Positions 1-64,000 of a DNA stretch of 64,000 bases are shown piece after piece; within the stretch, counting starts at the first letter, position 1, and each line of letters opens with the position of its first letter. The DNA is from Firmicutes bacterium HGW-Firmicutes-7 (GTDB lineage: Bacteria > Bacillota > Clostridia > Lachnospirales > Vallitaleaceae). A program made the position numbers and the translations under genes. The notes under the pieces were generated by a model. It saw only the letters and a list, made by a program, of their open reading frames with translations, did not search any database and was not told the DNA's origin. The stretch spans positions 1 to 64,000 of the forward strand of contig PGZO01000011.1 in NCBI GenBank assembly GCA_002841375.1. Reading direction: 5' to 3'.

Positions 1-2
1 AA

Positions 3-65
3 AGTGGTGAAGTTGTTAAAGCAAAACCGCTTGACGAATGCATTTTAATTGGACGTAAAAAGTGA
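3..65 (+). CDS. 3' end of an unidentified cassette gene (partial)
   Basis: An open frame enters from the left edge and gives about 20 codons before the TGA at 63-65, ending in ECILIGRKK. It is followed by a non-coding stretch and then the attC palindrome at 158-250. Its position directly before an attC marks it as the gene of the preceding cassette. Too little is visible to name a family. Confidence 0.5.
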   Translation, partial: SGEVVKAKPLDECILIGRKK

Positions 66-157
66 CAAATTCCAATTTGTTTGATTACAACATATTGGGG
101 TGTTATATCAGCTAATATTTTGGTTAATGGCTAATGGAATTTTCCATTTATTCCATC

Positions 158-250
158 GCCTAACAGCTTGTTGCCAAAATTATCAGCATTAAGTATAGCA
201 ATCGTAAGGCGCTTGAGCTGATAACTTCAGCAACAACGGTAACGTTAGAT
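158..250 (+). other. attC site 1 (integron cassette recombination site)
   Basis: The left core is GCCTAAC (158-164) and the right core is GTTAGAT (244-250). Between them the left arm (TTGTTGCCAAAATTATCAGC) pairs imperfectly with the right arm (GCTGATAACTTCAGCAACAA), leaving an unpaired variable centre. This is the attC/59-base-element layout. From knowledge of attC sites, recombination would fall after the G at 244. The sequence just before it (about 66-157) resembles that before the half-site at 10296. Confidence 0.85.
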
Positions 251-357
251 GACATGGCAATTTCGGCGCGGTTCTCTGAGAGTCCTTTAATGAAAAGAAG
301 ATATTGCATAACAGTGAATTTATGTTCAGGTAATTTAAATCTAAAAGGAGTGATTTT

Positions 358-855
358 ATGAAAAAATCAATTATTTTATTGATTATTCTATTATTATTTT
401 CAATGATAGGATGTGTTAAAAATGAAGTAGAAGATACTGAAAATGAAGTAGAAGTACTAACAGGGTATATAGTTATAGAAAATAATAATTTGCATTTTGA
501 CCAGGTTGAGATTGTCAAAATCGAAAACAAAGAAAGAATGGAAAAGTTTGATTTAGATGAAAGCGATATGCCAAATGGGTATGCGATTATAAATGAAAAT
601 CAAGAAAAAACAACTTATGAATTAGCAGACAAAGTAGTTTATAAATTTACTGATATAAACCTTAATTTTATAGAAGAATCAGAAGCAGAAGGTGATAGGG
701 TATATATTACAACAAAGAAAGATGAATTTCTTAAACATTTAAGTGAGTATAATTTAAATGATATTCCACTTTCCGAACAAAAAATACCTTATTTTATTGA
801 AGTCCAAGACGGAAAAGTGATTAGCATTGAAGAAAAATTTGAATATACAATTTAA
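358..855 (+). CDS. putative lipoprotein of unknown function
   Basis: The product has 165 residues. The N-terminus is two lysines, a hydrophobic stretch and a lipobox ending in MIGC at residue 19, so it is probably lipidated and anchored outside the membrane. The mature part is very acidic (a repeated ENEVE stretch follows the cysteine) and has no family I recognise. The start is supported by AAAAGGAGTG about 8 bases upstream. It lies between attC sites 1 and 2 and so is the main gene of that cassette. Confidence 0.75.
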   Translation: MKKSIILLIILLLFSMIGCVKNEVEDTENEVEVLTGYIVIENNNLHFDQVEIVKIENKERMEKFDLDESDMPNGYAIINENQEKTTYELADKVVYKFTDINLNFIEESEAEGDRVYITTKKDEFLKHLSEYNLNDIPLSEQKIPYFIEVQDGKVISIEEKFEYTI

Positions 856-883
856 TCGACATATTACATAATATTTATATTAT

Positions 884-1075
884 ATGTTAGGAGATTGGAT
901 TAGCTACGCTACTATTGATAATCAATTGACTATAAAATATGCTATTGGGATAACGCAGGATAAACATCCAACTCCTAGTTATATTGGAGAAATTAGTGCA
1001 AATATTAATTATTATAAAGACGGAACATTTACAATAAGTAATTTGGAATTTGAGGCATATCAAGATAATAATTAG
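884..1075 (+). CDS. small ORF, probable gene fragment
   Basis: This 63-codon frame starts at ATG 884 without a convincing ribosome binding site. The upstream bases are AT-only and the ATG overlaps the start of TTAGGAG. The product (MLGDWISYATIDNQ at the start, ending EAYQDNN) looks like the C-terminal part of a larger beta-rich protein. It shares a cassette with the lipoprotein at 358-855 and ends about 40 bases before attC site 2. It could be a decayed gene or the translated tail of the neighbouring gene after a frameshift. I cannot assign a function. Confidence 0.35.
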   Translation: MLGDWISYATIDNQLTIKYAIGITQDKHPTPSYIGEISANINYYKDGTFTISNLEFEAYQDNN

Positions 1076-1115
1076 TTTGAACAGATTATTGTGAAGAAGG
1101 TCCGTACACAACATC

Positions 1116-1213
1116 ACATAACAGGTTGTTGCCAACATTCATTCAGCTTTGAGGTTGGACAAATAGGAAGTTACAGAGTTGAATGAACGTAGGCAACAAC
1201 GCGAACGTTAGAT
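1116..1213 (+). other. attC site 2
   Basis: The left core is ACATAAC (1116-1122, one mismatch to RYYYAAC) and the right core is GTTAGAT (1207-1213). The left arm GGTTGTTGCCAACATTCATT pairs with the right arm AATGAACGTAGGCAACAACG over nearly its full length. The spacing and arms match the other attC sites in the window. Confidence 0.85.
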
Positions 1214-1267
1214 GATAGGAAAAGATTGTTACTGAGAATATGGTAATGGGAGGAGCGATGAATTAAT

Positions 1268-1720
1268 ATGGATTTTACAACTAAAGATATTGGGATTGAT
1301 CAATTGGATTTAATAAAACCTTTATGGGAGAAGTTGAATCAATTACATTTACAAGACTCAAAGTACTTTAAAGAGCATTTTAGAACATTTACATTTGAGA
1401 AGAGATGTGAGAAGTTTAGAAGGATGGAAGGTAGATCCATAAAAATTGAAGTTGTTGTGAACGAGATCTTAGGAATTATAGGATATTGTATTACGACAAT
1501 TGGACAAGAAGCAGGTGAGGTAGAATCCTTATTTGTAGAAGAGGAATTTAGAAAAGATGGATTGGGGAATATGTTAGTTGGAAGTGCGATCCAATGGCTA
1601 AAGGGTAATAACTGCAATAAGATTTTGGTGGGCATAGCAGAAGGTCACGAGGAAGTCTTTGGGTTCTACATGAAGAATGGGTTTTATCCAAGGCTAACAT
1701 ATTTAGAATTAAAGGAATGA
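1268..1720 (+). CDS. GNAT-family N-acetyltransferase (cassette gene)
   Basis: The 150-residue product has the normal length for a single GNAT domain, an acetyl-CoA-dependent N-acyltransferase of unknown substrate. The V/I-x-x-L-F-V beta strand (VESLFVEEEFR) is followed by the acetyl-CoA-binding signature RKDGLGNMLVGSA in the expected place. The C-terminal FYMKNGFYPR motif is also typical. A GGGAGGAG site precedes the ATG at 1268. The gene fills the cassette between attC sites 2 and 3. GNAT genes are frequent integron cargo, often acting in drug or toxin modification, but nothing here identifies a target. Confidence 0.85.
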   Translation: MDFTTKDIGIDQLDLIKPLWEKLNQLHLQDSKYFKEHFRTFTFEKRCEKFRRMEGRSIKIEVVVNEILGIIGYCITTIGQEAGEVESLFVEEEFRKDGLGNMLVGSAIQWLKGNNCNKILVGIAEGHEEVFGFYMKNGFYPRLTYLELKE

Positions 1721-1779
1721 ATTGTATTTTATTTGAGTTACAAAGGCGCGGCTAATGAGAGTTTCCGTCTTTTTCCGTC

Positions 1780-1868
1780 ATCTAACATGACGACATTCAT
1801 AGCTTGAAGTGGATTGGAAGAATGAAGTATCGGAACTGTGAACATCGGCAGTACAGCGAACGTTATAT
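1780..1868 (+). other. attC site 3
   Basis: The left core is ATCTAAC (1780-1786) and the right core is GTTATAT (1862-1868). The arms GACGACATTCA and TGAACATCGGCAGTAC pair imperfectly. The right arm has the same GAACATCGGCA-type core as the other sites. It is the shortest complete site (89 bp). Confidence 0.75.
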
Positions 1869-1940
1869 GACAGTGGTCACTAATACCGAAACATTAAGTA
1901 TATTTGCACGATAAATTTTAATATATAGGATGGTGATAAC

Positions 1941-2537
1941 ATGGAATGCAAAACAAACAATTGCTATGGAGTTGAAAAGAGTGGATTTCAAACACCGAGT
2001 TGGGAGGTGGACTATGATAATGTAAAAATCATTATGATATCAGAGGCGCCTCCGATGGACTCAAAAGATTACTTCTCTGAGAACCAAACTGATTATATGA
2101 AAACTACCATTCAGGCATTTAATGATGCAGGTTTAGAAGTAAAGGGCCTTCGAGATATTATGGGAATTGGATTTCAAATAACCACAGCAATTAAGTGCCC
2201 AAAGATAGATTATAATATTCCTAATAATACAATCAAGTCGTGCAGTAAATTATTGGAAAGTGAGTTAAAGCTATATCCTAATGCTAAGGTATATTTGTTA
2301 ATGGGTGATGTTGCGATAAGTGCAATAAATAATATTGCTCGAAAGCAATCAGGGAAAAGAGCCATTCCTAATGGGTCAACATATAAAATACGTGATGGTG
2401 AATACATGCTTGGTACTATAAGGGTATTCCCCTCATATTTACAAACAGGAAAAAATTATTTGATTGAAAAGTCTAAACGAAACATGATTGCAAATGATAT
2501 TCATAGAGCATGGGAATATATATCACAAAAAGCATAA
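1941..2537 (+). CDS. uracil-DNA-glycosylase-superfamily-like protein
   Basis: The 198-residue product has features of the UDG superfamily. An N-terminal strand, IIMISEAPPM, matches the water-activating GEAPG-type loop. A central strand, VYLLMGDVAISAI, matches the LLLG-x-A segment. A C-terminal FPSYLQTG lies where the HPSP-type minor-groove loop is expected. An N-terminal C-x(5)-C may bind metal. The family removes uracil or other damaged bases, but divergent members have no proven activity. Start: GGATGGTGATAAC before ATG 1941. It is the only gene of the cassette between attC sites 3 and 4. The catalytic residue assignment is uncertain. Confidence 0.6.
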   Translation: MECKTNNCYGVEKSGFQTPSWEVDYDNVKIIMISEAPPMDSKDYFSENQTDYMKTTIQAFNDAGLEVKGLRDIMGIGFQITTAIKCPKIDYNIPNNTIKSCSKLLESELKLYPNAKVYLLMGDVAISAINNIARKQSGKRAIPNGSTYKIRDGEYMLGTIRVFPSYLQTGKNYLIEKSKRNMIANDIHRAWEYISQKA

Positions 2538-2650
2538 TAAGCCTAATTATACACTATAAAGGACTGGGTTAATTGTATTTTTAGCGTTAAGGAGGATAAT
2601 AGGAATGGAGAATTCTAAGTTTAATTGAAGAACATAAAAGTGAAACTAAT

Positions 2651-2721
2651 AAAGTTTTCAAGTGTTGATTCTATGGGAAGTGATCAATCTGATGAACGTA
2701 GACAACACGAAAACGTTAGAT
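2651..2721 (+). other. degenerate attC site 4 (right half intact)
   Basis: The right arm CTGATGAACGTAGACAACAC and right core GTTAGAT (2715-2721) match the other sites closely. On the left, only GTTTTCAAGTGTTG (2654-2667) can pair with CAACACGAAAAC, and no RYYYAAC core is seen. The left half appears to have been lost or rearranged. Confidence 0.6.
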
Positions 2722-2810
2722 GACAGTACGTACTGATATAAAACTACGAACTAATAATTATTTTTATAAGCTTACCGATAAACAGTTATTTAACAGAGGA
2801 GGTACAACAA

Positions 2811-3368
2811 ATGGAAAATTTTAAAAGGTGCTATCCTTTATTTTCGCTTTGTGGCTTAAACTGTGGGCTGTGTTCAATGAACTTGGATAATTATTGTCCT
2901 GGTTGTGGAGGTGGAGCTGGTAATCAGCCATGTGCAATTGCAAGGTGCAGCCAGCAACGCGACGTAATTGAATACTGCTATTTGTGTGATGAGTACCCTT
3001 GTGAAAAATATAATGGCATAGATGAGTTTGACTCGTTTATTACTCATCGTAATCAGCTAAAGAATTTTGAGAAAGTTCAGAAAATTGGAATAGATTCCTA
3101 TCAGTCTGAACTTAATAAAAAAATAGAAATTCTAAAATATTTATTGGAAAACTACAACGATGGGCGACGAAAGAGTTTTTTCTGCATAGCCGTTAATCTT
3201 TTGGAACTGCAAGATGTAACATCCGTAGTGGAGCAAATTGCAAATGAAAAAGAATTGGAGAAATTAACTTTAAAAGAAAAAGCTACACTTGTAACAAACC
3301 TGTTTCAAGCCATAGCATCGAATCGAGATATCGTATTAAAACTTAATAAGAAAACCATGAAGAAGTAG
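2811..3368 (+). CDS. DUF3795 family cysteine-rich protein
   Basis: The 185-residue product has an N-terminal cysteine-rich metal-binding region typical of DUF3795. It contains the motifs CGLNCGLCSM, YCPGCGGG, C-x-I-A-R-C and YCYLCDEYPC, about a dozen cysteines within the first 65 residues. The rest is predicted helical. The family is widespread in Clostridia and has no established function. The ribosome binding site GAGGAGG lies before ATG 2811. It follows the attC-like site at 2651-2721. No attC follows it directly; the next sequence is a decayed gene and a toxin module. Confidence 0.85.
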   Translation: MENFKRCYPLFSLCGLNCGLCSMNLDNYCPGCGGGAGNQPCAIARCSQQRDVIEYCYLCDEYPCEKYNGIDEFDSFITHRNQLKNFEKVQKIGIDSYQSELNKKIEILKYLLENYNDGRRKSFFCIAVNLLELQDVTSVVEQIANEKELEKLTLKEKATLVTNLFQAIASNRDIVLKLNKKTMKK

Positions 3369-3452
3369 TATGTCATTCCAATTTGCAGTTGCATGCTCTA
3401 TACATAAATATTAAGGTTTGAAATATGGACATTTCAATAATATAAATTATTA

Positions 3453-3632
3453 AAGGCGGAAGAGGCCCTAGAAGAAGCACTATGTTTTGGGTGGATTGAT
3501 GGGCAGATCATAAGTATTGATAATGACCAATATCAAAAAAAATATACCCCAAAAAGAAAGGGTAGTCAGTGGTCTGATAAGTTATCATCTAATCGGTTTA
3601 AAGTAGATAATGTATTATATGGTCTAATGTAG
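3453..3632 (+). pseudogene. fragment of a YdeI/OmpD-associated family gene
   Basis: In the frame ending with TAG at 3630-3632 the translation contains EALEEALCFGWIDGQ and a TPKRKGSQWSDK-like stretch. These are hallmark motifs of the YdeI/OmdA family (linked by annotation to bacteriocin or peptide tolerance). The usual N-terminal 40-odd residues and the C-terminal helical domain are both missing and no start codon with a ribosome binding site is present. It is therefore a gene remnant, lying in the part of the array that has lost its attC sites. Confidence 0.7.
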
Positions 3633-3685
3633 CGTAATATTATATAAAATAATTTGCGAAAAATCGAAAAATCGACACAAAATGC

Positions 3686-3714
3686 TTGAACAAGAACGGT
3701 AGTTCGCATATAAT
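3686..3714 (+). promoter_or_regulatory. toxin promoter with LexA-like box (copy 1)
   Basis: TTGAAC (3686-3691) and TATAAT (3709-3714) are separated by exactly 17 bases. The spacer contains GAACGGTAGTTC (3694-3705), a GAAC-N4-GTTC palindrome of the type bound by Gram-positive LexA/DinR. A repressor there would block the promoter until the SOS response. The same arrangement recurs at 10409-10437. Confidence 0.65.
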
Positions 3715-3785
3715 TAATTAAGGTGCTACTGTTCATACAACGGATAGGCGGTTAGCCACACCCTATATAGAAAGGGGGTGGTATA

Positions 3786-3890
3786 ATGGAGATAATTTTT
3801 GTAATTGCTGCGTTTGTAACAACTGTTACTGGAGCTATTTACATATACGAATGTTTTCGTAATTATTATCAAAACCATAACAAAAAGTAA
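3786..3890 (+). CDS. 34-residue hydrophobic peptide, putative type I toxin (copy 1)
   Basis: The peptide starts MEIIFVIAAFV and ends with a charged tail HNKK. One membrane-spanning stretch covers about residues 3-22, the size and layout of small type I toxins that act on the cell membrane. The ribosome binding site AAAGGGGGTGG can pair with upstream CCACACCCT (3756-3764), so translation is probably blocked in the folded mRNA. An antisense RNA promoter lies downstream on the other strand. Copy 2 (10505-10609) encodes a very similar peptide. The gene is too short for usual ORF finders. Toxicity is inferred, not shown. Confidence 0.65.
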   Translation: MEIIFVIAAFVTTVTGAIYIYECFRNYYQNHNKK

Positions 3891-3919
3891 CCGCCATCGC
3901 TAAAAGTTGGTTACTTTTT
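3882..3919. terminator. shared bidirectional terminator of toxin and antisense RNA (copy 1)
   Basis: AAAAAGTAACC (3882-3892) and GGTTACTTTTT (3909-3919) form a perfect 11-bp stem with T runs on both strands. The toxin mRNA would end here going right and the antisense RNA here going left. Confidence 0.75.
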
Positions 3920-3963
3920 AAGTAAATAAATTTTTGGCTAACCGTTAGGTAGCACCTTTTCTG
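3882..3963 (-). ncRNA. putative antisense antitoxin RNA (copy 1)
   Basis: The minus-strand promoter at 3970-3998 would start a transcript near 3963. It would run to the bidirectional terminator at 3882-3919, giving about 80 nt complementary to the end of the toxin message. Its 5' part contains AAGGTGCTACCT and GGTTAGCCA, nearly the same words that begin the toxin mRNA (AAGGTGCTACT, GGTTAGCCA). These words are almost self-complementary, which would allow loop-loop contact between the two RNAs. The arrangement resembles convergent par-type type I systems. The transcript itself is inferred. Confidence 0.55.
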
Positions 3964-3969
3964 CTTATA

Positions 3970-3998
3970 ATTATACGATAGTATAGCAGAAAAATCAA
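3970..3998 (-). promoter_or_regulatory. antisense RNA promoter (copy 1)
   Basis: On the minus strand TTGATT (plus 3993-3998) and TATAAT (plus 3970-3975) are 17 bases apart. The same two hexamers with the same spacing occur beside copy 2 although the spacer sequence differs. That points to selection on the promoter. Confidence 0.6.
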
Positions 3999-4108
3999 GC
4001 TAAAAGTATTTATATATAAGATTTAATATTTGAATTTTAACCAGTAAGTAGTTTTTTGGCGGTCGGTGTTTCAAAGTAAGACAAATATTGTGGAGGAGAT
4101 TTAATATT

Positions 4109-4726
4109 ATGGATTTAAGATTAAGTACTGATAATATGAATGATTATTTAAGTGTTTCATCTATTATTGATTATAACAATGATTTAATAAAAGAATTAGC
4201 AGAACAGATCAATAGAGAGAAAAAAGACGAAATAGATTTAATAAAATCAACATTTGAATATGTCAGAGATAATATTCATCATTCAGCAGATATAAAGGGG
4301 TCAATTGTTACATGTAATGCATCGGAAGTACTTAGATTCAAAGAAGGAATCTGCTATGCTAAGTCACATTTACTTGCTGCATTATTGAGATATAACGGAA
4401 TTCCAGTAGGATTTTGCTATCAAAAACTAATATTATGTGATGAGACAGCACCATACGTAATAATTCATGGACTTAACGGTGTTTTTATATCAAGCATTAA
4501 TAGATGGATAAGACTAGATGCTAGAGGGAATAAAGAAGGTGTAAATGCACAGTTTAATCTAAATGAAGAACAGTTGGCATTCCCAGTCAGAATTGAATTA
4601 GGTGAAGAAGACCTTCCAATAATTTATGACAAGCCCGACTATAATGTTGTTGAAAAGCTAAAAAAACATGATAAAGTTGAAGAATTATTTGAAGATTTAC
4701 CTAGAAGCTTAAGTACCGAATTATAA
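4109..4726 (+). CDS. transglutaminase-like superfamily protein
   Basis: The 205-residue product carries a transglutaminase-like cysteine-protease fold with a complete triad. The cysteine is in EGICYAKSHLLAALLR, the histidine in YVIIHGLNGVFI and the aspartate in WIRLDARGN. The preceding TFEYVRDNIHHS segment is also typical. Members may be peptidases or transamidases; the substrate is unknown. GGAGGAG followed by ATG 4109 sets the start; a longer frame from TTG 4088 lacks its own site. It lies within the array after toxin copy 1 and is followed only 11 bases later by a truncated nitroreductase, with no attC between. Confidence 0.8.
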   Translation: MDLRLSTDNMNDYLSVSSIIDYNNDLIKELAEQINREKKDEIDLIKSTFEYVRDNIHHSADIKGSIVTCNASEVLRFKEGICYAKSHLLAALLRYNGIPVGFCYQKLILCDETAPYVIIHGLNGVFISSINRWIRLDARGNKEGVNAQFNLNEEQLAFPVRIELGEEDLPIIYDKPDYNVVEKLKKHDKVEELFEDLPRSLSTEL

Positions 4727-4737
4727 TTTACGGATAG

Positions 4738-5271
4738 TGGCAGCAAAAACCGCATTTCTTATTAAATGCAGGGTATATGCTTGAACAAATGGATTTATTC
4801 CTAGCATCTATTGATATTGGCGTTTGTTGGTATGGTTTTGGTAAACCAAAAGAAATAAATAACAATGAAATTGATTTTGTGATTATGTTGGCTTTTGGGA
4901 AAAGTTGTGAGAAAGATTTTAGAAAAGATATATATAAAAGCAAACGCAAACCTTGTGATATTATTTGGAATGGAAATTTTGATGAAGGTATAAAGAATCT
5001 TGTTAGATATGCTCCAAGTTCTTGCAATATGCAACCATGGCGTGTTGTTAGCAAAGAAAAAATTATCAAAATTTATAGAACAACAAATGTAAACTCAATT
5101 ATGCCTCTAAACAAGCGACCGTATTACAATACTATAGATATGGGTGTATTTATATATTTCTTAGAAATTATTTTAAATAAACATAATTATGTTTATGAAC
5201 GAGAATTATGTATCGAAGTTAATTCAGATGAATCAGATATTGAAATTGCGACATATACAATCATTGCATAG
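4738..5271 (+). pseudogene. N-terminally truncated nitroreductase-family gene
   Basis: The frame opens after TAG at 4735-4737 with a PHFLLNAGYMLEQMDLF segment and continues to TAA/TAG near 5271. The visible motifs are DIGVCWYGFGKP and VRYAPSSCNMQPWRV, the latter a typical FMN-contacting nitroreductase segment. The order resembles the Clostridial nitroreductases of the TM1586 group (FMN enzymes that reduce nitro or quinone compounds). The first half of the protein, including the RRSIR-type start, is missing. It is probably a remnant joined to the end of the transglutaminase cassette. An internal ATG at 4777 lacks a ribosome binding site. Confidence 0.65.
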
Positions 5272-5337
5272 GTTGATATGGGAGTTATTTAGTTTTGTGA
5301 TAATCATGGACTATTTGAACTTTCCGTGCACAACATC

Positions 5338-5412
5338 ATATAACAGATTGTTGTCAAAATTCATAGCCTTAATTGTTACAAAGTAGAAAGTTATTGAGCT
5401 ATGAACATAAAT
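5338..5412 (+). other. attC left half-site
   Basis: ATATAAC (5338-5344) is followed by AGATTGTTGTCAAAATTCAT, like the left arms of the full sites. On the right GAGCTATGAACAT is present but the sequence then changes to the ribosome binding site of the next gene, so the GTTRRRY core is missing. Confidence 0.6.
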
Positions 5413-5429
5413 GGAGGTGATATAAGTTT

Positions 5430-5669
5430 ATGAATTGTCCATATTGTGAAATGGAAATGGAACAAGGGGTTATACAAAGCCCACAGGAAATTTCATGGAA
5501 AAAAAAGAAGCATCTTTTTGGTAGAGCTGAATTTCACGAAGGTTCCATTGTTTTGTCAGAGCTGTCAATCCTAAAAGGTTCAGCTGCTATTGCTTTCCTA
5601 TGTCGAAAATGTGAAAAGGTAATTATAGATTACAAATATAGCAGTTGCGATGGAAAAAACACCAAATAA
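5430..5669 (+). CDS. small zinc-ribbon protein (PF-domain of unknown function)
   Basis: The 79-residue product begins MNCPYCEMEMEQG and ends with an FLCRKCEKVI motif, so two C-x2-C pairs flank a beta-rich middle and probably form a zinc ribbon. It resembles short clostridial proteins annotated DUF6487 or 'PF20097-like', with no known function; that family match is from memory. GGAGGTGAT precedes ATG 5430. It sits between a left attC half-site (5338) and a right half-site (5682-5716). This suggests it was inserted into, or recombined within, a former attC. Confidence 0.65.
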   Translation: MNCPYCEMEMEQGVIQSPQEISWKKKKHLFGRAEFHEGSIVLSELSILKGSAAIAFLCRKCEKVIIDYKYSSCDGKNTK

Positions 5670-5681
5670 GAATCAACCTAT

Positions 5682-5716
5682 GGCCGATGAACATTGGAAA
5701 CACGCAAACGTTATGT
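5682..5716 (+). other. attC right half-site
   Basis: GGCCGATGAACATTGGAAAC is followed by ACGCAAAC and the core GTTATGT (5710-5716), matching the right arms elsewhere. No left half precedes it; the stop codon of the zinc-ribbon gene is only 13 bases upstream. It may be the displaced partner of the half-site at 5338. Confidence 0.6.
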
Positions 5717-5790
5717 TACATAGCATAATTCGGTATTGTTACTTATAAGATTTTATTGAACATAAATAATATGTTAAGGGGTGAATTATA

Positions 5791-6273
5791 TTGAGTGGAT
5801 TAATTAAAATAATTGAAGATAACTTTGAACAAGTTATTAGTGTAATTAGTGGCTCATTTATGACAGTAGCAAAGGATTTTAATCTTACAAAGGAGAGTGT
5901 ACCAACAAATCCAGCTTTCATTGAACTTGATGCAATAATAAAGATGAGAGAAAAGGGAATTGAGATGTATGGGATATATCTTGCTGATAAGTGTGTTGGT
6001 TTTGTAGCTATTGAAAAAGCCAATGAAGAAGTTTATCGGCTGGAGAAGCTGGCTGTACTCCCGGGATACCGACACCACGGCTATGGTAAGGAGCTTATAG
6101 ATTTTGTTTTTAATAGAGTTTCTGATCTTGGTGGAAAGGTAGTATCTATTGCAATAATTAATGATAGTGTTATTTTAAAACAATGGTATATTGAAAACGG
6201 TTTTATAGAAAGTGGAAGGAAAGTATTTGAACACTTACCGTTTGAAGTCTGTTTTATGGAGAAAAAGATATAA
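5791..6273 (+). CDS. GNAT-family N-acetyltransferase (cassette gene, TTG start)
   Basis: The 160-residue product is a single GNAT domain. YRLEKLAVLPGYRHHGYG contains the RxxGxG/A-like acetyl-CoA loop, followed by KELIDFVFNRV, and the C-terminal WYIENGFIESG motif matches the family. The TTG at 5791 is preceded by AAGGGGTGA at good spacing, and no in-frame ATG fits better. A right attC half-site ends the cassette at 6332. The substrate is unknown. It is not closely similar to the GNAT at 1268-1720. Confidence 0.82.
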   Translation: MSGLIKIIEDNFEQVISVISGSFMTVAKDFNLTKESVPTNPAFIELDAIIKMREKGIEMYGIYLADKCVGFVAIEKANEEVYRLEKLAVLPGYRHHGYGKELIDFVFNRVSDLGGKVVSIAIINDSVILKQWYIENGFIESGRKVFEHLPFEVCFMEKKI

Positions 6274-6296
6274 GTTCAAAGTCAAGTGAAGTTTCT

Positions 6297-6332
6297 GAGC
6301 TGATGAAAGTCGGCAATACCGAAACGTTATGC
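6297..6332 (+). other. attC right half-site
   Basis: GAGCTGATGAAAGTCGGCAA is followed by TACCGAAAC and the core GTTATGC (6326-6332). The left arm and left core are absent; only about 20 bases separate it from the stop codon of the acetyltransferase gene. Confidence 0.6.
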
Positions 6333-6379
6333 GACACCCCCCACTAGAGAAAAGAAAGACATATAAGGAGGATTAAGTT

Positions 6380-7207
6380 TTGAAGGTGCATAGTTTTCAA
6401 GCTATACTAAATAAACCAGAAAAAGTAGGTGCCCTTTCATTTGTTACAATTCCATTTAATGCTTCACAAGAATTCCAAAAGAAGGGAAGAATTAAAGTCA
6501 AAGGTAAAGTAAATAATTGTGTATTCAGAACAAACCTTATACCCAAAGGAAATGGAGTATATATACTTGTACTTGATAAAGAGTTAAGAAACTTAGCTGG
6601 AGTAAATTATGGGGATATGCTTTTTGTAGAGATAGAATTGGATGAAGTGAGTAATTTAGTGTCAATAGGGGCAAGTAAGAACTTAAAGGTCAGTAGCATG
6701 GATGTTATTACAGCTATTACAACGAGAAGAAGCATAAGAGAATTTACTGACCAAGATATAGATGATGATACAATACAAACAATAGTTAACGCTGGTTTTT
6801 GTGCCCCATCAGCTAAAAATAAGCGACCATGGCACTTTATTGTTATAAGAGATAAAAAAACTTTATTTGATTTATCTAATAATTCTTTAGACCATCAGGT
6901 AATTCAAGGGTCTGCGTGTTGTGTTATTATATGTGGGGATAAAGTTATACAAGGAATGAATGAGTTCCTAATAGAAGATTGTTCAGCCTCGATACAGAAT
7001 ATGCTACTAACTATCCATGGGTTAGGACTAGGTGGTGTGTGGTGTGGGATTTGTTCGGGAAGTAAAGAGAGTAAACACATTAATGAAGTAATTGAATTAC
7101 CAGTCAAGATTATCCCAATTGGCATGATAGCAATTGGTTATCCAGCAGAACAGAATGAGAATTATGATAGATTTGATAAATCTAAAGTACATTATGAAAA
7201 GTGGTAA
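6380..7207 (+). CDS. DUF1905-nitroreductase fusion protein (TTG start)
   Basis: The 275-residue product has two parts. Residues about 1-95 match the DUF1905 beta-barrel (FVTIPFNASQEF, then a GKVNN strand and a KELRN...GVNYGD segment). Residues about 108-275 are an FMN-dependent nitroreductase (ITTRRSIREFTDQDID for FMN binding, then APSAKNKRPWHFIV and LGLGGVWCGI). The second part should reduce nitroaromatics, quinones or flavins with NAD(P)H. DUF1905 has no known activity. The TTG at 6380 follows AAGGAGGATTAAG. The gene fills a cassette ending at the attC at 7248. The two domains are usually separate proteins. Confidence 0.82.
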   Translation: MKVHSFQAILNKPEKVGALSFVTIPFNASQEFQKKGRIKVKGKVNNCVFRTNLIPKGNGVYILVLDKELRNLAGVNYGDMLFVEIELDEVSNLVSIGASKNLKVSSMDVITAITTRRSIREFTDQDIDDDTIQTIVNAGFCAPSAKNKRPWHFIVIRDKKTLFDLSNNSLDHQVIQGSACCVIICGDKVIQGMNEFLIEDCSASIQNMLLTIHGLGLGGVWCGICSGSKESKHINEVIELPVKIIPIGMIAIGYPAEQNENYDRFDKSKVHYEKW

Positions 7208-7247
7208 TTTGGTTTGAACTTAATAGACAGCTTCCGTGGGGGGCATC

Positions 7248-7342
7248 GTATAACAATATGTTCACAACATTCATCAGCATATAGAATTAACCAAATGGTA
7301 AGATTTGAGCCGATGAACGTCGTGAACACGATAACGTTAAGC
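7248..7342 (+). other. attC site (complete)
   Basis: The left core is GTATAAC (7248-7254) and the right core GTTAAGC (7336-7342). ATGTTCACAACATTCATCAG pairs almost perfectly with CCGATGAACGTCGTGAACAC. It is the cleanest palindrome of the set. Confidence 0.88.
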
Positions 7343-7499
7343 AACATTATTACTACACAATGGAGGAATTATGGAAAGTTAATTTTCTTATGTGAAAGGT
7401 TAGTAGTAATTGATTTGAAATTAAATATTCACCAAAAAGATTTTAGTGACGTTTTTGAAAGTACTATAGTATTTTAATAATTTTAATAGGGGGAAGAAA

Positions 7500-7643
7500 A
7501 TGGCTATATTTAATGGAGTAATGGCATTTCAAGTAATAGGAGCAATAATAGAATATATCATGCATATTATTCTAATAGTATTTTGCCTTAAAGGGATAAA
7601 GGCAGCAAATATTTATATAGATAAGCATAATAGAATGAAATGA
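7500..7643 (+). CDS. small membrane protein (47 residues)
   Basis: The product starts MAIFNGVMAFQVIGAI, contains one long hydrophobic segment (about residues 9-30) and ends in a basic tail DKHNRMK. GGGGGAAG is 5 bases before the ATG. The peptide could be a structural membrane peptide or a toxin; I see no family. It shares the cassette 7343-8056 with the frame at 7647-7916, which starts only 3 bases after its stop. Confidence 0.5.
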   Translation: MAIFNGVMAFQVIGAIIEYIMHIILIVFCLKGIKAANIYIDKHNRMK

Positions 7644-7646
7644 TAG

Positions 7647-7916
7647 ATAAAGAGATATCAATTTGATTATAAATACCTAGTCACTGATGGGTCAATTTTA
7701 CTTCAGTTCAGAGATTCAGAAGATAAAATTATAGATGAAGTATTATTAACTGAAGATGAATATTTGGACGCAATGTCTAATTTAGAAAGTGAACATGATG
7801 GTAAAGTAAACCTGTATGAATTTGGCAGGAATATAACAATTGAGAATATAGATGAAAAAATAAAGATAGTCATCAGTGGTGATAATGCAAGAGGTAAGAT
7901 TAATATATCATGGTAG
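7647..7916 (+). pseudogene. hypothetical protein frame without a start codon
   Basis: An open frame of 89 codons runs directly after the small membrane protein. It has coding character (acidic, alternating strand pattern, EVLLTEDEYLDAMSNLE in the middle) but no ATG, GTG or TTG in its first third. The first usable starts are inside the conserved-looking part. It could be translated after a frameshift from the upstream gene or be a 5'-truncated gene. No family is recognised. Confidence 0.4.
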
Positions 7917-7967
7917 ATGTATCTTATCCTTAATTGGTGTACGTGTCTAATGTCGTTGAACAACATC

Positions 7968-8062
7968 AGCTACAATATGTTACCTAAATTTATCAGCATT
8001 AAAATTAGCTAATTGGTAAAGTACGTGAGATAATGAACTTCGCCAACACGCAAATGTTAGCT
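7968..8062 (+). other. attC site (complete, one-base deletion in left core)
   Basis: The right core is GTTAGCT (8056-8062). The left side reads AGCTAC (7968-7973) followed by AATATGTTACC, which is AGCTAAC with one A missing and would otherwise be the exact complement of the right core. The arms TTACCTAAATTTATCAGC and GATAATGAACTTCGCCAACA pair. Confidence 0.8.
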
Positions 8063-8129
8063 GAAATACTGTGTTAAAAAGAATTTGAAAAAATATTAAA
8101 TATAGATTATAGGAATATAAGGAGAGTAT

Positions 8130-9107
8130 ATGAAGAAAATCAAAATAATTTTAATTAGTGTAGCTATTATTAGCGTAGTAATTATTAGTATTTATTTATT
8201 AAAATCATTAAATCTTGAACATACCAAAAAGCTTCCAATTAATAACACTATTAAAGGCAATAATGAAGTATCTAATCCAAGTTTTAAAGAAGGCACAAAG
8301 AATTATTCGAGTAATCAAAGCACTTTTTATGATCCAAAATTGATAGAAATAGCAGATTCAATTTTGGGACTGACTGTTCAAGATTGTATTATTAGTCAGG
8401 AAGGTAATGAACAAATTTCTTTTAGTGGTGACTTTACTGTGACAGGTGAAGTTGTAATTAACACTGTCGGTGGAAGTGACTATGTTATTTTATGTAATGA
8501 TGATGAAGTGAGAAGAAAACTTCCTTTTTCATATTCATGGGATCAAAATTTTACAAGGCGCTTTCCCTTTATATTATTAGATAATCAAAAAAAGATGGAT
8601 GATATTATAGATGATACAATATCTAAAGAATTACTAATGGATGATGGCAAGCGATATAAGGTTACAATTTTATGCAATAATTTTGATTATGGATATAATT
8701 CTAGTGAATATGTAATGAGTAAAATTAGTATAAAAGATATAATAACTATTGATGAGATGGTAATTAGTGATGATGAAGAAGTTCAAATATCTGAGATAGA
8801 CTTTAAAAAGGTAAAAATTGACATTGTAGTAGCTATGATAATAGATATTAATGAAGAAGGGGAGTTAATTATTGAAGATGTTAATGGTGGTTATTTGATA
8901 AGTATGAATGATTATGGTTCATGGGAGGATATTAAGAGATTACGACCATGGAGAAGATATACTTTACAATTAAATGACAAGCTAGAGAACGAACAATATA
9001 ATACAGAAGATTATATTAAACTTACGGGATATTACAATCCTGATACTAATACAATAATTCAAAGTGATGATGATCATGTTATGCTTAGATATATTGAAAA
9101 TTATTAA
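8130..9107 (+). CDS. membrane-anchored protein of unknown function
   Basis: The 325-residue product has a short basic start and one hydrophobic segment (IILISVAIISVVIISIYLL), then a long extracytoplasmic region rich in D, E, N and I. No cysteine lipobox is present, so it is probably a membrane-anchored or slowly cleaved secreted protein. The C-terminal part (residues about 220-325) alternates strands and resembles small OB- or Ig-like lipoprotein domains only loosely. AAGGAGAG precedes ATG 8130. It is the main gene of the cassette between the attC sites ending at 8062 and 9635. Function unknown. Confidence 0.7.
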   Translation: MKKIKIILISVAIISVVIISIYLLKSLNLEHTKKLPINNTIKGNNEVSNPSFKEGTKNYSSNQSTFYDPKLIEIADSILGLTVQDCIISQEGNEQISFSGDFTVTGEVVINTVGGSDYVILCNDDEVRRKLPFSYSWDQNFTRRFPFILLDNQKKMDDIIDDTISKELLMDDGKRYKVTILCNNFDYGYNSSEYVMSKISIKDIITIDEMVISDDEEVQISEIDFKKVKIDIVVAMIIDINEEGELIIEDVNGGYLISMNDYGSWEDIKRLRPWRRYTLQLNDKLENEQYNTEDYIKLTGYYNPDTNTIIQSDDDHVMLRYIENY

Positions 9108-9158
9108 GTTATTGAAAGGTTTTCTATGAGGGGATTTATTAATTCTGACCATATATGA

Positions 9159-9350
9159 AGTACAGGTTTTATATCTGCGATTGTTTTGCTACTTTCTAGC
9201 AAGTATACCAACACTGACAATAAGAAGATCATCAATGAATTCTTAGATGACATTATGAACTATGATGGCAAATGCATGGATGATTTAGAAGAAAACTTGG
9301 TTGAAGATATTATTGATAACCTTGATATTATAAGGAAAAAACTTAAGTAG
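9159..9350 (+). pseudogene. small open frame, probable remnant
   Basis: After TGA at 9156-9158 a 63-codon frame runs to TAG 9350. It gives a short hydrophobic start (ISAIVLLLSS) and an acidic helical tail (EFLDDIMNYDGK, EDIIDNLDIIRKKLK). There is no ATG and no ribosome binding site; only a TTG within the hydrophobic part could serve. It looks coding at the residue level, so it may be the 3' end of a former gene. Nothing else is evident between 9351 and the attC at 9540. Confidence 0.35.
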
Positions 9351-9539
9351 TCTATATGTTACCACCAACATAAATATCTATATTATGAAGAGGAATGGGT
9401 TACTACTAAGTTTTTGCAACACAATATGGGCAATGGGGACAAGTTGGTGTGCTAGGATGCTACCAGCCTGAGTTCAAAACTTGAAACATAAGAAAAATGT
9501 AAAATTTATGGTTATTTGTTGTTTACATCTTTTTCCATC

Positions 9540-9635
9540 AGATAACAATATATTGCCAACATTCCTCAGCTTTAATGATAATTAAATTAAAAGCAATTGA
9601 GCTGATTGAACTTCGGCAACACGCAAACGTTAGGC
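9540..9635 (+). other. attC site (complete), upstream of arr
   Basis: The left core is AGATAAC (9540-9546) and the right core GTTAGGC (9629-9635). TATTGCCAACATTCCTCAGC pairs with GCTGATTGAACTTCGGCAAC. It sets the left boundary of the arr cassette. Confidence 0.85.
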
Positions 9636-9737
9636 GACAGAATTAATTAGTATTTTTTATACGTAGTATGATTATGATGAGTATAGTAATATAGAAGAAA
9701 GAAAACGATAAGTTTGAATTTATAAGGAGGACTTAGC

Positions 9738-10205
9738 ATGAATAAAAAAAGAGATTTGATTGAAATGAACAAAGAGGAAGTGCCAGAATTGCAGGGCGAT
9801 GGATCCTTGGACCCAGGACCTTTCTACCACGGCACAAAAGCCGACTTGAAGCTGGGGGACTTGTTGGAACCTAGTCATAGCTCAAACTATGGCGAGCGAA
9901 AGAAGGCCAACTACGTCTATCTGACCGCAACACTAGATGCGGCTGTGTGGGGAGCAGAACTTGCATTGGGAGACGAACCCGGCCGTATCTATCGTGTGGA
10001 GCCCACTGGCACCATAGAGGATGACCCCAATCTGACGGATAAAAAGTTCCCAGGTAACCCGACTAGATCCTACCGCACCCGACAACCACTGCGAGTGGTG
10101 GGCGAAGTCTTGGATTGGGAGGGACACTCCCCGGACGTGCTTCAGAATATGCGGGATCACCTTGACGAGCTCAAACGGCTCGGAATAGAGGCGATTAACG
10201 TCTGA
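9738..10205 (+). CDS. arr: NAD+-rifampin ADP-ribosyltransferase (Arr)
   Basis: The 155-residue product matches the Arr family in length and motifs. GPFYHGTKADLKLGDLLEP comes at the N-terminus, YVYLTATLDAAVWGAELA in the middle, and IYRVEPTG, EDDPNLTDKKFPGNPT and SYRTRQPLRVVG follow. The His, Tyr and Asp used by characterised Arr enzymes are present (FYHG, YVYL, EDDPN). Arr transfers ADP-ribose from NAD+ to rifamycins and inactivates them. The body of the gene is clearly more GC-rich than all its neighbours, but the first few codons and the AAGGAGG site are AT-rich. The cassette begins after the attC at 9540-9635; a left attC half-site follows at 10296. Arr is a well-known integron cassette gene in Proteobacteria. 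Strong evidence for lateral acquisition. Confidence 0.93.
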   Translation: MNKKRDLIEMNKEEVPELQGDGSLDPGPFYHGTKADLKLGDLLEPSHSSNYGERKKANYVYLTATLDAAVWGAELALGDEPGRIYRVEPTGTIEDDPNLTDKKFPGNPTRSYRTRQPLRVVGEVLDWEGHSPDVLQNMRDHLDELKRLGIEAINV

Positions 10206-10295
10206 CCGCAAGATAGTCAACAAATTCTAATTTATTGATTAATTATAACTTGCCATTTTGATTAATGGCTATTGGTAGTTTCCATTGATTCCATC

Positions 10296-10322
10296 GTCTA
10301 ACAATGCACTGAAGTTGGTTTT
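10296..10322 (+). other. attC left half-site after arr
   Basis: GTCTAAC (10296-10302) follows TTTCCATTGATTCCATC, the same kind of lead-in that precedes the attC at 158. The right half with GTTRRRY is not recognisable; the sequence soon changes into the toxin module. The arr cassette has therefore probably lost its mobile end. Confidence 0.5.
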
Positions 10323-10408
10323 GGCTGATTAGGATAGCACCTGTTTAGAATTTAGTAGTTCAAACTGGAAGTTAGTATTTCACTTTACGAACAAGGTTAT
10401 AATAGCAC

Positions 10409-10437
10409 TTGAACAAGAAAGTATGTTCTGGTATAAT
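10409..10437 (+). promoter_or_regulatory. toxin promoter with LexA-like box (copy 2)
   Basis: TTGAAC (10409-10414) and TATAAT (10432-10437) have a 17-base spacer containing GAAAGTATGTTC (10417-10428). This is one base away from the GAAC-N4-GTTC form seen in copy 1 and close to the Gram-positive SOS box. Confidence 0.6.
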
Positions 10438-10504
10438 CGATTCAGGTGGTACTGTTTTAATGACGAACAGGCGGTTAGCCACTCCCAGAAAGGGGGTGGT
10501 GGTA

Positions 10505-10609
10505 ATGGAAATAGTCTTTGTAATTGCTGCAATCGTAACTATTGTTACGGGAGTGTTTTACATATACGATGCAATTCATAGACATTTTAAGAACCATAAT
10601 AAAAAGTAA
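10505..10609 (+). CDS. 34-residue hydrophobic peptide, putative type I toxin (copy 2)
   Basis: The peptide starts MEIVFVIAAIV and ends with HNKK. It differs from copy 1 by about ten residues, mostly conservative, and keeps the membrane segment and length. The ribosome binding site GGGGGTGG (10493-10500) can pair with CCACTCCC just upstream, which would hide it in the mRNA. A longer frame from TTG 10409 exists but would start inside the promoter, so ATG 10505 is preferred. Substitutions that preserve protein features suggest both copies have been under selection. Confidence 0.65.
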   Translation: MEIVFVIAAIVTIVTGVFYIYDAIHRHFKNHNKK

Positions 10610-10638
10610 CCGCCCCTGCTAAAAGTTGGTTACTTTTT
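10601..10638. terminator. shared bidirectional terminator (copy 2)
   Basis: AAAAAGTAACC (10601-10611) and GGTTACTTTTT (10628-10638) form a perfect 11-bp stem with T runs on both strands, identical in its arms to copy 1. Confidence 0.75.
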
Positions 10639-10681
10639 AAGTGATAAATTTTTAGGCTGACCGTCTGGTAGCACCTTTTCT
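10601..10681 (-). ncRNA. putative antisense antitoxin RNA (copy 2)
   Basis: From the minus-strand promoter at 10688-10716 an RNA of about 80 nt would run to the bidirectional terminator. It begins with AAAAGGTGCTACCAGACGG, which repeats the 5' words of copy 1. Position and length match the copy 1 antisense RNA. Confidence 0.55.
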
Positions 10682-10687
10682 AATATA

Positions 10688-10716
10688 ATTATACAATATG
10701 TAGTCTATAAAATCAA
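10688..10716 (-). promoter_or_regulatory. antisense RNA promoter (copy 2)
   Basis: Minus-strand TTGATT (plus 10711-10716) and TATAAT (plus 10688-10693) are 17 bases apart, the same hexamers and spacing as at 3970-3998. Confidence 0.6.
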
Positions 10717-10855
10717 TGTTTTTGTGAATGTGTATTGCTTACAGATGACTGATGAAATTTGAATGTAATTAGAATTACAGATTGCTATCAGTTGGTTCCA
10801 GTTTTATAAATGAATTTACTTGATGGCTATTGTCAATAAGTCAAGCAATTACATC

Positions 10856-10890
10856 ACTTAACAGTATCTTCCCAACATCTATTGACTTCA
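10856..10890 (+). other. attC left half-site at the array end
   Basis: ACTTAAC (10856-10862) is a perfect RYYYAAC core. It is followed by AGTATCTTCCCAACATCTAT, which resembles a left arm (TTGCCAACATTCAT). No right half follows. After a CCCC/GGGG hairpin (10901-10930) ordinary chromosomal genes begin, so this is the last trace of the cassette array. Confidence 0.45.
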
Positions 10891-11033
10891 AGGTTTGTCG
10901 AAGTCCCCCGCTTCTATAAACAGGGGTTTTGTGACAATTGACTATTTTTTTCTTCTATTTTTGGCCAAATTCATTTATACTACGTATAAGCAAGTTAATG
11001 AATGTTATTTATAACCATAAGGAGACGAATCAT

Positions 11034-12254
11034 ATGAATATTAGCATGACAATTGCAGAAGCATTAGAATTATCTTCTCTAAAAAGCTGCAAAGTAATTG
11101 CAGGAAAAAAGGGGTTAGATAGAGAAATACGTTGGATTCATATGGCTGAACTATTAGAGAATATATGTGATATTACCAATTGGACTGAAGGCAATGAACT
11201 AATCCTTTTAACAGGTGTTGGGATTAAAAGTGAAGAGATGTTTATAGATTTTGTAACGCAACTTAATAATAGCAATATTTCAGGATTAATTATATTTTTA
11301 GGACAATATATCACGGATATTCCTGAAAAAGTCATTGATCATGCAGATGCACTAAATTTTCCTATTATTACATTACCTTGGTCCGTACCTGCTGTAAAAG
11401 TCACAGATGAAATTTGTGAACAGATCATAAAATGCAGGACTAAGAGATCTTCCATTAGGTCAATTATGGAAAATCTATTGCTTTTTGAAAATGCAGATAT
11501 TAATTTATTAATTAATCAAGCCAGTTATTACGGATATAATTTAAATAGAACACATCAAGTTTTAATTGCTGATATTAATAAATTCTCCGAGTATATTAAA
11601 AAGAATAAAATTGTATATGAAAATCATATCATTGATTTAAAAGACCGTTTCTTTAAGATGGTTGAAAGCGTATTAAAAACTTATTATAGTCAGTTTGCAA
11701 TTACTATGATTAGTGACACTGTAATATGTCTTGTAGCAAGCAATGAAATGGAAAGAAAAAAGATTGTTGAGGTGGCAGACATAACAAGAGCAAATACTAA
11801 AAAATATTTTAATGGTATGACTACTACTGTAACGATAGGTAAACCATATACCTATGTAAAAGACTTTAAAAAAAGTTTGAATCAAGCGCAAAAAGCGTTG
11901 GACGTTCTGAAGAAAACTGGAGAAAAGGATATAACTGTATGCTACGATGAACTAGGTGCTGATATGTTACTTATTGAGTTGAAAGATAATAAAGTACTTA
12001 ATGAGTTTTATAAAAGTACGTTAGGTAAAATACTAATATATGATAAGACGAATAAATCTGAGCTTGGATTAACGCTTAAGACGTATCTAGATGAGAATGG
12101 CAGTTCTAACAAAAGTGCTGAAAAGTTATTTATACATAGAAATACTATGAAGTATAGATTAGATAAAATCCATGACATTACTGGATATGATTTGCAAGAC
12201 ACAAAAACATTATTTAACTTAAAGCTTGCCTATCAAATTGAAAAATTATTATAA
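11034..12254 (+). CDS. PucR-family transcriptional regulator
   Basis: The 406-residue product has an N-terminal PucR domain (MTIAEALELSSLKSCKVIAG, then IRWIHMAELLEN) that probably senses a metabolite. A middle GGDEF-like CdaR region (about residues 150-290) follows, and a C-terminal helix-turn-helix (SAEKLFIHRNTMKYRLDKI) of the HTH_30 type. The start at ATG 11034 follows AAGGAGACGAATCAT; a longer frame from 10938 has no ribosome binding site. PucR/CdaR proteins control purine, amino acid or GABA/polyamine use. The gene sits directly upstream of the polyamine cluster in the same direction, so it is the likely activator. Confidence 0.88.
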   Translation: MNISMTIAEALELSSLKSCKVIAGKKGLDREIRWIHMAELLENICDITNWTEGNELILLTGVGIKSEEMFIDFVTQLNNSNISGLIIFLGQYITDIPEKVIDHADALNFPIITLPWSVPAVKVTDEICEQIIKCRTKRSSIRSIMENLLLFENADINLLINQASYYGYNLNRTHQVLIADINKFSEYIKKNKIVYENHIIDLKDRFFKMVESVLKTYYSQFAITMISDTVICLVASNEMERKKIVEVADITRANTKKYFNGMTTTVTIGKPYTYVKDFKKSLNQAQKALDVLKKTGEKDITVCYDELGADMLLIELKDNKVLNEFYKSTLGKILIYDKTNKSELGLTLKTYLDENGSSNKSAEKLFIHRNTMKYRLDKIHDITGYDLQDTKTLFNLKLAYQIEKLL

Positions 12255-12274
12255 AATTAGCAGCTTATTATTGT

Positions 12275-12338
12275 GCATGATACACATAATCTTTTTGGCA
12301 TGATACACATATATATTTTTTATTTTAGGATGTATAAT
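12275..12338 (+). promoter_or_regulatory. direct repeats and promoter before the polyamine cluster
   Basis: GCATGATACACATA occurs twice, at 12275-12288 and 12298-12311, 23 bases apart start to start. They are therefore on about the same face of the helix. A TATAAT at 12333-12338 lies 21 bases beyond the second copy, with no good -35 hexamer. This fits an activator-dependent promoter with the repeats as binding sites, probably for the PucR-family protein encoded just upstream. Confidence 0.55.
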
Positions 12339-12370
12339 GTATATTAATCTAAGATATACCATGAGCGAAG

Positions 12371-12421
12371 GAGCTTTTTACTGTGATATGACATCATATT
12401 GCAGTAAAGAGCTCTTTTTTT
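12371..12421 (+). terminator. terminator or attenuator before the aldehyde dehydrogenase gene
   Basis: GAGCTTTTTACTG (12371-12383) pairs with CAGTAAAGAGCTC (12402-12414) with one mismatch, followed by a T run. It lies between the promoter candidate at 12333 and the aldehyde dehydrogenase gene. It may end the regulator transcript, attenuate the catabolic operon, or both. A 21-codon frame (ATG 12361 to TAA 12426) spans it but has no clear ribosome binding site. Confidence 0.65.
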
Positions 12422-12444
12422 ATTAATTTTTAAGGAGGGATAAG

Positions 12445-13917
12445 ATGGTAGACATATTAAAGATGTATATTAACGGTGAATGGGTAATAAGTGAATCGGG
12501 GAAAACGAGAGAGATATTTAATCCAGCGACAGGAGAAGTTATAGCAAAGGTAACAGAAGGAACAGAAGTAGATGTAAGGGTTGCAGTTGAAGCAGCTAAA
12601 CATGCTTTTTATAATACCCAGTGGGGAGAAAATACCTTCGATAGAGCCTCATACTTATATAAATTAGCAGATGAATTAGAAAAGCGCGTGGATGAATTTG
12701 CAAGAATTGAAACTTTAGATAATGGTAAACCACTTAGAGAATCAGTTTATGATGTACATGATGCAGCCGCATGCTTCAGATATTATGCAGGATATATTAA
12801 TAAACCTCATGGTGAAACTTATAACGTTCAGGATACGATGCAAGCAATGGTTGTGAGAGAACCCATTGGTGTCTGTGGTCAGATTGTTCCATGGAATTAT
12901 CCTTTGTTAATGGGAACCTGGAAATTAGCTCCAGCACTTGCAGCTGGAAACACCTTGGTTTTTAAGCCGTCAGAAATTACACCATTATCTATGATTAAGC
13001 TGTTTGAACTTATTGATGAACTTGGATTTCCGAAAGGAGTAGTAAATTTAGTTCTTGGAGAAGGAAAAACGGTGGGGCATGAAATAGCATCCAATATGGG
13101 CGTTGACAAAATAGCTTTTACAGGCGGGACGGCAACTGGAAGAAGTATTATGAAAGCTGCAACAACAAATATTAAAAAGATTTCATTAGAGTTAGGCGGG
13201 AAATCTCCGAATATTGTATTTGCAGATGCAGATTTTGAAACAGCTGTAGATTATGCGCTTTTCGGAATATTTGCCAATCAAGGTCAGGTGTGTTCAGCAG
13301 GTTCAAGACTTTTATTAGAAGAATCAATATATGATAAGTTTTTAGAAAGACTGACAGATAGAGCTAAAAAAATAGTTGTAAACAAGGGAACCGAAGAAGG
13401 CGTGGAAATGGGACCATTAGTGTCTAAGGAACATATGGAAAAAGTTTTACAGTACATTGAAATTGGGAAAGAAGAAGGCGCAAGGTTATTATGCGGAGGA
13501 TATCAAATAACAACAGGAGAGTTAGGGAAAGGAAACTTTGTAGCACCGACTATATTTGCAGATACAACACCTGATATGAGGATTGTTCAAGAAGAGATAT
13601 TCGGACCAGTACTAGTCGTACAGAAGTTTAAAGATGAAAAAGAAGCAATAGCGTTGGCAAATAACACAATATATGGATTAGCTGGAGGTGTATTCACCAA
13701 TGACATTGCTAAAGCTCATAGAGTAATTAAACGACTGAGAGCGGGTATTACTTGGATTAATAGTTATCATCCTACCTATAATGAAGCACCATGGGGCGGA
13801 TACAAGCAAAGCGGGATTGGCCGAGAGCTAGGATCTTTTGGCTATGAAGAATATACAGAAGTCAAGCAAATCAATATAAATCTTTGCGTCGAACCAATAG
13901 GGTGGTTTCAGAACTAG
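12445..13917 (+). CDS. aldehyde dehydrogenase, probably 4-aminobutyraldehyde dehydrogenase
   Basis: The 490-residue product is a full-length NAD(P)+-dependent aldehyde dehydrogenase. It has PWNYPLLMGTWKLAPALAAG, FTGGTATGR for cofactor binding, the general base Glu in LELGGKSPN and the nucleophile Cys in NQGQVCSAGSR. The sequence is of the betaine-aldehyde/aminobutyraldehyde type. With the polyamine importer and a putrescine aminotransferase next to it, oxidation of 4-aminobutyraldehyde to GABA is the most likely reaction. TAAGGAGGG precedes ATG 12445. It is the first gene of the operon; the ABC transporter follows 13 bases after it. Confidence 0.88.
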   Translation: MVDILKMYINGEWVISESGKTREIFNPATGEVIAKVTEGTEVDVRVAVEAAKHAFYNTQWGENTFDRASYLYKLADELEKRVDEFARIETLDNGKPLRESVYDVHDAAACFRYYAGYINKPHGETYNVQDTMQAMVVREPIGVCGQIVPWNYPLLMGTWKLAPALAAGNTLVFKPSEITPLSMIKLFELIDELGFPKGVVNLVLGEGKTVGHEIASNMGVDKIAFTGGTATGRSIMKAATTNIKKISLELGGKSPNIVFADADFETAVDYALFGIFANQGQVCSAGSRLLLEESIYDKFLERLTDRAKKIVVNKGTEEGVEMGPLVSKEHMEKVLQYIEIGKEEGARLLCGGYQITTGELGKGNFVAPTIFADTTPDMRIVQEEIFGPVLVVQKFKDEKEAIALANNTIYGLAGGVFTNDIAKAHRVIKRLRAGITWINSYHPTYNEAPWGGYKQSGIGRELGSFGYEEYTEVKQININLCVEPIGWFQN

Positions 13918-13930
13918 AAAGGAGATTTTA

Positions 13931-15022
13931 ATGGCAGAATACATAAAAAATATTGTACAACTAGGAGAACTTGTTAAGAAGTTTGAAGATGTGGTAGCCG
14001 TAGATCATATAAATCTGAACATAAGGGAGGGAGAATTTATTACTTTTCTTGGTTCAAGTGGATGTGGAAAAACAACAACATTAAGAATGATTGCAGGATT
14101 TGAAGAACCGACATCCGGAAGCATTATAATTAGTGGAAAGCATGTGTTCTCAAAATATCCTCATGAAAGAGATGTAAATACCGTTTTTCAAAGTTATGCG
14201 TTATTCCCACACATGGATGTATACAATAACATTGCTTTTGGTCTTAAGATGAAAAAAACACCTAAGCATGAAATAAAAGATAGAGTTACGGAAGTATTAA
14301 GCTTGGTTCAATTAGAAGGCTATGAAAATAGAAAACCCAGCCAATTAAGTGGAGGGCAAAAACAACGGATTGCTATCGCAAGAGCATTGGTAAACAACCC
14401 CAAAGTTTTGCTATTAGATGAGCCATTAGGAGCGTTAGATTTAAAATTAAGAAAACAAATGCAGGTTGAATTAAAACACTTACAAAAGAAATTAGGGCTT
14501 ACTTTTATTTATGTAACCCATGATCAAGAAGAAGCATTAACAATGTCTGATAGAATTGCGGTTATGAATAAAGGAAGAATCGAACAACTGGGAACAGCAG
14601 AAGAAATATATGAAAAACCTAAAACAAAATTTGTTGCTGGTTTTATTGGCGAAACCAATTTGTTTGAAGGGGTTGTAACCAGAAATCTTGGCCAAGGCGA
14701 ATATATGGTAGAAACGGAAGGAAAAGAAATAATCGTTACAAGTTCTAATTTAGATGTAGGCGATAATGTGAAAATAACCATTCGCCCGGAAAAAATTAAA
14801 ATAAATGATACAAATGCAGATGGTAAAGTATGTATTAAAGCAAGATTTAAAGAAATTATATACAGTGGTTCAATAATAAAAACGGTAATGATTATGGATA
14901 CCGGTAAAGAGATTGTTGCAACGAATCAAGCAGGTTATAAAACTGATAAAGATGATTATGTAGAAGGTACACAAGTGATTGTTTCTTGGAATACTAATCA
15001 AGCCTTTGTCATAGCAGAGTAG
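13931..15022 (+). CDS. potA: spermidine/putrescine ABC transporter ATP-binding protein PotA
   Basis: The 363-residue product has all ABC ATPase motifs. The Walker A is LGSSGCGKTTTLRMIAGF, the signature is QLSGGQKQRIAIARAL, the Walker B is VLLLDEPLGALDLKLR and the switch His is in YVTHDQEEALT. A TOBE domain occupies about residues 280-360, as in PotA. It would drive polyamine uptake at the inner face of the membrane. AAAGGAG precedes ATG 13931. It overlaps or abuts the permease gene downstream, giving the order potA-potB-potC. Confidence 0.92.
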   Translation: MAEYIKNIVQLGELVKKFEDVVAVDHINLNIREGEFITFLGSSGCGKTTTLRMIAGFEEPTSGSIIISGKHVFSKYPHERDVNTVFQSYALFPHMDVYNNIAFGLKMKKTPKHEIKDRVTEVLSLVQLEGYENRKPSQLSGGQKQRIAIARALVNNPKVLLLDEPLGALDLKLRKQMQVELKHLQKKLGLTFIYVTHDQEEALTMSDRIAVMNKGRIEQLGTAEEIYEKPKTKFVAGFIGETNLFEGVVTRNLGQGEYMVETEGKEIIVTSSNLDVGDNVKITIRPEKIKINDTNADGKVCIKARFKEIIYSGSIIKTVMIMDTGKEIVATNQAGYKTDKDDYVEGTQVIVSWNTNQAFVIAE

Positions 15023-15031
15023 GTGAATCGT

Positions 15032-15931
15032 ATGGATAACGTCGTTGAACAAAAGAAAATGAAGAATACTATGAAAAAAAGAACAAGGCAATCGATTTTT
15101 ATTACAATCGGCCCAGTATATACCTGGATGACTCTTTTTCTTACAGTTCCATTGCTGCTGATTGTTGTTATAAGCTTTATGCAAAGAGGCTTATATGGAG
15201 GTATTGTATATGAACCTACGATCAAAAATTATGTAGCATTAATTGATCCTATGTATATGAAGGTATTTGGCACATCGCTAATTATTGCCATAGGAACTAC
15301 AATATTATGTTTGCTAATTGCATATCCATTTTCTTATTTTTTAGTAAAGGTATCGAATAAATATAGAAATATTTTAATGCTGTTAATTATAATTCCTTTT
15401 TGGACAAATTCGTTAGTTAGAGTATATGCATGGATCGTCTTGCTTAGAAGCGAAGGTGTAATTAATACGATATTGCTAAATGTGAAGTTCATTGATGAGC
15501 CGATTAAAATGTTGTATAGCTATGGTGCCATTTTCTTAGGTATGATTTATACATTATTACCTTTTATGATACTGCCTTTATATTCCTCCATAGAAAAACT
15601 AGATGTAGCATTATTAGAAGCGGCAGATGATTTGGGAGCAAGTACTTGGCAGACCTTTAGACATGTGACATTGCCACTTACAATACCAGGTATTATTGCG
15701 GGATCCTTGCTGGTATTTATACCGAGCTTAGGATATTTCTTCATACCGGATTTAATGGGTGGGGGAAAGCATATGATCATTGGAAATTTAATTAAAAATC
15801 AATTTCTTACTGCGAGAAATTGGCCCTTTGGTAGTGCATTAGCCTTGATATTAATATTAATTACCTTAGGATTTGTCATGATTTATCTTAAATTAGTTGG
15901 CGGTGATAAAGATGATATGGGGGTGATGTAG
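15032..15931 (+). CDS. potB: spermidine/putrescine ABC transporter permease PotB
   Basis: The product of about 299 residues has six hydrophobic segments and the inner-membrane component motif EAADDLGASTWQTFRHV, which contacts the ATPase. Start: ATG 15032 follows TAGGTGA; a GTG at 15023 directly after the potA stop is possible and would add three residues. It pairs with PotC as the polyamine channel. The next gene overlaps its stop codon by one base. Confidence 0.9.
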   Translation: MDNVVEQKKMKNTMKKRTRQSIFITIGPVYTWMTLFLTVPLLLIVVISFMQRGLYGGIVYEPTIKNYVALIDPMYMKVFGTSLIIAIGTTILCLLIAYPFSYFLVKVSNKYRNILMLLIIIPFWTNSLVRVYAWIVLLRSEGVINTILLNVKFIDEPIKMLYSYGAIFLGMIYTLLPFMILPLYSSIEKLDVALLEAADDLGASTWQTFRHVTLPLTIPGIIAGSLLVFIPSLGYFFIPDLMGGGKHMIIGNLIKNQFLTARNWPFGSALALILILITLGFVMIYLKLVGGDKDDMGVM

Positions 15932-16704
15932 TGAAAAGTAGAACAAGAAAAATTTTTCCGCCAGTTTTTATGTTTTTAGTCTACGCTTTTATATATATCC
16001 CTATTTTAATATTGATTATATTTTCATTTAATGAATCCAGACTGAATGTTGTATGGACAGGATTTACACTAGATTGGTATGGAAAATTGATGAAAAATCA
16101 TGAAGTAATTAGAGCGCTGATTAATACTGTAAAAGTTGCATTTGCGACAACTATAATCTCCACGGTAATTGGAACCTTGACAGCGGTAGGTATGTATAGA
16201 TATAAGTTTAAAGGGAAAGTTGTTTTGGACAATTTATTATATATTCCGATGGTCATACCAGAAATCGTATTAGGGATTGCATTACTGATATTCTTTAACA
16301 AAACGAATATACCACTTGGACTGTGGACCCTTATAATAGCCCATTCAACATTTTGTATACCTTTTGTAGTAATCACAGTTAAATCAAGGATGGCAGGCTT
16401 TGACAAGGCCCAAGAAGAAGCGGCTATGGATCTTGGAGCAGGACAATTTAAGACATTTATATACATAACCTTACCTAATATTTTACCAGGCGTTATTGCA
16501 GGAGCATTGTTGTCATTTACATTGTCCTTAGACGATGTGATTACAAGCTTTTTTGTAGCAGGACCAAGAAGTACTACGTTGCCACTACAAATTTTTTCAA
16601 TGGTAAAGTTTGGTGTAAGTCCTGAAATCAATGCACTATCAACATTAATGCTATTAACTTCATTAACGTTAGCATTATTATCAGAAAAATTTAAAACAAA
16701 ATAA
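15931..16704 (+). CDS. potC: spermidine/putrescine ABC transporter permease PotC
   Basis: The 257-residue product has six membrane segments and the EEAAMDLGAGQFKTFIYI motif near residue 160, matching PotC. GTG at 15931 overlaps the TAG of potB and is preceded by GGGGGTGA, so the two permeases are translationally coupled. The stop at 16704 is followed within a few bases by the miniature inverted-repeat element at 16707. Confidence 0.9.
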   Translation: MKSRTRKIFPPVFMFLVYAFIYIPILILIIFSFNESRLNVVWTGFTLDWYGKLMKNHEVIRALINTVKVAFATTIISTVIGTLTAVGMYRYKFKGKVVLDNLLYIPMVIPEIVLGIALLIFFNKTNIPLGLWTLIIAHSTFCIPFVVITVKSRMAGFDKAQEEAAMDLGAGQFKTFIYITLPNILPGVIAGALLSFTLSLDDVITSFFVAGPRSTTLPLQIFSMVKFGVSPEINALSTLMLLTSLTLALLSEKFKTK

Positions 16705-16706
16705 TA

Positions 16707-18133
<1,427 letters not shown>

Positions 18134-18136
18134 TTG

Positions 18137-18246
18137 TAGCGTCAAAAGTAAGTTTGTTCTAATTCTTACATAACATATAGCGATGGTTAAAGCTTCCATA
18201 CACTATATGTTGTGTAAGAAAGAACAACTATATACTTTTGACACTA
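18137..18246. repeat. miniature inverted-repeat element (long copy)
   Basis: The ends are TAGCGTCAAAAGTA (18137-18150) and TACTTTTGACACTA (18233-18246). Nearly the whole 110 bp folds into a single imperfect hairpin, since CTTACATAACATATAG pairs with CTATATGTTGTGTAAG. The central loop is short (GATGGTTAAAGCTTCCATA). It has no coding capacity and looks like a MITE whose transposase would be elsewhere. It could also terminate the aminotransferase transcript. Confidence 0.75.
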
Positions 18247-18289
18247 TAACCATCAAATAAAACTATGTAATGAAAGGAAGGATTTAACA

Positions 18290-19336
18290 ATGAAAAAAAT
18301 TGGAGCAGTTATATTATTAATTACAATGTGCTTAGGACTTATAGGAAGTACATCAGGATGTAAAAAAGAAGAAACGAGGGAACTTAACTTTTTTAACTGG
18401 ACAGAGTATATGCCGCAAGAATTAATTGACAAGTTTCAAAAAGAAACTGGCATAAAAGTAAATTATTCTACCTATTCTTCCAACGAAGAGATGTATGCAA
18501 AAGTAACTGCAGCACCTGGGGTATATGATATGGTTGTTGCAACAGATTATATGGTTGATATTATGGTAAAACAAAGTATGTTAGAAGAAATTAACAAGGA
18601 TAATATAGCAAAAATTGGAAACTATGGTGCCGCATATATGGATCAATCCTTTGATCCAGGTAATGTCTATACACTTCCCTATATGGCAGGCTCGGTATTG
18701 ATGGTTTACAATAAAACAATGATTGATAAACCAATTGAAACATATGCGGATTTTTGGGATGAATCCTTAAAAGATAACACGGTTGTATTAGATGACCAAA
18801 GAGCAATTATTGGTATGGCGCTTAAAAAATTAGGATATTCTATTAATGAAACAGATGAAGCAATATTAGCATTAGCAGTAGAAGAGTTGAAAACGCTGAA
18901 ACGAAACATAAAAGCCTTTGACAGTGATAGCCCTAAATCCTTATTAATTAGTGGAGAAGTCGCTGCCGGCTATGTATGGAGTGCTGAAGCGGTACTTGCT
19001 CAAAATGAAAATTCAAATCTTGTTGTAGTAATACCAGAAGAAGGTACATATTTATTTCAAGATAACTTTGCTATACCAAAGGGTGCGAAGAATAAAGATG
19101 AAGCAGAAGCATTTATTAACTTTATGTTAGATCCTGAAAATGGAAAAGTATTCTCTGAATCAAGACCTTATTCAAATCCAAATGCTGCTGTACTAGAGCT
19201 GTTATCGGAGGATATGAAGAATAATAAAGCCGTTTATCCCCCAGATTCGTTTTTTGAGGTCAGTGAATTTGTATTAGATTTAGGAGAAACCACATTAGTA
19301 TATGATGAAATGTGGACAAAATTTAAACAAGAATAG
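18290..19336 (+). CDS. potD: spermidine/putrescine-binding lipoprotein PotD
   Basis: The 348-residue product has a lipoprotein signal ending at a cysteine in STSGCKKEE (about residue 24). A periplasmic-binding-protein fold follows: LNFFNWTEYMPQELIDKF is the classic PotD opening, with YDMVVATDYMV and DNFAIPKGAKN later. It should be tethered outside the membrane and deliver polyamines to PotBC. GAAAGGAAGG precedes ATG 18290. It is the last transporter gene, separated from potC by the aminotransferase. Confidence 0.92.
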   Translation: MKKIGAVILLITMCLGLIGSTSGCKKEETRELNFFNWTEYMPQELIDKFQKETGIKVNYSTYSSNEEMYAKVTAAPGVYDMVVATDYMVDIMVKQSMLEEINKDNIAKIGNYGAAYMDQSFDPGNVYTLPYMAGSVLMVYNKTMIDKPIETYADFWDESLKDNTVVLDDQRAIIGMALKKLGYSINETDEAILALAVEELKTLKRNIKAFDSDSPKSLLISGEVAAGYVWSAEAVLAQNENSNLVVVIPEEGTYLFQDNFAIPKGAKNKDEAEAFINFMLDPENGKVFSESRPYSNPNAAVLELLSEDMKNNKAVYPPDSFFEVSEFVLDLGETTLVYDEMWTKFKQE

Positions 19337-19404
19337 TGTAAGGTCAAGTTATAGAATGTTCATCATTTTTTGTATGAGCATTCTATAAAATATAAAGGAG
19401 TATA

Positions 19405-20217
19405 ATGATGAAGGTAGCTTGTATACAAATGAAGCCTGTTCGATTTCAAGTTGAAGAAAATTTAAAAAGAATGACATATTTTATTGAAAAGGCCATGAAA
19501 AAGAAGGTGGATTTTATTGTGTTTCCTGAATTGATTACCAGTGGGTATGAATGTGGAAAACAATTTATAAATATGGCTGAAGTTGCTACGGACAGTAACA
19601 GCATTAGATGTATCTCCAAATTAGCGAAAAAACATTCGGTAAATATTATTTTTGGTTTTCCTGAAAGAGACCCTTATGAAGGACGTATTGTATATAATTC
19701 ATCTGTATTCATAGATGATGAAGGAAATTTAAAAGGCATATATAGAAAAGTTCATTTATTTGGGAAAGCTGAAAAAGAAGTCTTTAAAGCGGGAGATACG
19801 TATCCGGTATTTGATACAAGCTTCGGAAAAATAGCTATGATGATTTGTTGGGATACAGCATTTCCTGAAGTAGCAAGAATATATGCACTCGAAGGAGCAA
19901 GTATCATTTTTATATCAACAAATTGGGAAAATCCTTATTCTGATGATTGGGATTTAGCCATTCGTTCAAGAGCAGCAGATAATGCTATATTTGTTGCGGG
20001 AGCGAACAGAGTAGGAAAAGATGATCACCTAAGCTTTTTCGGACACAGCAAGATTGTATCGCCTACAGGTAAAGTCATGAAAGCATTACATACCGATGAA
20101 GAAGGGATTGTTCGTGCGAAGCTTGATTTAAGCAGTATTGAAAAATTAAGAAATGAATATTATACATACTTTAAAGATAGAAGAGTAGATACTTACGGCA
20201 AAATATTAGATATTTAA
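19405..20217 (+). CDS. nitrilase-superfamily carbon-nitrogen hydrolase
   Basis: The 270-residue product has the Glu-Lys-Cys triad of the nitrilase superfamily. Glu is in DFIVFPELITSGYE, Lys in GIYRKVHLFG and Cys in AMMICWDTAFPE. Length fits single-domain amidases such as omega-amidase or N-carbamoylputrescine amidase. In this cluster an amide of putrescine or of GABA is a plausible substrate, but the specificity is not visible. ATG 19405 is followed by a second ATG at 19408 with the ribosome binding site AAAGGAGTA serving either. Confidence 0.85.
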   Translation: MMKVACIQMKPVRFQVEENLKRMTYFIEKAMKKKVDFIVFPELITSGYECGKQFINMAEVATDSNSIRCISKLAKKHSVNIIFGFPERDPYEGRIVYNSSVFIDDEGNLKGIYRKVHLFGKAEKEVFKAGDTYPVFDTSFGKIAMMICWDTAFPEVARIYALEGASIIFISTNWENPYSDDWDLAIRSRAADNAIFVAGANRVGKDDHLSFFGHSKIVSPTGKVMKALHTDEEGIVRAKLDLSSIEKLRNEYYTYFKDRRVDTYGKILDI

Positions 20218-20282
20218 AATATTAAAGCAATAATTGTAAAGTCATATCAAAAAACAACTCCATTATGAAAGGAAATAAAGTC

Positions 20283-21428
20283 ATGTATACATATAATCAA
20301 CCTGTAAAAATACTTCATGGTGCAGGTATCCTTGAAAAACTTGGTGAAGAAGCAATTCAATACGGAAATAAGGCCTTTATTGTAACCGGAAAAACAAGTG
20401 CACATAAAACGGGGCTAATAGAACGAGTAAAAGAAATATTATTAAAAAGTAGTATTGAGTATGTTATTTTTAATCGTGCCGAATCTAATCCACTTACGAC
20501 AACGGCTATGATAGGAGCAAAAGTGTATAAAGAAGAAGGCTGCGATTTTGTGTTAGGTATTGGTGGCGGAAGTGCAATGGATTGTGCGAAAGCTATTGCT
20601 TTTTTAACTGAAAATGAAGGAGACATATCTGATTATATAATGGGAATCAAACAGGGAGAGAATGCGGCACCGATACTTCTCGTAACAACCACTGCGGGGA
20701 CAGGATCAGAGGCAAACAGCTTAGCTGTATTAACGAATCCTGAAAACAATGATAAAAAGTCCCTTAAGCATCCAAGTATTTATGCTAAAGTATCTTTTGT
20801 GGATCCGGAATTAATGGTAACGCTTCCAACAAGATTTATAGCTTCTTGTGGTTTTGATGCATTTACCCATTGTTATGAAGCTTTTATAGCAAATAGATCC
20901 ACACCGGAAAGTGCAGCATTGGCATTAGAAGGCATAGAGATGATTTTTGAAAACTTAGTGAACGTATATCATGACCCTACAGATATTCAAAGTTTCAGCA
21001 AAGTCGCTCATGCGAACACTTTAGGTGGAATTGCTATTGATATGTCAGGTGTTAATTTAAACCATGGTTTAGAACATCCGGTTAGTGGACTTTTGGATGC
21101 TTCTCATGGCGAAGGATTGGCTGCTTTATTTATTCCAACGTTTGAGTATACAAAGGATAAAGTAAGAGAAAAATTAATAAAAATCGGGGAACTTATCACT
21201 GATAAAAGCGCCACAGATGATGAAAAAGTTGAGAGTACCTGTAAGAAAATAAAATCAATATTAGAAGAAATAGATCTAAATATCACATTAACAGATTTAG
21301 GAGTTAAAGAAAAACATATCAATTGGTTGACAGAGAATGCCTTTAAAACCATGAATTATGCGATTACAAATAATCCTATTATCGCTACACACGAAGACGT
21401 AAAAGAAATATATAAAAAATGTTTGTAG
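20283..21428 (+). CDS. iron-containing alcohol dehydrogenase, probably 4-hydroxybutyrate dehydrogenase
   Basis: The product of about 381 residues is a group III iron-dependent alcohol dehydrogenase. GIGGGSAMDCAKAIA binds NAD(P), TTAGTGSEAN is typical and the metal-binding region includes DAFTHCYEAF and LNHGLEHPVSG. In a GABA pathway the expected reaction is succinate semialdehyde to 4-hydroxybutyrate, as in GABA-fermenting clostridia. The ATG at 20283 follows GAAAGGAAATAAAG; an earlier ATG at 20265 lies just before that site. The next gene overlaps no coding sequence but starts 11 bases after the stop. Confidence 0.82.
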   Translation: MYTYNQPVKILHGAGILEKLGEEAIQYGNKAFIVTGKTSAHKTGLIERVKEILLKSSIEYVIFNRAESNPLTTTAMIGAKVYKEEGCDFVLGIGGGSAMDCAKAIAFLTENEGDISDYIMGIKQGENAAPILLVTTTAGTGSEANSLAVLTNPENNDKKSLKHPSIYAKVSFVDPELMVTLPTRFIASCGFDAFTHCYEAFIANRSTPESAALALEGIEMIFENLVNVYHDPTDIQSFSKVAHANTLGGIAIDMSGVNLNHGLEHPVSGLLDASHGEGLAALFIPTFEYTKDKVREKLIKIGELITDKSATDDEKVESTCKKIKSILEEIDLNITLTDLGVKEKHINWLTENAFKTMNYAITNNPIIATHEDVKEIYKKCL

Positions 21429-21439
21429 GAGGAATTAGC

Positions 21440-22780
21440 ATGAAGGAAAGGATGGCTCATATAATCCGCGAAAATTTTCCAGGACCAAAAAGCAAGACAA
21501 TTTTAGAAAATAGAGAAAAATACATCGCAAGGGGCATTGGTAACAGTACTTATGTTGTGGCAGAAGAAGCAAAAGGCGCATTAATAAAAGATGTTGACGG
21601 GAATGTATTTATAGATTTTGCAGCAGGAATAGGTGTTCAAAACGTGGGACACTGTAACGAAAGAGTAGTTGAAGCTATTAAAGATCAAACTGAAAAATTG
21701 ATTCATCCTTGTTTTCACGTTACGTTATATGAACCTTACGTAGCCCTTGGTAAAAAACTTAGTGAAATCGTGCCTATTAATGGAGTAGCTAAAGTTATGT
21801 TTGCCAATAGTGGTGCAGAAGCTGTTGAAAATGCAATCAAATTGGCAAGAAGATATACAGGTAAAACAGGTATTTTATGTATGGAAAGGGCATTTCACGG
21901 AAGAACATTTATGGCAATGACATTAACAAGTAAGGTAAAACCCTATAAAAACGGCTTTGGTCCATTTATGAATGATACATATAGGATGCCTACCCCTTAT
22001 TATTATAGAGAAAATGGTCATATGACAGAAGAAGAATGTGATGAACTGTCTATTAGAAAAATCGAGGATATGTTTGTCACTCAGTTAGCAGCTGATGATA
22101 TCGCTGCATGGATCGTTGAGCCTATACAAGGTGAAGGTGGTTTTATTAAGTTGTCTTCAAGCTATTTGAGAAAAGTTAGAGACTTATGTGATAAATATGG
22201 AATTGTACTTATTATTGATGAAATCCAGACTGGATTTGCACGTACTGGCACAATGTTTGCCCTTGAAGCATCAGGTGTAAAGGCGGATATTATGACTTTG
22301 TCAAAAGGAATTGGTGCAGGGGTTCCTATTAGCGCTGTCGTCGGTAAAAAAGAAATAATGGATTCAGCAAACCCAGGTGAAATCGGTGGTACATATGGCG
22401 GAAGCCCGTTAGGATGTAGAGCTGCCTTGGAGGTTATTGAAATTATTGAATCAGAAAATCTATGTGAAAAAGCCTATAAAATGGGTGAGTATATAAAAAA
22501 AAGAATGGAAGAGATTCAAGACGACTTTGAAGTCATTGGTGATATTAGAGGATCGGGAGCCATGATGGCTATTGAATTTGTAAAAGATAAAAAGTCAAAG
22601 CTTCCGAATAAAGATATTGTAAAACCGATACTTGATTATGCTTTAAATAAGGGCGTAATATTTATTAGCGCTGGCGTATATGGCAATGTAATAAGATTTT
22701 TGCCACCACTAGTAATGACAGAGGAACAACAAGAGTATGGCTTAGATGTATTAATTGAAGCCATAAAACAATATGCATAA
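21440..22780 (+). CDS. gabT: 4-aminobutyrate aminotransferase (class III)
   Basis: The product of 446 residues is a class III PLP aminotransferase: [45 protein letters not shown] and the PLP lysine in LSKGIGAGVPISAVVG. It is nearer to GabT-type enzymes than to the putrescine enzyme at 16784. It should transfer the amino group of GABA to 2-oxoglutarate, yielding succinate semialdehyde for the neighbouring dehydrogenase. Start: TAGGAGGAATTAGC then ATG 21440; an upstream ATG at 21419 overlaps the previous stop. Confidence 0.85.
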   Translation: MKERMAHIIRENFPGPKSKTILENREKYIARGIGNSTYVVAEEAKGALIKDVDGNVFIDFAAGIGVQNVGHCNERVVEAIKDQTEKLIHPCFHVTLYEPYVALGKKLSEIVPINGVAKVMFANSGAEAVENAIKLARRYTGKTGILCMERAFHGRTFMAMTLTSKVKPYKNGFGPFMNDTYRMPTPYYYRENGHMTEEECDELSIRKIEDMFVTQLAADDIAAWIVEPIQGEGGFIKLSSSYLRKVRDLCDKYGIVLIIDEIQTGFARTGTMFALEASGVKADIMTLSKGIGAGVPISAVVGKKEIMDSANPGEIGGTYGGSPLGCRAALEVIEIIESENLCEKAYKMGEYIKKRMEEIQDDFEVIGDIRGSGAMMAIEFVKDKKSKLPNKDIVKPILDYALNKGVIFISAGVYGNVIRFLPPLVMTEEQQEYGLDVLIEAIKQYA

Positions 22781-22814
22781 GGATGTACAAAAAAGTTAGA
22801 CTAGAGGTGATTGT

Positions 22815-24422
22815 ATGATTGCAGACACAGTACTATTATCAGAATGTATTTTTACAGGATGTAAACCAAGTATTATTCAAGGATATGTTGCAATTAAAGA
22901 CGATAAAATATTAGCTATTGGCAGGGAAAATTACAACAAGTTTTTGGATTTTCATACCAAGGTTATTGATTGTGGGAATAAGACAGTCATGCCAGGGTTT
23001 CACGACAACCATGTGCATTTTGATTGGGGAATATTACAGCAGCACGGTGTCAACCTATGGAAGTCAAATAGTGAGGATGAGGCTGCTAAAATGGTAGCTG
23101 AATATGCAAAGACGACAAAGCAAGAAATTATCTATGGTTTCGATTGGTTTCATATGAACTGGGATGTTAAAAATATGCCAACAAGAAAGTCTTTAGATCT
23201 TTATGTGAGAGATAGACCCGTAGTTTTATTTCGTTTTGAATGTCATGGGATGTGGCTAAACAGTAAAGCTATTGAATATTTTAACATTAAAGCGAATGAT
23301 GATGTACCTAATGGTGGAGAAATTTATGTTGATGAAGATTATATTCCTACAGGCTATTTACATGAATCTGCAACATTTTCTTTATATGACAAAGGCTTAA
23401 TACCAAAAAAGAATGAAAAACAATATTATAAGGAATTATTACAAGTTTTTGCATCCTATGGCATCACTGCACTAAGTAATATTCAACTTGCTGACACAAT
23501 CAATTATGACATTCTGAAAGAGATGGAAGAAAGTGACGAACTAAATATAAGATTTGGATTTTCTATACCACTTGATTATAGTATTGAATATGTCAAAAAG
23601 TATAAAAATTTTACTTCCGATAATTTATATTTTTTAGGATTTAAAACTTTTATGGATGGAACGATTCTTGGATTTACTGCAGATTTATTAAAACCCTATA
23701 CAAATAATAAATATACAACAAACATCAACCCTGTTGATTATAATATGATCAGAAAATTATTTCTAGAAGCAGATAAAAATGGATTTCGAGTTAGATTTCA
23801 TGCCATAGGAGATAGAGCAATAAGACAAACACTTGATTTTTGTGAAGAGGCCATTCATCGAAATGCTAAAAGAGATTCCAGACATTCTATTGCGCATATT
23901 GAATTGTTGGATCCAAATGATTTACATAGATTTAACGAATTAGATGTCCTTGCAGACATACACCCTCATCATATTACGTTAGATGCTGATCAATATGAAA
24001 ATTTGACTTATCCAACTTTTGTTGGTGAAAGAGAAAGACAATGTTTTGCTTTTAAAAGCATCCTTGATGCTAAGGCTAAATATGCAATTGGATCAGATTA
24101 TCCCGTAACAATGCCTAATCCATTTATCGGCATATATAGAGCTATAACAAGAAGATTTGATGATCATCAACCTGTTAATGGGTGGATTCCCGAAGAAAAA
24201 CTCAACCTATATGATACTTTATTAGGATATACAAAAGGCTCAGCTTACCATAATTTTATGGAGGACAAAATCGGAACATTGGAAGTAGGTAAATATGCAG
24301 ATATTGTTGTGACTGAAAAGAACTTATTTGAGTGTGATGCATTAGAAATTAAAAATATGAAAGTTGAAATGACAATATTTAATGGTAAGATAGTCTACCA
24401 GCATGGTAGCAGTAGCGCTTAG
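22815..24422 (+). CDS. YtcJ-like amidohydrolase
   Basis: The 535-residue product is a metal-dependent amidohydrolase of the YtcJ type. GFHDNHVHFDWG carries the first metal His pair, FHAIGDRAIRQTLD and SIAHIELLDPND carry later histidines, and YAIGSDYPVTMPNP carries the catalytic Asp. The family hydrolyses formamides or cyclic amides; the substrate here is unknown. Since it ends the polyamine/GABA cluster, deacylation of an N-acylated amine is a reasonable guess. AGAGGTGATTGT precedes ATG 22815. Confidence 0.82.
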   Translation: MIADTVLLSECIFTGCKPSIIQGYVAIKDDKILAIGRENYNKFLDFHTKVIDCGNKTVMPGFHDNHVHFDWGILQQHGVNLWKSNSEDEAAKMVAEYAKTTKQEIIYGFDWFHMNWDVKNMPTRKSLDLYVRDRPVVLFRFECHGMWLNSKAIEYFNIKANDDVPNGGEIYVDEDYIPTGYLHESATFSLYDKGLIPKKNEKQYYKELLQVFASYGITALSNIQLADTINYDILKEMEESDELNIRFGFSIPLDYSIEYVKKYKNFTSDNLYFLGFKTFMDGTILGFTADLLKPYTNNKYTTNINPVDYNMIRKLFLEADKNGFRVRFHAIGDRAIRQTLDFCEEAIHRNAKRDSRHSIAHIELLDPNDLHRFNELDVLADIHPHHITLDADQYENLTYPTFVGERERQCFAFKSILDAKAKYAIGSDYPVTMPNPFIGIYRAITRRFDDHQPVNGWIPEEKLNLYDTLLGYTKGSAYHNFMEDKIGTLEVGKYADIVVTEKNLFECDALEIKNMKVEMTIFNGKIVYQHGSSSA

Positions 24423-24430
24423 AATAATAG

Positions 24431-24477
24431 TTGACTTTGTCAAGTAATTATGCTATAATAGTCTTATAGCATAATTA
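24431..24477 (+). promoter_or_regulatory. promoter with palindromic operator of the MarR-GNAT gene
   Basis: TTGACT (24431-24436) and TATAAT (24454-24459) are 17 bases apart. A perfect 14-bp inverted repeat, TAATTATGCTATAA (24445-24458) and TTATAGCATAATTA (24464-24477), covers the -10 and start region and ends just before the ribosome binding site. This is a typical autoregulatory MarR operator. Confidence 0.8.
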
Positions 24478-24491
24478 TAGGAGATATCATT

Positions 24492-25427
24492 ATGAATCCA
24501 TTAGACACATCTTTAATACATAAAATTCGTAAATTCAATCGGTTTTACACTAATATTCTGGGATTGTTGGATCGGCATTTACTAGATAGTGAGTTTTCAC
24601 TTGCGGAAGTCCGCGTTTTATATGATATCGGACACATGGAAAACTGTACGGCTAAAGAGTTAATTGAAAAGTTAAGAATTGATTCAGGTTATCTAAGTAG
24701 GATTATAAAACGGTTTAGGAAGGATAACCTTATATACAGGGTACAGTCCTCAGATGACGGACGATTATATTATCTTCATCTTACAGATAAAGGTGAAGAT
24801 ATCCTTATAAAACTGGATGCTTTGTCTAATAATCAAATATGTAAAGTGGTCAGTTCGTTGACAGACCGAGATAAAACTAAGGTTGTAGATTGCATGCTAA
24901 TAATAGAAAACACTTTTTCGGGAGAACCAATACTAACAGACGAAGAGGTTAAGATCCGTTGTGATTTGAAACCCGGAGACGTGGGCAATTTAATTCATTT
25001 GCATGGATGGATTTATTCTGAGGAATGTGGATATAACCATATGTTTGAAGGCTATGTGTGTAAGACCTTTTCAGATTTGTTTGAAAACTATAATCAAGAA
25101 AATGATAGATTCTGGTTTGCCGAAGTGAATGGTAAAATGGTAGGTGCCATTGCAATTGTGGCACATTCACCGATGCAGGCACAGCTGAGATGGTTTCTCA
25201 TACATCCTGAATTCAGAGGGATTGGTCTTGGAAGTACTTTAATGAATGAGGCTATGAAATACTGCAAGGAGAAAGGCTATCAGCAGGTATTTCTAGAAAC
25301 TACAAACGACCAAAAAACGGCTATAAGAATGTACATGAATAAAGGTTTTAGGAAAGTGGCAGAACATGAGAAGGAAATGTGGGGTAGGAAATTGGTGGAA
25401 CAAACCTATGAATTAAACTTGAAGTGA
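24492..25427 (+). CDS. MarR-type regulator fused to a GNAT acetyltransferase
   Basis: The 311-residue product has an N-terminal winged helix of the MarR family (residues about 5-145; AKELIEKLRIDSGYLSRIIK is the recognition region and SSDDGRLYYLHLTDKG the wing). A C-terminal GNAT domain (about 160-305) includes RWFLIHPEFRGIGLGSTLM and MYMNKGFRKV. Such fusions are a known protein family with unknown ligands. The gene is preceded by a strong promoter overlapped by a perfect palindrome, so it probably represses itself. TAGGAG is 8 bases before ATG 24492. Confidence 0.9.
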   Translation: MNPLDTSLIHKIRKFNRFYTNILGLLDRHLLDSEFSLAEVRVLYDIGHMENCTAKELIEKLRIDSGYLSRIIKRFRKDNLIYRVQSSDDGRLYYLHLTDKGEDILIKLDALSNNQICKVVSSLTDRDKTKVVDCMLIIENTFSGEPILTDEEVKIRCDLKPGDVGNLIHLHGWIYSEECGYNHMFEGYVCKTFSDLFENYNQENDRFWFAEVNGKMVGAIAIVAHSPMQAQLRWFLIHPEFRGIGLGSTLMNEAMKYCKEKGYQQVFLETTNDQKTAIRMYMNKGFRKVAEHEKEMWGRKLVEQTYELNLK

Positions 25428-25463
25428 TTAATTATTTTAGGAGGTTTTGTATCATTGAGATAA

Positions 25464-25498
25464 GATAATTCAGGTATTATATCTGGGTTATTTTTTAG
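25464..25498 (+). terminator. weak terminator-like hairpin
   Basis: ATAATTCAG and CTGGGTTAT flank GTATTATAT and are followed by a six-T run, fitting a terminator after the MarR-GNAT gene. Confidence 0.45.
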
Positions 25499-25526
25499 TT
25501 TTAATATCATTCACAAGGAGAAAAAA

Positions 25527-25775
25527 ATGAATTTATATATAGAAATTATTAATAATAACGTAGCGTATGATTATGGTTTTGAATATCCAGAAGTATTTAG
25601 CAGAGCATTTAAGAAGCATTATGGAATTACGCCAATTGAAAGCAGAAAACTCAACTTGAATATAGACAAAGAAAATAAAGCAAGAGTAGTCGAGCGTGAT
25701 TTATTTAATTATGGCGGTGGAATCGCAGTTAAAGGAAACTTCATTAAAGCAAAGGAAATTGAATTAATGGCGTAA
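25527..25775 (+). pseudogene. relic of an AraC-family regulator
   Basis: The 82-codon frame encodes YGFEYPEVFSRAFKKHYG followed by ITP, the second helix-turn-helix of AraC/XylS regulators. The rest of the DNA-binding domain and all of the effector domain are missing. The end (GGGIAVKGNFIKAKEIELM) is unrelated or scrambled. An AAGGAG site precedes ATG 25527, so a short peptide may still be made. It abuts an SDR gene fragment, marking a deletion scar. Confidence 0.65.
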
Positions 25776-26029
25776 CAGCTGTATCCTTCTATCCTGGAGC
25801 AGTGAAAAGCGAAGGGATGATTGAGTATGCAAAATACGACACATCTATTAATTTGGATAGCATGGAGTCAATAGAATTTGCTGGTAAATGCATTGCAGCA
25901 CTTGCTAGAGATTCAAATTTAATGGAAGAAACAGGTAAAATCCTTATAGCTGCAGAGATAGCACTAAAGTATGGATTTACTGATATAAATGGTAAGCAAC
26001 CAATTTCACAAAGAGGAATGCTATACTAG
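25763..26029 (+). pseudogene. 3' fragment of a short-chain dehydrogenase gene
   Basis: In the frame ending at 26029 the translation reads VSFYPGAVKSEGMIEY, then IEFAGKCIAALARDSN and ALKYGFTDINGK. This matches the last third of a classical SDR oxidoreductase. The cofactor-binding Gly motif and the catalytic Tyr-Lys are absent. An ATG at 25802 lacks a ribosome binding site. It overlaps the end of the AraC relic in another frame. Confidence 0.65.
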
Positions 26030-26156
26030 ACTAAAAGCTTTTACTGCTTCTCAGAATTTTCTTTCACTATAACAGAAAAGAAAATATAAGAGAATAAAAT
26101 AGTACAGAATAAAGAAACTATTAATAACTTAAACAATTATTGATAGGAGCTTGTGA

Positions 26157-27560
26157 GTGAAAATGAAGGACTTTAATATAATAGAACTACAAGAGCAAAT
26201 GGATAACAATTCATTATCGGCTTTAAAGCTTACACAGTACTATATGGATCGTATTAAGAAATATGACCATCAATACAATAGCGTTTTTGAAGTGAATGAA
26301 GCTGCTATAAATATTGCACAAGAGCTCGATGAAGAAAGAAGGGTAAAAGGAAAAAGGAGCTTACTTCATGGCATTTCGATTCTTTTAAAAGATAATATTA
26401 ATGCTGATTTTCAAGGAAAGTTAAGAACAACTGCAGGGGCTATGATTTTTAAAGATTTATATGTAAATTACGACGCAACAATAGTAGCCAAATTAAAAGA
26501 AGCAGGTGCAATTATTCTTGGTAAAACCAACTTGACTGAGTTTGCAAATGTTATGACAGATCAATCACCGAAAGGTTTTAGTGCTTTAGGTGGACAGGTT
26601 AAAAGCCCATATGGTGATTTTGATGTTGGTGGTTCAAGCTCGGGATCAGGTGTTGCAATGGCAATGGATTTTTGTACTGTAGCCATTGGTACAGAGACCT
26701 CTGGTTCTATCATTGATCCTGCAGGTTGTAATGGCGTTGTTGGCGTAAAGCCAACAATAGGAGTTGCTAGTAGATATGGTATTATTCCAATATCATGGAC
26801 ACAAGATGTCCCTGGTCCAATGAGTAGAAATATAACAGATGCGGCAATTGTTCTTGATATAATCAAAGGTGCAGATCTTTCGGATTCAATTACTGAGCTT
26901 AAGCATCAATTGCCAAATTATTTAATGTCGCTGGATGGAGCATCTCTGAAAGGTATAAAACTAGGATTTCCTAAAGGTAAATTTCTAAAAGCCGTCAAGC
27001 AAGAAAAACTAGAAATATTTTATAGAGCAATCAGCATATTGGTAGAACTTGGTGCAAGTGTAATAGAAGTTAAAATGGCCAATGATCCTCATAATTTAAA
27101 GAAAGATGTTATGTATTATGAATTCCCTATAGCTTTAAACAGGTACCTCGAAAGCTTAGGACATACAGCACCAATAAAAACATTGGAAGAAATTATTAAA
27201 TTTAATAATGAAAATTTGAAAGAAAGAGCCCCATATGGGCAGACGATATTTGAAAAATGTATAAAATTTAAAGAGTCCTTTAAAGAAAAATATCAACAAG
27301 AGCTAAATAATAGTGTTCAAGCCAGCAAAGAAATTGACGATGTAATAGATCAAAATAATTTAGATGCGTTACTTTTTGTAGGTTCAGAAGCTGTAGGTAT
27401 TCCAGCAAAGGGAGGCTATCCCTCAATAACTTTCCCAGGAGGTTTTACGAAAGAAAATGAACCGGTGGGAATCACCTTAACGGGCAAGAAATTTTCGGAA
27501 GATAAGCTATTAGGTTACGGTTATGAGTTTGAAAAGTATATGCAGGCTAAAAACAGTTAG
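26157..27560 (+). CDS. amidase (amidase-signature family)
   Basis: The 467-residue product has the Ser-cisSer-Lys triad. Lys is in SILLKDNINAD, the Gly/Ser loop is GGSSSGSGVAMAM and the nucleophile Ser is in TETSGSIIDPAGC. It resembles stand-alone amidases rather than GatA, because no gatB or gatC is near. The substrate is unknown. GTG 26157 lies 7 bases after AGGAG and is the better start; ATG 26163 is an alternative. It is monocistronic, with a strong terminator downstream. Confidence 0.85.
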   Translation: MKMKDFNIIELQEQMDNNSLSALKLTQYYMDRIKKYDHQYNSVFEVNEAAINIAQELDEERRVKGKRSLLHGISILLKDNINADFQGKLRTTAGAMIFKDLYVNYDATIVAKLKEAGAIILGKTNLTEFANVMTDQSPKGFSALGGQVKSPYGDFDVGGSSSGSGVAMAMDFCTVAIGTETSGSIIDPAGCNGVVGVKPTIGVASRYGIIPISWTQDVPGPMSRNITDAAIVLDIIKGADLSDSITELKHQLPNYLMSLDGASLKGIKLGFPKGKFLKAVKQEKLEIFYRAISILVELGASVIEVKMANDPHNLKKDVMYYEFPIALNRYLESLGHTAPIKTLEEIIKFNNENLKERAPYGQTIFEKCIKFKESFKEKYQQELNNSVQASKEIDDVIDQNNLDALLFVGSEAVGIPAKGGYPSITFPGGFTKENEPVGITLTGKKFSEDKLLGYGYEFEKYMQAKNS

Positions 27561-27586
27561 GAGTAGTCACCAGTAGGACATTAAAA

Positions 27587-27676
27587 AAAGCACTTATCAA
27601 TTATCCTTTATAATTCATACAATTCAAGTAAGTGAACTTTGAATTGTATGAAAGGGGTTTATTTGATAGGTGCTTT
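27587..27676. terminator. large bidirectional terminator between convergent genes
   Basis: AAAGCACTTATCAA (27587-27600) pairs with TTGATAGGTGCTTT (27663-27676). Inside it TTCATACAATTCAA pairs with TTGAATTGTATGAA. A/T runs flank both sides, so it can end both the amidase and the putP transcripts. Confidence 0.85.
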
Positions 27677-27728
27677 GCTTTTATTTATGAAGTTTGATTT
27701 TTGGTTTATTACTATTAAAGGATTTGTT

Positions 27729-29228
27729 TTATATTTGTATCATTTTTATACTTTCAAATTCATCAATAATTTCTTTTGATGGTGCTTTGGTAATTAATGA
27801 AACCACTATTATTGATATCAATGCAACAATGAAGGCAGGGACGATTTCATAGAGTTGCCAAATGCTTCCAGAAGCATTTTTAGCAATTGTAATCCATAAG
27901 ATCACAGTGAGGGTACCTGAAATCATTCCTGCCATAGCACCCCATTTGTTCATTCTCTTCCAGAAAAGGGATAGAAGGATTACTGGACCAAAGGCAGCGC
28001 CAAACCCTGCCCAAGCATTGGAAACTAGTCCGAAAACTGAACTGTTAGGATTAATTGCTATGATAACAGCGATTGCTGATACTAAAGCTACAGCAATTCG
28101 TCCAACCAATATTAATTCTTTATCTCCAGCTTTTTTTCTAAAGAATTGCTTGTAGAAGTCTTCTGATAGAGAGGAAGCTGTAACCAATAATTGTGAATCA
28201 GCAGTACTCATGCTTGCTGCAAGAATTGCAGATAAAAAGAGCCCAGATATTATAGGTATAAACATTCCATCAACCATATGCATAAAAACTTTTTCCGCAT
28301 CAATTATAGGCGTCGCTGCAAAATATATTCTTCCGACCATACCTACAAAAACTGCTGCACAAAGAGTAATGATTACCCATACCATTGCAATAATTCTTGC
28401 TTTTTTAATATGATCTGAAGAGCGAGAAGCCATGAAACGAACTAAAATGTGAGGTTGACCAAAATATCCTAACCCCCATGCCAAGTTTGAAATGATGACA
28501 ATAAGGGAAATGTTCGCAGTAGTTCCAGTTGCTTTAAAAAGATTTAAATAATTTGTATCAACAGCTTGAAGAGTAGTAAAAGTCTGTCCAAAACCACCAA
28601 GTTCTGCCACTGCAACAAATGGAACGATAATTAGCGCAATAAACATTAAAACACCTTGAATAACATCTGTTGTAGAAACTGCCATAAACCCTCCCAGAAA
28701 AGTATAAAGAACAATTACCAATGCCCCAAGAATTAAGGCAACTTGATAAGGAATGCCCATCAACAACTCGAAGAGTTTAGCACCAGCTGCAAACTGCGCT
28801 GAGGTATACACTGAAAAGAATACAATAACAACGATTGCTGATACAATACGTAGGATTCTTGTATCGTCTCTAAATCGATTTTCAAAAAAATCTGAAAGAG
28901 TGAGGGAGTTTTTTGCCACCTCGGTATATTTTCGTAGCCTTGTTGCTACCATTTTCCAATTTACGTATGTACCAAGCGCTAACCCAATGCCAATCCATAA
29001 CGCTTCAATACCACCTATATAAGCAGCACCAGGAAGTCCAAGTAATAACCAACCGCTCATATCAGACGCTTGTGCAGATAAAGCAGTTGTCCAACTCCCT
29101 AATTTTCTGCCTCCAAGTACATAATCTGAAAAATTGCTTGTCTTACGATATGCAATAATTCCTATCATGATCATACCTAATAAGTAAAGTCCTAAAATTA
29201 TCAATTTTGTAATGCTAGCTGAATCCAT
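27729..29228 (-). CDS. putP: sodium/proline symporter PutP
   Basis: The 499-residue product has about 13 membrane segments of the sodium:solute symporter family. The N-terminal SDYVLGGRKLGSWTTALSAQASDMSG, given here only as its core GGRKLGSWTTALSAQ, is the PutP signature region, and WGLGYFGQPHILVRFMA is also typical. It would import proline with Na+. It is the only minus-strand gene of size in the window and is convergent with the amidase. Its start is at 29228 with AGAGAGAGG upstream on the minus strand. The divergent intergenic region (29229-29533) would hold both promoters. Confidence 0.92.
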   Translation of the reverse strand: MDSASITKLIILGLYLLGMIMIGIIAYRKTSNFSDYVLGGRKLGSWTTALSAQASDMSGWLLLGLPGAAYIGGIEALWIGIGLALGTYVNWKMVATRLRKYTEVAKNSLTLSDFFENRFRDDTRILRIVSAIVVIVFFSVYTSAQFAAGAKLFELLMGIPYQVALILGALVIVLYTFLGGFMAVSTTDVIQGVLMFIALIIVPFVAVAELGGFGQTFTTLQAVDTNYLNLFKATGTTANISLIVIISNLAWGLGYFGQPHILVRFMASRSSDHIKKARIIAMVWVIITLCAAVFVGMVGRIYFAATPIIDAEKVFMHMVDGMFIPIISGLFLSAILAASMSTADSQLLVTASSLSEDFYKQFFRKKAGDKELILVGRIAVALVSAIAVIIAINPNSSVFGLVSNAWAGFGAAFGPVILLSLFWKRMNKWGAMAGMISGTLTVILWITIAKNASGSIWQLYEIVPAFIVALISIIVVSLITKAPSKEIIDEFESIKMIQI

Positions 29229-29533
29229 GATAAAACCTCTCTCTCTAATTTTTTTTAATTATACATTAATATAGGTAAGGGAACAATGACTATTTTTTTA
29301 TCCCTTTCTTTTTTATATAATTAAATCAATGGATACTCGCCCTCCGCATCGTATATACCTTCTTACAGCAATCAACATCTTGACAAATACAAGTCTGACA
29401 TTCATAATATAATTTAACAAACAATTCGACAAATTTCTAAAAAATGTACTAATTGTTATTCAATAACAAATAACTTATAAAGAACAATGATAAGTCAATC
29501 TGATTATAATACAAATTGCAAGGAGGGACAGTT

Positions 29534-30664
29534 ATGAAAATTGATCAACTGGTATATTCTGGCAATAAGTTCAAAGGTAAAGTCACATTAGGTGAGAAAG
29601 CACAATGGATTTTAGTTTTTGGAAGTAGTCATTTAATTAATGAAACTGAAATTTTTGATCAGATTAGGAACCTCTATCCAAAGGGCTATATCATGGGATG
29701 TTCTTCAGCAGGAGAAATTCATGATAGTAATGTAACGGATGATACACTTACTGTTACGGCAATATATCTGGAAAAAAGTTCTGTCGTTTTTAGTGCATTT
29801 GAACTTGAAAGCAATGCGGATTACAATTTTACAGGGAAAAAAATAATTAATTCATTAAAAGCAGATGACTTAAAGCATATTTTTGTTTTAAGTGAAGGGT
29901 TGAATATAAATGGCAGTAAATTAGTAGAAGGTATGCGAGATAATAATCGAAAGAATCTACCAATAACAGGTGGATTATCAGGAGATGGCTCAGATTTTAA
30001 AGCAACATACGTTATTGCAAATGATTATGCCAAGCAAAATCAAATCGTTGTTGCAGCACTATATGGAGACATAAAAACTGGCTGTGCTTCTATGGGAGGA
30101 TGGGACACCTTTGGCGTTGAAAGAATTGTGACAAAAGCCCACGATAATGTACTTTATCAAATTGATGGTAAACCAGCTTTGGATTTATATAAGGAATACT
30201 TAGGCGAAAAATCAAAAGACTTACCAGCTAGTGCTCTTTTATTTCCTCTTAGCATTCGGGAAAGGCAATCTGGCTATAGTTATGTAAGAACAGTTCTTGG
30301 TGTTGATGAAGATAAGAAAACATTAACATTTGCAGGAGATATTCCAGTTAATTCCTATTGCAGATTAATGAAAGCCAATACGAACAATTTAATTGATGGT
30401 TCAAGACAAGCAATTGAATTAAGCAATGAGATGATTAGTAGTCAACAAGCTGACTTAGCTATACTAATTAGTTGTATTGGAAGAAAATTGGTTTTAAAAC
30501 AAATGGTTGATGAAGAAGTGCTAGTGGTTAGAGAGCTTATTGGAACAGATACAACCATTACAGGCTTCTATTCTTATGGTGAAATTTCTCCTTATAAAAA
30601 AGACACGAGCTGTGAACTTCATAATCAAACAATGACAATTACATTGTTAGCAGAGGAGTGTTAG
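29534..30664 (+). CDS. FIST-domain sensory protein
   Basis: The 376-residue product has a FIST N domain (about residues 25-210, with MGCSSAGEIHDSNV, GGLSGDGSDF and GCASMGGWDTFG) and a FIST C domain (about 220-360, with GFYSYGEISPY near the end). FIST is a putative small-ligand sensor found beside signal-transduction genes; the ligand is unknown. CAAGGAGG precedes ATG 29534; a TTG at 29516 would overlap that site. It is the first of five adjacent signalling genes, with the kinase starting one base after its stop. Confidence 0.88.
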   Translation: MKIDQLVYSGNKFKGKVTLGEKAQWILVFGSSHLINETEIFDQIRNLYPKGYIMGCSSAGEIHDSNVTDDTLTVTAIYLEKSSVVFSAFELESNADYNFTGKKIINSLKADDLKHIFVLSEGLNINGSKLVEGMRDNNRKNLPITGGLSGDGSDFKATYVIANDYAKQNQIVVAALYGDIKTGCASMGGWDTFGVERIVTKAHDNVLYQIDGKPALDLYKEYLGEKSKDLPASALLFPLSIRERQSGYSYVRTVLGVDEDKKTLTFAGDIPVNSYCRLMKANTNNLIDGSRQAIELSNEMISSQQADLAILISCIGRKLVLKQMVDEEVLVVRELIGTDTTITGFYSYGEISPYKKDTSCELHNQTMTITLLAEEC

Positions 30665-30665
30665 A

Positions 30666-31721
30666 ATGAACGAACACGATATACTGTTAAAAAAACAAAT
30701 AAATAGAACCTTTGGAGATATAGAAACCTGTGAAGGGCTTCATCCTAAAATGAAAGATTTTTTGAAACTTATAAATATTACCTATAACGATTATAAGAAT
30801 GATAATATGTTACTTGAAAGAAGTATAGATATTAGTTCGAAGGAGTATATCGAGAGCATAGAAAAAATGAATAATTTGCAAGCACAACTTGTGAGTAACG
30901 AAAAAATGGCAGGTATTGGACAATTATCAGCAGGTATTGCTCATGAAATTAATAATCCGTTGGGCTTTGTACAGAGTAACATGGAAATGCTTAAAAAGTA
31001 TATTAAAAAGATCGAAGGGCTTTATGAGCTAAATAAAAAAATGGTGGATTTTTCACGAGATGAAGAAATAAAAGCTTGTGGTGAGATCTGTAAAGAAGTT
31101 CAAGCATATATGAAGGCAAATAAGCTGGAAATTATTTTTAATGATCTACAAGATATTAATGATGAGACGTTAGATGGGCTTCAAAGAATTGAAAAAATTA
31201 TCAAGAGCTTACTTGGATTTGCAAGAAAAGGGAACGTAGAAGAGTTTGTGGAGTATGATTTAAATATGGGTATTAAAGATACGTTAGTAATTGCTAACAA
31301 TGAGATCAAATACAATGCCAAAGTAGTTGAACAATTAGAACCTATACCGATGATATCGGCGTTGTATGGAGAGATTAATCAAGTTTTGCTAAACTTAATA
31401 ATAAATGCATCCCATGCGATAAAAAGCAAAGATGTTTTTGGTAATATAACAATTCATACTTATGTTGAAAAAGATTTTGTTTATTGCGAAATTACAGATG
31501 ATGGAGCAGGAATTCCAGCAAATTGTTTGAATAGAATATTTGAACCGTTTTTTACAACGAAACCAGTTGGAAGTGGTACTGGTTTAGGGCTTAGCATTGC
31601 ACATGATATTATTGTTAATAAACATAATGGGCATATTGATGTCAAGAGCTTACTTGGTACAGGAACTACTTTCACGATTGCACTTCCATTATATAGAGGG
31701 CAAGATAACATGACTTATTAA
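30666..31721 (+). CDS. soluble sensor histidine kinase
   Basis: The 351-residue product has no membrane segment. The H-box is AGIAHEINNPLGFVQSNM with the phosphorylated His, and the ATP-binding domain contains NLIINASHAIK, DDGAGIP and [15 protein letters not shown]. The first 75 residues form a short helical segment without a clear PAS domain, so the input probably comes from the FIST protein encoded just upstream. It probably phosphorylates the response regulators encoded downstream. Confidence 0.9.
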   Translation: MNEHDILLKKQINRTFGDIETCEGLHPKMKDFLKLINITYNDYKNDNMLLERSIDISSKEYIESIEKMNNLQAQLVSNEKMAGIGQLSAGIAHEINNPLGFVQSNMEMLKKYIKKIEGLYELNKKMVDFSRDEEIKACGEICKEVQAYMKANKLEIIFNDLQDINDETLDGLQRIEKIIKSLLGFARKGNVEEFVEYDLNMGIKDTLVIANNEIKYNAKVVEQLEPIPMISALYGEINQVLLNLIINASHAIKSKDVFGNITIHTYVEKDFVYCEITDDGAGIPANCLNRIFEPFFTTKPVGSGTGLGLSIAHDIIVNKHNGHIDVKSLLGTGTTFTIALPLYRGQDNMTY

Positions 31722-31752
31722 TCATTAAGTAGTTGAAAGGAGTTGTAATACC

Positions 31753-33048
31753 ATGAGAGTTCTTGTTGTAGATGATGATCGCTTTAATTTGATGGTTGCA
31801 CAGGGCTATTTAAAATATTATTTTAAAGAATTCACCGTATTTCTTTGTGAAGACTCTAAATTAGTGATGAATATGCTTGAGACAGAAAATATTGATATCC
31901 TCTTACTAGATATCATGATGCCTGAAATTGATGGTATTGATATTTTAACAGAAATCCGTGGTAATGAGGCTTATGGTGATTTGCAAGTTATAATGCTAAC
32001 AGCAATGAATGATAAGGATAGTTTTAAAACCTGCTTTGAGCTAGGAGCTAGTGATTATGTTAGAAAACCAATTGACATTACTGAGTTCCAGGCTAGGGTT
32101 AAAGCCGCTGCAAAAAATAGAAGCAATACGCTTATGTTGAGAGATATGATTGAAATGATGAAGAATCAAAACAATGAGCTTAAAACAGTTAATGCGCTAT
32201 TAAAAGATACGCAGTTCCATTTGGTTCAATCAGAAAAAATGGCCGCCATAGGAGAATTAGCTGCAGGTGTTGCACATGAAATTAACAACCCTATTGGGTA
32301 TGTTGATAGTAACCTTGAAACTTTATCCGCATACTTAAAAAAGATTAATGAATATCTTATTTACAATCAAGGATGCTTAGAAAACATGGTTACATGTTTA
32401 GAAGATTCACAATATCAACAGCTTATGGATTCAATTAGAGAAAAATATAATGATCTTAAAATTCAGATTATAAGTGGAGATCTTGATAATATTATCAAAG
32501 ATTCTCGTGATGGCATTCAGAGGGTTGCAGAAATTATCCAATCTCTATTAAATCTCTCGACTACAAGCTTAGACCAACAAAATGGTTATTGTCTTTTAGA
32601 ATTAGTCATTAACCAAGTACTTCTAATCGTAAAACATGAAACGGATCATGTTGCTAAAATAACGCAAAATGCTGTCGTGTTACCAGAAGTCTATTGCAAT
32701 GCAGGGCAAATTGGACAAGTTTTGCTAAATATTATTGCCAATGCAATACAGGCGATAAAATCCCAAAGAAAAGAATCACTTGGTCATATTGAATTGAACA
32801 CTTATGAAGAACCGGGTTACATATGCATCTCCATCACAGATGATGGACCAGGAATACCAGAAGAAAACCTAGCAAAAATCTTTAATCCGTTTTTTACCTC
32901 TAAGGAAGTGGGCCAGGGTACGGGATTGGGCTTAAGTATTTCCTATGATATAATAGTAAATAAGCATAAGGGTATTTTAGATGTTAAGAGCGTCCTAGAC
33001 AAAGCCACAACTTTTATTATTAAGCTACCTCGATCAATAAACAACTAA
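31753..33048 (+). CDS. response regulator-histidine kinase hybrid (REC-HK)
   Basis: The 431-residue product has a receiver domain first (residues 1-120; acidic pocket DDDR, phospho-Asp in [12 protein letters not shown], Lys in DYVRKPID). A coiled-coil linker and a kinase follow, with H-box [19 protein letters not shown] and ATP motifs DDGPGIP and [15 protein letters not shown]. The kinase half is similar to the preceding kinase, suggesting duplication. No DNA-binding output. AAAGGAG precedes ATG 31753. Confidence 0.9.
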
Positions 33049-33074
33049 CATAAGAAAGAAGCTTGGAGGTTATT

Positions 33075-34244
33075 ATGAAAAAAATACTGTTTGTGGATGA
33101 TGAGATTCAAATATTAAAGTCCTTATGTAGAGTTTTTATGGACACAGAGTACGAAGTATATGCAGCTGCAAGTGGAGAAGCCGCATTGGAAATTTTGAAA
33201 GTTGATGAAATTGATTTGGTCATCTCGGATATGCGTATGCCTTATATGGATGGGTATGAGTTGTTGTTGCAAATAAAAAAATTATATCCCAAAACGATTC
33301 GGATTATACTAAGTGGGTATTCAGATGAAAAAGTAGTATTTAATGCACTTCAAAAAAACATAGCAAAGTTATATGTTATGAAACCTTGGCAAAATGAAAA
33401 GCTATTATTGATCATCGATCAAATATTTAAGACAGAAGAAATATTAACAAGCGCTAATTTGTTAACATTGATTAATGGAACTGAACATTTACCTACGATT
33501 GAGGCAAGCTATCAAAAAATACTTCAACTAATAGATAAGGAATCTGATTTATCAAATATTGCGAAAGAAATAGAACGAGATCAATCCATAGCATCAAAGA
33601 TATTGCATGTTGCCAATTCAGCATACTACAATGCTAAAACAGGTTCTATAAAACAAGCAATAACGTATATCGGTATTCATAATACTAGAAATTTAGTCGT
33701 TTCAACCTCGATCATAGAGGGCATTAAATCAAAAGGCATCATTCAAGAGAAAATAGAAATGATATGGAATCATGCTTTCATCACCAATAGACTTTTGAAT
33801 TTCATTTATCAAAAGCATTTAAACAAAAAAATACCAGAGTCCTATTCAGCAACTGGATTATTACATAATATTGGGCTTGTATTATTTTTAAGCAACTATG
33901 AACAAGAATATGTGAAGCTTTTACTTCTTGCAAAAACGCAAAAAGAAAGCATTGAAAAGTTTGAGTTACAGAAGTTTAAGGTTACACATAATGAAGCGGG
34001 AAGTTATTTGCTAAATTGGTGGGAATTTCCATATGCTATTGTTGAAGCAACAATGTATCATCATAAACCCTTTGATGAAAAAGTAACCAATCGCGAATTA
34101 GTGAGTGCACTTCATATTGCACAAAAATATGCTTGGGATTTAATAAAAGAAGAAACTTATGATGATTTCGATTTGCGTGTTTTTGATTTTTTAAATATCT
34201 CAAAAGATGATTTTGAAAAAAGCTTAGATACAATTAGCTTGTAA
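33075..34244 (+). CDS. response regulator with HDOD output domain
   Basis: The 389-residue product has a receiver domain (phospho-Asp in LVISDMRMPYMDG) and an HDOD domain (about residues 140-330, with ASKILHVANSAYYN and LLHNIGLVLFLSN). HDOD domains are non-catalytic relatives of HD phosphohydrolases that act in signalling and motility control. GGAGGTTATT precedes ATG 33075; a TTG 12 bases upstream is unlikely. It belongs to the FIST-kinase cluster. Confidence 0.88.
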   Translation: MKKILFVDDEIQILKSLCRVFMDTEYEVYAAASGEAALEILKVDEIDLVISDMRMPYMDGYELLLQIKKLYPKTIRIILSGYSDEKVVFNALQKNIAKLYVMKPWQNEKLLLIIDQIFKTEEILTSANLLTLINGTEHLPTIEASYQKILQLIDKESDLSNIAKEIERDQSIASKILHVANSAYYNAKTGSIKQAITYIGIHNTRNLVVSTSIIEGIKSKGIIQEKIEMIWNHAFITNRLLNFIYQKHLNKKIPESYSATGLLHNIGLVLFLSNYEQEYVKLLLLAKTQKESIEKFELQKFKVTHNEAGSYLLNWWEFPYAIVEATMYHHKPFDEKVTNRELVSALHIAQKYAWDLIKEETYDDFDLRVFDFLNISKDDFEKSLDTISL

Positions 34245-34291
34245 ACATTCTTTGAACTTCATGAGATTAATTAATAGGGGGTGGTAATACT

Positions 34292-35338
34292 ATGTATGAA
34301 AATTATTCTGTGTTATTTGTTGATGATGAGATAAATATTTTGAACTCTCTTAAAAGAGGTTTGATGGATGAAGCGTATACGTGTTTCTTTGCTTCAAGTG
34401 GCAAAGAAGCATTAGCGGTCTTGGAAGAAAAAAAGATTAGTGTAATCGTAAGTGATATGCGTATGCCAGAAATGAATGGACTTAAATTACTCAAAGAGGT
34501 TGAAGATAAGTATCCTCGCATGATTAAAATAATCCTCTCTGGATATACCCAGTTGCCACAAATATTGGTTACGATCAATCAAGTAGATATTTTTAAATTT
34601 ATTACAAAGCCTTGGAAGTTAGAAGAAGAATTCAAAGTGGCAATTCATAAAGCACTGGATTACTATATCATTCAAGAAGAAAATGATGAAATTAAGAAGG
34701 CTTTACAAAATAAAAATCAGGCATATACGAATATTTTGAAAAATATTGATGAAACTGTAACTGTGGCAAGAAGAAGTTGTGATATTATGGTTGAGTGTGG
34801 TAAGCAAATGATTGGGTTTAATCGTCAGGTTTGTAACCAACCTAAAGAAGTATATACACACTTATTGGACTTACAGGGAAAGATATTTGAACTATTTGCG
34901 CAAGCAGTTAAAGGCGATGAGAAAGATACCTCCTGTGAAGCCCTACTTAATGAAATTACTCAATGTATAGAAACATCTATACCAGTTTCTAAAACAGATA
35001 TAAAGCCTGGATTTCAACAAAAAGTAAAAATGCATTATAAAATTGCTGTAGCACTTATGTTATCATGTACAACTATATTAGAAGACATATATAAGCAGAA
35101 TGGCATATATATTGTAGCAGCTGTTAATAATAAAAAGTGTCCGACGATCAGTTTGGTTTGCCCTAAAGTTCAAACTAAAGATGCAAATGATTATGAAAAT
35201 GAAATGGCGTTGTTAAGTACTAGGTTGGATTTCATTAATTCAGTTAATACCAATGTCGCAAAGCTGTGCAAAATGGATTTTTACGTGACGAAGTTAGATG
35301 GCAACATTATTGCGGTATTAACTTTGAACGCGATATAA
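34292..35338 (+). CDS. response regulator with an unrecognised C-terminal domain
   Basis: The 348-residue product has a receiver domain (DDEIN pocket, phospho-Asp in VIVSDMRMPEMNG, Lys in FITKPWKLEE), like the REC of the preceding protein. After about residue 125 comes a helical linker and a region rich in cysteines (CDIMVECGKQ, DTSCEALLNEITQCIET, KKCPTISLVCPK) that I cannot place. The output mechanism is unknown. GGGGGTGG precedes ATG 34292. Last gene of the signalling cluster; serine dehydratase follows 27 bases later. Confidence 0.82.
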   Translation: MYENYSVLFVDDEINILNSLKRGLMDEAYTCFFASSGKEALAVLEEKKISVIVSDMRMPEMNGLKLLKEVEDKYPRMIKIILSGYTQLPQILVTINQVDIFKFITKPWKLEEEFKVAIHKALDYYIIQEENDEIKKALQNKNQAYTNILKNIDETVTVARRSCDIMVECGKQMIGFNRQVCNQPKEVYTHLLDLQGKIFELFAQAVKGDEKDTSCEALLNEITQCIETSIPVSKTDIKPGFQQKVKMHYKIAVALMLSCTTILEDIYKQNGIYIVAAVNNKKCPTISLVCPKVQTKDANDYENEMALLSTRLDFINSVNTNVAKLCKMDFYVTKLDGNIIAVLTLNAI

Positions 35339-35365
35339 ACAAATTTTAATGAAAGCGTGGAGCTT

Positions 35366-36025
35366 ATGAATGTATTTGATATAATTGGACCAGTTATGAT
35401 TGGACCATCTAGTTCTCATACTGCAGGTGCAGTGAGAATTGGAAAAGTTGCAAGAACCTTATTGCATGAAGAAGTAATTGAAGCAAAGATTATGCTACAT
35501 GGTTCTTTTGCAAAAACTTACCGTGGACATGGAACGGATAAAGCTTTAGTTGGAGGTATTATGGACATGCTTCCGGATGATATTAGAATTAGACACAGCC
35601 TAGCGTTGGCAAAGGAACAAGGTATTAAAGTGAGCTTTGAAGAAATTGTAATTGATAAGGCTCACCCAAATACTGCAGTAATTCACTTGACGGGTAAAAG
35701 TGGGAAGAATGTTACGATTAGAGGCGCATCAGTTGGTGGGGGAAATATTATAATTAATAATATTAATGGTTTAGAAGTCGAACTATCCTGCCAAAACACA
35801 TCACTAATAGTCGTGCATAAAGATACGCCAGGTACAATTGCTGCAGTAACGAGCTTTGTGGCAAAGAGTGGTGTTAATATAGGAAATTTCAGGCTTAGCC
35901 GAGAAGAACGTGGTGGCTTAGCAGTGATGGCAATAGAAATAGATGGTGCTGAGAATGAAAGCCTTAATGAAGAAATATCAAAGCTTTCAAATGTTATTAG
36001 CTCAACAATGCTAAAAAGAGTTTAG
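35366..36025 (+). CDS. sdaAB: L-serine dehydratase, iron-sulfur-dependent, beta subunit
   Basis: The 219-residue product opens with NVFDIIGPVMIGPSSSHTAG, the substrate-binding loop of SdaAB, and ends with an ACT domain (KDTPGTIAAVTSFVAKSGVN). With the alpha subunit it deaminates L-serine to pyruvate and ammonia in amino-acid-fermenting anaerobes. ATG 35366 follows GTGGAG; a GTG at 35357 is part of that site. The alpha subunit follows after 15 bases. Confidence 0.93.
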   Translation: MNVFDIIGPVMIGPSSSHTAGAVRIGKVARTLLHEEVIEAKIMLHGSFAKTYRGHGTDKALVGGIMDMLPDDIRIRHSLALAKEQGIKVSFEEIVIDKAHPNTAVIHLTGKSGKNVTIRGASVGGGNIIINNINGLEVELSCQNTSLIVVHKDTPGTIAAVTSFVAKSGVNIGNFRLSREERGGLAVMAIEIDGAENESLNEEISKLSNVISSTMLKRV

Positions 36026-36040
36026 GAAGAAGAGGGACAT

Positions 36041-36913
36041 ATGATTAAATATGATTCAGTAAATGAACTGGTAACTATGGCTATTGCTTTAAATAAAAAC
36101 ATATCGGAACTAGTCATTAATCAGCAAGCTGAGGAATTGGAGAAATCTACCGAGGAATTATATGAAACCATGCACAGTAGCTTGCAGGTTATGAAGCAAT
36201 CGGTAACCGAGGGATTAGATCCAGATTTAAAATCAGCAAGTGGTATGAGTGGTGGTTCAGCCTTTAAAATGAAAAAATATGTAGACAGTGGGAAAAGCTT
36301 ATGTGGAAATGCTTTTGGTATGTCTATAGCTAGAGCTTTGGCTGTAGCAGAGCTTAATTCTTGTATGGGAAGAATTGTTGCGGCACCAACTGCAGGGGCT
36401 TGTGGTATAATACCCGCTGCATTATTGACAATGGCTGAGGAAAAAAATATCGAAGAAGAAAAAATAGTAATGTCTTTATTTACTGCCTCTGCAATTGGAA
36501 TCGTAATTGCACATAATGCAAGTATTTCAGGTGCGGAAGGTGGATGCCAAGCAGAATGTGGAAGTGCATCGGCAATGGCAGCAGCCGCCCTTGTTGAATT
36601 AGCTGGGGGAACGCCAGAAATGGTTGCTCATGCATGTGCCATCGCACTCAAAAATATACTGGGACTTGTTTGTGATCCTGTCGCAGGACTCGTTGAAGTT
36701 CCCTGTAATAAAAGAAATGCAGCAGGTGTAGCAAATGCATTTGTTGCAGCTGAAATGGTTTTAGCTGGCATAGAAAGTGCCATACCATGTGATGAAGTAA
36801 TTCTTGCTATGAAAAAAGTAGGCGATCTTATGTCCTATTCTCTGAAAGAAACAGCGGAAGGTGGACTTGCAGCAACACCTACGGCAAAGCGGATAAGTCA
36901 AAGGATATATTAA
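36041..36913 (+). CDS. sdaAA: L-serine dehydratase, iron-sulfur-dependent, alpha subunit
   Basis: The 290-residue product has the conserved cysteines that hold the 4Fe-4S cluster (TAGACGIIPAAL, EGGCQAECGSASAMAA, VCDPVAGLVEVPC) and SGMSGGSAFKM for the substrate. This is the catalytic subunit. AGAGGGACAT precedes ATG 36041. It ends the transcription unit; an AT-rich gap follows. Confidence 0.94.
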   Translation: MIKYDSVNELVTMAIALNKNISELVINQQAEELEKSTEELYETMHSSLQVMKQSVTEGLDPDLKSASGMSGGSAFKMKKYVDSGKSLCGNAFGMSIARALAVAELNSCMGRIVAAPTAGACGIIPAALLTMAEEKNIEEEKIVMSLFTASAIGIVIAHNASISGAEGGCQAECGSASAMAAAALVELAGGTPEMVAHACAIALKNILGLVCDPVAGLVEVPCNKRNAAGVANAFVAAEMVLAGIESAIPCDEVILAMKKVGDLMSYSLKETAEGGLAATPTAKRISQRIY

Positions 36914-37290
36914 AGCACAAGGTTTGCTTTAAATTCAAAATATAAAGTATGAAGATATAAATACTTACATAATATGACGTATTTTCATAATAAATCTTGA
37001 CAAATTTAGTTTTAAGATATAATATAAATGTACGCAATTTATATTATATAAAGAAAATAAAATAATAATTTATGATTGGTTCATCATGTGAATTTTATAT
37101 TTTTATTCACAGCTATTATATTTTTGAGGGAAATATAATAATTATAGTCATAAATTTAATATAACAATGTTTCAGGGGCATAAGAAAATATGTTTATTTT
37201 TTATGCATAAAAGATCTTTAAAAAATACTTAATCGTGATAGGTATTAGCATGGATGAAATAAACAGAAGATTAACTTGGGGGTAATTAAC
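36914..37290 (+). promoter_or_regulatory. long AT-rich leader with a promoter for the polysaccharide locus
   Basis: TTGACA (36997-37002) is followed by overlapping -10 candidates TATAAT (37018-37023) and TAATAT (37020-37025). The message would have an untranslated leader of about 250 nt. In it GCATAAGAAAATA (37179-37191) can pair with TTATTTTTTATGC (37195-37207). No known riboswitch fold was recognised. The rest holds no gene. Confidence 0.5.
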
Positions 37291-39201
37291 ATGAGAATAA
37301 AAACAAAAATGATCTACTTAATTTTAATTGATATTTTGACAATTTACATTACTTTTTTACTTTCTATGTATATTCACTTCGAAAGTCATATACCCAGTCA
37401 AATTATAATGGAATTTCAACGCATTAGTATTATTACAGTGCTAATAAAAATGTTTTTCTATTATCAGTTTTCTCTATACGATAGTTTGTGGGAATATGCA
37501 TCAATAGAAGAACTAGTTAAGGTGCTGGGTGCGGTAGTGACTGGTAACTTTTTTTCAATACTCTATATGATTTTTATGGGATTTAGAATATATCCAGGAA
37601 TTTATGTTGTGGCTGTATTATTTGAAGTTATGTTAATTGTAGGCATACGTTTTAGTTATCGTTTTGCTAGAAGAATTAAACACAATCAAACCATTTGGCG
37701 TCAAGAATATAATAAAAATGTACTAGTGATTGGTTGTGGATCTACAGCTAGTCTTGTCGCAAATGAAATAAAGAATCATCCTCAAGCTTACGGGCAAATA
37801 GTAGGCTATATCGATGATGACAAACAAAAAATCGGAAAAACCATTGCAGGAATTAAAGTGTTAGGAAATAGACATGATATTTATAGCATTTCTAAGAGAT
37901 TTAACATTAGTGAGATTATTGTTGCAGTTCCGACTGCTTCAAAATCAGATTTAAAAGAAATACTTACTGAATCTAAACGATGTGATGCAAAAGTTAGAAT
38001 AGTACCTGGGATTACTGAAATAATTGATGGAAAAGTATCCATGAGCAAAATAAGAGATGTGGAAATAGAAGATTTATTAGGTAGAGAGCCTGTGGATCTT
38101 AACTTACATGAGATAGCATCTTATTTAGAAGGAAGAGTCATTTTAGTAACCGGTGGAGGCGGATCTATTGGGTCTGAGTTATGTAGACAGATTGCAAGGT
38201 TTAATCCTAAGAAATTAGTGATTTTAGATATTTATGAAAACAACGCATATGAAATACAGAAGGAACTTTCTTCACAGTATAGTAAGCAACTTGACCTTGA
38301 AGTACTGATTGCTTCTGTTCGAGAAAGAGAGACAATCTTTCAAATAGTTAAAAGTGTAAAACCAGACGTAATCTTTCATGCAGCTGCTCATAAACATGTA
38401 CCACTTATGGAAGACTCACCAAAGGAAGCTATTAAAAATAATGTTTTTGGAACAATGAATGTAGCTGAGGCTGCACATGAATTTAATGTTGAACGTTTTG
38501 TTTTGATTTCAACTGATAAAGCTGTTAATCCTACGAATGTAATGGGTGCTAGCAAACGAATGTGTGAAATGGTTATTCAAGGGCTAGCAAAAACCAGTAA
38601 AACAAAGTTCGTAGCAGTAAGGTTTGGAAATGTTCTAGGAAGCAATGGATCGGTAATCCCTTTATTTAAGAAACAAATTAGTGATGGTGGACCAGTGACT
38701 ATTACACATATGGAAATTATTCGCTATTTTATGACGATACCTGAAGCTGCCCAACTTGTAATCCAAGCGGGTGCAATAGCAAATGGAGGAGAAATATTCG
38801 TTCTTGATATGGGAGAGCCTGTTAAGATTTTTGACCTTGCAATTGATTTGATTAAGTTATCAGGATTAGAACCTCATAAAGACATTCAAATTGAGGTTAC
38901 TGGGCTTAGACCAGGTGAAAAGCTATATGAAGAACTTTTAATGGAAGAAGAAGGCTTAGAAAATACAAAATACAAGAAAATATTTATTGGAAATTCAGGC
39001 GACATTACCTATACATTATTGAAAAAATCTTTTATGCAATTAAAGGAGCAGATGTTGAAATTGGATAATGAGGATTTAAAAGAATACATTAAACGCCTCG
39101 TACCAACTTATTCATATATTTCTGAAACTGAATTTGAAGATGAAAATGTGGTAAATATTCAAGAGGAGCATCATAAAGCATTAAAGATTATTAAGAATTA
39201 A
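37291..39201 (+). CDS. CapD/PglF-like nucleotide-sugar 4,6-dehydratase, membrane-bound
   Basis: The 636-residue product has four N-terminal membrane segments (about residues 10-125), a CoA-binding-like linker with VLVIGCGSTASLVANEI and a C-terminal SDR domain. That domain has VTGGGGSIGSELCRQIA for NAD and TNVMGASKR, where the family has Met in place of the usual Tyr. Enzymes of this type dehydrate UDP-GlcNAc to the 4-keto-6-deoxy sugar. With the DegT aminotransferase at 43581 this would give a 4-amino-4,6-dideoxy sugar. GGGGGTAATTAAC precedes ATG 37291; a TTG at 37276 is less likely. First gene of the locus. Confidence 0.9.
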   Translation: MRIKTKMIYLILIDILTIYITFLLSMYIHFESHIPSQIIMEFQRISIITVLIKMFFYYQFSLYDSLWEYASIEELVKVLGAVVTGNFFSILYMIFMGFRIYPGIYVVAVLFEVMLIVGIRFSYRFARRIKHNQTIWRQEYNKNVLVIGCGSTASLVANEIKNHPQAYGQIVGYIDDDKQKIGKTIAGIKVLGNRHDIYSISKRFNISEIIVAVPTASKSDLKEILTESKRCDAKVRIVPGITEIIDGKVSMSKIRDVEIEDLLGREPVDLNLHEIASYLEGRVILVTGGGGSIGSELCRQIARFNPKKLVILDIYENNAYEIQKELSSQYSKQLDLEVLIASVRERETIFQIVKSVKPDVIFHAAAHKHVPLMEDSPKEAIKNNVFGTMNVAEAAHEFNVERFVLISTDKAVNPTNVMGASKRMCEMVIQGLAKTSKTKFVAVRFGNVLGSNGSVIPLFKKQISDGGPVTITHMEIIRYFMTIPEAAQLVIQAGAIANGGEIFVLDMGEPVKIFDLAIDLIKLSGLEPHKDIQIEVTGLRPGEKLYEELLMEEEGLENTKYKKIFIGNSGDITYTLLKKSFMQLKEQMLKLDNEDLKEYIKRLVPTYSYISETEFEDENVVNIQEEHHKALKIIKN

Positions 39202-39246
39202 TAGGAAAAATGAGCGTACTATTATTAAAAAGGATGATTAGACACT

Positions 39247-39831
39247 ATGAAAAAATATTATTATGTTAAACATGTGTTTGATTTTATTGTTGCTTTTATT
39301 GGACTGATTATTTCGTTGCCAGTTATGTTAATAATTTCAGTTCTCATAGTACTTGAATCTAAAGGGCCGATATTTTTTTTGCAAGAACGATTAGGGCAGA
39401 ATGGAAAAGTATTCAAAATCTATAAATTTAGAACAATGGTTGATGGTGCTATTAATATGGGGGATGGCCTTCACACCTATGATGGTGATTCACGAATTAC
39501 AAAGGTTGGTTCAGTACTGCGTAAAACGAGCTTGGATGAATTACCTCAAGTCATTAATGTATTAAAGGGGGATATGAGTATAATCGGTCCAAGACCACCA
39601 GTACCGTATTATCCAAGGAGCTATGAAGAGTATAACGAAATTCAAAACCAACGGTTTTTAATTAAACCAGGAATTTCAGGATATGCCCAAGTTATGGTAA
39701 GAAATAGTGCTACGTGGGATGAAAGAATAGAGTACGATATAGTCTATGTCGAACGAATGAGTCTGTTTTTTGATATTAAAATCTGTTTATTAACTGTTTT
39801 ATCAGTTATTAAAAGTGAAAATATTTATTAA
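39247..39831 (+). CDS. PglC-like initiating phosphoglycosyltransferase
   Basis: The 194-residue product is the short form of the bacterial sugar transferase family: one reentrant hydrophobic N-terminus, FLQERLGQNGKVFKIYKFRTM, SLDELPQVINVLKGDMSIIG and IKPGISGYAQV. It transfers a sugar phosphate to undecaprenyl phosphate, starting repeat-unit assembly. A bacillosamine-like sugar from the preceding enzyme and the DegT aminotransferase is a plausible substrate. It is encoded 45 bases after the dehydratase. Confidence 0.9.
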   Translation: MKKYYYVKHVFDFIVAFIGLIISLPVMLIISVLIVLESKGPIFFLQERLGQNGKVFKIYKFRTMVDGAINMGDGLHTYDGDSRITKVGSVLRKTSLDELPQVINVLKGDMSIIGPRPPVPYYPRSYEEYNEIQNQRFLIKPGISGYAQVMVRNSATWDERIEYDIVYVERMSLFFDIKICLLTVLSVIKSENIY

Positions 39832-39869
39832 TAGAGGTTACATAAAAATAATTTATGAAGGATGAAATA

Positions 39870-40832
39870 ATGAATATTTTAATTACTAGTGTTGGAAGAA
39901 GAACACAATTACTAACGTATTTTAAAGAAGAATTAAACGGTCAAGGGAATCTTGTTGCAACTGATAATAGCGAGTTAGCGCCTGCATTATATGTTGCAGA
40001 TAAACATTACATAGTACCTCGCATTACAGATCCTGAGTATATCAATATATTATTAAACATATGTAAGGAAGAGAAAGTAGTTGCTATTTTTTCATTAATT
40101 GACCCCGAACTCTCGATTATTTCAAAGCATGCAAGTTTATTTGAAAATATTGGAGTCAAACCAATTGTATCGCCATTTGATGTGTGCGAGTTGTGGTTGG
40201 ATAAATATAAAACTCAGTCGTTTTGTTTGGATAACGGATTTAATTATGCAAAAACCTATAATAATTTAAATAGTTTTCAGGATGCAATTCTTAAACGTAA
40301 AATTAGCTATCCTGTTTTTATTAAGCCTCAAAAGGGTAGTGCAAGTTTAAACATTAATAAAGCAAATAATTTTGAAGAAGCTAATTTAATATTTAATTCA
40401 TCTCAGGAGATGATTATACAGGAATATTTAGCTGGACAAGAACTAGGAGTAGATGTATATATTGATTTTGTATCAAAAAAGGTTATTTCTATCTTTATTA
40501 AAGAGAAAATTGCTATGAGAGCTGGCGAAACGGATAAATCAAAATCTATCAAATCAGATAAGCTAACTAGTATTATTGAACAATTGGTTGTAAAAGCTGG
40601 ATTGGTTGGGCCAGTAGATATAGATATATTTGAACAGAATGGTGAGTTCTATATTTCAGAGATCAATCCAAGATTCGGTGGCGGGTATTTACATGCATAC
40701 GAATGCGGAGTAAATTTTCCGAAATTCATTATACAAAACTTGATCGGGAATATAAATACGCCAACGATAGGTGAATATGAAGAAAATGTATATATGATGA
40801 AGCATGACACGTTAACGATTAGGAAACAGTGA
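39870..40832 (+). CDS. ATP-grasp ligase of the polysaccharide locus
   Basis: The 320-residue product has an N-terminal Rossmann-like part (NILITSVGRRTQLL, then ADKHYIVPRITDP) and an ATP-grasp fold. FIKPQKGSASLNI and IIQEYLAGQELGVDVYID bind ATP, and SEINPRFGGGYLHA gives the metal ligands. It joins a carboxylate to an amine or similar nucleophile. Beside an amino acid decarboxylase-like enzyme and a CapK-like protein it may make an amide decoration on a sugar. GAAGGATGAAATA precedes ATG 39870. Exact substrates unknown. Confidence 0.8.
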   Translation: MNILITSVGRRTQLLTYFKEELNGQGNLVATDNSELAPALYVADKHYIVPRITDPEYINILLNICKEEKVVAIFSLIDPELSIISKHASLFENIGVKPIVSPFDVCELWLDKYKTQSFCLDNGFNYAKTYNNLNSFQDAILKRKISYPVFIKPQKGSASLNINKANNFEEANLIFNSSQEMIIQEYLAGQELGVDVYIDFVSKKVISIFIKEKIAMRAGETDKSKSIKSDKLTSIIEQLVVKAGLVGPVDIDIFEQNGEFYISEINPRFGGGYLHAYECGVNFPKFIIQNLIGNINTPTIGEYEENVYMMKHDTLTIRKQ

Positions 40833-40923
40833 CTATAATGAAAATATATAATTCGTTATATTATTGTGTATATGAATTTGTACTAATACATAGTTATATA
40901 TAAAAAAGACAGGAGTATTTAAA

Positions 40924-42120
40924 ATGGATATAAATACATTAGAAACACCTTGTTATATAATAGATTCAGATGAACTTAACTATAATTATGAAAGCTTATA
41001 TAACGCTTTCTCAAAGCACTGGAAGGGAGTATTAGGTATTGGATACTCAGTAAAAACAAATCATTTACCATGGATTATGGAAAACATGAAACAAAAAGGT
41101 GCTTATGCAGAGGTAGTATCTAGTGTTGAATATCAGTTAGCAGAATTAATTGGATTTACACCGAAACAAATCATATACAATGGACCCAATAAAACATTAG
41201 ATACCTTAGAACGTGCTGTAAAAATGGGTAGCATTGTTAATATCGATACTTTTCCTCAAATAGATTTTCTGGGTTCATTTTCAAGAACAACAGAAATAAA
41301 AGTCGGTTTGAGAGTTAATTTTGATTTAGAAGAAGTATGTCCAAATGAAAGTAGCATGGGAAATGAACCTAGTAGATTTGGGTTTTGTACTATGAATAAT
41401 AGCTTTAAAAATGCGCTAAAGCGTTGTGAAGAGCTTAATATAACAGTTTGTGGACTTCATATGCATCAAAGTTCAAAAACACGAAGTAACAAAGTTTTTA
41501 AAGCATTAGCAGAAAAAGTGGTTACTTGTATTAAACAGTATGACATGAAAGATCAATTAGAGTATATAGATATCGGGGGTGGTTTTTTTGGAGGGAGAAA
41601 TTCTAAAAAAATGCCAACGTTTGATGATTACGCTTTTACTATTTGTAAAACTATTAAACCATATATTTCAGAAGAGAAAACTCAACTTATTATCGAACCA
41701 GGTGCATCTCTTATCGCTACACCTATAAGTTATCTATCAAAAGTAATTGATGTTAAAGATATCAAAAATCAAAGATTTGTTACAATAGATGGATCTAATT
41801 TACACGTTAACCCATTTCTTGTAAACAGGAAGCATCCTTATGAACTGTATTCAAAAGAAGTAACGTATGAACCAATTCAAATTGTATGTGGAAGTACATG
41901 TATGGAGAATGATCGTTTACTCTATTTGAAAAGCTCGCCAAGTTTAAAATGCGGTGATATCGTCAAAATAAAGAACTGTGGTTCATATACAATGTGTTTT
42001 AATTCTTTTTTTATAAATTCTCCTCCACCTGTATATGTAAAAAATAATAACGAAATTGAAATGGTAAGAGAGGCTTGTGTTCCTGAAAAGCTTATGGGCT
42101 TATGGAAAAAAACATTGTAA
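40924..42120 (+). CDS. diaminopimelate/ornithine decarboxylase-like PLP enzyme
   Basis: The 398-residue product has the alanine-racemase-like barrel of fold III decarboxylases: TPCYIIDSDEL, the PLP Lys in GIGYSVKTNHLPW, GLHMHQSSKTR, YIDIGGGFFGG and IIEPGASLIA. The C-terminal beta domain has GSTCMENDRLL with the catalytic Cys. It may decarboxylate a diamino acid to a diamine or amine used by the ATP-grasp ligase next door. It is not a normal lysA in context. CAGGAGTATTTAAA precedes ATG 40924. Confidence 0.82.
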   Translation: MDINTLETPCYIIDSDELNYNYESLYNAFSKHWKGVLGIGYSVKTNHLPWIMENMKQKGAYAEVVSSVEYQLAELIGFTPKQIIYNGPNKTLDTLERAVKMGSIVNIDTFPQIDFLGSFSRTTEIKVGLRVNFDLEEVCPNESSMGNEPSRFGFCTMNNSFKNALKRCEELNITVCGLHMHQSSKTRSNKVFKALAEKVVTCIKQYDMKDQLEYIDIGGGFFGGRNSKKMPTFDDYAFTICKTIKPYISEEKTQLIIEPGASLIATPISYLSKVIDVKDIKNQRFVTIDGSNLHVNPFLVNRKHPYELYSKEVTYEPIQIVCGSTCMENDRLLYLKSSPSLKCGDIVKIKNCGSYTMCFNSFFINSPPPVYVKNNNEIEMVREACVPEKLMGLWKKTL

Positions 42121-42216
42121 TAAAAGTTTTATTATTTATTGGTTATGAGTTTATATCAAATAAAGTCTTAGGAAATAAGACAATTGTAGCGTAATGAGAT
42201 TGAGAGGAGTATTGTT

Positions 42217-43545
42217 ATGATTGGTGAATGGTGTAGAAAGAAAGTGTTTTGGTTAGTAGATTACGTAAGAGGTGGAGTGGTAAAAAAACACTATAAAGAT
42301 ATTAAATATATGTGCGAAAACAACAAGTTTTCAAAAGGTAAAATTGAAGTTCGACTAACACAATTGCTTACTTATGCGACTGAGAATGTTGATATGTATA
42401 AAGCGTATAAGAATTTCAAGAAGCTAAGTGATTTTCCTATAGTTGATAAGAAAATAATTTCAGATGCTGGAGATGGTGCATTTTCTAGAAAGTTTGACAA
42501 GGATAACGTTGTAAAAATGTACACTAGCGGTTCAAGTGGAACTTCTTTTGTATCATATCAAAACATCGATAAGAAAAATCGAGTTAAAGCTGAAGTTATA
42601 TATTTTGGAGAGCTTTGCAATTATACTATTGGGGATAGAAATGTGTATCTGAGAGTTTGGAGTGAAGAAAATAAAAAAAGTTTCATTAGTGCATGCATGC
42701 AAAACATGATTATGATTGATATTACAAAATTAGATGAGGAAATATTAGAGCGTATTAGAAAAAAACTTAAAAGTGACAAGCGTATAAAATGTATATTGGG
42801 ATATCCATCAACTTATGAAATATTATCAACTTATTGCTTAGAACATAATGACAACCCAGGAATGTTCAATATTAATACTATAATTAGTAGCGCAGAAACA
42901 TTGACTAATTCTACAAGAAGAAAACTAGAATTATTATTTGGATGCAAGATTGTTTCAAGGTATGCTAATCAAGAAAACGGAATTTTGGCGCAAGAATTAA
43001 AGGACAAGTCTATTTTTGTTTTAAATAAAGGTAGTTATTTTTTTGAGTTTCTCAAACTTAATTCAGATGAAAGAGCAAATCATGGTGAGCTTGCTAGGGT
43101 TGTCGTTACGGATTTATATAATTATGAAATGCCAATGATACGTTATGATACAAAGGATGTTGCTGTTGCAGGTGAGGATGATGTATTTGGTGAAGTCATT
43201 GTAACGATATTTGGCAGGAGAGAAGACCAAATTTATAGTGTGGAAGGTGTACCGATATCAATAGGTACAGTTGATTATGATATGCAAAAATATAATTATT
43301 TAGATCAATACCAGGTTATACAAGAAAGTGAAAGTAATTATACGCTAAATGTCGTCGGTGCTGAAGGTGTTTATAAAGAAGAAGATCTAATTGTGACAAT
43401 GAAGGATATACTAGGTGAAGGTGCGAATATCACAATTATGCATATGGAGAATATACCAAGACTAAAATCTGGAAAATATCAGTTGCTGGTATCTAATTAT
43501 AATCCACAAATCAAAGAGGAATTAATGAAAATACATGAGAGATAA
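42217..43545 (+). CDS. CapK-like adenylate-forming enzyme
   Basis: The 442-residue product belongs to the phenylacetate-CoA ligase/CapK group. The P-loop is MYTSGSSGTSFVSYQ, then come LGYPSTYEIL and RYANQENGILAQE, PMIRYDTKDVA and a C-terminal lid (IPRLKSGKYQLL). It activates a carboxylic acid as an adenylate. Such genes are common in capsule loci, where an acyl or amino acid group is added to a sugar; the acid here is unknown. GAGAGGAGTATTGTT precedes ATG 42217. Confidence 0.82.
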   Translation: MIGEWCRKKVFWLVDYVRGGVVKKHYKDIKYMCENNKFSKGKIEVRLTQLLTYATENVDMYKAYKNFKKLSDFPIVDKKIISDAGDGAFSRKFDKDNVVKMYTSGSSGTSFVSYQNIDKKNRVKAEVIYFGELCNYTIGDRNVYLRVWSEENKKSFISACMQNMIMIDITKLDEEILERIRKKLKSDKRIKCILGYPSTYEILSTYCLEHNDNPGMFNINTIISSAETLTNSTRRKLELLFGCKIVSRYANQENGILAQELKDKSIFVLNKGSYFFEFLKLNSDERANHGELARVVVTDLYNYEMPMIRYDTKDVAVAGEDDVFGEVIVTIFGRREDQIYSVEGVPISIGTVDYDMQKYNYLDQYQVIQESESNYTLNVVGAEGVYKEEDLIVTMKDILGEGANITIMHMENIPRLKSGKYQLLVSNYNPQIKEELMKIHER

Positions 43546-43580
43546 GGTTAAATAAATCAAGAGGACTGGTAAATGAGTAA

Positions 43581-44708
43581 ATGAAAAATCGAATATATTT
43601 ATCTCCCCCCCACATGGGTAATAATGAAATAAAATATATACAAGAAGCATTTCAAACAAACTGGATAGCTCCATTAGGGCCTAATGTTGATTGTTTTGAA
43701 AATGAGCTATGTGAATATGTTGGTATCGACCATGGCTTAGCATTATCATCTGGTACTGCTGCTATTCATCTAGCATTGAAGTATTATGACGTTGGGCTAG
43801 GAGACACTGTCTTTTGTAGTAGCTTAACATTTGTAGGGAGTTGTAATCCAATAACATATCTTGGAGCAACGCCAATATTTATTGATTGTGAATCAGATTC
43901 TTGGAATATGTCACCAGAAGCGCTTCAGAAAGCATTCGATGGAGCATTACAACAAAATAGAATGCCAAAAGCAGTAATTATTGTTGATTTATACGGACAG
44001 GCTGCACAGTATGATTTATTATTACCAATATGCAAAAAATATAATACGCCTGTGATTGAAGATGCAGCTGAAGCTTTGGGAGCTACTTATAAAGGACAAC
44101 AGTGTGGTACATTTGGAGATGTTGGTATTTTTTCTTTTAATGGCAATAAGATTATTACTACTTCTGGAGGGGGCATGGTTGTGTCTAACAACAAAGCTGC
44201 AATTGATAAAATGCGCTTTTGGGCTACACAAGCCAAAGAACCTGAAATTCATTATGAGCACAAAGAAATTGGTTATAATTATAGAATGTCCAATATTTGT
44301 GCAGGAATTGGTAGAGGTCAATTAGAGAATCTCAACGAAAAAATCAGAATTAAGAAAGCTATCTTTCAACGATATCAAGAGTTATTAATAGATTTACCTG
44401 TAAAAATGCTACCTATTGTTGAAAAAAGTGAGCTTAATTATTGGCTCACGGTATTGACGATTGATGGAGAGTGTAATACTAGTCCAATAACAATTATCAA
44501 AGCTCTTGAGCAAGAAAACATCGAATCTAGACCAGTTTGGAAACCAATGCATCTGCAACCAGTTTTTAGTGATAATAAATTTGTGTCATCCAATCCTATT
44601 ATTAGTGAAGAATTATATGCCAATGGATTGTGTTTACCGTCAGGATCTACACTTACAGAAGAAGACCAAAAATATATTTGTCAAATAATTTCAAGCTGTT
44701 TTGAGTAG
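43581..44708 (+). CDS. DegT/DnrJ/EryC1 family sugar aminotransferase
   Basis: The 375-residue product opens with IYLSPPHMGNNEIKYI, has TNWIAPLGPNVDCFE and LSSGTAAIHLALKYY, VIEDAAEALGATYKG and the PLP Lys in FSFNGNKIITTSGGGM. This set resembles UDP-4-amino-4,6-dideoxysugar transaminases (PglE type). It would aminate the 4-keto sugar made by the dehydratase at 37291. ATG 43581 is near a GAGGACTGG; an ATG at 43573 opens only a three-codon frame. Confidence 0.9.
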   Translation: MKNRIYLSPPHMGNNEIKYIQEAFQTNWIAPLGPNVDCFENELCEYVGIDHGLALSSGTAAIHLALKYYDVGLGDTVFCSSLTFVGSCNPITYLGATPIFIDCESDSWNMSPEALQKAFDGALQQNRMPKAVIIVDLYGQAAQYDLLLPICKKYNTPVIEDAAEALGATYKGQQCGTFGDVGIFSFNGNKIITTSGGGMVVSNNKAAIDKMRFWATQAKEPEIHYEHKEIGYNYRMSNICAGIGRGQLENLNEKIRIKKAIFQRYQELLIDLPVKMLPIVEKSELNYWLTVLTIDGECNTSPITIIKALEQENIESRPVWKPMHLQPVFSDNKFVSSNPIISEELYANGLCLPSGSTLTEEDQKYICQIISSCFE

Positions 44709-44800
44709 CGAGGAAATGATAGAACTAGCAAAGGCTATCTGTCTGATGAAAAACGATCAAGCAGAAAAAAAATTGTAATAAGCGAAAGGTTGGATCGTTA

Positions 44801-45913
44801 ATGGAAAAAGTACTTTTTTCAGCATCAATAGATGAACATTTACTCGGATTTCATATTCCATACATCAAGTGGTTTTCACAACATGATTATGAAGTTCATA
44901 CAGCAAGTAAAGGTAATAAAGATATTCCCTTTGTGAATATAAAACATAATATTTCATTCGAACGTTCACCGTTTAAAATTGCAAACATTAGAGCTTTTTT
45001 GGAGTTGAAAAAATTAATTGATGAAAATGAGTATAAGCTCATCCACTGCCATACGCCAATGGCTAGTATTATAACTAGGTTCGCTGCAATGAAAGCAAGA
45101 AAGAAAGGTACTAAAGTAATATATACAGCACATGGATTTCATTTTTTTAAAGGTGCTCCTCTCGTTAATTGGGTATTTTACTATAGCATTGAAAAGATTG
45201 CATCCCGGTATACGGATTGTTTAATAACAATCAATGAAGAGGATTATAATCTAGCAAAGAATAAATTGTTTGCAAAGAATATTCGATTTGTAAACGGTGT
45301 AGGTATTGATTTGGATATATTTAAATATCAAACGATAGAAAAGAAAGCTGAGTTGAGAAAAAATTATAGGTATGATGAAAGAGATTTTATATTAATATAT
45401 GCTGGAGAACTTAGTTACAGAAAGCACCAAGATCTATTAATAGATGCTATCAATAATGCTCAGAATAGTATTCTTAACATAAAGTTATTGCTTGCAGGAG
45501 CAGGGAATTTATACGATCAATATAAAGAACAAATTATTAAACTAGGATTAGAAGATAAAGTGATTTTGCTAGGTAGTAGAGCAGATGTTGCAGAACTTAT
45601 GATGTTATCAGACATCGCAGTATCTGCCTCACGACAAGAAGGATTGCCGGTTAACGTGATGGAGGCTATTGCAATAGGATTGCCTTTAATTGTTACTGAT
45701 TGTAGGGGGAATCGAGATTTAGTTAAGAACAACGAAAATGGATATGTTATCGGTGTGAATGATACAAAAGATTTCAGTGATGCAATAGTGAGGCTCCATG
45801 ATTCGTTACAAGAAAGGCTGGAATTTTCAAAGAAGAACAAAGAAATTATTCAAAAGTATTCGCTTGAAAAGATTGTTGAGGATATGTGTGAAATATATCA
45901 AGAGTTTTTATAA
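44801..45913 (+). CDS. glycosyltransferase family 4
   Basis: The 370-residue product has a GT4 fold. The N-terminal domain opens HLLGFHIPYIKWF and has LIHCHTPMASIITRFAA, a match to EpsD-type enzymes. The C-terminal domain has LIYAGELSYRKHQDLL and the EX7E motif in SASRQEGLPVNVMEAIAIG. It adds one sugar to the lipid-linked repeat. Sits 92 bases after the aminotransferase and ends the first half of the locus; the riboswitch region follows. Confidence 0.9.
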   Translation: MEKVLFSASIDEHLLGFHIPYIKWFSQHDYEVHTASKGNKDIPFVNIKHNISFERSPFKIANIRAFLELKKLIDENEYKLIHCHTPMASIITRFAAMKARKKGTKVIYTAHGFHFFKGAPLVNWVFYYSIEKIASRYTDCLITINEEDYNLAKNKLFAKNIRFVNGVGIDLDIFKYQTIEKKAELRKNYRYDERDFILIYAGELSYRKHQDLLIDAINNAQNSILNIKLLLAGAGNLYDQYKEQIIKLGLEDKVILLGSRADVAELMMLSDIAVSASRQEGLPVNVMEAIAIGLPLIVTDCRGNRDLVKNNENGYVIGVNDTKDFSDAIVRLHDSLQERLEFSKKNKEIIQKYSLEKIVEDMCEIYQEFL

Positions 45914-45930
45914 TAATTACAAAAAAAGAC

Positions 45931-45959
45931 TTGTCTACCAAAGTAATCCATGTTATAAT
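45931..45959 (+). promoter_or_regulatory. promoter of the tandem riboswitch transcript
   Basis: TTGTCT (45931-45936) and TATAAT (45954-45959) are 17 bases apart and lie about 35 bases before the first c-di-GMP aptamer. Confidence 0.7.
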
Positions 45960-45990
45960 AGATGCAAATAGAAGAATAAATATGAGCTTT

Positions 45991-46088
45991 TCACGATAAT
46001 AGCAAACCAATCGAAAGGTTGGGACGCAAAGCTATAGGACCTTACCCCATTAGGGGAGGTAGCCAGTTACCGAAAGGGAAGTTTTTTT
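45991..46088 (+). ncRNA. c-di-GMP-I riboswitch (first of two)
   Basis: The aptamer core is recognisable: AAACCAATCGAAAGGTTGGG with a GAAA tetraloop, GACGCAAAGCTATAGGACC, the second helix CTTACCCC...GGGGAGGTAG and CCAGTTACCGAAAGG. A T run follows at 46082-46088, so it probably controls transcription termination. It senses cyclic di-GMP. Confidence 0.92.
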
Positions 46089-46144
46089 GTATTTAAAATT
46101 GACTTCATAGATTCAACAAATAAATTAAAACTTAAAATAACTCG

Positions 46145-46236
46145 TCAACGATAAAGGCAAACCAATGGAAATGTTGGGACGCAAAACTATAGGGTCTTAC
46201 CTTAAAAAGGAAGATAGCCAGTCACCGAAAGGGGTT
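46145..46236 (+). ncRNA. c-di-GMP-I riboswitch (second of two)
   Basis: The same core is present: AAACCAATGGAAATGTTGGG, GACGCAAAACTATAGGGTC, a shorter second helix and CCAGTCACCGAAAGGGG. The GAAAGGGG at its end is also the ribosome binding site of the gene at 46243, so ligand binding probably controls translation. Two tandem aptamers of the same class give sharper response or two control levels. Confidence 0.92.
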
Positions 46237-46242
46237 AATACT

Positions 46243-47685
46243 ATGAGAAATTTAAAAATATTTATGATTTTCATAATTATTTTTGCATTAATTGGATCAA
46301 CTAGTGCGGTAGAGGCAAGAAGAAGAAGTGATAGAACAAAAACTACAAAAAATGTAGCAATAATAGAAGAAGTAATAGTGCCAGAAGAAGTAATAGTGCC
46401 AGAAGAAGTAATAGTACCGGAAGAAGTAATAGTACCGGAAGAAGTAATAGTACCAGAAGAAGTAATAGTACCAGAAGTAGTAACAGTACCAGAAGAAATT
46501 GTAGTAGAAGAAGTTCAAGTAATACCAAGCGTATATGACGTAACAACATTAGGTATAGCGAATAATGGAACAGACGTAACAAATAAATTGAATGCTTTGC
46601 CAAGTGGGAATTATTATTTTCCTAAAGGTACATATGGCGTTAATGGGTTTGATGGTGTTAGCTACCAAGGATTTAAACCAAAATCTAATTCTACATATAC
46701 ATTTGCGGATGGTGCAGTAATAAAGGTGTTAACAAATGGATATACACATTATGCTGGTATATTTATTAAAAATACAGATAATCTAACATTGATTAATCCA
46801 ACAGTTCAAGGTGATAGACAATCGCATGATTATTCAAAAAATAGTACACATGAATGGGGACATGGTATTTTAATAGCAGAAGGAAATGGAAAAATTACTA
46901 TTGAAAGCCCATATGTTTATGATGTTACTGGAGATGGAATAGATTTAATTAGTCCAGGGTCACAAGTTGTTATTAATAATGTTAGAATAGAGCGTGCTAG
47001 AAGACAAGGAATATCTATCGAAAGTGCAGGAAGTGTATTAATAAACGGCGGAACAATAAAAGATATTTCAGGCGTATCTCCAGCATCCGGTATTGATATT
47101 GAACCATATGAAAATGGCCAACGCTTAGATAAAATTGTTATTAATAATATTACTACTCAAAATACACGTCAAGGGTTATTGCTAGCCAATTTACACATGG
47201 CTAATAATTACAATATTACAATTAATAATAGCACTTTTGACGGGATTTTTGTAAACAACATAGAAAAGACAATTGGTGGAGTAGTAAATATTAATAATCC
47301 GATAATTAATGGTTCTAATATGGGTTTGGTGTGGACAAATGCTTATGCAAACGTTAATATGAGTAATCCGATATTCAAACTTACAAGCCTAAAAAATGAA
47401 GGCGTAGTAGAAGGAATATTCCGTTTTTATGAACTTGATAGGACCAATGGAGATGTTATTGGTGGATTTAAATGTACGAATGCACAAATAGTAAATTCTC
47501 AATCTGAAAGTATAAATACAAGGATTTTCAATTTTAGTAATTCAGCAAAAACAACAGTTAGTGACATTAGTATAATTGTTACAAAGAGTAATATGACTAA
47601 TACGATTTGGGCTACAACACCTTCAACAATCGGAACTATTTTCTTATCAGAACCTAATATGACAAATGTTACTGCAAAATACTAA
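46243..47685 (+). CDS. secreted beta-helix surface protein with EEVIVP repeats
   Basis: The 480-residue product has a signal peptide (about residues 1-26, hydrophobic, ending SAVEA). A spacer follows with six exact copies of EEVIVP and degenerate copies after it (residues about 42-90), then a right-handed parallel beta-helix domain (about 95-480) of the pectate-lyase/polysaccharide-lyase type with many N-rich rungs (VVINNVRIERARRQGIS). It may bind or cleave a polysaccharide. ATG 46243 follows the riboswitch; a longer frame from 46165 would be inside the aptamer. Expression is controlled by c-di-GMP. Confidence 0.85.
   Translation: MRNLKIFMIFIIIFALIGSTSAVEARRRSDRTKTTKNVAIIEEVIVPEEVIVPEEVIVPEEVIVPEEVIVPEEVIVPEVVTVPEEIVVEEVQVIPSVYDVTTLGIANNGTDVTNKLNALPSGNYYFPKGTYGVNGFDGVSYQGFKPKSNSTYTFADGAVIKVLTNGYTHYAGIFIKNTDNLTLINPTVQGDRQSHDYSKNSTHEWGHGILIAEGNGKITIESPYVYDVTGDGIDLISPGSQVVINNVRIERARRQGISIESAGSVLINGGTIKDISGVSPASGIDIEPYENGQRLDKIVINNITTQNTRQGLLLANLHMANNYNITINNSTFDGIFVNNIEKTIGGVVNINNPIINGSNMGLVWTNAYANVNMSNPIFKLTSLKNEGVVEGIFRFYELDRTNGDVIGGFKCTNAQIVNSQSESINTRIFNFSNSAKTTVSDISIIVTKSNMTNTIWATTPSTIGTIFLSEPNMTNVTAKY
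46366..46473 (+). repeat. 18-bp tandem repeat coding for EEVIVP
   Basis: Six consecutive 18-base units (GAAGAAGTAATAGTGCCA and variants differing at third positions) encode EEVIVP. Further degenerate units follow. Copy number may vary by slippage and would change the length of the spacer between the signal peptide and the beta-helix. Confidence 0.9.
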
Positions 47686-47734
47686 AATATAGAATCAATA
47701 CAAAATCATAAAAATGCAGGTTATAAAACATACT

Positions 47735-47773
47735 ACTAAAAACAGAGTCTAATATTTAGGCGCTGTTTTTAGT
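47735..47773 (+). terminator. terminator after the first beta-helix gene
   Basis: ACTAAAAACAG (47735-47745) and CTGTTTTTAGT (47763-47773) form a perfect 11-bp stem with a loop of 17 bases. Confidence 0.7.
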
Positions 47774-47815
47774 TGGTTTGTTACTAAATTGTAACAATAG
47801 GCATCTAAAAAATCA

Positions 47816-47844
47816 TTGCATATATTTCCCACCGATGATATACT
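47816..47844 (+). promoter_or_regulatory. promoter of the second beta-helix gene
   Basis: TTGCAT (47816-47821) and TATACT (47839-47844) are 17 bases apart, followed by a short leader and GGAGAATTCTC before the ATG at 47883. No riboswitch precedes this gene. Confidence 0.55.
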
Positions 47845-47882
47845 CAAAATGATAATTCATTAATTAATTTAGGAGAATTCTC

Positions 47883-49133
47883 ATGAAAAGGTTTGTAGCT
47901 ATAATAATTGTTTGTTGTTTAATCTTTAACATGATAGGCATGGTAGATTATTTTATACTAGATTCAACTGTGTTAGCAAATGAATCGTATATTAATGTTA
48001 TTGAATTGGGCATAAGTAATAACGGTGCTGATGTGACTGCTAAATTAAATTCATTACCAAGTGGAAATTATTATTTTCCCAAAGGTATATATGGAATAGA
48101 CGGAAAAGATTATCAAGGATTTAAACCTAAATCAAATTCTAGTTATCATTTTGAAAATGGCGCTGTATTAAAAGTTCTTACGAATGGATATACACATTAT
48201 GCAGGTATCTTAATTAGAAATTGTGATAATGTTACTTTGATTAATCCAACTATTGAAGGCGATCGGATAACGCATGATTATACATCTGAAGGTACACATG
48301 AGTGGGGACATGGAATTATAATTACTGATGGTTGTGGTAAAATAGTTATCAATAACCCATATATATATGATGTGACAGGTGATGGTATCGATTTTATATG
48401 TGAAGGTTCTGATGTTACGGTTAACAATTTAACGATTAAGAGAGCAAGAAGACAAGGTATATCTATTGAAAGTGCTGGAGTTCTTAACATTAATGGAGGA
48501 TTAATTGAAGATATTTCTGGAACATCTCCTGAAGCTGGGATAGACATTGAACCATATAAGATGGGCCAACATTTGGATGATGTAACAATTAGCAATATTA
48601 TAACTAGAAGAACTAAACAAGGTCTTTTATTTGCAAACTTACATATGGCAAATAACTATAAAGTTAGTATTAATAACAGTACATTTGATGGAATATATGT
48701 TTGTAATAGTGAAGGTGCAGTAGAAGGAGAAATTAATATTAACGATCCAATAATCAATGGATCTAATGTAGCGCTCTATTGGACCAATGCATATGTCAAT
48801 ATGAATATAAGAAATCCGATTTTTGTGGTTGATAATCTTAATAATGATGGGACGAGGGAAGGGATATTTCGTTTTAGTGAGCAAGACAAGGAAAATGGAG
48901 ATATTATTGGTGGATTAACCTGTACCAATGCACAAATTTTAAATTCTCAATCAGAATGCAGGGATACAAGAATTTTTAACTTTTCCAATTCATCAAAATC
49001 AACGGTTACGGACATTCATATTTCAGTTAGCAAGAGTAATATGACCAATACAATATGGGCAACAACGCCATCGTCGTTAAGAACAGTTAAGTTATCTGAA
49101 CCTAAGAATATAAATGTTACTATAAGATACTAA
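47883..49133 (+). CDS. secreted beta-helix surface protein, paralogue
   Basis: The 416-residue product has a signal peptide (about residues 1-30) and a beta-helix domain that aligns along its whole length with the preceding protein (for example THEWGHGI, RARRQGISIESAG, LHMANNY, MTNTIWATTPS). It lacks the EEVIVP spacer. The pair arose by tandem duplication. It has its own promoter and no c-di-GMP aptamer, so the two copies are differently controlled. A specific polysaccharide target is not visible. Confidence 0.85.
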   Translation: MKRFVAIIIVCCLIFNMIGMVDYFILDSTVLANESYINVIELGISNNGADVTAKLNSLPSGNYYFPKGIYGIDGKDYQGFKPKSNSSYHFENGAVLKVLTNGYTHYAGILIRNCDNVTLINPTIEGDRITHDYTSEGTHEWGHGIIITDGCGKIVINNPYIYDVTGDGIDFICEGSDVTVNNLTIKRARRQGISIESAGVLNINGGLIEDISGTSPEAGIDIEPYKMGQHLDDVTISNIITRRTKQGLLFANLHMANNYKVSINNSTFDGIYVCNSEGAVEGEININDPIINGSNVALYWTNAYVNMNIRNPIFVVDNLNNDGTREGIFRFSEQDKENGDIIGGLTCTNAQILNSQSECRDTRIFNFSNSSKSTVTDIHISVSKSNMTNTIWATTPSSLRTVKLSEPKNINVTIRY

Positions 49134-49212
49134 TCCTATTAGAAGAAAGTTTTAGATGAGCATGTAGCACTTTATAAAATAATATTAATAGTATAGTATA
49201 TGAACAAATACG

Positions 49213-49240
49213 AGTCTACCTTACAAAGGTAGACTTTTTA
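49213..49240 (+). terminator. terminator after the beta-helix genes
   Basis: AGTCTACCTT (49213-49222) and AAGGTAGACT (49226-49235) form a perfect 10-bp stem with a three-base loop and a T run. Confidence 0.85.
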
Positions 49241-49445
49241 AAACCATATTTCAACATTTAAAAGAGTAATTATTTGTATGAAATTTATAGCATTTAATGC
49301 ATAATTATGTAAAATTTATTGCATTCATAGTCCATAAATGCTAAACTATATTTAAAAAGTGCATGCATTATGAATTAAAATAATGTAAAATTAAATAGCA
49401 ATAAAAAAAATACTTTACAGAAATTATATATAAATAGGTGGATGA
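49241..49445 (+). promoter_or_regulatory. AT-rich intergenic region, possible promoter of the second half of the locus
   Basis: No gene is seen. TTGCAT (49319-49324) and TAAACT (49342-49347) with a 17-base gap form a weak promoter candidate for the genes from 49446 onward. Short palindromes around GCATTTAATGC may be binding sites. Confidence 0.3.
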
Positions 49446-50732
49446 ATGAAGAAAAAAACCGATAAAATGTTATATGTTATTTATGCATTGGCCTTTTCGT
49501 TGCCATTTGGCAATATTATTAAAATACAATTGATTACGATTGGTGAAAAAACATTTGTATTTGCATTATATGAAATTATCATAATGCTTTCAATTATATT
49601 TTTTTTTAAGAGACACATATATTATTTAAAGAAAGACCCAGTCAATATTGTTCTGTTAATATGGATCGCTACATCAATAATTAACTGTATGATTATGATT
49701 TATTTTAATAAATATATGACAACTAGTGTATATTTGAAGAATATGTTTTATATTCTAACTTGGTCAATAGCAATGATGACATACATAGTTTTTAGTCATG
49801 CAGAAATCAATGATATTATAAAAAAAAGATTAATTAAGGTGTTTATTACTTCAACCATTATTGTTTTAATAATCGTTATTTACTGGGAGTATAAGCTTTT
49901 TAATATTACATCCATCATTACATTAACTTCTTTTAGATTAGGTGGTTTTGAAGGAGCTGGACCCCCATATGACAGCATTAATACAAACAATATTGGTGTT
50001 CTATTCTCATTTGCATTTATTCTGCTATATTCATTTAAACCGACATTGAAGGTATTGGTTTTGAAAGTAGTTTTTTTTGCTGCTGTAATACTTACATCTT
50101 CGAGAGAGAGTATTATTCTATTGGTATTTTCAATCTTGGTTCTATTTATTATTGAAAAAAAATGTAGGATGAATTTCTTAGTGGAAATATCTACGTTTAT
50201 AATTGTTTTTTTGGTGGTTTTTTATCTTGCTATGCAATATACGGGTGTTTATAACGGATTTATTTTAAGATATAGTGCCTTTTTTAATCCTGCAAAAGCA
50301 TTAGAAGAAGATAGATTAGGATTGTGGCGAGATATCATAAATAACTTGTTTGAAATAAAGTCATCTATTTTCATTGGATATGGTCCTGAAGGTGTTTTGC
50401 ATATGTCAAGATTATTACTAAATAAAAACATATATAATGGAGATAATTCGATTATTGGTGTATTTATTTCGCAAGGCATTATTGGACTAATATTTTTTTC
50501 GAGTTTTATGTTTATGTTTTTTAGCAAACTATGGATCAGTATTAAAAATAGTGACAAATTAATTACTAAAAGCATTATTGCTTTTGCAATTGCTTATATC
50601 TTAACTTCACTGTTTTCACCAAGGTTTTTGTGGCCTTATAATCCTTTAAATGCTTCATTACTATTTTTTTGTAGTTTATATCTCAAAAACAATAACGATA
50701 AGGAGAAAAAAAGTGAAAGCACAAATGGTTAA
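49446..50732 (+). CDS. Wzy/O-antigen-ligase-like polysaccharide polymerase
   Basis: The 428-residue product has about ten hydrophobic segments and a large outer loop typical of the Wzy/WaaL family (GLWRDIINNLFE and FIGYGPEGVLHMS near residue 300). It would polymerise lipid-linked repeat units outside the membrane. Families of this type are very divergent, so the exact role is by context. ATG 49446 follows AGGTGGATGA. The flippase gene starts inside its end, a 20-base overlap. Confidence 0.8.
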   Translation: MKKKTDKMLYVIYALAFSLPFGNIIKIQLITIGEKTFVFALYEIIIMLSIIFFFKRHIYYLKKDPVNIVLLIWIATSIINCMIMIYFNKYMTTSVYLKNMFYILTWSIAMMTYIVFSHAEINDIIKKRLIKVFITSTIIVLIIVIYWEYKLFNITSIITLTSFRLGGFEGAGPPYDSINTNNIGVLFSFAFILLYSFKPTLKVLVLKVVFFAAVILTSSRESIILLVFSILVLFIIEKKCRMNFLVEISTFIIVFLVVFYLAMQYTGVYNGFILRYSAFFNPAKALEEDRLGLWRDIINNLFEIKSSIFIGYGPEGVLHMSRLLLNKNIYNGDNSIIGVFISQGIIGLIFFSSFMFMFFSKLWISIKNSDKLITKSIIAFAIAYILTSLFSPRFLWPYNPLNASLLFFCSLYLKNNNDKEKKSESTNG

Positions 50733-52203
50733 AAATACTTTTATTCTTGTTCTATTTTCGTTTGCTAGTAAGATTTTGGGATTTGGAAGAGAAGTAACGC
50801 AAGCGTCCTTATTCGGTGCTACAAATAATACTGATGCGTTAATACTTGCTTTTTTGTTTTTACAATACATTACTGGAGGAATAAGTGCAATTATTGAAAA
50901 GGTAATTATTCCAAAAGTTGCTATATATAAGGAATACAATGGAGAACTTAATGAAAAAGTAAATCGTTTCTTTTTCTTCATGTTTCTTGTGCTCATTATC
51001 GTTAGCTCAATGTTATTAATTTCTATTAAGTATATACTATTTTTTATGAAAGTTCAAAATCCAGAAGTAGTAACAAAAATGATTTATTTTATTATCCCTA
51101 TTGCTATAATTATGAGTATCAATTCTTTGTTGCAAGCAGTTCTTAAAGCATTTAATCAATTTAAAGTTGTCGGTGTTGTCATGTTAGTTCAAAACAGTAT
51201 TATTATTATTACAATTTTACTATTACATAATCTTTATGGAATATATAGCGTTTTAATTGGTTGGCTAATCGCTAATGCAATTAATTATGTACATATACTA
51301 TTTGAAACAAAAAAAATAGGATTTTACTGGTCAACAAGTTTTCTATTTACTCAGAAATCAATCAGTTCAGAAATTAAAAGATTTATAAGCTATAATAGAA
51401 TAATCGCTCCTGTATTAGGTTTGGTTTTAGTATCCTATGTAAATTCCTTTTTAGAAAAAAAAATAACATTTGGTCTTGGTGAGGGTGCCACTACAATGAT
51501 CTATTATGGAACCATTATTAATGACTTGGTATATAGTATATTTATTATCTCTGCAATGAGTGTATTGATACCAGCTTTATCAAAATCAGACAATAAGCAG
51601 CTTATGACACAGAATATGATTAGAATTATTATCATGTGTTTCTTACCAATAACAGTTATTATTTTATGCTATGCACACGAAGCGGTTGAATTTTTATTAT
51701 ATTTTGGGGACTTTTCAATAAATAATGTACGAAGTATATCAAATATTTTTATTGGTTTTTCTTTAGGACTTATGTGTTTAGGCATTAGAGAGACACTTTA
51801 TACAAGAGCTTATTCCAGTGGAAACACCAAACTACCATTTAAGGCCAACTTAGTTGCAAGCAGTGTAAATATTTTCTTCAACTTTATTCTATCTTTGAAA
51901 TTTGGTATTATTGGTGTTGCAGCAGGTACTACGATTTCTATCTATGCAAGTATGTTTTATATGGGTTATCATATAAAAGAAAAATATGTTGATCTAGAGT
52001 TTATTAAAAAAATATCTATTGGCGTTATGGGAACAATTAGTGTCAATTTAATATATATAACAATATTTAGAAATCCAAAGAACATATTTGCCATAGCAGG
52101 CATAGCTTTGTTTAGTTTAGTTGTTTATATAATTATTTTATATTTGCTTCAAACGAAAGAAGTTGTAAAGCTGATAAATGGCATAAAGGAGAGAGCAAAA
52201 TGA
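50713..52203 (+). CDS. MurJ/Wzx-like polysaccharide flippase
   Basis: The product of about 496 residues has around 14 membrane segments. The N-terminal SFASKILGFGREVTQASLFG is closest to the MurJ/MviN branch of the MOP superfamily, and IIPIAIIMSINSLLQAVLKAF is typical. In this locus it should flip lipid-linked repeat units. GTG 50713 lies 7 bases after AGGAG; an upstream frame to 50650 is overlap only, and ATG 50725 is an alternative. Its stop overlaps the next start as ATGA. Confidence 0.82.
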   Translation: MKAQMVKNTFILVLFSFASKILGFGREVTQASLFGATNNTDALILAFLFLQYITGGISAIIEKVIIPKVAIYKEYNGELNEKVNRFFFFMFLVLIIVSSMLLISIKYILFFMKVQNPEVVTKMIYFIIPIAIIMSINSLLQAVLKAFNQFKVVGVVMLVQNSIIIITILLLHNLYGIYSVLIGWLIANAINYVHILFETKKIGFYWSTSFLFTQKSISSEIKRFISYNRIIAPVLGLVLVSYVNSFLEKKITFGLGEGATTMIYYGTIINDLVYSIFIISAMSVLIPALSKSDNKQLMTQNMIRIIIMCFLPITVIILCYAHEAVEFLLYFGDFSINNVRSISNIFIGFSLGLMCLGIRETLYTRAYSSGNTKLPFKANLVASSVNIFFNFILSLKFGIIGVAAGTTISIYASMFYMGYHIKEKYVDLEFIKKISIGVMGTISVNLIYITIFRNPKNIFAIAGIALFSLVVYIIILYLLQTKEVVKLINGIKERAK

Positions 52204-53072
52204 TAAAAAACAAAATATCCGTTGTTATTCCGTCTTTTAATAGAGCGCATCTTATTGAAAATACCATACCTTCTTATGTACAAGAGGGTGTCGGTGAAAT
52301 AATTATTATTGATGATGCTTCAACAGATAATACTGAACAAGTGGTTAGAAAACTAACTGAAAAATATAGTATCATACGTTATATAAAGTTAGAAAAAAAC
52401 AGTGGACAAGTAGTGGCCAATAATATTGGGGTTCAACAAGCAAAATACGAGTTTATATATTTTGGCGACGATGACTCTTTTATTTGCGAAAATTCTTTGA
52501 ATTTTGCATACAATAGCATGATTGAGAATAATGCTGATATTGTGGGGATAAGAGCCTTATATATGCTGGAAAATGAACATTATGAAGATACAATTAAAAG
52601 AAGCACAAATAATAAAGGCGTATATTTTAATATTAACAGATTGAAAATTGATTTTACTTGTTACACTGATAAGGACTTAAGGTTGCCTTTTGTTCATGCA
52701 TGTCTTCTTGTGAAAAGTAAAATTGCAAAAGAAGTAATGTTTGATACATCCTATCAAGGCAGTGGCTATAGAGAGGAAACAGACTTTATTTTATCTTGTT
52801 CAGAGAAAGGGTATGATCGTGTATTCTACTGTTCAAAAGCAATTTCAATTAATTTACCAAGAGAGATTGCAACTGGAGGCGCTTGGAAACAGTCATGGTG
52901 GGGATATGAAACTTCAACCATTAAAAATAATATTTATTTTTTGAATAAGCATTATAAATATTTGAAAAGTCATTGGGACTTAAAAACGCCTAAATTCATA
53001 TTAAACATATTTTTTATTCTTGAAAGAATTATGTTTAGAGCAAGAAGGGGTATTAAAAAAATAATTAAATAA
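52200..53072 (+). CDS. glycosyltransferase family 2
   Basis: The 290-residue product has the GT2 opening VVIPSFNRAHLIENTI, EIIIIDDASTDNT for nucleotide binding and FIYFGDDDSFICENS, a DXD-like metal site. It would add a sugar in the cytoplasm to the growing repeat. The ATG overlaps the flippase stop, so the two are coupled. Confidence 0.88.
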   Translation: MIKNKISVVIPSFNRAHLIENTIPSYVQEGVGEIIIIDDASTDNTEQVVRKLTEKYSIIRYIKLEKNSGQVVANNIGVQQAKYEFIYFGDDDSFICENSLNFAYNSMIENNADIVGIRALYMLENEHYEDTIKRSTNNKGVYFNINRLKIDFTCYTDKDLRLPFVHACLLVKSKIAKEVMFDTSYQGSGYREETDFILSCSEKGYDRVFYCSKAISINLPREIATGGAWKQSWWGYETSTIKNNIYFLNKHYKYLKSHWDLKTPKFILNIFFILERIMFRARRGIKKIIK

Positions 53073-53105
53073 TTTTAATTAATAATATAAGGGAGTAGGT
53101 GTAGT

Positions 53106-54236
53106 ATGAAACAGTATAAAATTGCATTCCTTACAGAAAATCCGATTAACACTTTAGGAGGAGTTGAGCGATTTACTTTATCTCTTAAATGCTATTTTGA
53201 GAAAAATGGATTTGTCGTTAAAGTGTATGACAAATCAATTATGCCTAAAGAACCAAAAAGAAATTGGTTTAATAGCTATTTTTCAACGATTACTGATAAT
53301 TATAATTTGGGTAATGAGATTTCAAAGAGAATGAAAGAGGACCAGATTGATTTTATTATACAAAATGGCTTATCAGCATGGAGTATATGTAGAAGAAGGC
53401 GTATACCTCGTATGGTTATTCATCATGGTACATGGAGAGAAGTATCAAAGCATCTGTCAAAAGGCAGTAAAAATATAAAAAAAACATTAGCCAATAAAGT
53501 ATTGATATACTATATTAATGGATGGTTTGAATGGTTTACAAGCAAGAATGCAATTAGCATTGGTGTATCATCCTCAGTAAAGAATGAGTTGAAAAGCCTA
53601 TATTATAATCTTGACGCGATTGCTATCCAAAATGGGATAGATACGGAATTATTTAAAAAGCTGGATGCCAAAATATGCAAGAAAAAATATGGTTTAAAAG
53701 AAGAAGACTTTATTATTTCTTTTACTGGAAGATTAGAATATCGAAAGGGAAATGATATTTTAGCTCAATTATCTCATAAAGCTTATAAAGAGGACCCTTC
53801 AATAAAATTCTTATTTGCAACTGATCAGAAAACAAATGATTTTGCGGATAATGTAATCTTCTTAGAGCATGTAAATTATGAGGAAATGCCTTATGTATAT
53901 TGTGCATCAGATTTGTTTATTATGCCTACACGATATGAAGGTTGTAGTTATTCAATTATAGAAGCAATGTCATGTAATACACCAATACTAATAAGTTCTG
54001 TAGGGCATGGAAGTGATATTAGCCGATTTGGTGCGCTGAAAAATGTTGTATTAGACGAAATAAATTGTGATGTATATTGGGAAAAAATCATTGAGTTAAA
54101 AAACAACAAAGGACAACTTAAAGAGATTGGTGATGATGCCAAAAAATATGTTGACGCTAATAATACTTTAGAAATTTTTGGAAAGGCATATCTAGACCTT
54201 ATTAAAAAGAACATTTTAAAAGGGAGGTTAAAATGA
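53106..54236 (+). CDS. glycosyltransferase family 4
   Basis: The 376-residue product has GGVERFTLSLKCYF at the N-terminus, ISFTGRLEYRKGNDIL in the C-terminal domain and PTRYEGCSYSIIEAMSC for the nucleotide-sugar site. This is a retaining GT-B enzyme. AAGGGAGTAGGTGTAGT precedes ATG 53106. Its stop overlaps the next start by four bases. Confidence 0.9.
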   Translation: MKQYKIAFLTENPINTLGGVERFTLSLKCYFEKNGFVVKVYDKSIMPKEPKRNWFNSYFSTITDNYNLGNEISKRMKEDQIDFIIQNGLSAWSICRRRRIPRMVIHHGTWREVSKHLSKGSKNIKKTLANKVLIYYINGWFEWFTSKNAISIGVSSSVKNELKSLYYNLDAIAIQNGIDTELFKKLDAKICKKKYGLKEEDFIISFTGRLEYRKGNDILAQLSHKAYKEDPSIKFLFATDQKTNDFADNVIFLEHVNYEEMPYVYCASDLFIMPTRYEGCSYSIIEAMSCNTPILISSVGHGSDISRFGALKNVVLDEINCDVYWEKIIELKNNKGQLKEIGDDAKKYVDANNTLEIFGKAYLDLIKKNILKGRLK

Positions 54237-55408
54237 AAATACTAGTGTTTGAACCTAGTGGAGGATTTTGGCCTTATACGCCAAACATTGCACAAGCGTT
54301 GGGCAAAGTATATATTAACGACGAAGTTATTATATTGACTTCTGAAAATAGAAAAGGATCTACTATTGACAATGTAACGCTAAGGGCTGAATGTAGAGGT
54401 ATGGAGGAAAACCTAAAGAGAAGCAACCAAATTAAATGGTTAGCAAATCGAGTATTATGTTCATTACAGTGGCTCAGTATCAGAAGAAAAGTCATTAAAG
54501 AAATCAAACCCAATATCTTACATATACAAAATACACCTACCATATTTGATCAATTTATATTGCCAATTATAAAAAAAAACACAAGAATAATTGTTACTGT
54601 GCATGATGTTTTACCACTTATGCAAACTAAAATACACTCGTTCAAGTCTCTTAAAAAAGTGTATAGAACAGCCGATGAGTTAATTGTACACTCAGCTTCC
54701 AATAAGCAAGAGTTGATTAATAAAATGGATATTGATAAGGACAATATTCATATTATACCTCATATCATGGATAATTTTGAAGAGTCAAAATATTTACCTA
54801 GCGAAACTCAAGCTAAGGAAAAGTTAGGACTTAATCAAGCGTATACGTACCTTTTGTTTTTTGGTAGTATAAGAAAATCAAAGGGATTGGATTTGGCTAT
54901 TAAAGGGTTGGCAGTTTTACAGGAAACGATGGATAAAGTTTGTTTGTTAGTAGCGGGTTCTCCACACTGGGACATCGATATGGATGAAATTAACAAACTT
55001 ATTAGGCAAAATAATTTAGAAGAAAAAGTTATACTACAATTAGGTTATATTGATGATTCAATGGTTGATTATTACTTCATTGCTTCAAAAATTATACTAT
55101 TACCATATATTGAATTTCACTCACAAAGTGGCGTCCTATTGCAGGCTTATAAGTATAAAAGACCAGTTATTGCAACGAACAAAGGTAGTTTAGGTGAAAC
55201 AATAAATGATGATCAAACAGGATTGGTTGTAGAAAAATTAGATCCAGCGTTAGTGGCAGAGAAAGTAAAAGAATTATTGGAAAATGAAAAGCTATATAAC
55301 ACTTGTGCAAATAATCAAGAAATGGTAATTGAAGAAAAATATAATTCTAATATCATAGCAAAAATGACAATGTCCATTTATGAGCGTGATTCCAAGGAGA
55401 CATTATGA
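54233..55408 (+). CDS. glycosyltransferase family 4
   Basis: The 391-residue product has an N-terminal domain (FEPSGGFWPYTPNIAQAL, IIVTVHDVLPLMQTK) and a C-terminal GT-B domain (YLLFFGSIRKSKGLDLAI and LPYIEFHSQSGVLLQAYKY). AGGGAGGTTAAA precedes ATG 54233, which overlaps the previous stop. It is similar in its second half to the next gene, especially the PYI-SQSGV motif. Confidence 0.88.
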   Translation: MKILVFEPSGGFWPYTPNIAQALGKVYINDEVIILTSENRKGSTIDNVTLRAECRGMEENLKRSNQIKWLANRVLCSLQWLSIRRKVIKEIKPNILHIQNTPTIFDQFILPIIKKNTRIIVTVHDVLPLMQTKIHSFKSLKKVYRTADELIVHSASNKQELINKMDIDKDNIHIIPHIMDNFEESKYLPSETQAKEKLGLNQAYTYLLFFGSIRKSKGLDLAIKGLAVLQETMDKVCLLVAGSPHWDIDMDEINKLIRQNNLEEKVILQLGYIDDSMVDYYFIASKIILLPYIEFHSQSGVLLQAYKYKRPVIATNKGSLGETINDDQTGLVVEKLDPALVAEKVKELLENEKLYNTCANNQEMVIEEKYNSNIIAKMTMSIYERDSKETL

Positions 55409-56493
55409 AAGTAGTAAGCATATATTTAGGAAGAAAGGGTGGAGGTGCATTATATTCATATGAAATGACTAAGGCTTTATCAAATAAAGCTGAAGTGTTA
55501 TATATAGTGTCAAAACAGGCTGAAAATATTGGAGAAATTAGAGCTATATCTAAAGGGAATTTTGAGTTATATGAGATGGATACCTATATGGACATTAAGT
55601 CGTTAATAGTATCAACATTAAAAGTAGGTAAATTTCTTAAAATGAGGAGAAGAGTTAGAGAATTCAATCCAACAATTATCTATCATCCTATGAGTCATAC
55701 TTGGACTTTTATAATTAATTATTTCTTGAAAAAATACAAGAAGGTTTTGACCATACATGATCCTGTTAGCCATCTTGGTGAAAAGAATATAATAATGTCC
55801 TTTACCCATAAGATAGAAATTAAGCAATGTGATCGATTCGTAATTTTAAGCAAGATATTTATTGAGGAGTTAATTAGGCAAGGCATTAATCATCAAATGA
55901 TAACCGTTATTCCACACGGGATTTTTGATAATTATAAAAGAACCAAGTTTGAGGAAAAAACTTATCAAATGAGGTTGTTATTCTTTGGAAGGATTTCAGA
56001 ATATAAGGGTGTTGGAGTGCTCTTAGAAGCATTTAAAATAATTAAAAGAGAAGTAGTTGAGGCTTCTCTACTTGTCGTAGGATCCGGTGACATGAGCAAG
56101 TATGATAAATTGGTTAAAGAAACAGATGGTATAGAAGTTGTTAATCAATGGATTACAGATGAAGAAGTTGAAAAGTATTTTAACAAAACCGACATATTAG
56201 TAGTGCCATATATTGATGCTTCTCAATCGGGTGTTATTTTAACAGCATATGGATTTAATATGCCAGTTATTGCTACAAAAATTGGTGGTTTACCAGAACA
56301 AGTTGTTAATAAAGAGACAGGGATACTTGTGGAACCCAACAATGTAGAGGATCTAGCTAATGCTTGTATTAGTCTTCTTAATCAACCTGAGATGGTTAAA
56401 AGCATGGGTAAGAATGCATATGATTTTGCAAATGAAAAGTATAATTGGAATGTACTTTCAGATAGTTTAATGAAAAGCTTTATGCGCTTATAA
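55405..56493 (+). CDS. glycosyltransferase family 4
   Basis: The 362-residue product has GRKGGGALYSYEMTKAL at the start, LLFFGRISEYKGVGVLLEAF and VVPYIDASQSGVILTAYGF with GGLPEQVVNKETGILV near the end. ATG overlaps the preceding stop as ATGA. It shares the SQSGV acceptor region with the enzyme encoded before it, so the two may have arisen by duplication. Confidence 0.88.
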   Translation: MKVVSIYLGRKGGGALYSYEMTKALSNKAEVLYIVSKQAENIGEIRAISKGNFELYEMDTYMDIKSLIVSTLKVGKFLKMRRRVREFNPTIIYHPMSHTWTFIINYFLKKYKKVLTIHDPVSHLGEKNIIMSFTHKIEIKQCDRFVILSKIFIEELIRQGINHQMITVIPHGIFDNYKRTKFEEKTYQMRLLFFGRISEYKGVGVLLEAFKIIKREVVEASLLVVGSGDMSKYDKLVKETDGIEVVNQWITDEEVEKYFNKTDILVVPYIDASQSGVILTAYGFNMPVIATKIGGLPEQVVNKETGILVEPNNVEDLANACISLLNQPEMVKSMGKNAYDFANEKYNWNVLSDSLMKSFMRL

Positions 56494-56551
56494 TATTAAG
56501 TAGTAATGTTGAAATTGCTGTAAAATTGTTATTTATAGAAAGGATGACAAA

Positions 56552-57514
56552 ATGAAAAGAATTAATCATAAACTTGTTTTTTTGCTAACCATCCTTTTTG
56601 CGCTAGTACTTATGATTTTGGTAGTGAAACTCCTAATTGGAAAAAACAATTTTTCAAATGAACCCATTAATTATAACAATAATTTTATAAATGCTGAAAT
56701 AAATGGCTCTATTAATGATACGATTGATACGAATAATCAGGAACTAATGAAATTGATTGATGAATACAATAAATCAGAAATATCGCATTTACAATCTAAA
56801 AGTGTTACATTTGCTATTATGGGTACAGATGAAAGAGCAAGTGAAATTTCTCGTAGTGATATTTTAATGGTTGTAAAGTATGATCCAGTTAGCAAAAAAA
56901 TTAATATTGTTTCAATACCTAGAGATACTAGAGTTGAGATTCCTGGGGTTAAAACTGATAAGATTAATCATGCTTATGCCTTTGGTGGTGCAGAGTTATC
57001 TATGAATACATTAGAAAATCTATTTGGTATTACAATTGATTATTATGTCAAGTTTAGTTTTGAAAGCTTTAAGAAAATAATAGATGATTTTGGTGGTGTG
57101 ACAGTAAATGCAGAAAAAGATTTCGAATATGAAGGATATGTCACTGTACCAAAGGGTGAAAATGTATTAAATGGTAACGAAGCATTGTTTTATGTTCGCT
57201 ATCGTAATGATGCAAGTGGTGATATGGGAAGAATAGAAAGGCAGCAAGAAGTAGTACAAGCTCTTTCAAAAACAATACACAGCTATGATAAAGAAGTAGC
57301 ATTGCCTTTGTTATTTCATGCTTATTCAGAAGATATTGAAACTAGTTTAGCGTTTACCGATATGTTAGCCTTCTATAAACTGATTAATATGGAGGATAAT
57401 TTAGAGTTTAATACTAATACGTTAAAAACTGAACCAGCTAGGATTGATAAAATATGGTACGAAATTATCAATGAGGGGGACTTGGAAAGAATAATTAAGT
57501 TGCTAAGAGAATAG
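56552..57514 (+). CDS. LytR-CpsA-Psr (LCP) family glycopolymer ligase
   Basis: The 320-residue product has one N-terminal membrane segment (about residues 8-29) and an outer LCP domain. AIMGTDERASEISRSDILMV, SIPRDTRVEIPG and KINHAYAFGGAELSMNTLE carry the conserved Asp and Arg that bind the pyrophosphate lipid, and RYRNDASGDMGRIERQQEVV is also typical. It would transfer the finished polysaccharide to peptidoglycan or another wall site. AAAGGATGACAAA precedes ATG 56552. Confidence 0.92.
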   Translation: MKRINHKLVFLLTILFALVLMILVVKLLIGKNNFSNEPINYNNNFINAEINGSINDTIDTNNQELMKLIDEYNKSEISHLQSKSVTFAIMGTDERASEISRSDILMVVKYDPVSKKINIVSIPRDTRVEIPGVKTDKINHAYAFGGAELSMNTLENLFGITIDYYVKFSFESFKKIIDDFGGVTVNAEKDFEYEGYVTVPKGENVLNGNEALFYVRYRNDASGDMGRIERQQEVVQALSKTIHSYDKEVALPLLFHAYSEDIETSLAFTDMLAFYKLINMEDNLEFNTNTLKTEPARIDKIWYEIINEGDLERIIKLLRE

Positions 57515-57558
57515 TTAATAAGTCATAATATGATATAAATTGAAAAAAGGAGAATAGT

Positions 57559-58257
57559 ATGGAAGGTGAATATCAAGAAATAGATTTAAAAGAAATTATG
57601 CAAGCGATTTTAGCGAAATGGTGGATTATTGCTTTGTTGACAATTAGTATTGCGTCATTAGGTTATTATGTAACATCAAATCATATGACACCTATTTATC
57701 AAGCAGATACAATTCTATTCATTGGAAAAGAACAAAGTGGACTTGGTGAAATTGGCGTATCACTAAATGATTTATATACAAATGATCAGCTATTTCTTGA
57801 CTACCAACAATTGGCCAGTACTCGTTTGGTCATTGAAGAAGTAAATAAAAATTTAAATATCAACATCCCTATAGAAGATTTTAAAAGATCGATGGGTGTT
57901 TATGCTATTGAACGCTCAAGATTATTTGGCGTGAGTTATTCTAGTACCAATCCACAATTGGCAACAGACGTTTCTAATGAGTTAGCTACACAAATTACGC
58001 TAGCGGCAGCAAAAGTTGTTAATGTCCAAAATATTAGAATAGTAGATAAAGCTATTATTCCTGTAAATCCTATTTCACCAAATCTAACAATGAATACAAT
58101 AATTGCAGGTTTTTTAGGACTTGTTTTTGCACTTTTAATTATTTTTATTCATACTTATATGGATAATACCGTGAAAAAAGATGAGGACATTGAAAAATTA
58201 ATAAAACTTCCGGTAATTGGTGTTATTCCAGAGTTTAAAGGGGAGGTTAGAAAATGA
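57559..58257 (+). CDS. Wzz-like chain-length regulator / BY-kinase activator (CapA, YveK type)
   Basis: The 232-residue product has two membrane segments (about 20-40 and 170-192) around an outer domain, the short Gram-positive form of Wzz. The C-terminal tail is cytoplasmic and would activate the kinase encoded next. AAAGGAGAATAGT precedes ATG 57559. The stop overlaps the next start. Confidence 0.9.
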   Translation: MEGEYQEIDLKEIMQAILAKWWIIALLTISIASLGYYVTSNHMTPIYQADTILFIGKEQSGLGEIGVSLNDLYTNDQLFLDYQQLASTRLVIEEVNKNLNINIPIEDFKRSMGVYAIERSRLFGVSYSSTNPQLATDVSNELATQITLAAAKVVNVQNIRIVDKAIIPVNPISPNLTMNTIIAGFLGLVFALLIIFIHTYMDNTVKKDEDIEKLIKLPVIGVIPEFKGEVRK

Positions 58258-59000
58258 TTAATTCAAAAAGATCAAAGGATTTAATATCATTGAATGAACC
58301 AAATTCATTTATCGCAGAAAGTTATAAGATGTTTAGAACAAACATAAATTATTTAAATATTAATGGGAAAAATCAAGTTTTAATGCTGACAAGTTCAATG
58401 TCTGAAGAAGGGAAGACCACAACAATTTGCAATCTAGCTGTAACCATGGCAAAAGATAACAAAAAAGTTTTGCTTATTGAATGTGATCTAAGAAGACCGA
58501 GAGTTCATGAACTATTTAAAGTAAACCAGATACCTGGACTTACTAATATTATATATGATAACCTTATCTTATCTGAAATTATTCAGCGAGTTGACAATGT
58601 AGATGGCCTTGATATACTAACATCAGGAGTGATACCTTTGCAAGCATCTGAACTTCTAAATTCGGCAGCGTTTAAAAATATTATACAGGATGCAAGAAAT
58701 TTATACGATGTTATACTTATTGATACACCGCCATTGTTGAGTGTTACAGATGCAGCGATTATTTCTCTATTAGTTGATGGTGTTATTTTAACGGTTGCAG
58801 CAAATCAAACTAAGAAATCAGTTATTAGTAAGTCGTATAAAGTCTTAAACAATATTAATTCAAATGTCTTAGGTGTGGTATTAACAAAAATGGATAACAA
58901 GAAACATAATAAATATTATAATGATAGTTATTATAATCTTAATAATAAATATAAACCACGAAATTGGATTCAAAAGTTAATGAAGAGAGCATTTAAATAA
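58254..59000 (+). CDS. bacterial tyrosine kinase (CpsD/YwqD type)
   Basis: The 248-residue product has SSMSEEGKTTTICNLAVTMA as Walker A, VLLIECDLRRPRVHELF as Walker A' and DVILIDTPPLLSVTDAA as Walker B. A tyrosine cluster lies at the C-terminus (NKYYNDSYYNLNNKY). It autophosphorylates and controls polymer length and export. ATG 58254 overlaps the activator gene by four bases. Confidence 0.93.
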   Translation: MINSKRSKDLISLNEPNSFIAESYKMFRTNINYLNINGKNQVLMLTSSMSEEGKTTTICNLAVTMAKDNKKVLLIECDLRRPRVHELFKVNQIPGLTNIIYDNLILSEIIQRVDNVDGLDILTSGVIPLQASELLNSAAFKNIIQDARNLYDVILIDTPPLLSVTDAAIISLLVDGVILTVAANQTKKSVISKSYKVLNNINSNVLGVVLTKMDNKKHNKYYNDSYYNLNNKYKPRNWIQKLMKRAFK

Positions 59001-59104
59001 TCTGTTGTTGGTATCAAGTGTCTATAAGTCATGAATCTATGGATAATATATACTGATTATGTTATGATTAAGTTGCTATAAATATAATAAGGAGTTCAGT
59101 TCTC

Positions 59105-60760
59105 ATGAGAAAATATTTTTCGTTAAAAATAATTGTAGGTTTGATAGTAGTATTTATCTGCCTAACAACTATTATAATATCATCCGATGAAGATGGTAAT
59201 GATAATGAAGTTTTTACAAACGTTATTAAAAATAATGACGCCTTTATAACATATAATATAGTCGATTTATTAGGTAATGGCAGTAGTCATAAATCAAAAG
59301 ATGGAATAGCAGATAAGCTTATAGGCTACGATTCCAATAATTTTTCTTTTGCAAATGGCGAACAAACATTTACCCCATATGAACAATATGGAAGTATGTT
59401 TTACGATATTCCTGCAACCTATAAACATATATATTATATGTGTAGTTACGTTAAATCAAATTCTTCAACTGCTGGAATTGAATTTATGGATGATCCATAC
59501 TTTCCTATTTCATTACAAAGTGGAAGTGGAGAATTCGAGTTTTTGTCTGTTCTTTATGAAAAGATACTTGATGATTCAAATCTTTTAATTGCTGTTCTTG
59601 ATATCGGGACGATATTTAAACCTATCACCTTTAAAAATATTCATGTAATGGATTTAACCGAAATTTTTGGTGTTGGTAATGAACCTACGATAGAATATAT
59701 GGATTTAATAGTTAAAATATTGATGGATCATAGTGATTTGAGTAATAGTAAGGATATCGCACTACCTGTTGACTTTTTTGCCAATTTTGACATAAATAAG
59801 ACGTATGTAGCTAAACTGTTTCCTGATATTAATAGAAAGTCAGGTCCAATAGATTATTATGAAATATCCTACAAAGATAACAAATTTAATTATAAATATA
59901 TTGGAAGCATATTAATTAGTAGTAGTAATGAAATAGGTACCTTAGATTTTGATGTAGAATCTAATAGTGAGTTTACTTTATCAGTATTAATTTCTAATAA
60001 CGATAGTTCTATTAAAACATTTAATGTGTATAAAGATAATGGTAAAGCAGAGTTGCTTTATGAAGAAACGCTTGAACCTAATTCTGAAAAATTGATGGAA
60101 ATTAGTATTAATTCTAGAGAAATCCATGACAATTTAAATATGACCATAAATATTGCTAGTAATTCTGAAGTAATTGAGAAATTAATAGTAATAGATGATA
60201 TTTCTACTGATATAAGAGAGCATTGGGCAGGTAATGAAATTATTGACCTCATGATGAAGGGAATCATGTTTAATAAAATTGATCATCAATTTTTTCCGGA
60301 CGACGCTATTACACGCGGTGAATTTATAACAAGCTTATCCAAAAGCTTAAAACTGCGAAAAACAGAGGATCAAATTAAGGTTTTTAAAGATTTAAATGAA
60401 GAGCATCAGTTTTATGACTATATAAATATTGCAGCTAGTAATGGCCTAGTAAAGGGTTACCCAGATGGTTCGATTCATGTAGATAATAGTATAAAGAGAC
60501 AAGATGTTGCATTAATTATTAGTAAAGTATATGAAGATAAAGGAATAGAAATAGAAACAACTAGAGTGAACGAATCATTCGTTGATTATATTAATATTGA
60601 TAATTATGCAGTAAATGCGATGAATTGGTGTATTAATAATGGAATAATTAATGGAAATAATGACAAAAAGCTCGAGCCTGATGGGAATTTAACTAGAGCA
60701 GAAGCAGCCATCTTAATTTCGAGAATTATTGATGATTTTAGTTTACAACGAATGATTTAA
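59105..60760 (+). CDS. secreted protein with C-terminal S-layer homology domains
   Basis: The 551-residue product has a hydrophobic signal segment (about residues 8-26), a long unrecognised N-terminal part and three S-layer-homology repeats at the end. The repeats are about 365-415 with FFPDDAITRGEF, 425-480 with GLVKGYPDGSIHVD, and 490-548 with GNLTRAEAAILISRI. SLH domains hold proteins to pyruvylated wall polymers. Its place between the kinase and phosphatase genes suggests a role in anchoring or tuning the polymer. AAGGAGTTCAGTTCTC precedes ATG 59105. Confidence 0.88.
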   Translation: MRKYFSLKIIVGLIVVFICLTTIIISSDEDGNDNEVFTNVIKNNDAFITYNIVDLLGNGSSHKSKDGIADKLIGYDSNNFSFANGEQTFTPYEQYGSMFYDIPATYKHIYYMCSYVKSNSSTAGIEFMDDPYFPISLQSGSGEFEFLSVLYEKILDDSNLLIAVLDIGTIFKPITFKNIHVMDLTEIFGVGNEPTIEYMDLIVKILMDHSDLSNSKDIALPVDFFANFDINKTYVAKLFPDINRKSGPIDYYEISYKDNKFNYKYIGSILISSSNEIGTLDFDVESNSEFTLSVLISNNDSSIKTFNVYKDNGKAELLYEETLEPNSEKLMEISINSREIHDNLNMTINIASNSEVIEKLIVIDDISTDIREHWAGNEIIDLMMKGIMFNKIDHQFFPDDAITRGEFITSLSKSLKLRKTEDQIKVFKDLNEEHQFYDYINIAASNGLVKGYPDGSIHVDNSIKRQDVALIISKVYEDKGIEIETTRVNESFVDYINIDNYAVNAMNWCINNGIINGNNDKKLEPDGNLTRAEAAILISRIIDDFSLQRMI

Positions 60761-60774
60761 AACGAGGTGCTATT

Positions 60775-61494
60775 ATGATGGATATACATAGTCATATAAT
60801 TTATGGTATAGATGATGGCGCAAAGACTATGGAAGATGCAGTTGCAATGATTAATATGGCATATGATGATGGCATTCGTTCAATGATTGCAACACCACAT
60901 TATCATGAAAATTTTAAATATGATACTGGACAAATGGAAACGCGATTTCAAATTATTGTGGACAAGTTTAAAAAAGATAAACCAGATATGAAGTTTTATC
61001 TAGGAAATGAAGCATACCTTGATGAATATACTTTGGAAGCATTATTGAACGGTAAATGTAAGACATTAGGTGGAAGCCGATATGTCTTAGTCGAATTAAG
61101 CTACAACGCACCGCTCAAAATGATAAAGAATATATTATTTGATATTATGATAAAAGGATATGTACCAATTATTGCACACTGTGAACGTTTAATAAAAACT
61201 AAAGATGATTTTAGGAGAGTTGTTGAATTAAAAGAAATGGGATGTTTTATGCAAATTAATGCAAGTATATTATTAAATGGTACAAAAAAAAGATGGTTAA
61301 GACGATGGCTAATCAATAGATTAAAGGATCATACAATAAGTTTTATATCATCTGATGCACATGATATTAATTATAGACGTCCACTGCTTATGGATACTTA
61401 TACCAAAGTATACAAAAAGGTTGGGAAAGATATTGCTAACAATGTTTTTATCTATAATCCTCAAAAGATTGTAACTGGTGGAACGATTATATAA
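60775..61494 (+). CDS. tyrosine-protein phosphatase CpsB/YwqE (PHP family)
   Basis: The 239-residue product opens DIHSHIIYGIDDGAKTME, the metal-binding PHP start. Further histidines are in IATPHYHENF, IAHCERL and ISSDAHDINYRRP. It would remove phosphate from the tyrosine kinase of the locus. ATG 60775 follows CGAGGTG; a second ATG is at 60778. Confidence 0.92.
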   Translation: MMDIHSHIIYGIDDGAKTMEDAVAMINMAYDDGIRSMIATPHYHENFKYDTGQMETRFQIIVDKFKKDKPDMKFYLGNEAYLDEYTLEALLNGKCKTLGGSRYVLVELSYNAPLKMIKNILFDIMIKGYVPIIAHCERLIKTKDDFRRVVELKEMGCFMQINASILLNGTKKRWLRRWLINRLKDHTISFISSDAHDINYRRPLLMDTYTKVYKKVGKDIANNVFIYNPQKIVTGGTII

Positions 61495-61509
61495 CGAAGG
61501 AGAATTTAC

Positions 61510-62556
61510 ATGATTTGTGCATATATTATGGCAGGAGGTTCGGGTGAACGTTTCTGGCCACTATCAACACCTGAGAAACCAAAACAATTGCTTAAATTGT
61601 TTTCTGATAAAAGTATGATTAGAGAGACAGTGGAAAGAATATTACCATTAATTCCTGCAGAAAGAATATTTATTGGAACAAATATAATGCAAGCAGAAGG
61701 GATTAAAGAGGAGTTGCCTATGCTTTCTCAAGGGAATATCGTTATTGAACCAGCATTTAAAGATACTGCTGCAGCAATTGGATATGGTGCATTATATATT
61801 AATAATAGATACAAAGATGCATGTATGATTGTATTAGCATCAGATCATTTAATTGAAAATGCAGATAAATTTAGAAAAAACCTTGAAATTTCTGCTAGAG
61901 AAGCAATTTTTAACAATACTATAGTTACATTGGGAATTAAACCAACTCGTCCAGAAACTGGTTATGGATATATAGAAACAGATAAAAATATTACTTATGA
62001 TAAAATATTTTCTGTTGATAGATTTTGGGAAAAGCCAAATAGAGAAAATGCAGAAGAATACATGAATGCAGGCAATTTTTTGTGGAATAGTGGAATATTT
62101 GTATTTAAGATTAGTACAATTCTTGAGGAAATCGAAAGGTATATGCCAAAGCATTCTGCAATTCTTAAAGAAATTAACGAAGAGATCGCTGCCGGTTATA
62201 TGAACAAAGAGTTAGCTGAAAAAACAGCATTATACTTTGGAAAATTCCATAAGATATCTATTGATTTTGGTGTAATGGAACGTTCTACACGTATTAAAGT
62301 AATTCCTAGTGACTTTGGTTGGAACGACATCGGTAGTTTTGTAGCTTTTAGAGATGTATTTGAAGCTGATGATAACGGAAATATTATTTTAAATACCCGT
62401 GTGAGACAAATAGACGCTAATGATAATATTATTATTTCTGATGATTTAGAAGTTGGTATTGTTGGAATTAGCAATATTGTTTTAGTTCAAACTGGAAAAA
62501 AGCTATTAATTTGTGATGCAAATCGTGCACAAGATATAAAACGAATAATAAGTTAG
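61510..62556 (+). CDS. manC: mannose-1-phosphate guanylyltransferase
   Basis: The 348-residue product has the nucleotidyltransferase start AYIMAGGSGERFWPLSTPEKPKQ, given here as its core MAGGSGERFWPLS, plus the second signature VIEPAFKDTAAAIG. It ends after the guanylyltransferase domain, with no phosphomannose isomerase domain. It makes GDP-mannose for the polysaccharide. CGAAGGAGAATTTAC precedes ATG 61510. Confidence 0.92.
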   Translation: MICAYIMAGGSGERFWPLSTPEKPKQLLKLFSDKSMIRETVERILPLIPAERIFIGTNIMQAEGIKEELPMLSQGNIVIEPAFKDTAAAIGYGALYINNRYKDACMIVLASDHLIENADKFRKNLEISAREAIFNNTIVTLGIKPTRPETGYGYIETDKNITYDKIFSVDRFWEKPNRENAEEYMNAGNFLWNSGIFVFKISTILEEIERYMPKHSAILKEINEEIAAGYMNKELAEKTALYFGKFHKISIDFGVMERSTRIKVIPSDFGWNDIGSFVAFRDVFEADDNGNIILNTRVRQIDANDNIIISDDLEVGIVGISNIVLVQTGKKLLICDANRAQDIKRIIS

Positions 62557-62578
62557 CGTTATAAATTAAGGAGAAAAT

Positions 62579-63238
62579 ATGTATAAGTTATTCTTAACTA
62601 GACACGGTGAGACAATATGGAATACTGAAAGAAGAATGCAAGGACATAATAATTCTCCACTGAGTGAACTAGGCATTAAGCAAGCTAACTGGCTCTTTGA
62701 TAGGTTAAAGGATGAAAATATTGATGTGGTTCTTTCTAGTCCCCTAGGAAGAGCATTACAAACTGCAGATGTATTAATATCAAATAGAGCTATTGAAATT
62801 GTTATAGTGGATGAGCTTAAGGAAATTAATCTAGGATGCTGGGAAGGTTGTAGATCAGAAGTAGTTGAAAGAGATTTTCCCCATGAATATTATTGTTTTT
62901 GGAATGAACCACATAATTATGTGCCAATTGACGGTGAAAGCTTCGAAGAATTAAAGAAAAGAGCTAAATACTTTTTACATACCATTCTTCCTAAATATAA
63001 AGAAAAAAATGTTTTAATTGTTGCACATGCTGTTGTAATTAAGGTGCTACTAAATGTTATTGAAACGAAGGGAGAAATATCTAGGCTTTGGGAGGGTACA
63101 CCTATCTTTCCAACAAGCTTATCTACCTTGAAGGTTAAAAATGATAAGATACAAATCGATTGTATAGGTGATACAAGTCACTACAAAGAGAAATTAAAAA
63201 GTGGATGGTTTTCAGAAGAAGAGCTTGATCAAAAATAA
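62579..63238 (+). CDS. histidine phosphatase superfamily protein
   Basis: The 219-residue product has LTRHGETIWNTERRMQG with the catalytic RHG, EINLGCWEGCRSEVVERDFP and a second His in VLIVAHAVVIKVLL. It is in the family of GpmB/CobC-type phosphatases. Next to manC it may be a sugar-phosphate or nucleotide phosphatase; the substrate is not visible. AAGGAGAAAAT precedes ATG 62579. Confidence 0.88.
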   Translation: MYKLFLTRHGETIWNTERRMQGHNNSPLSELGIKQANWLFDRLKDENIDVVLSSPLGRALQTADVLISNRAIEIVIVDELKEINLGCWEGCRSEVVERDFPHEYYCFWNEPHNYVPIDGESFEELKKRAKYFLHTILPKYKEKNVLIVAHAVVIKVLLNVIETKGEISRLWEGTPIFPTSLSTLKVKNDKIQIDCIGDTSHYKEKLKSGWFSEEELDQK

Positions 63239-63312
63239 TAGGCAAATATTAATAGCATTAATGGTTAGAAAATATACATATAAAATTTAGTGATCATATA
63301 GAAAGGAATAAA

Positions 63313-64000
63313 ATGGAACAAGCTAGAGCATTATTAAAGAAACTCTATGGCTACGAGCGCTTTAGAGAAGGTCAAGAGGATGTAATCAGAAATATATTAG
63401 AAGGTAATGATTGTTTAGTGATTATGCCAACGGGAGGCGGAAAATCGGTATGTTATCAAATACCGGGGCTGATTTTTGAAGGAATTACGTTAATAATATC
63501 ACCTCTAATTTCGCTGATGAAAGATCAAGTGGATAGTTTGGTAGATATGGGTATATCCGCTACGTTGATTAATAGTACAGTTAGTGCTACAGAATTACGA
63601 AAAAGAGTAGAGGATACAATTAATGGGAAGTATAAACTTGTTTACGTCGCACCAGAACGACTTGATACGCCATTAATGATGGACATAGTACTAAAGTGTA
63701 AAATATCCCATATTGCAATTGATGAAGCACATTGTGTTTCGCAGTGGGGACATGATTTTAGAAGTGCTTATTTAGATATTCATGCATTCATTCGTAAAAT
63801 ACCGACTAAACCTGTCGTCTCAGCTTTTACAGCAACAGCAACACCTCATGTTAAAGAGGATATAATCCTTCAAATCAAGCAGCAAAATCCCAAAGTTTTT
63901 CAATATGGTTATGATCGTAGCAATCTTCAATATTTTGTCTTAAAAGGTGTTAACAAAAAACAGTTTGTTTTAGATTATGTTAGTAAAAATCAAAGCGAGT
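63313..64000 (+). CDS. recQ: ATP-dependent DNA helicase RecQ (5' part, runs off the window)
   Basis: From ATG 63313 (after GAAAGGAATAAA) the frame stays open to the window end, giving about 229 residues. The motifs are those of RecQ: FREGQEDVIRNIL as motif 0, VIMPTGGGKSVCYQIP as motif I, ISPLISLMKDQV as Ia, IDEAHCVSQWGHDFR as DEAH motif II with the aromatic loop, and SAFTATATPHV as motif III. It unwinds DNA during recombination and repair. It is not part of the polysaccharide pathway. Confidence 0.95.
   Translation, partial: MEQARALLKKLYGYERFREGQEDVIRNILEGNDCLVIMPTGGGKSVCYQIPGLIFEGITLIISPLISLMKDQVDSLVDMGISATLINSTVSATELRKRVEDTINGKYKLVYVAPERLDTPLMMDIVLKCKISHIAIDEAHCVSQWGHDFRSAYLDIHAFIRKIPTKPVVSAFTATATPHVKEDIILQIKQQNPKVFQYGYDRSNLQYFVLKGVNKKQFVLDYVSKNQSE

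Follow-up and report, generated by a model that had tools for sequence, protein, structure and literature searches.

A tandem of GEMM-I riboswitch aptamers with two predicted modes of control upstream of a secreted beta-helix gene in a Vallitaleaceae bacterium

Introduction

Two GEMM-I (c-di-GMP-I) aptamers stand in series behind one promoter and ahead of a single secreted beta-helix gene in Firmicutes bacterium HGW-Firmicutes-7; do both act on expression in the same way, and do both read the same ligand? The kind of system is already known, both as the c-di-GMP-I doublet and as the bi-mechanism tandem. A 2022 survey, in which the tandems were not all sorted by platform, counted 347 doublets and 12 triplets of c-di-GMP-I riboswitches, and a tandem of the transcription-then-translation type has been described for SAM-II/SAM-V (PMC9481103). 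In Bacillota, c-di-GMP-I tandems are enriched before COG1305 transglutaminase-like genes (PMC12452182). Here we describe the aptamers of this locus, the pairings that may connect each of them to expression, and the recurrence of the arrangement in relatives, and we weigh the explanations that these features allow.

Results

Locus, promoter and controlled unit

The window, which is the whole stretch of 64,000 nucleotides that was analysed, lies on contig C75 of a 4.08 Mb draft assembly that is 99% complete. A polysaccharide locus spans roughly positions 37276 to 62556 and encodes proteins of the Pfam types Polysacc_synt_2, DegT aminotransferase, glycosyltransferase, Wzy_C and MurJ-type flippase; beyond 56,500 it continues with LytR-CpsA-Psr, chain-length, kinase, phosphatase and mannose-1-phosphate guanylyltransferase-like genes, as judged by eye from the sequence. 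Within this exopolysaccharide locus one promoter is followed by two GEMM-I aptamers and then by the gene for a secreted beta-helix protein (Table 1). The promoter begins 18 bases 3' of the stop codon of a glycosyltransferase gene and is the strongest + strand match nearby in the consensus scan. Transcripts arriving from the upstream genes would meet the first switch as well.

Table 1. Coordinates in the window of the features of the tandem leader and of the genes that follow it.
Feature	Position	Strand	Evidence
Promoter TTGTCT - 17 nt - TATAAT, with extended -10 TG	45931-45959	+	Consensus scan, 10/12 matches
5' strand of extended P1 / putative terminator stem of aptamer 1, GAGCTTTTC	45984-45992	+	Nine pairs with 46076-46084; MFE fold
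Aptamer 1, GEMM-I / c-di-GMP-I, A at Vc2 position 20	45991-46074	+	RF01051, 73.1 bits, E 2e-12
A at ligand-contacting position 20 (G in ordinary c-di-GMP-I)	46001-46001	+	Read from sequence
3' strand of extended P1, GGGAAGTTT, into T7 tract 46082-46088 (putative integrated terminator)	46076-46088	+	Pairing, fold
5' strand of P1 of aptamer 2 (TAACTC)	46138-46143	+	Pairs with GGGTTA 46232-46237
Aptamer 2, GEMM-I / c-di-GMP-I, G at Vc2 position 20 (46156)	46147-46230	+	RF03167, 61.4 bits; RF01051, 71.3 bits
Ribosome binding site (RBS) AAAGGGG (46228-46234), partly paired in P1 of aptamer 2	46228-46237	+	Sequence, pairing
Predicted controlled gene, secreted right-handed beta-helix protein, 480 aa	46243-47685	+	Pfam PF13229, E 2.1e-6
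Paralogous beta-helix gene	47883-49133	+	64% identical overall, 68% in beta-helix part
Inverted repeat followed by short T tract	49213-49240	+	Listed on - strand; + strand sequence read

When the whole 64-kb window was searched for RNA families with Rfam cmscan, exactly two matches rose above the Rfam cut-off, both of them in the leader at 45991-46230. Just past the window lies a further c-di-GMP-I aptamer (L003, G000:C75:65577-65662), followed by a hairpin and T tract of its own and then by a gene for a secreted protein, close to where the polysaccharide locus ends.

The first beta-helix protein has a signal-peptide-like start followed by about six PEEVIV repeats. The second, paralogous gene has no aptamer of its own in the Rfam search of the window, and a sequence search gave no solved relative of its product. 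No relative of either paralogue occurs in 58 other related genomes. The inverted repeat at 49213-49240, as read from the sequence, is probably the end of the controlled unit, so that control by the switch is most likely limited to the beta-helix gene or genes and does not take in the whole polysaccharide operon. The initial annotation had linked the switch to surface composition; the polysaccharide setting is real, but the link is one of context, as the unit probably ends after the beta-helix genes.

Two aptamers that differ in the ligand pocket

Both aptamers score above the RF01051 gathering cut-off of 35 bits (Table 1). Aptamer 2 has all three of the pocket bases that correspond to G20, A47 and C92 (G46156, GACGCAAA and ACCGAA respectively); aptamer 1 keeps A47 and C92, and the equivalent of Vc2 G20 is A46001. 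The Rfam scores and the promoter scan agree with the earlier proposal of two aptamers of the same class behind one promoter, but that proposal had overlooked the difference, A versus G, in a base that contacts the ligand.

Aptamer 2 also matches the c-di-GMP-I-GGC model, RF03167. Judging from the model consensus, the GGC name appears to refer to the base at the A47 position: the consensus reads GACGC-GAA, as against GACGC-AAA in aptamer 2, and in the alignments both aptamers read GACGC-A, so that neither carries the G that replaces A47 (GACGC-G). The label was rejected for aptamer 2 because its pocket base is A, and it looks like a product of clan competition.

A putative terminator formed by P1 of aptamer 1

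The first aptamer had been thought to end at a T run, as expected of transcriptional control. No conventional hairpin precedes this run, the search having returned no terminator-like site in 45700-46400, and the classical hairpin was dropped in favour of a reading in which P1 provides the stem. The sole stem abutting the T7 run (46082-46088) is the extended P1 of aptamer 1, in which GAGCTTTTC (45984-45992) can pair at nine positions with GGGAAGTTT (46076-46084), several of the pairs being G-U. The transcription-type platform is thus retained as a prediction from sequence, with P1 itself and not an ordinary hairpin as its stem. Such a stem would enclose the entire aptamer as its loop, an uncommon feature among intrinsic terminators.

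Folded as far as the T tract, the transcript has an MFE structure of -28.5 kcal/mol that contains the P1 helix, compared with -24.4 kcal/mol when the 3' strand is left unpaired, and the terminator fold is favoured by 4.1 kcal/mol over the latter. With a stretch one base longer, a competing helix is preferred (-28.6 kcal/mol). The competing folds are close in energy, and the states could therefore switch. Taken alone, the P1 stem of the window differs from shuffled 5' flanks at a p value of 0.017, which is nominal only.

A predicted ribosome-binding-site platform in aptamer 2

The RBS AAAGGGG (46228-46234) sits 8 nt 5' of the ATG at 46243, and the P1 pairing TAACTC/GGGTTA of aptamer 2 takes in its GGG. 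This predicted pairing supports the earlier statement that the second aptamer ends in the RBS of the beta-helix gene. The fold with P1 (-19.3 kcal/mol) and the best fold without it (-19.5 kcal/mol), which would pair the start-codon region instead, are almost equal in energy, and the energy model favours neither direction of translational control. Taken together, sequence and pairing point to a bi-mechanism tandem, with a terminator platform first and an RBS-covering platform second.

Recurrence of the arrangement in relatives

Within the family, 19 aptamers have a T tract at a spot like that of aptamer 1, and these show P1-type stems of differing sequence, some of them weak. A first, loose pairing scan of the terminator set gave no clear signal (26/300); it had allowed any stem, including pairs inside the U tract, and was replaced by a scan in the register of the T tract. 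Because this register was fixed after the result of the loose scan had been seen, the shuffle results that follow err a little on the favourable side: shuffled 5' flanks reached the observed mean of the 19 family aptamers in 0 of 1000 trials, and the terminator-pairing score of a 17-member set, in which close copies were thinned and other Bacillota added, in 0 of 2000. Paenibacillus terrae, one of the additions to the wider set, has no stem into the T tract. The RBS-type aptamers of relatives pair P1 with the RBS region (eight aptamers; 1/1000 shuffles).

The order of terminator first and RBS second is also found elsewhere in the family, among others at a further locus of this genome (on contig C55), and beyond the family in other Bacillota, namely Clostridium sp. 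ZS2-4, Fusibacter paucivorans and Lutispora. The two-mode arrangement put forward in the initial annotation thus recurs in relatives together with pairing that is consistent with it. The second tandem of this genome (L006/L008, G000:C55:83015-83199) precedes the gene for a secreted protein whose group occurs throughout the family; we infer this to be the transglutaminase-like group.

These comparisons bear on the possibility that the T tract is not a working terminator, in which case aptamer 2 alone would control the gene and aptamer 1 would be a worn duplicate. The absence of a classical hairpin ahead of the T tract and the weak significance of the P1 stem of the window on its own are what this explanation would lead one to expect. 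Aptamer 1 nevertheless retains a high Rfam score, and the geometry that joins P1 to the T tract is kept with different sequences in relatives and in other Bacillota. We consider the loss of function in aptamer 1 unlikely.

The base at position 20 and the identity of the ligand

In Vc2, G20 contacts one base of c-di-GMP, and A at this position is the mark of c-AMP-GMP (GEMM-Ib) riboswitches (PMC9481103, PMC6274999), a mark that aptamer 1 carries and aptamer 2 does not. An A20 aptamer from Desulfobacca shows improved binding of c-AMP-GMP and perhaps slightly weaker binding of c-di-GMP (PMC9481103). Pairs of A20 and G20 aptamers in tandem are present in two other family members as well (G001 and G002). 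The J1/2 stretch of aptamer 1, AAUA, seems to be present in the Geobacter cGAMP aptamer too. These features would suit a two-messenger NOR gate, in which aptamer 1 would stop transcription in response to c-AMP-GMP (3',3'-cGAMP) and aptamer 2 would stop translation in response to c-di-GMP, with expression only when both are low. Such a gate would mean that a c-AMP-GMP synthase awaits discovery in Clostridia, and that ligand identity flips repeatedly at single genes through one base change.

Against this stands the enzyme content of the genome, in which no known c-AMP-GMP synthase was found, whether Hypr GGDEF, DncV-like or SMODS. The DNA pattern of the Hypr GGDEF motif, which is positive in Geobacteraceae control genomes, is absent from this genome and from most of the family, and neither PF18144 nor PF21654 (SMODS, DncV-like cyclases) has a match in the 99% complete assembly. 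There are 29 GGDEF matches in the genome, and the canonical Asp of GHxxGD is present at 27 distinct GGDEF sites, a wealth of predicted canonical diguanylate cyclases that speaks for c-di-GMP as the ligand; the two weakest matches are L066, a degenerate GGDEF-EAL protein, and L067, whose motif residue falls outside the 27 sites that were read. Across A20-bearing genomes more generally, 36 of 50 are without a match to the Hypr pattern, and of the 14 that have one, several look fortuitous.

That A and G replace each other between orthologous riboswitches also argues against a second messenger. A pilC-like leader has A20 here and G20 in a congener, with proteins that are 90% identical and aptamers that are otherwise nearly identical; a transglutaminase-like tandem has G20 here and A20 in a congener (proteins 68% identical); an acetyltransferase-like gene has a leader with A20 in some species and G20 in another; and an S-layer-like tandem reads A/A, G/G and A/A in three species whose proteins are 77-83% identical. 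Because A and G exchange between orthologues and no known synthase was found, we doubt an input from c-AMP-GMP and give the two-messenger gate little credence. The simplest reading of these sequences is that c-di-GMP is still the ligand of the A20 aptamers in these bacteria, perhaps bound at another affinity.

Several further observations concern this position. Among 77 aptamers it is A in 19, G in 54 and C in 4; selection for mixed A/G pairs was considered and dropped, there being no excess over the base frequencies as judged by eye. In the S-layer-like tandem (L087, L103, L120) position 20 changes jointly in both aptamers, a possible sign of co-tuning or gene conversion. The RBS-type second aptamers of genus g8 have C20 (L088:581, L104:583, L119:596, L125:546); they belong to an A20/C20 tandem that precedes orthologous genes for secreted proteins and in which C20 is kept across four species. 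GEMM-I with A20 was found in many phyla, in at least 118 stretches; the U19-A20 form (L128-L245) extends well outside Geobacter, with a wide spread that takes in Bacillota, Pseudoalteromonas, Omnitrophota and others. A DncV-like nucleotidyltransferase (PF21654) is present in one family member only (G003:C13:5423-5662), and c-AMP-GMP could exist in that organism.

Discussion

We favour, as the probable explanation of this leader, a tandem two-step OFF riboswitch in which c-di-GMP is the ligand of both aptamers and the affinity of the A20 aptamer probably differs. RNA polymerase starting from the promoter at 45931-45959 would make aptamer 1 first, and ligand bound there would hold P1 closed. Since the 3' strand of P1 directly joins seven U residues, the closed helix would serve as an intrinsic terminator stem and end transcription near 46088. 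Transcripts that escape would carry aptamer 2, whose closed P1 would pair the GGG of the RBS and so block translation. Synthesis of the beta-helix protein would then be restricted to times of low messenger, and the pair of aptamers would form a tight switch that could also silence mRNA already made. It is from the geometry of both platforms, each of which predicts OFF with ligand, that we infer the direction of control.

The opposite direction, in which ligand on one or both aptamers would prevent a competing structure and raise expression, has a precedent in the characterised c-di-GMP-I tandem Bc3-5 of B. thuringiensis, a triple tandem that is a transcriptional ON switch (PMC4759541), and the alternative apo fold of aptamer 2 can pair the start-codon region, but the T tract lies directly after P1, so that closure of P1 cannot be antitermination of the usual design, and the RBS lies within the 3' strand of P1 in relatives too, and we regard an ON switch as very improbable.

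Comparison with known systems shows which parts of the design are shared. With the tandem c-di-GMP-I riboswitches already catalogued, the locus has in common two complete GEMM-I aptamers placed serially before one surface-related gene. The platforms of Bc3-5 are all alike, whereas those here differ and both predict OFF. The closest likeness in mechanism is to the SAM-II/SAM-V tandem, in which the first riboswitch acts at transcription termination and the second at translation initiation, both as OFF switches; that tandem, however, has another ligand and other folds, whereas here both aptamers are GEMM-I and the putative terminator stem is the P1 of the aptamer. Cd1 of Clostridioides difficile, from the flagellar operon, resembles aptamer 1 as a transcriptional OFF switch with a GEMM-I aptamer, but it has a separate downstream terminator (PMC9262584), whereas here the terminator would have P1 as its stem, and another aptamer stands at the RBS. 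The c-AMP-GMP riboswitches of Geobacter and A20 aptamer 3 of Desulfobacca acetoxidans share with aptamer 1 an A20 in GEMM-I. The characterised Geobacter switches are ON switches in hosts with Hypr GGDEF enzymes; the geometry here is of the OFF type, in a genome in which no Hypr or DncV-like enzyme was found.

In a literature search of incomplete coverage, and thus of little weight as evidence, we found no published GEMM-I tandem that combines transcription and translation with a P1 terminator. Nor did that search return a report of the recurrence of such GEMM-I tandems, or of a mixed or exchanging base 20 in them.

As to the role of the protein, our guess is that it trims (cuts) or binds polysaccharide at low c-di-GMP, as cells leave the biofilm state. 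A parallel is offered by PPEP-1 of C. difficile, a c-di-GMP-I-linked metalloprotease (PMC11477304) that cleaves an adhesin.

If the favoured explanation is right, the locus would represent a recurrent and compact GEMM-I design in Bacillota, in which P1 of the first copy forms the terminator stem and P1 of the second masks the RBS. It would provide c-di-GMP signalling with a two-level OFF switch of a kind that our literature search otherwise turned up for SAM riboswitches alone. Orthologues that exchange A and G at position 20, in bacteria where no c-AMP-GMP synthase is known, cast doubt on the habit of assigning c-AMP-GMP as ligand to every GEMM-I aptamer with A20, and near-identical natural pairs, such as the two pilC leaders, are well suited to settle the role of this base.
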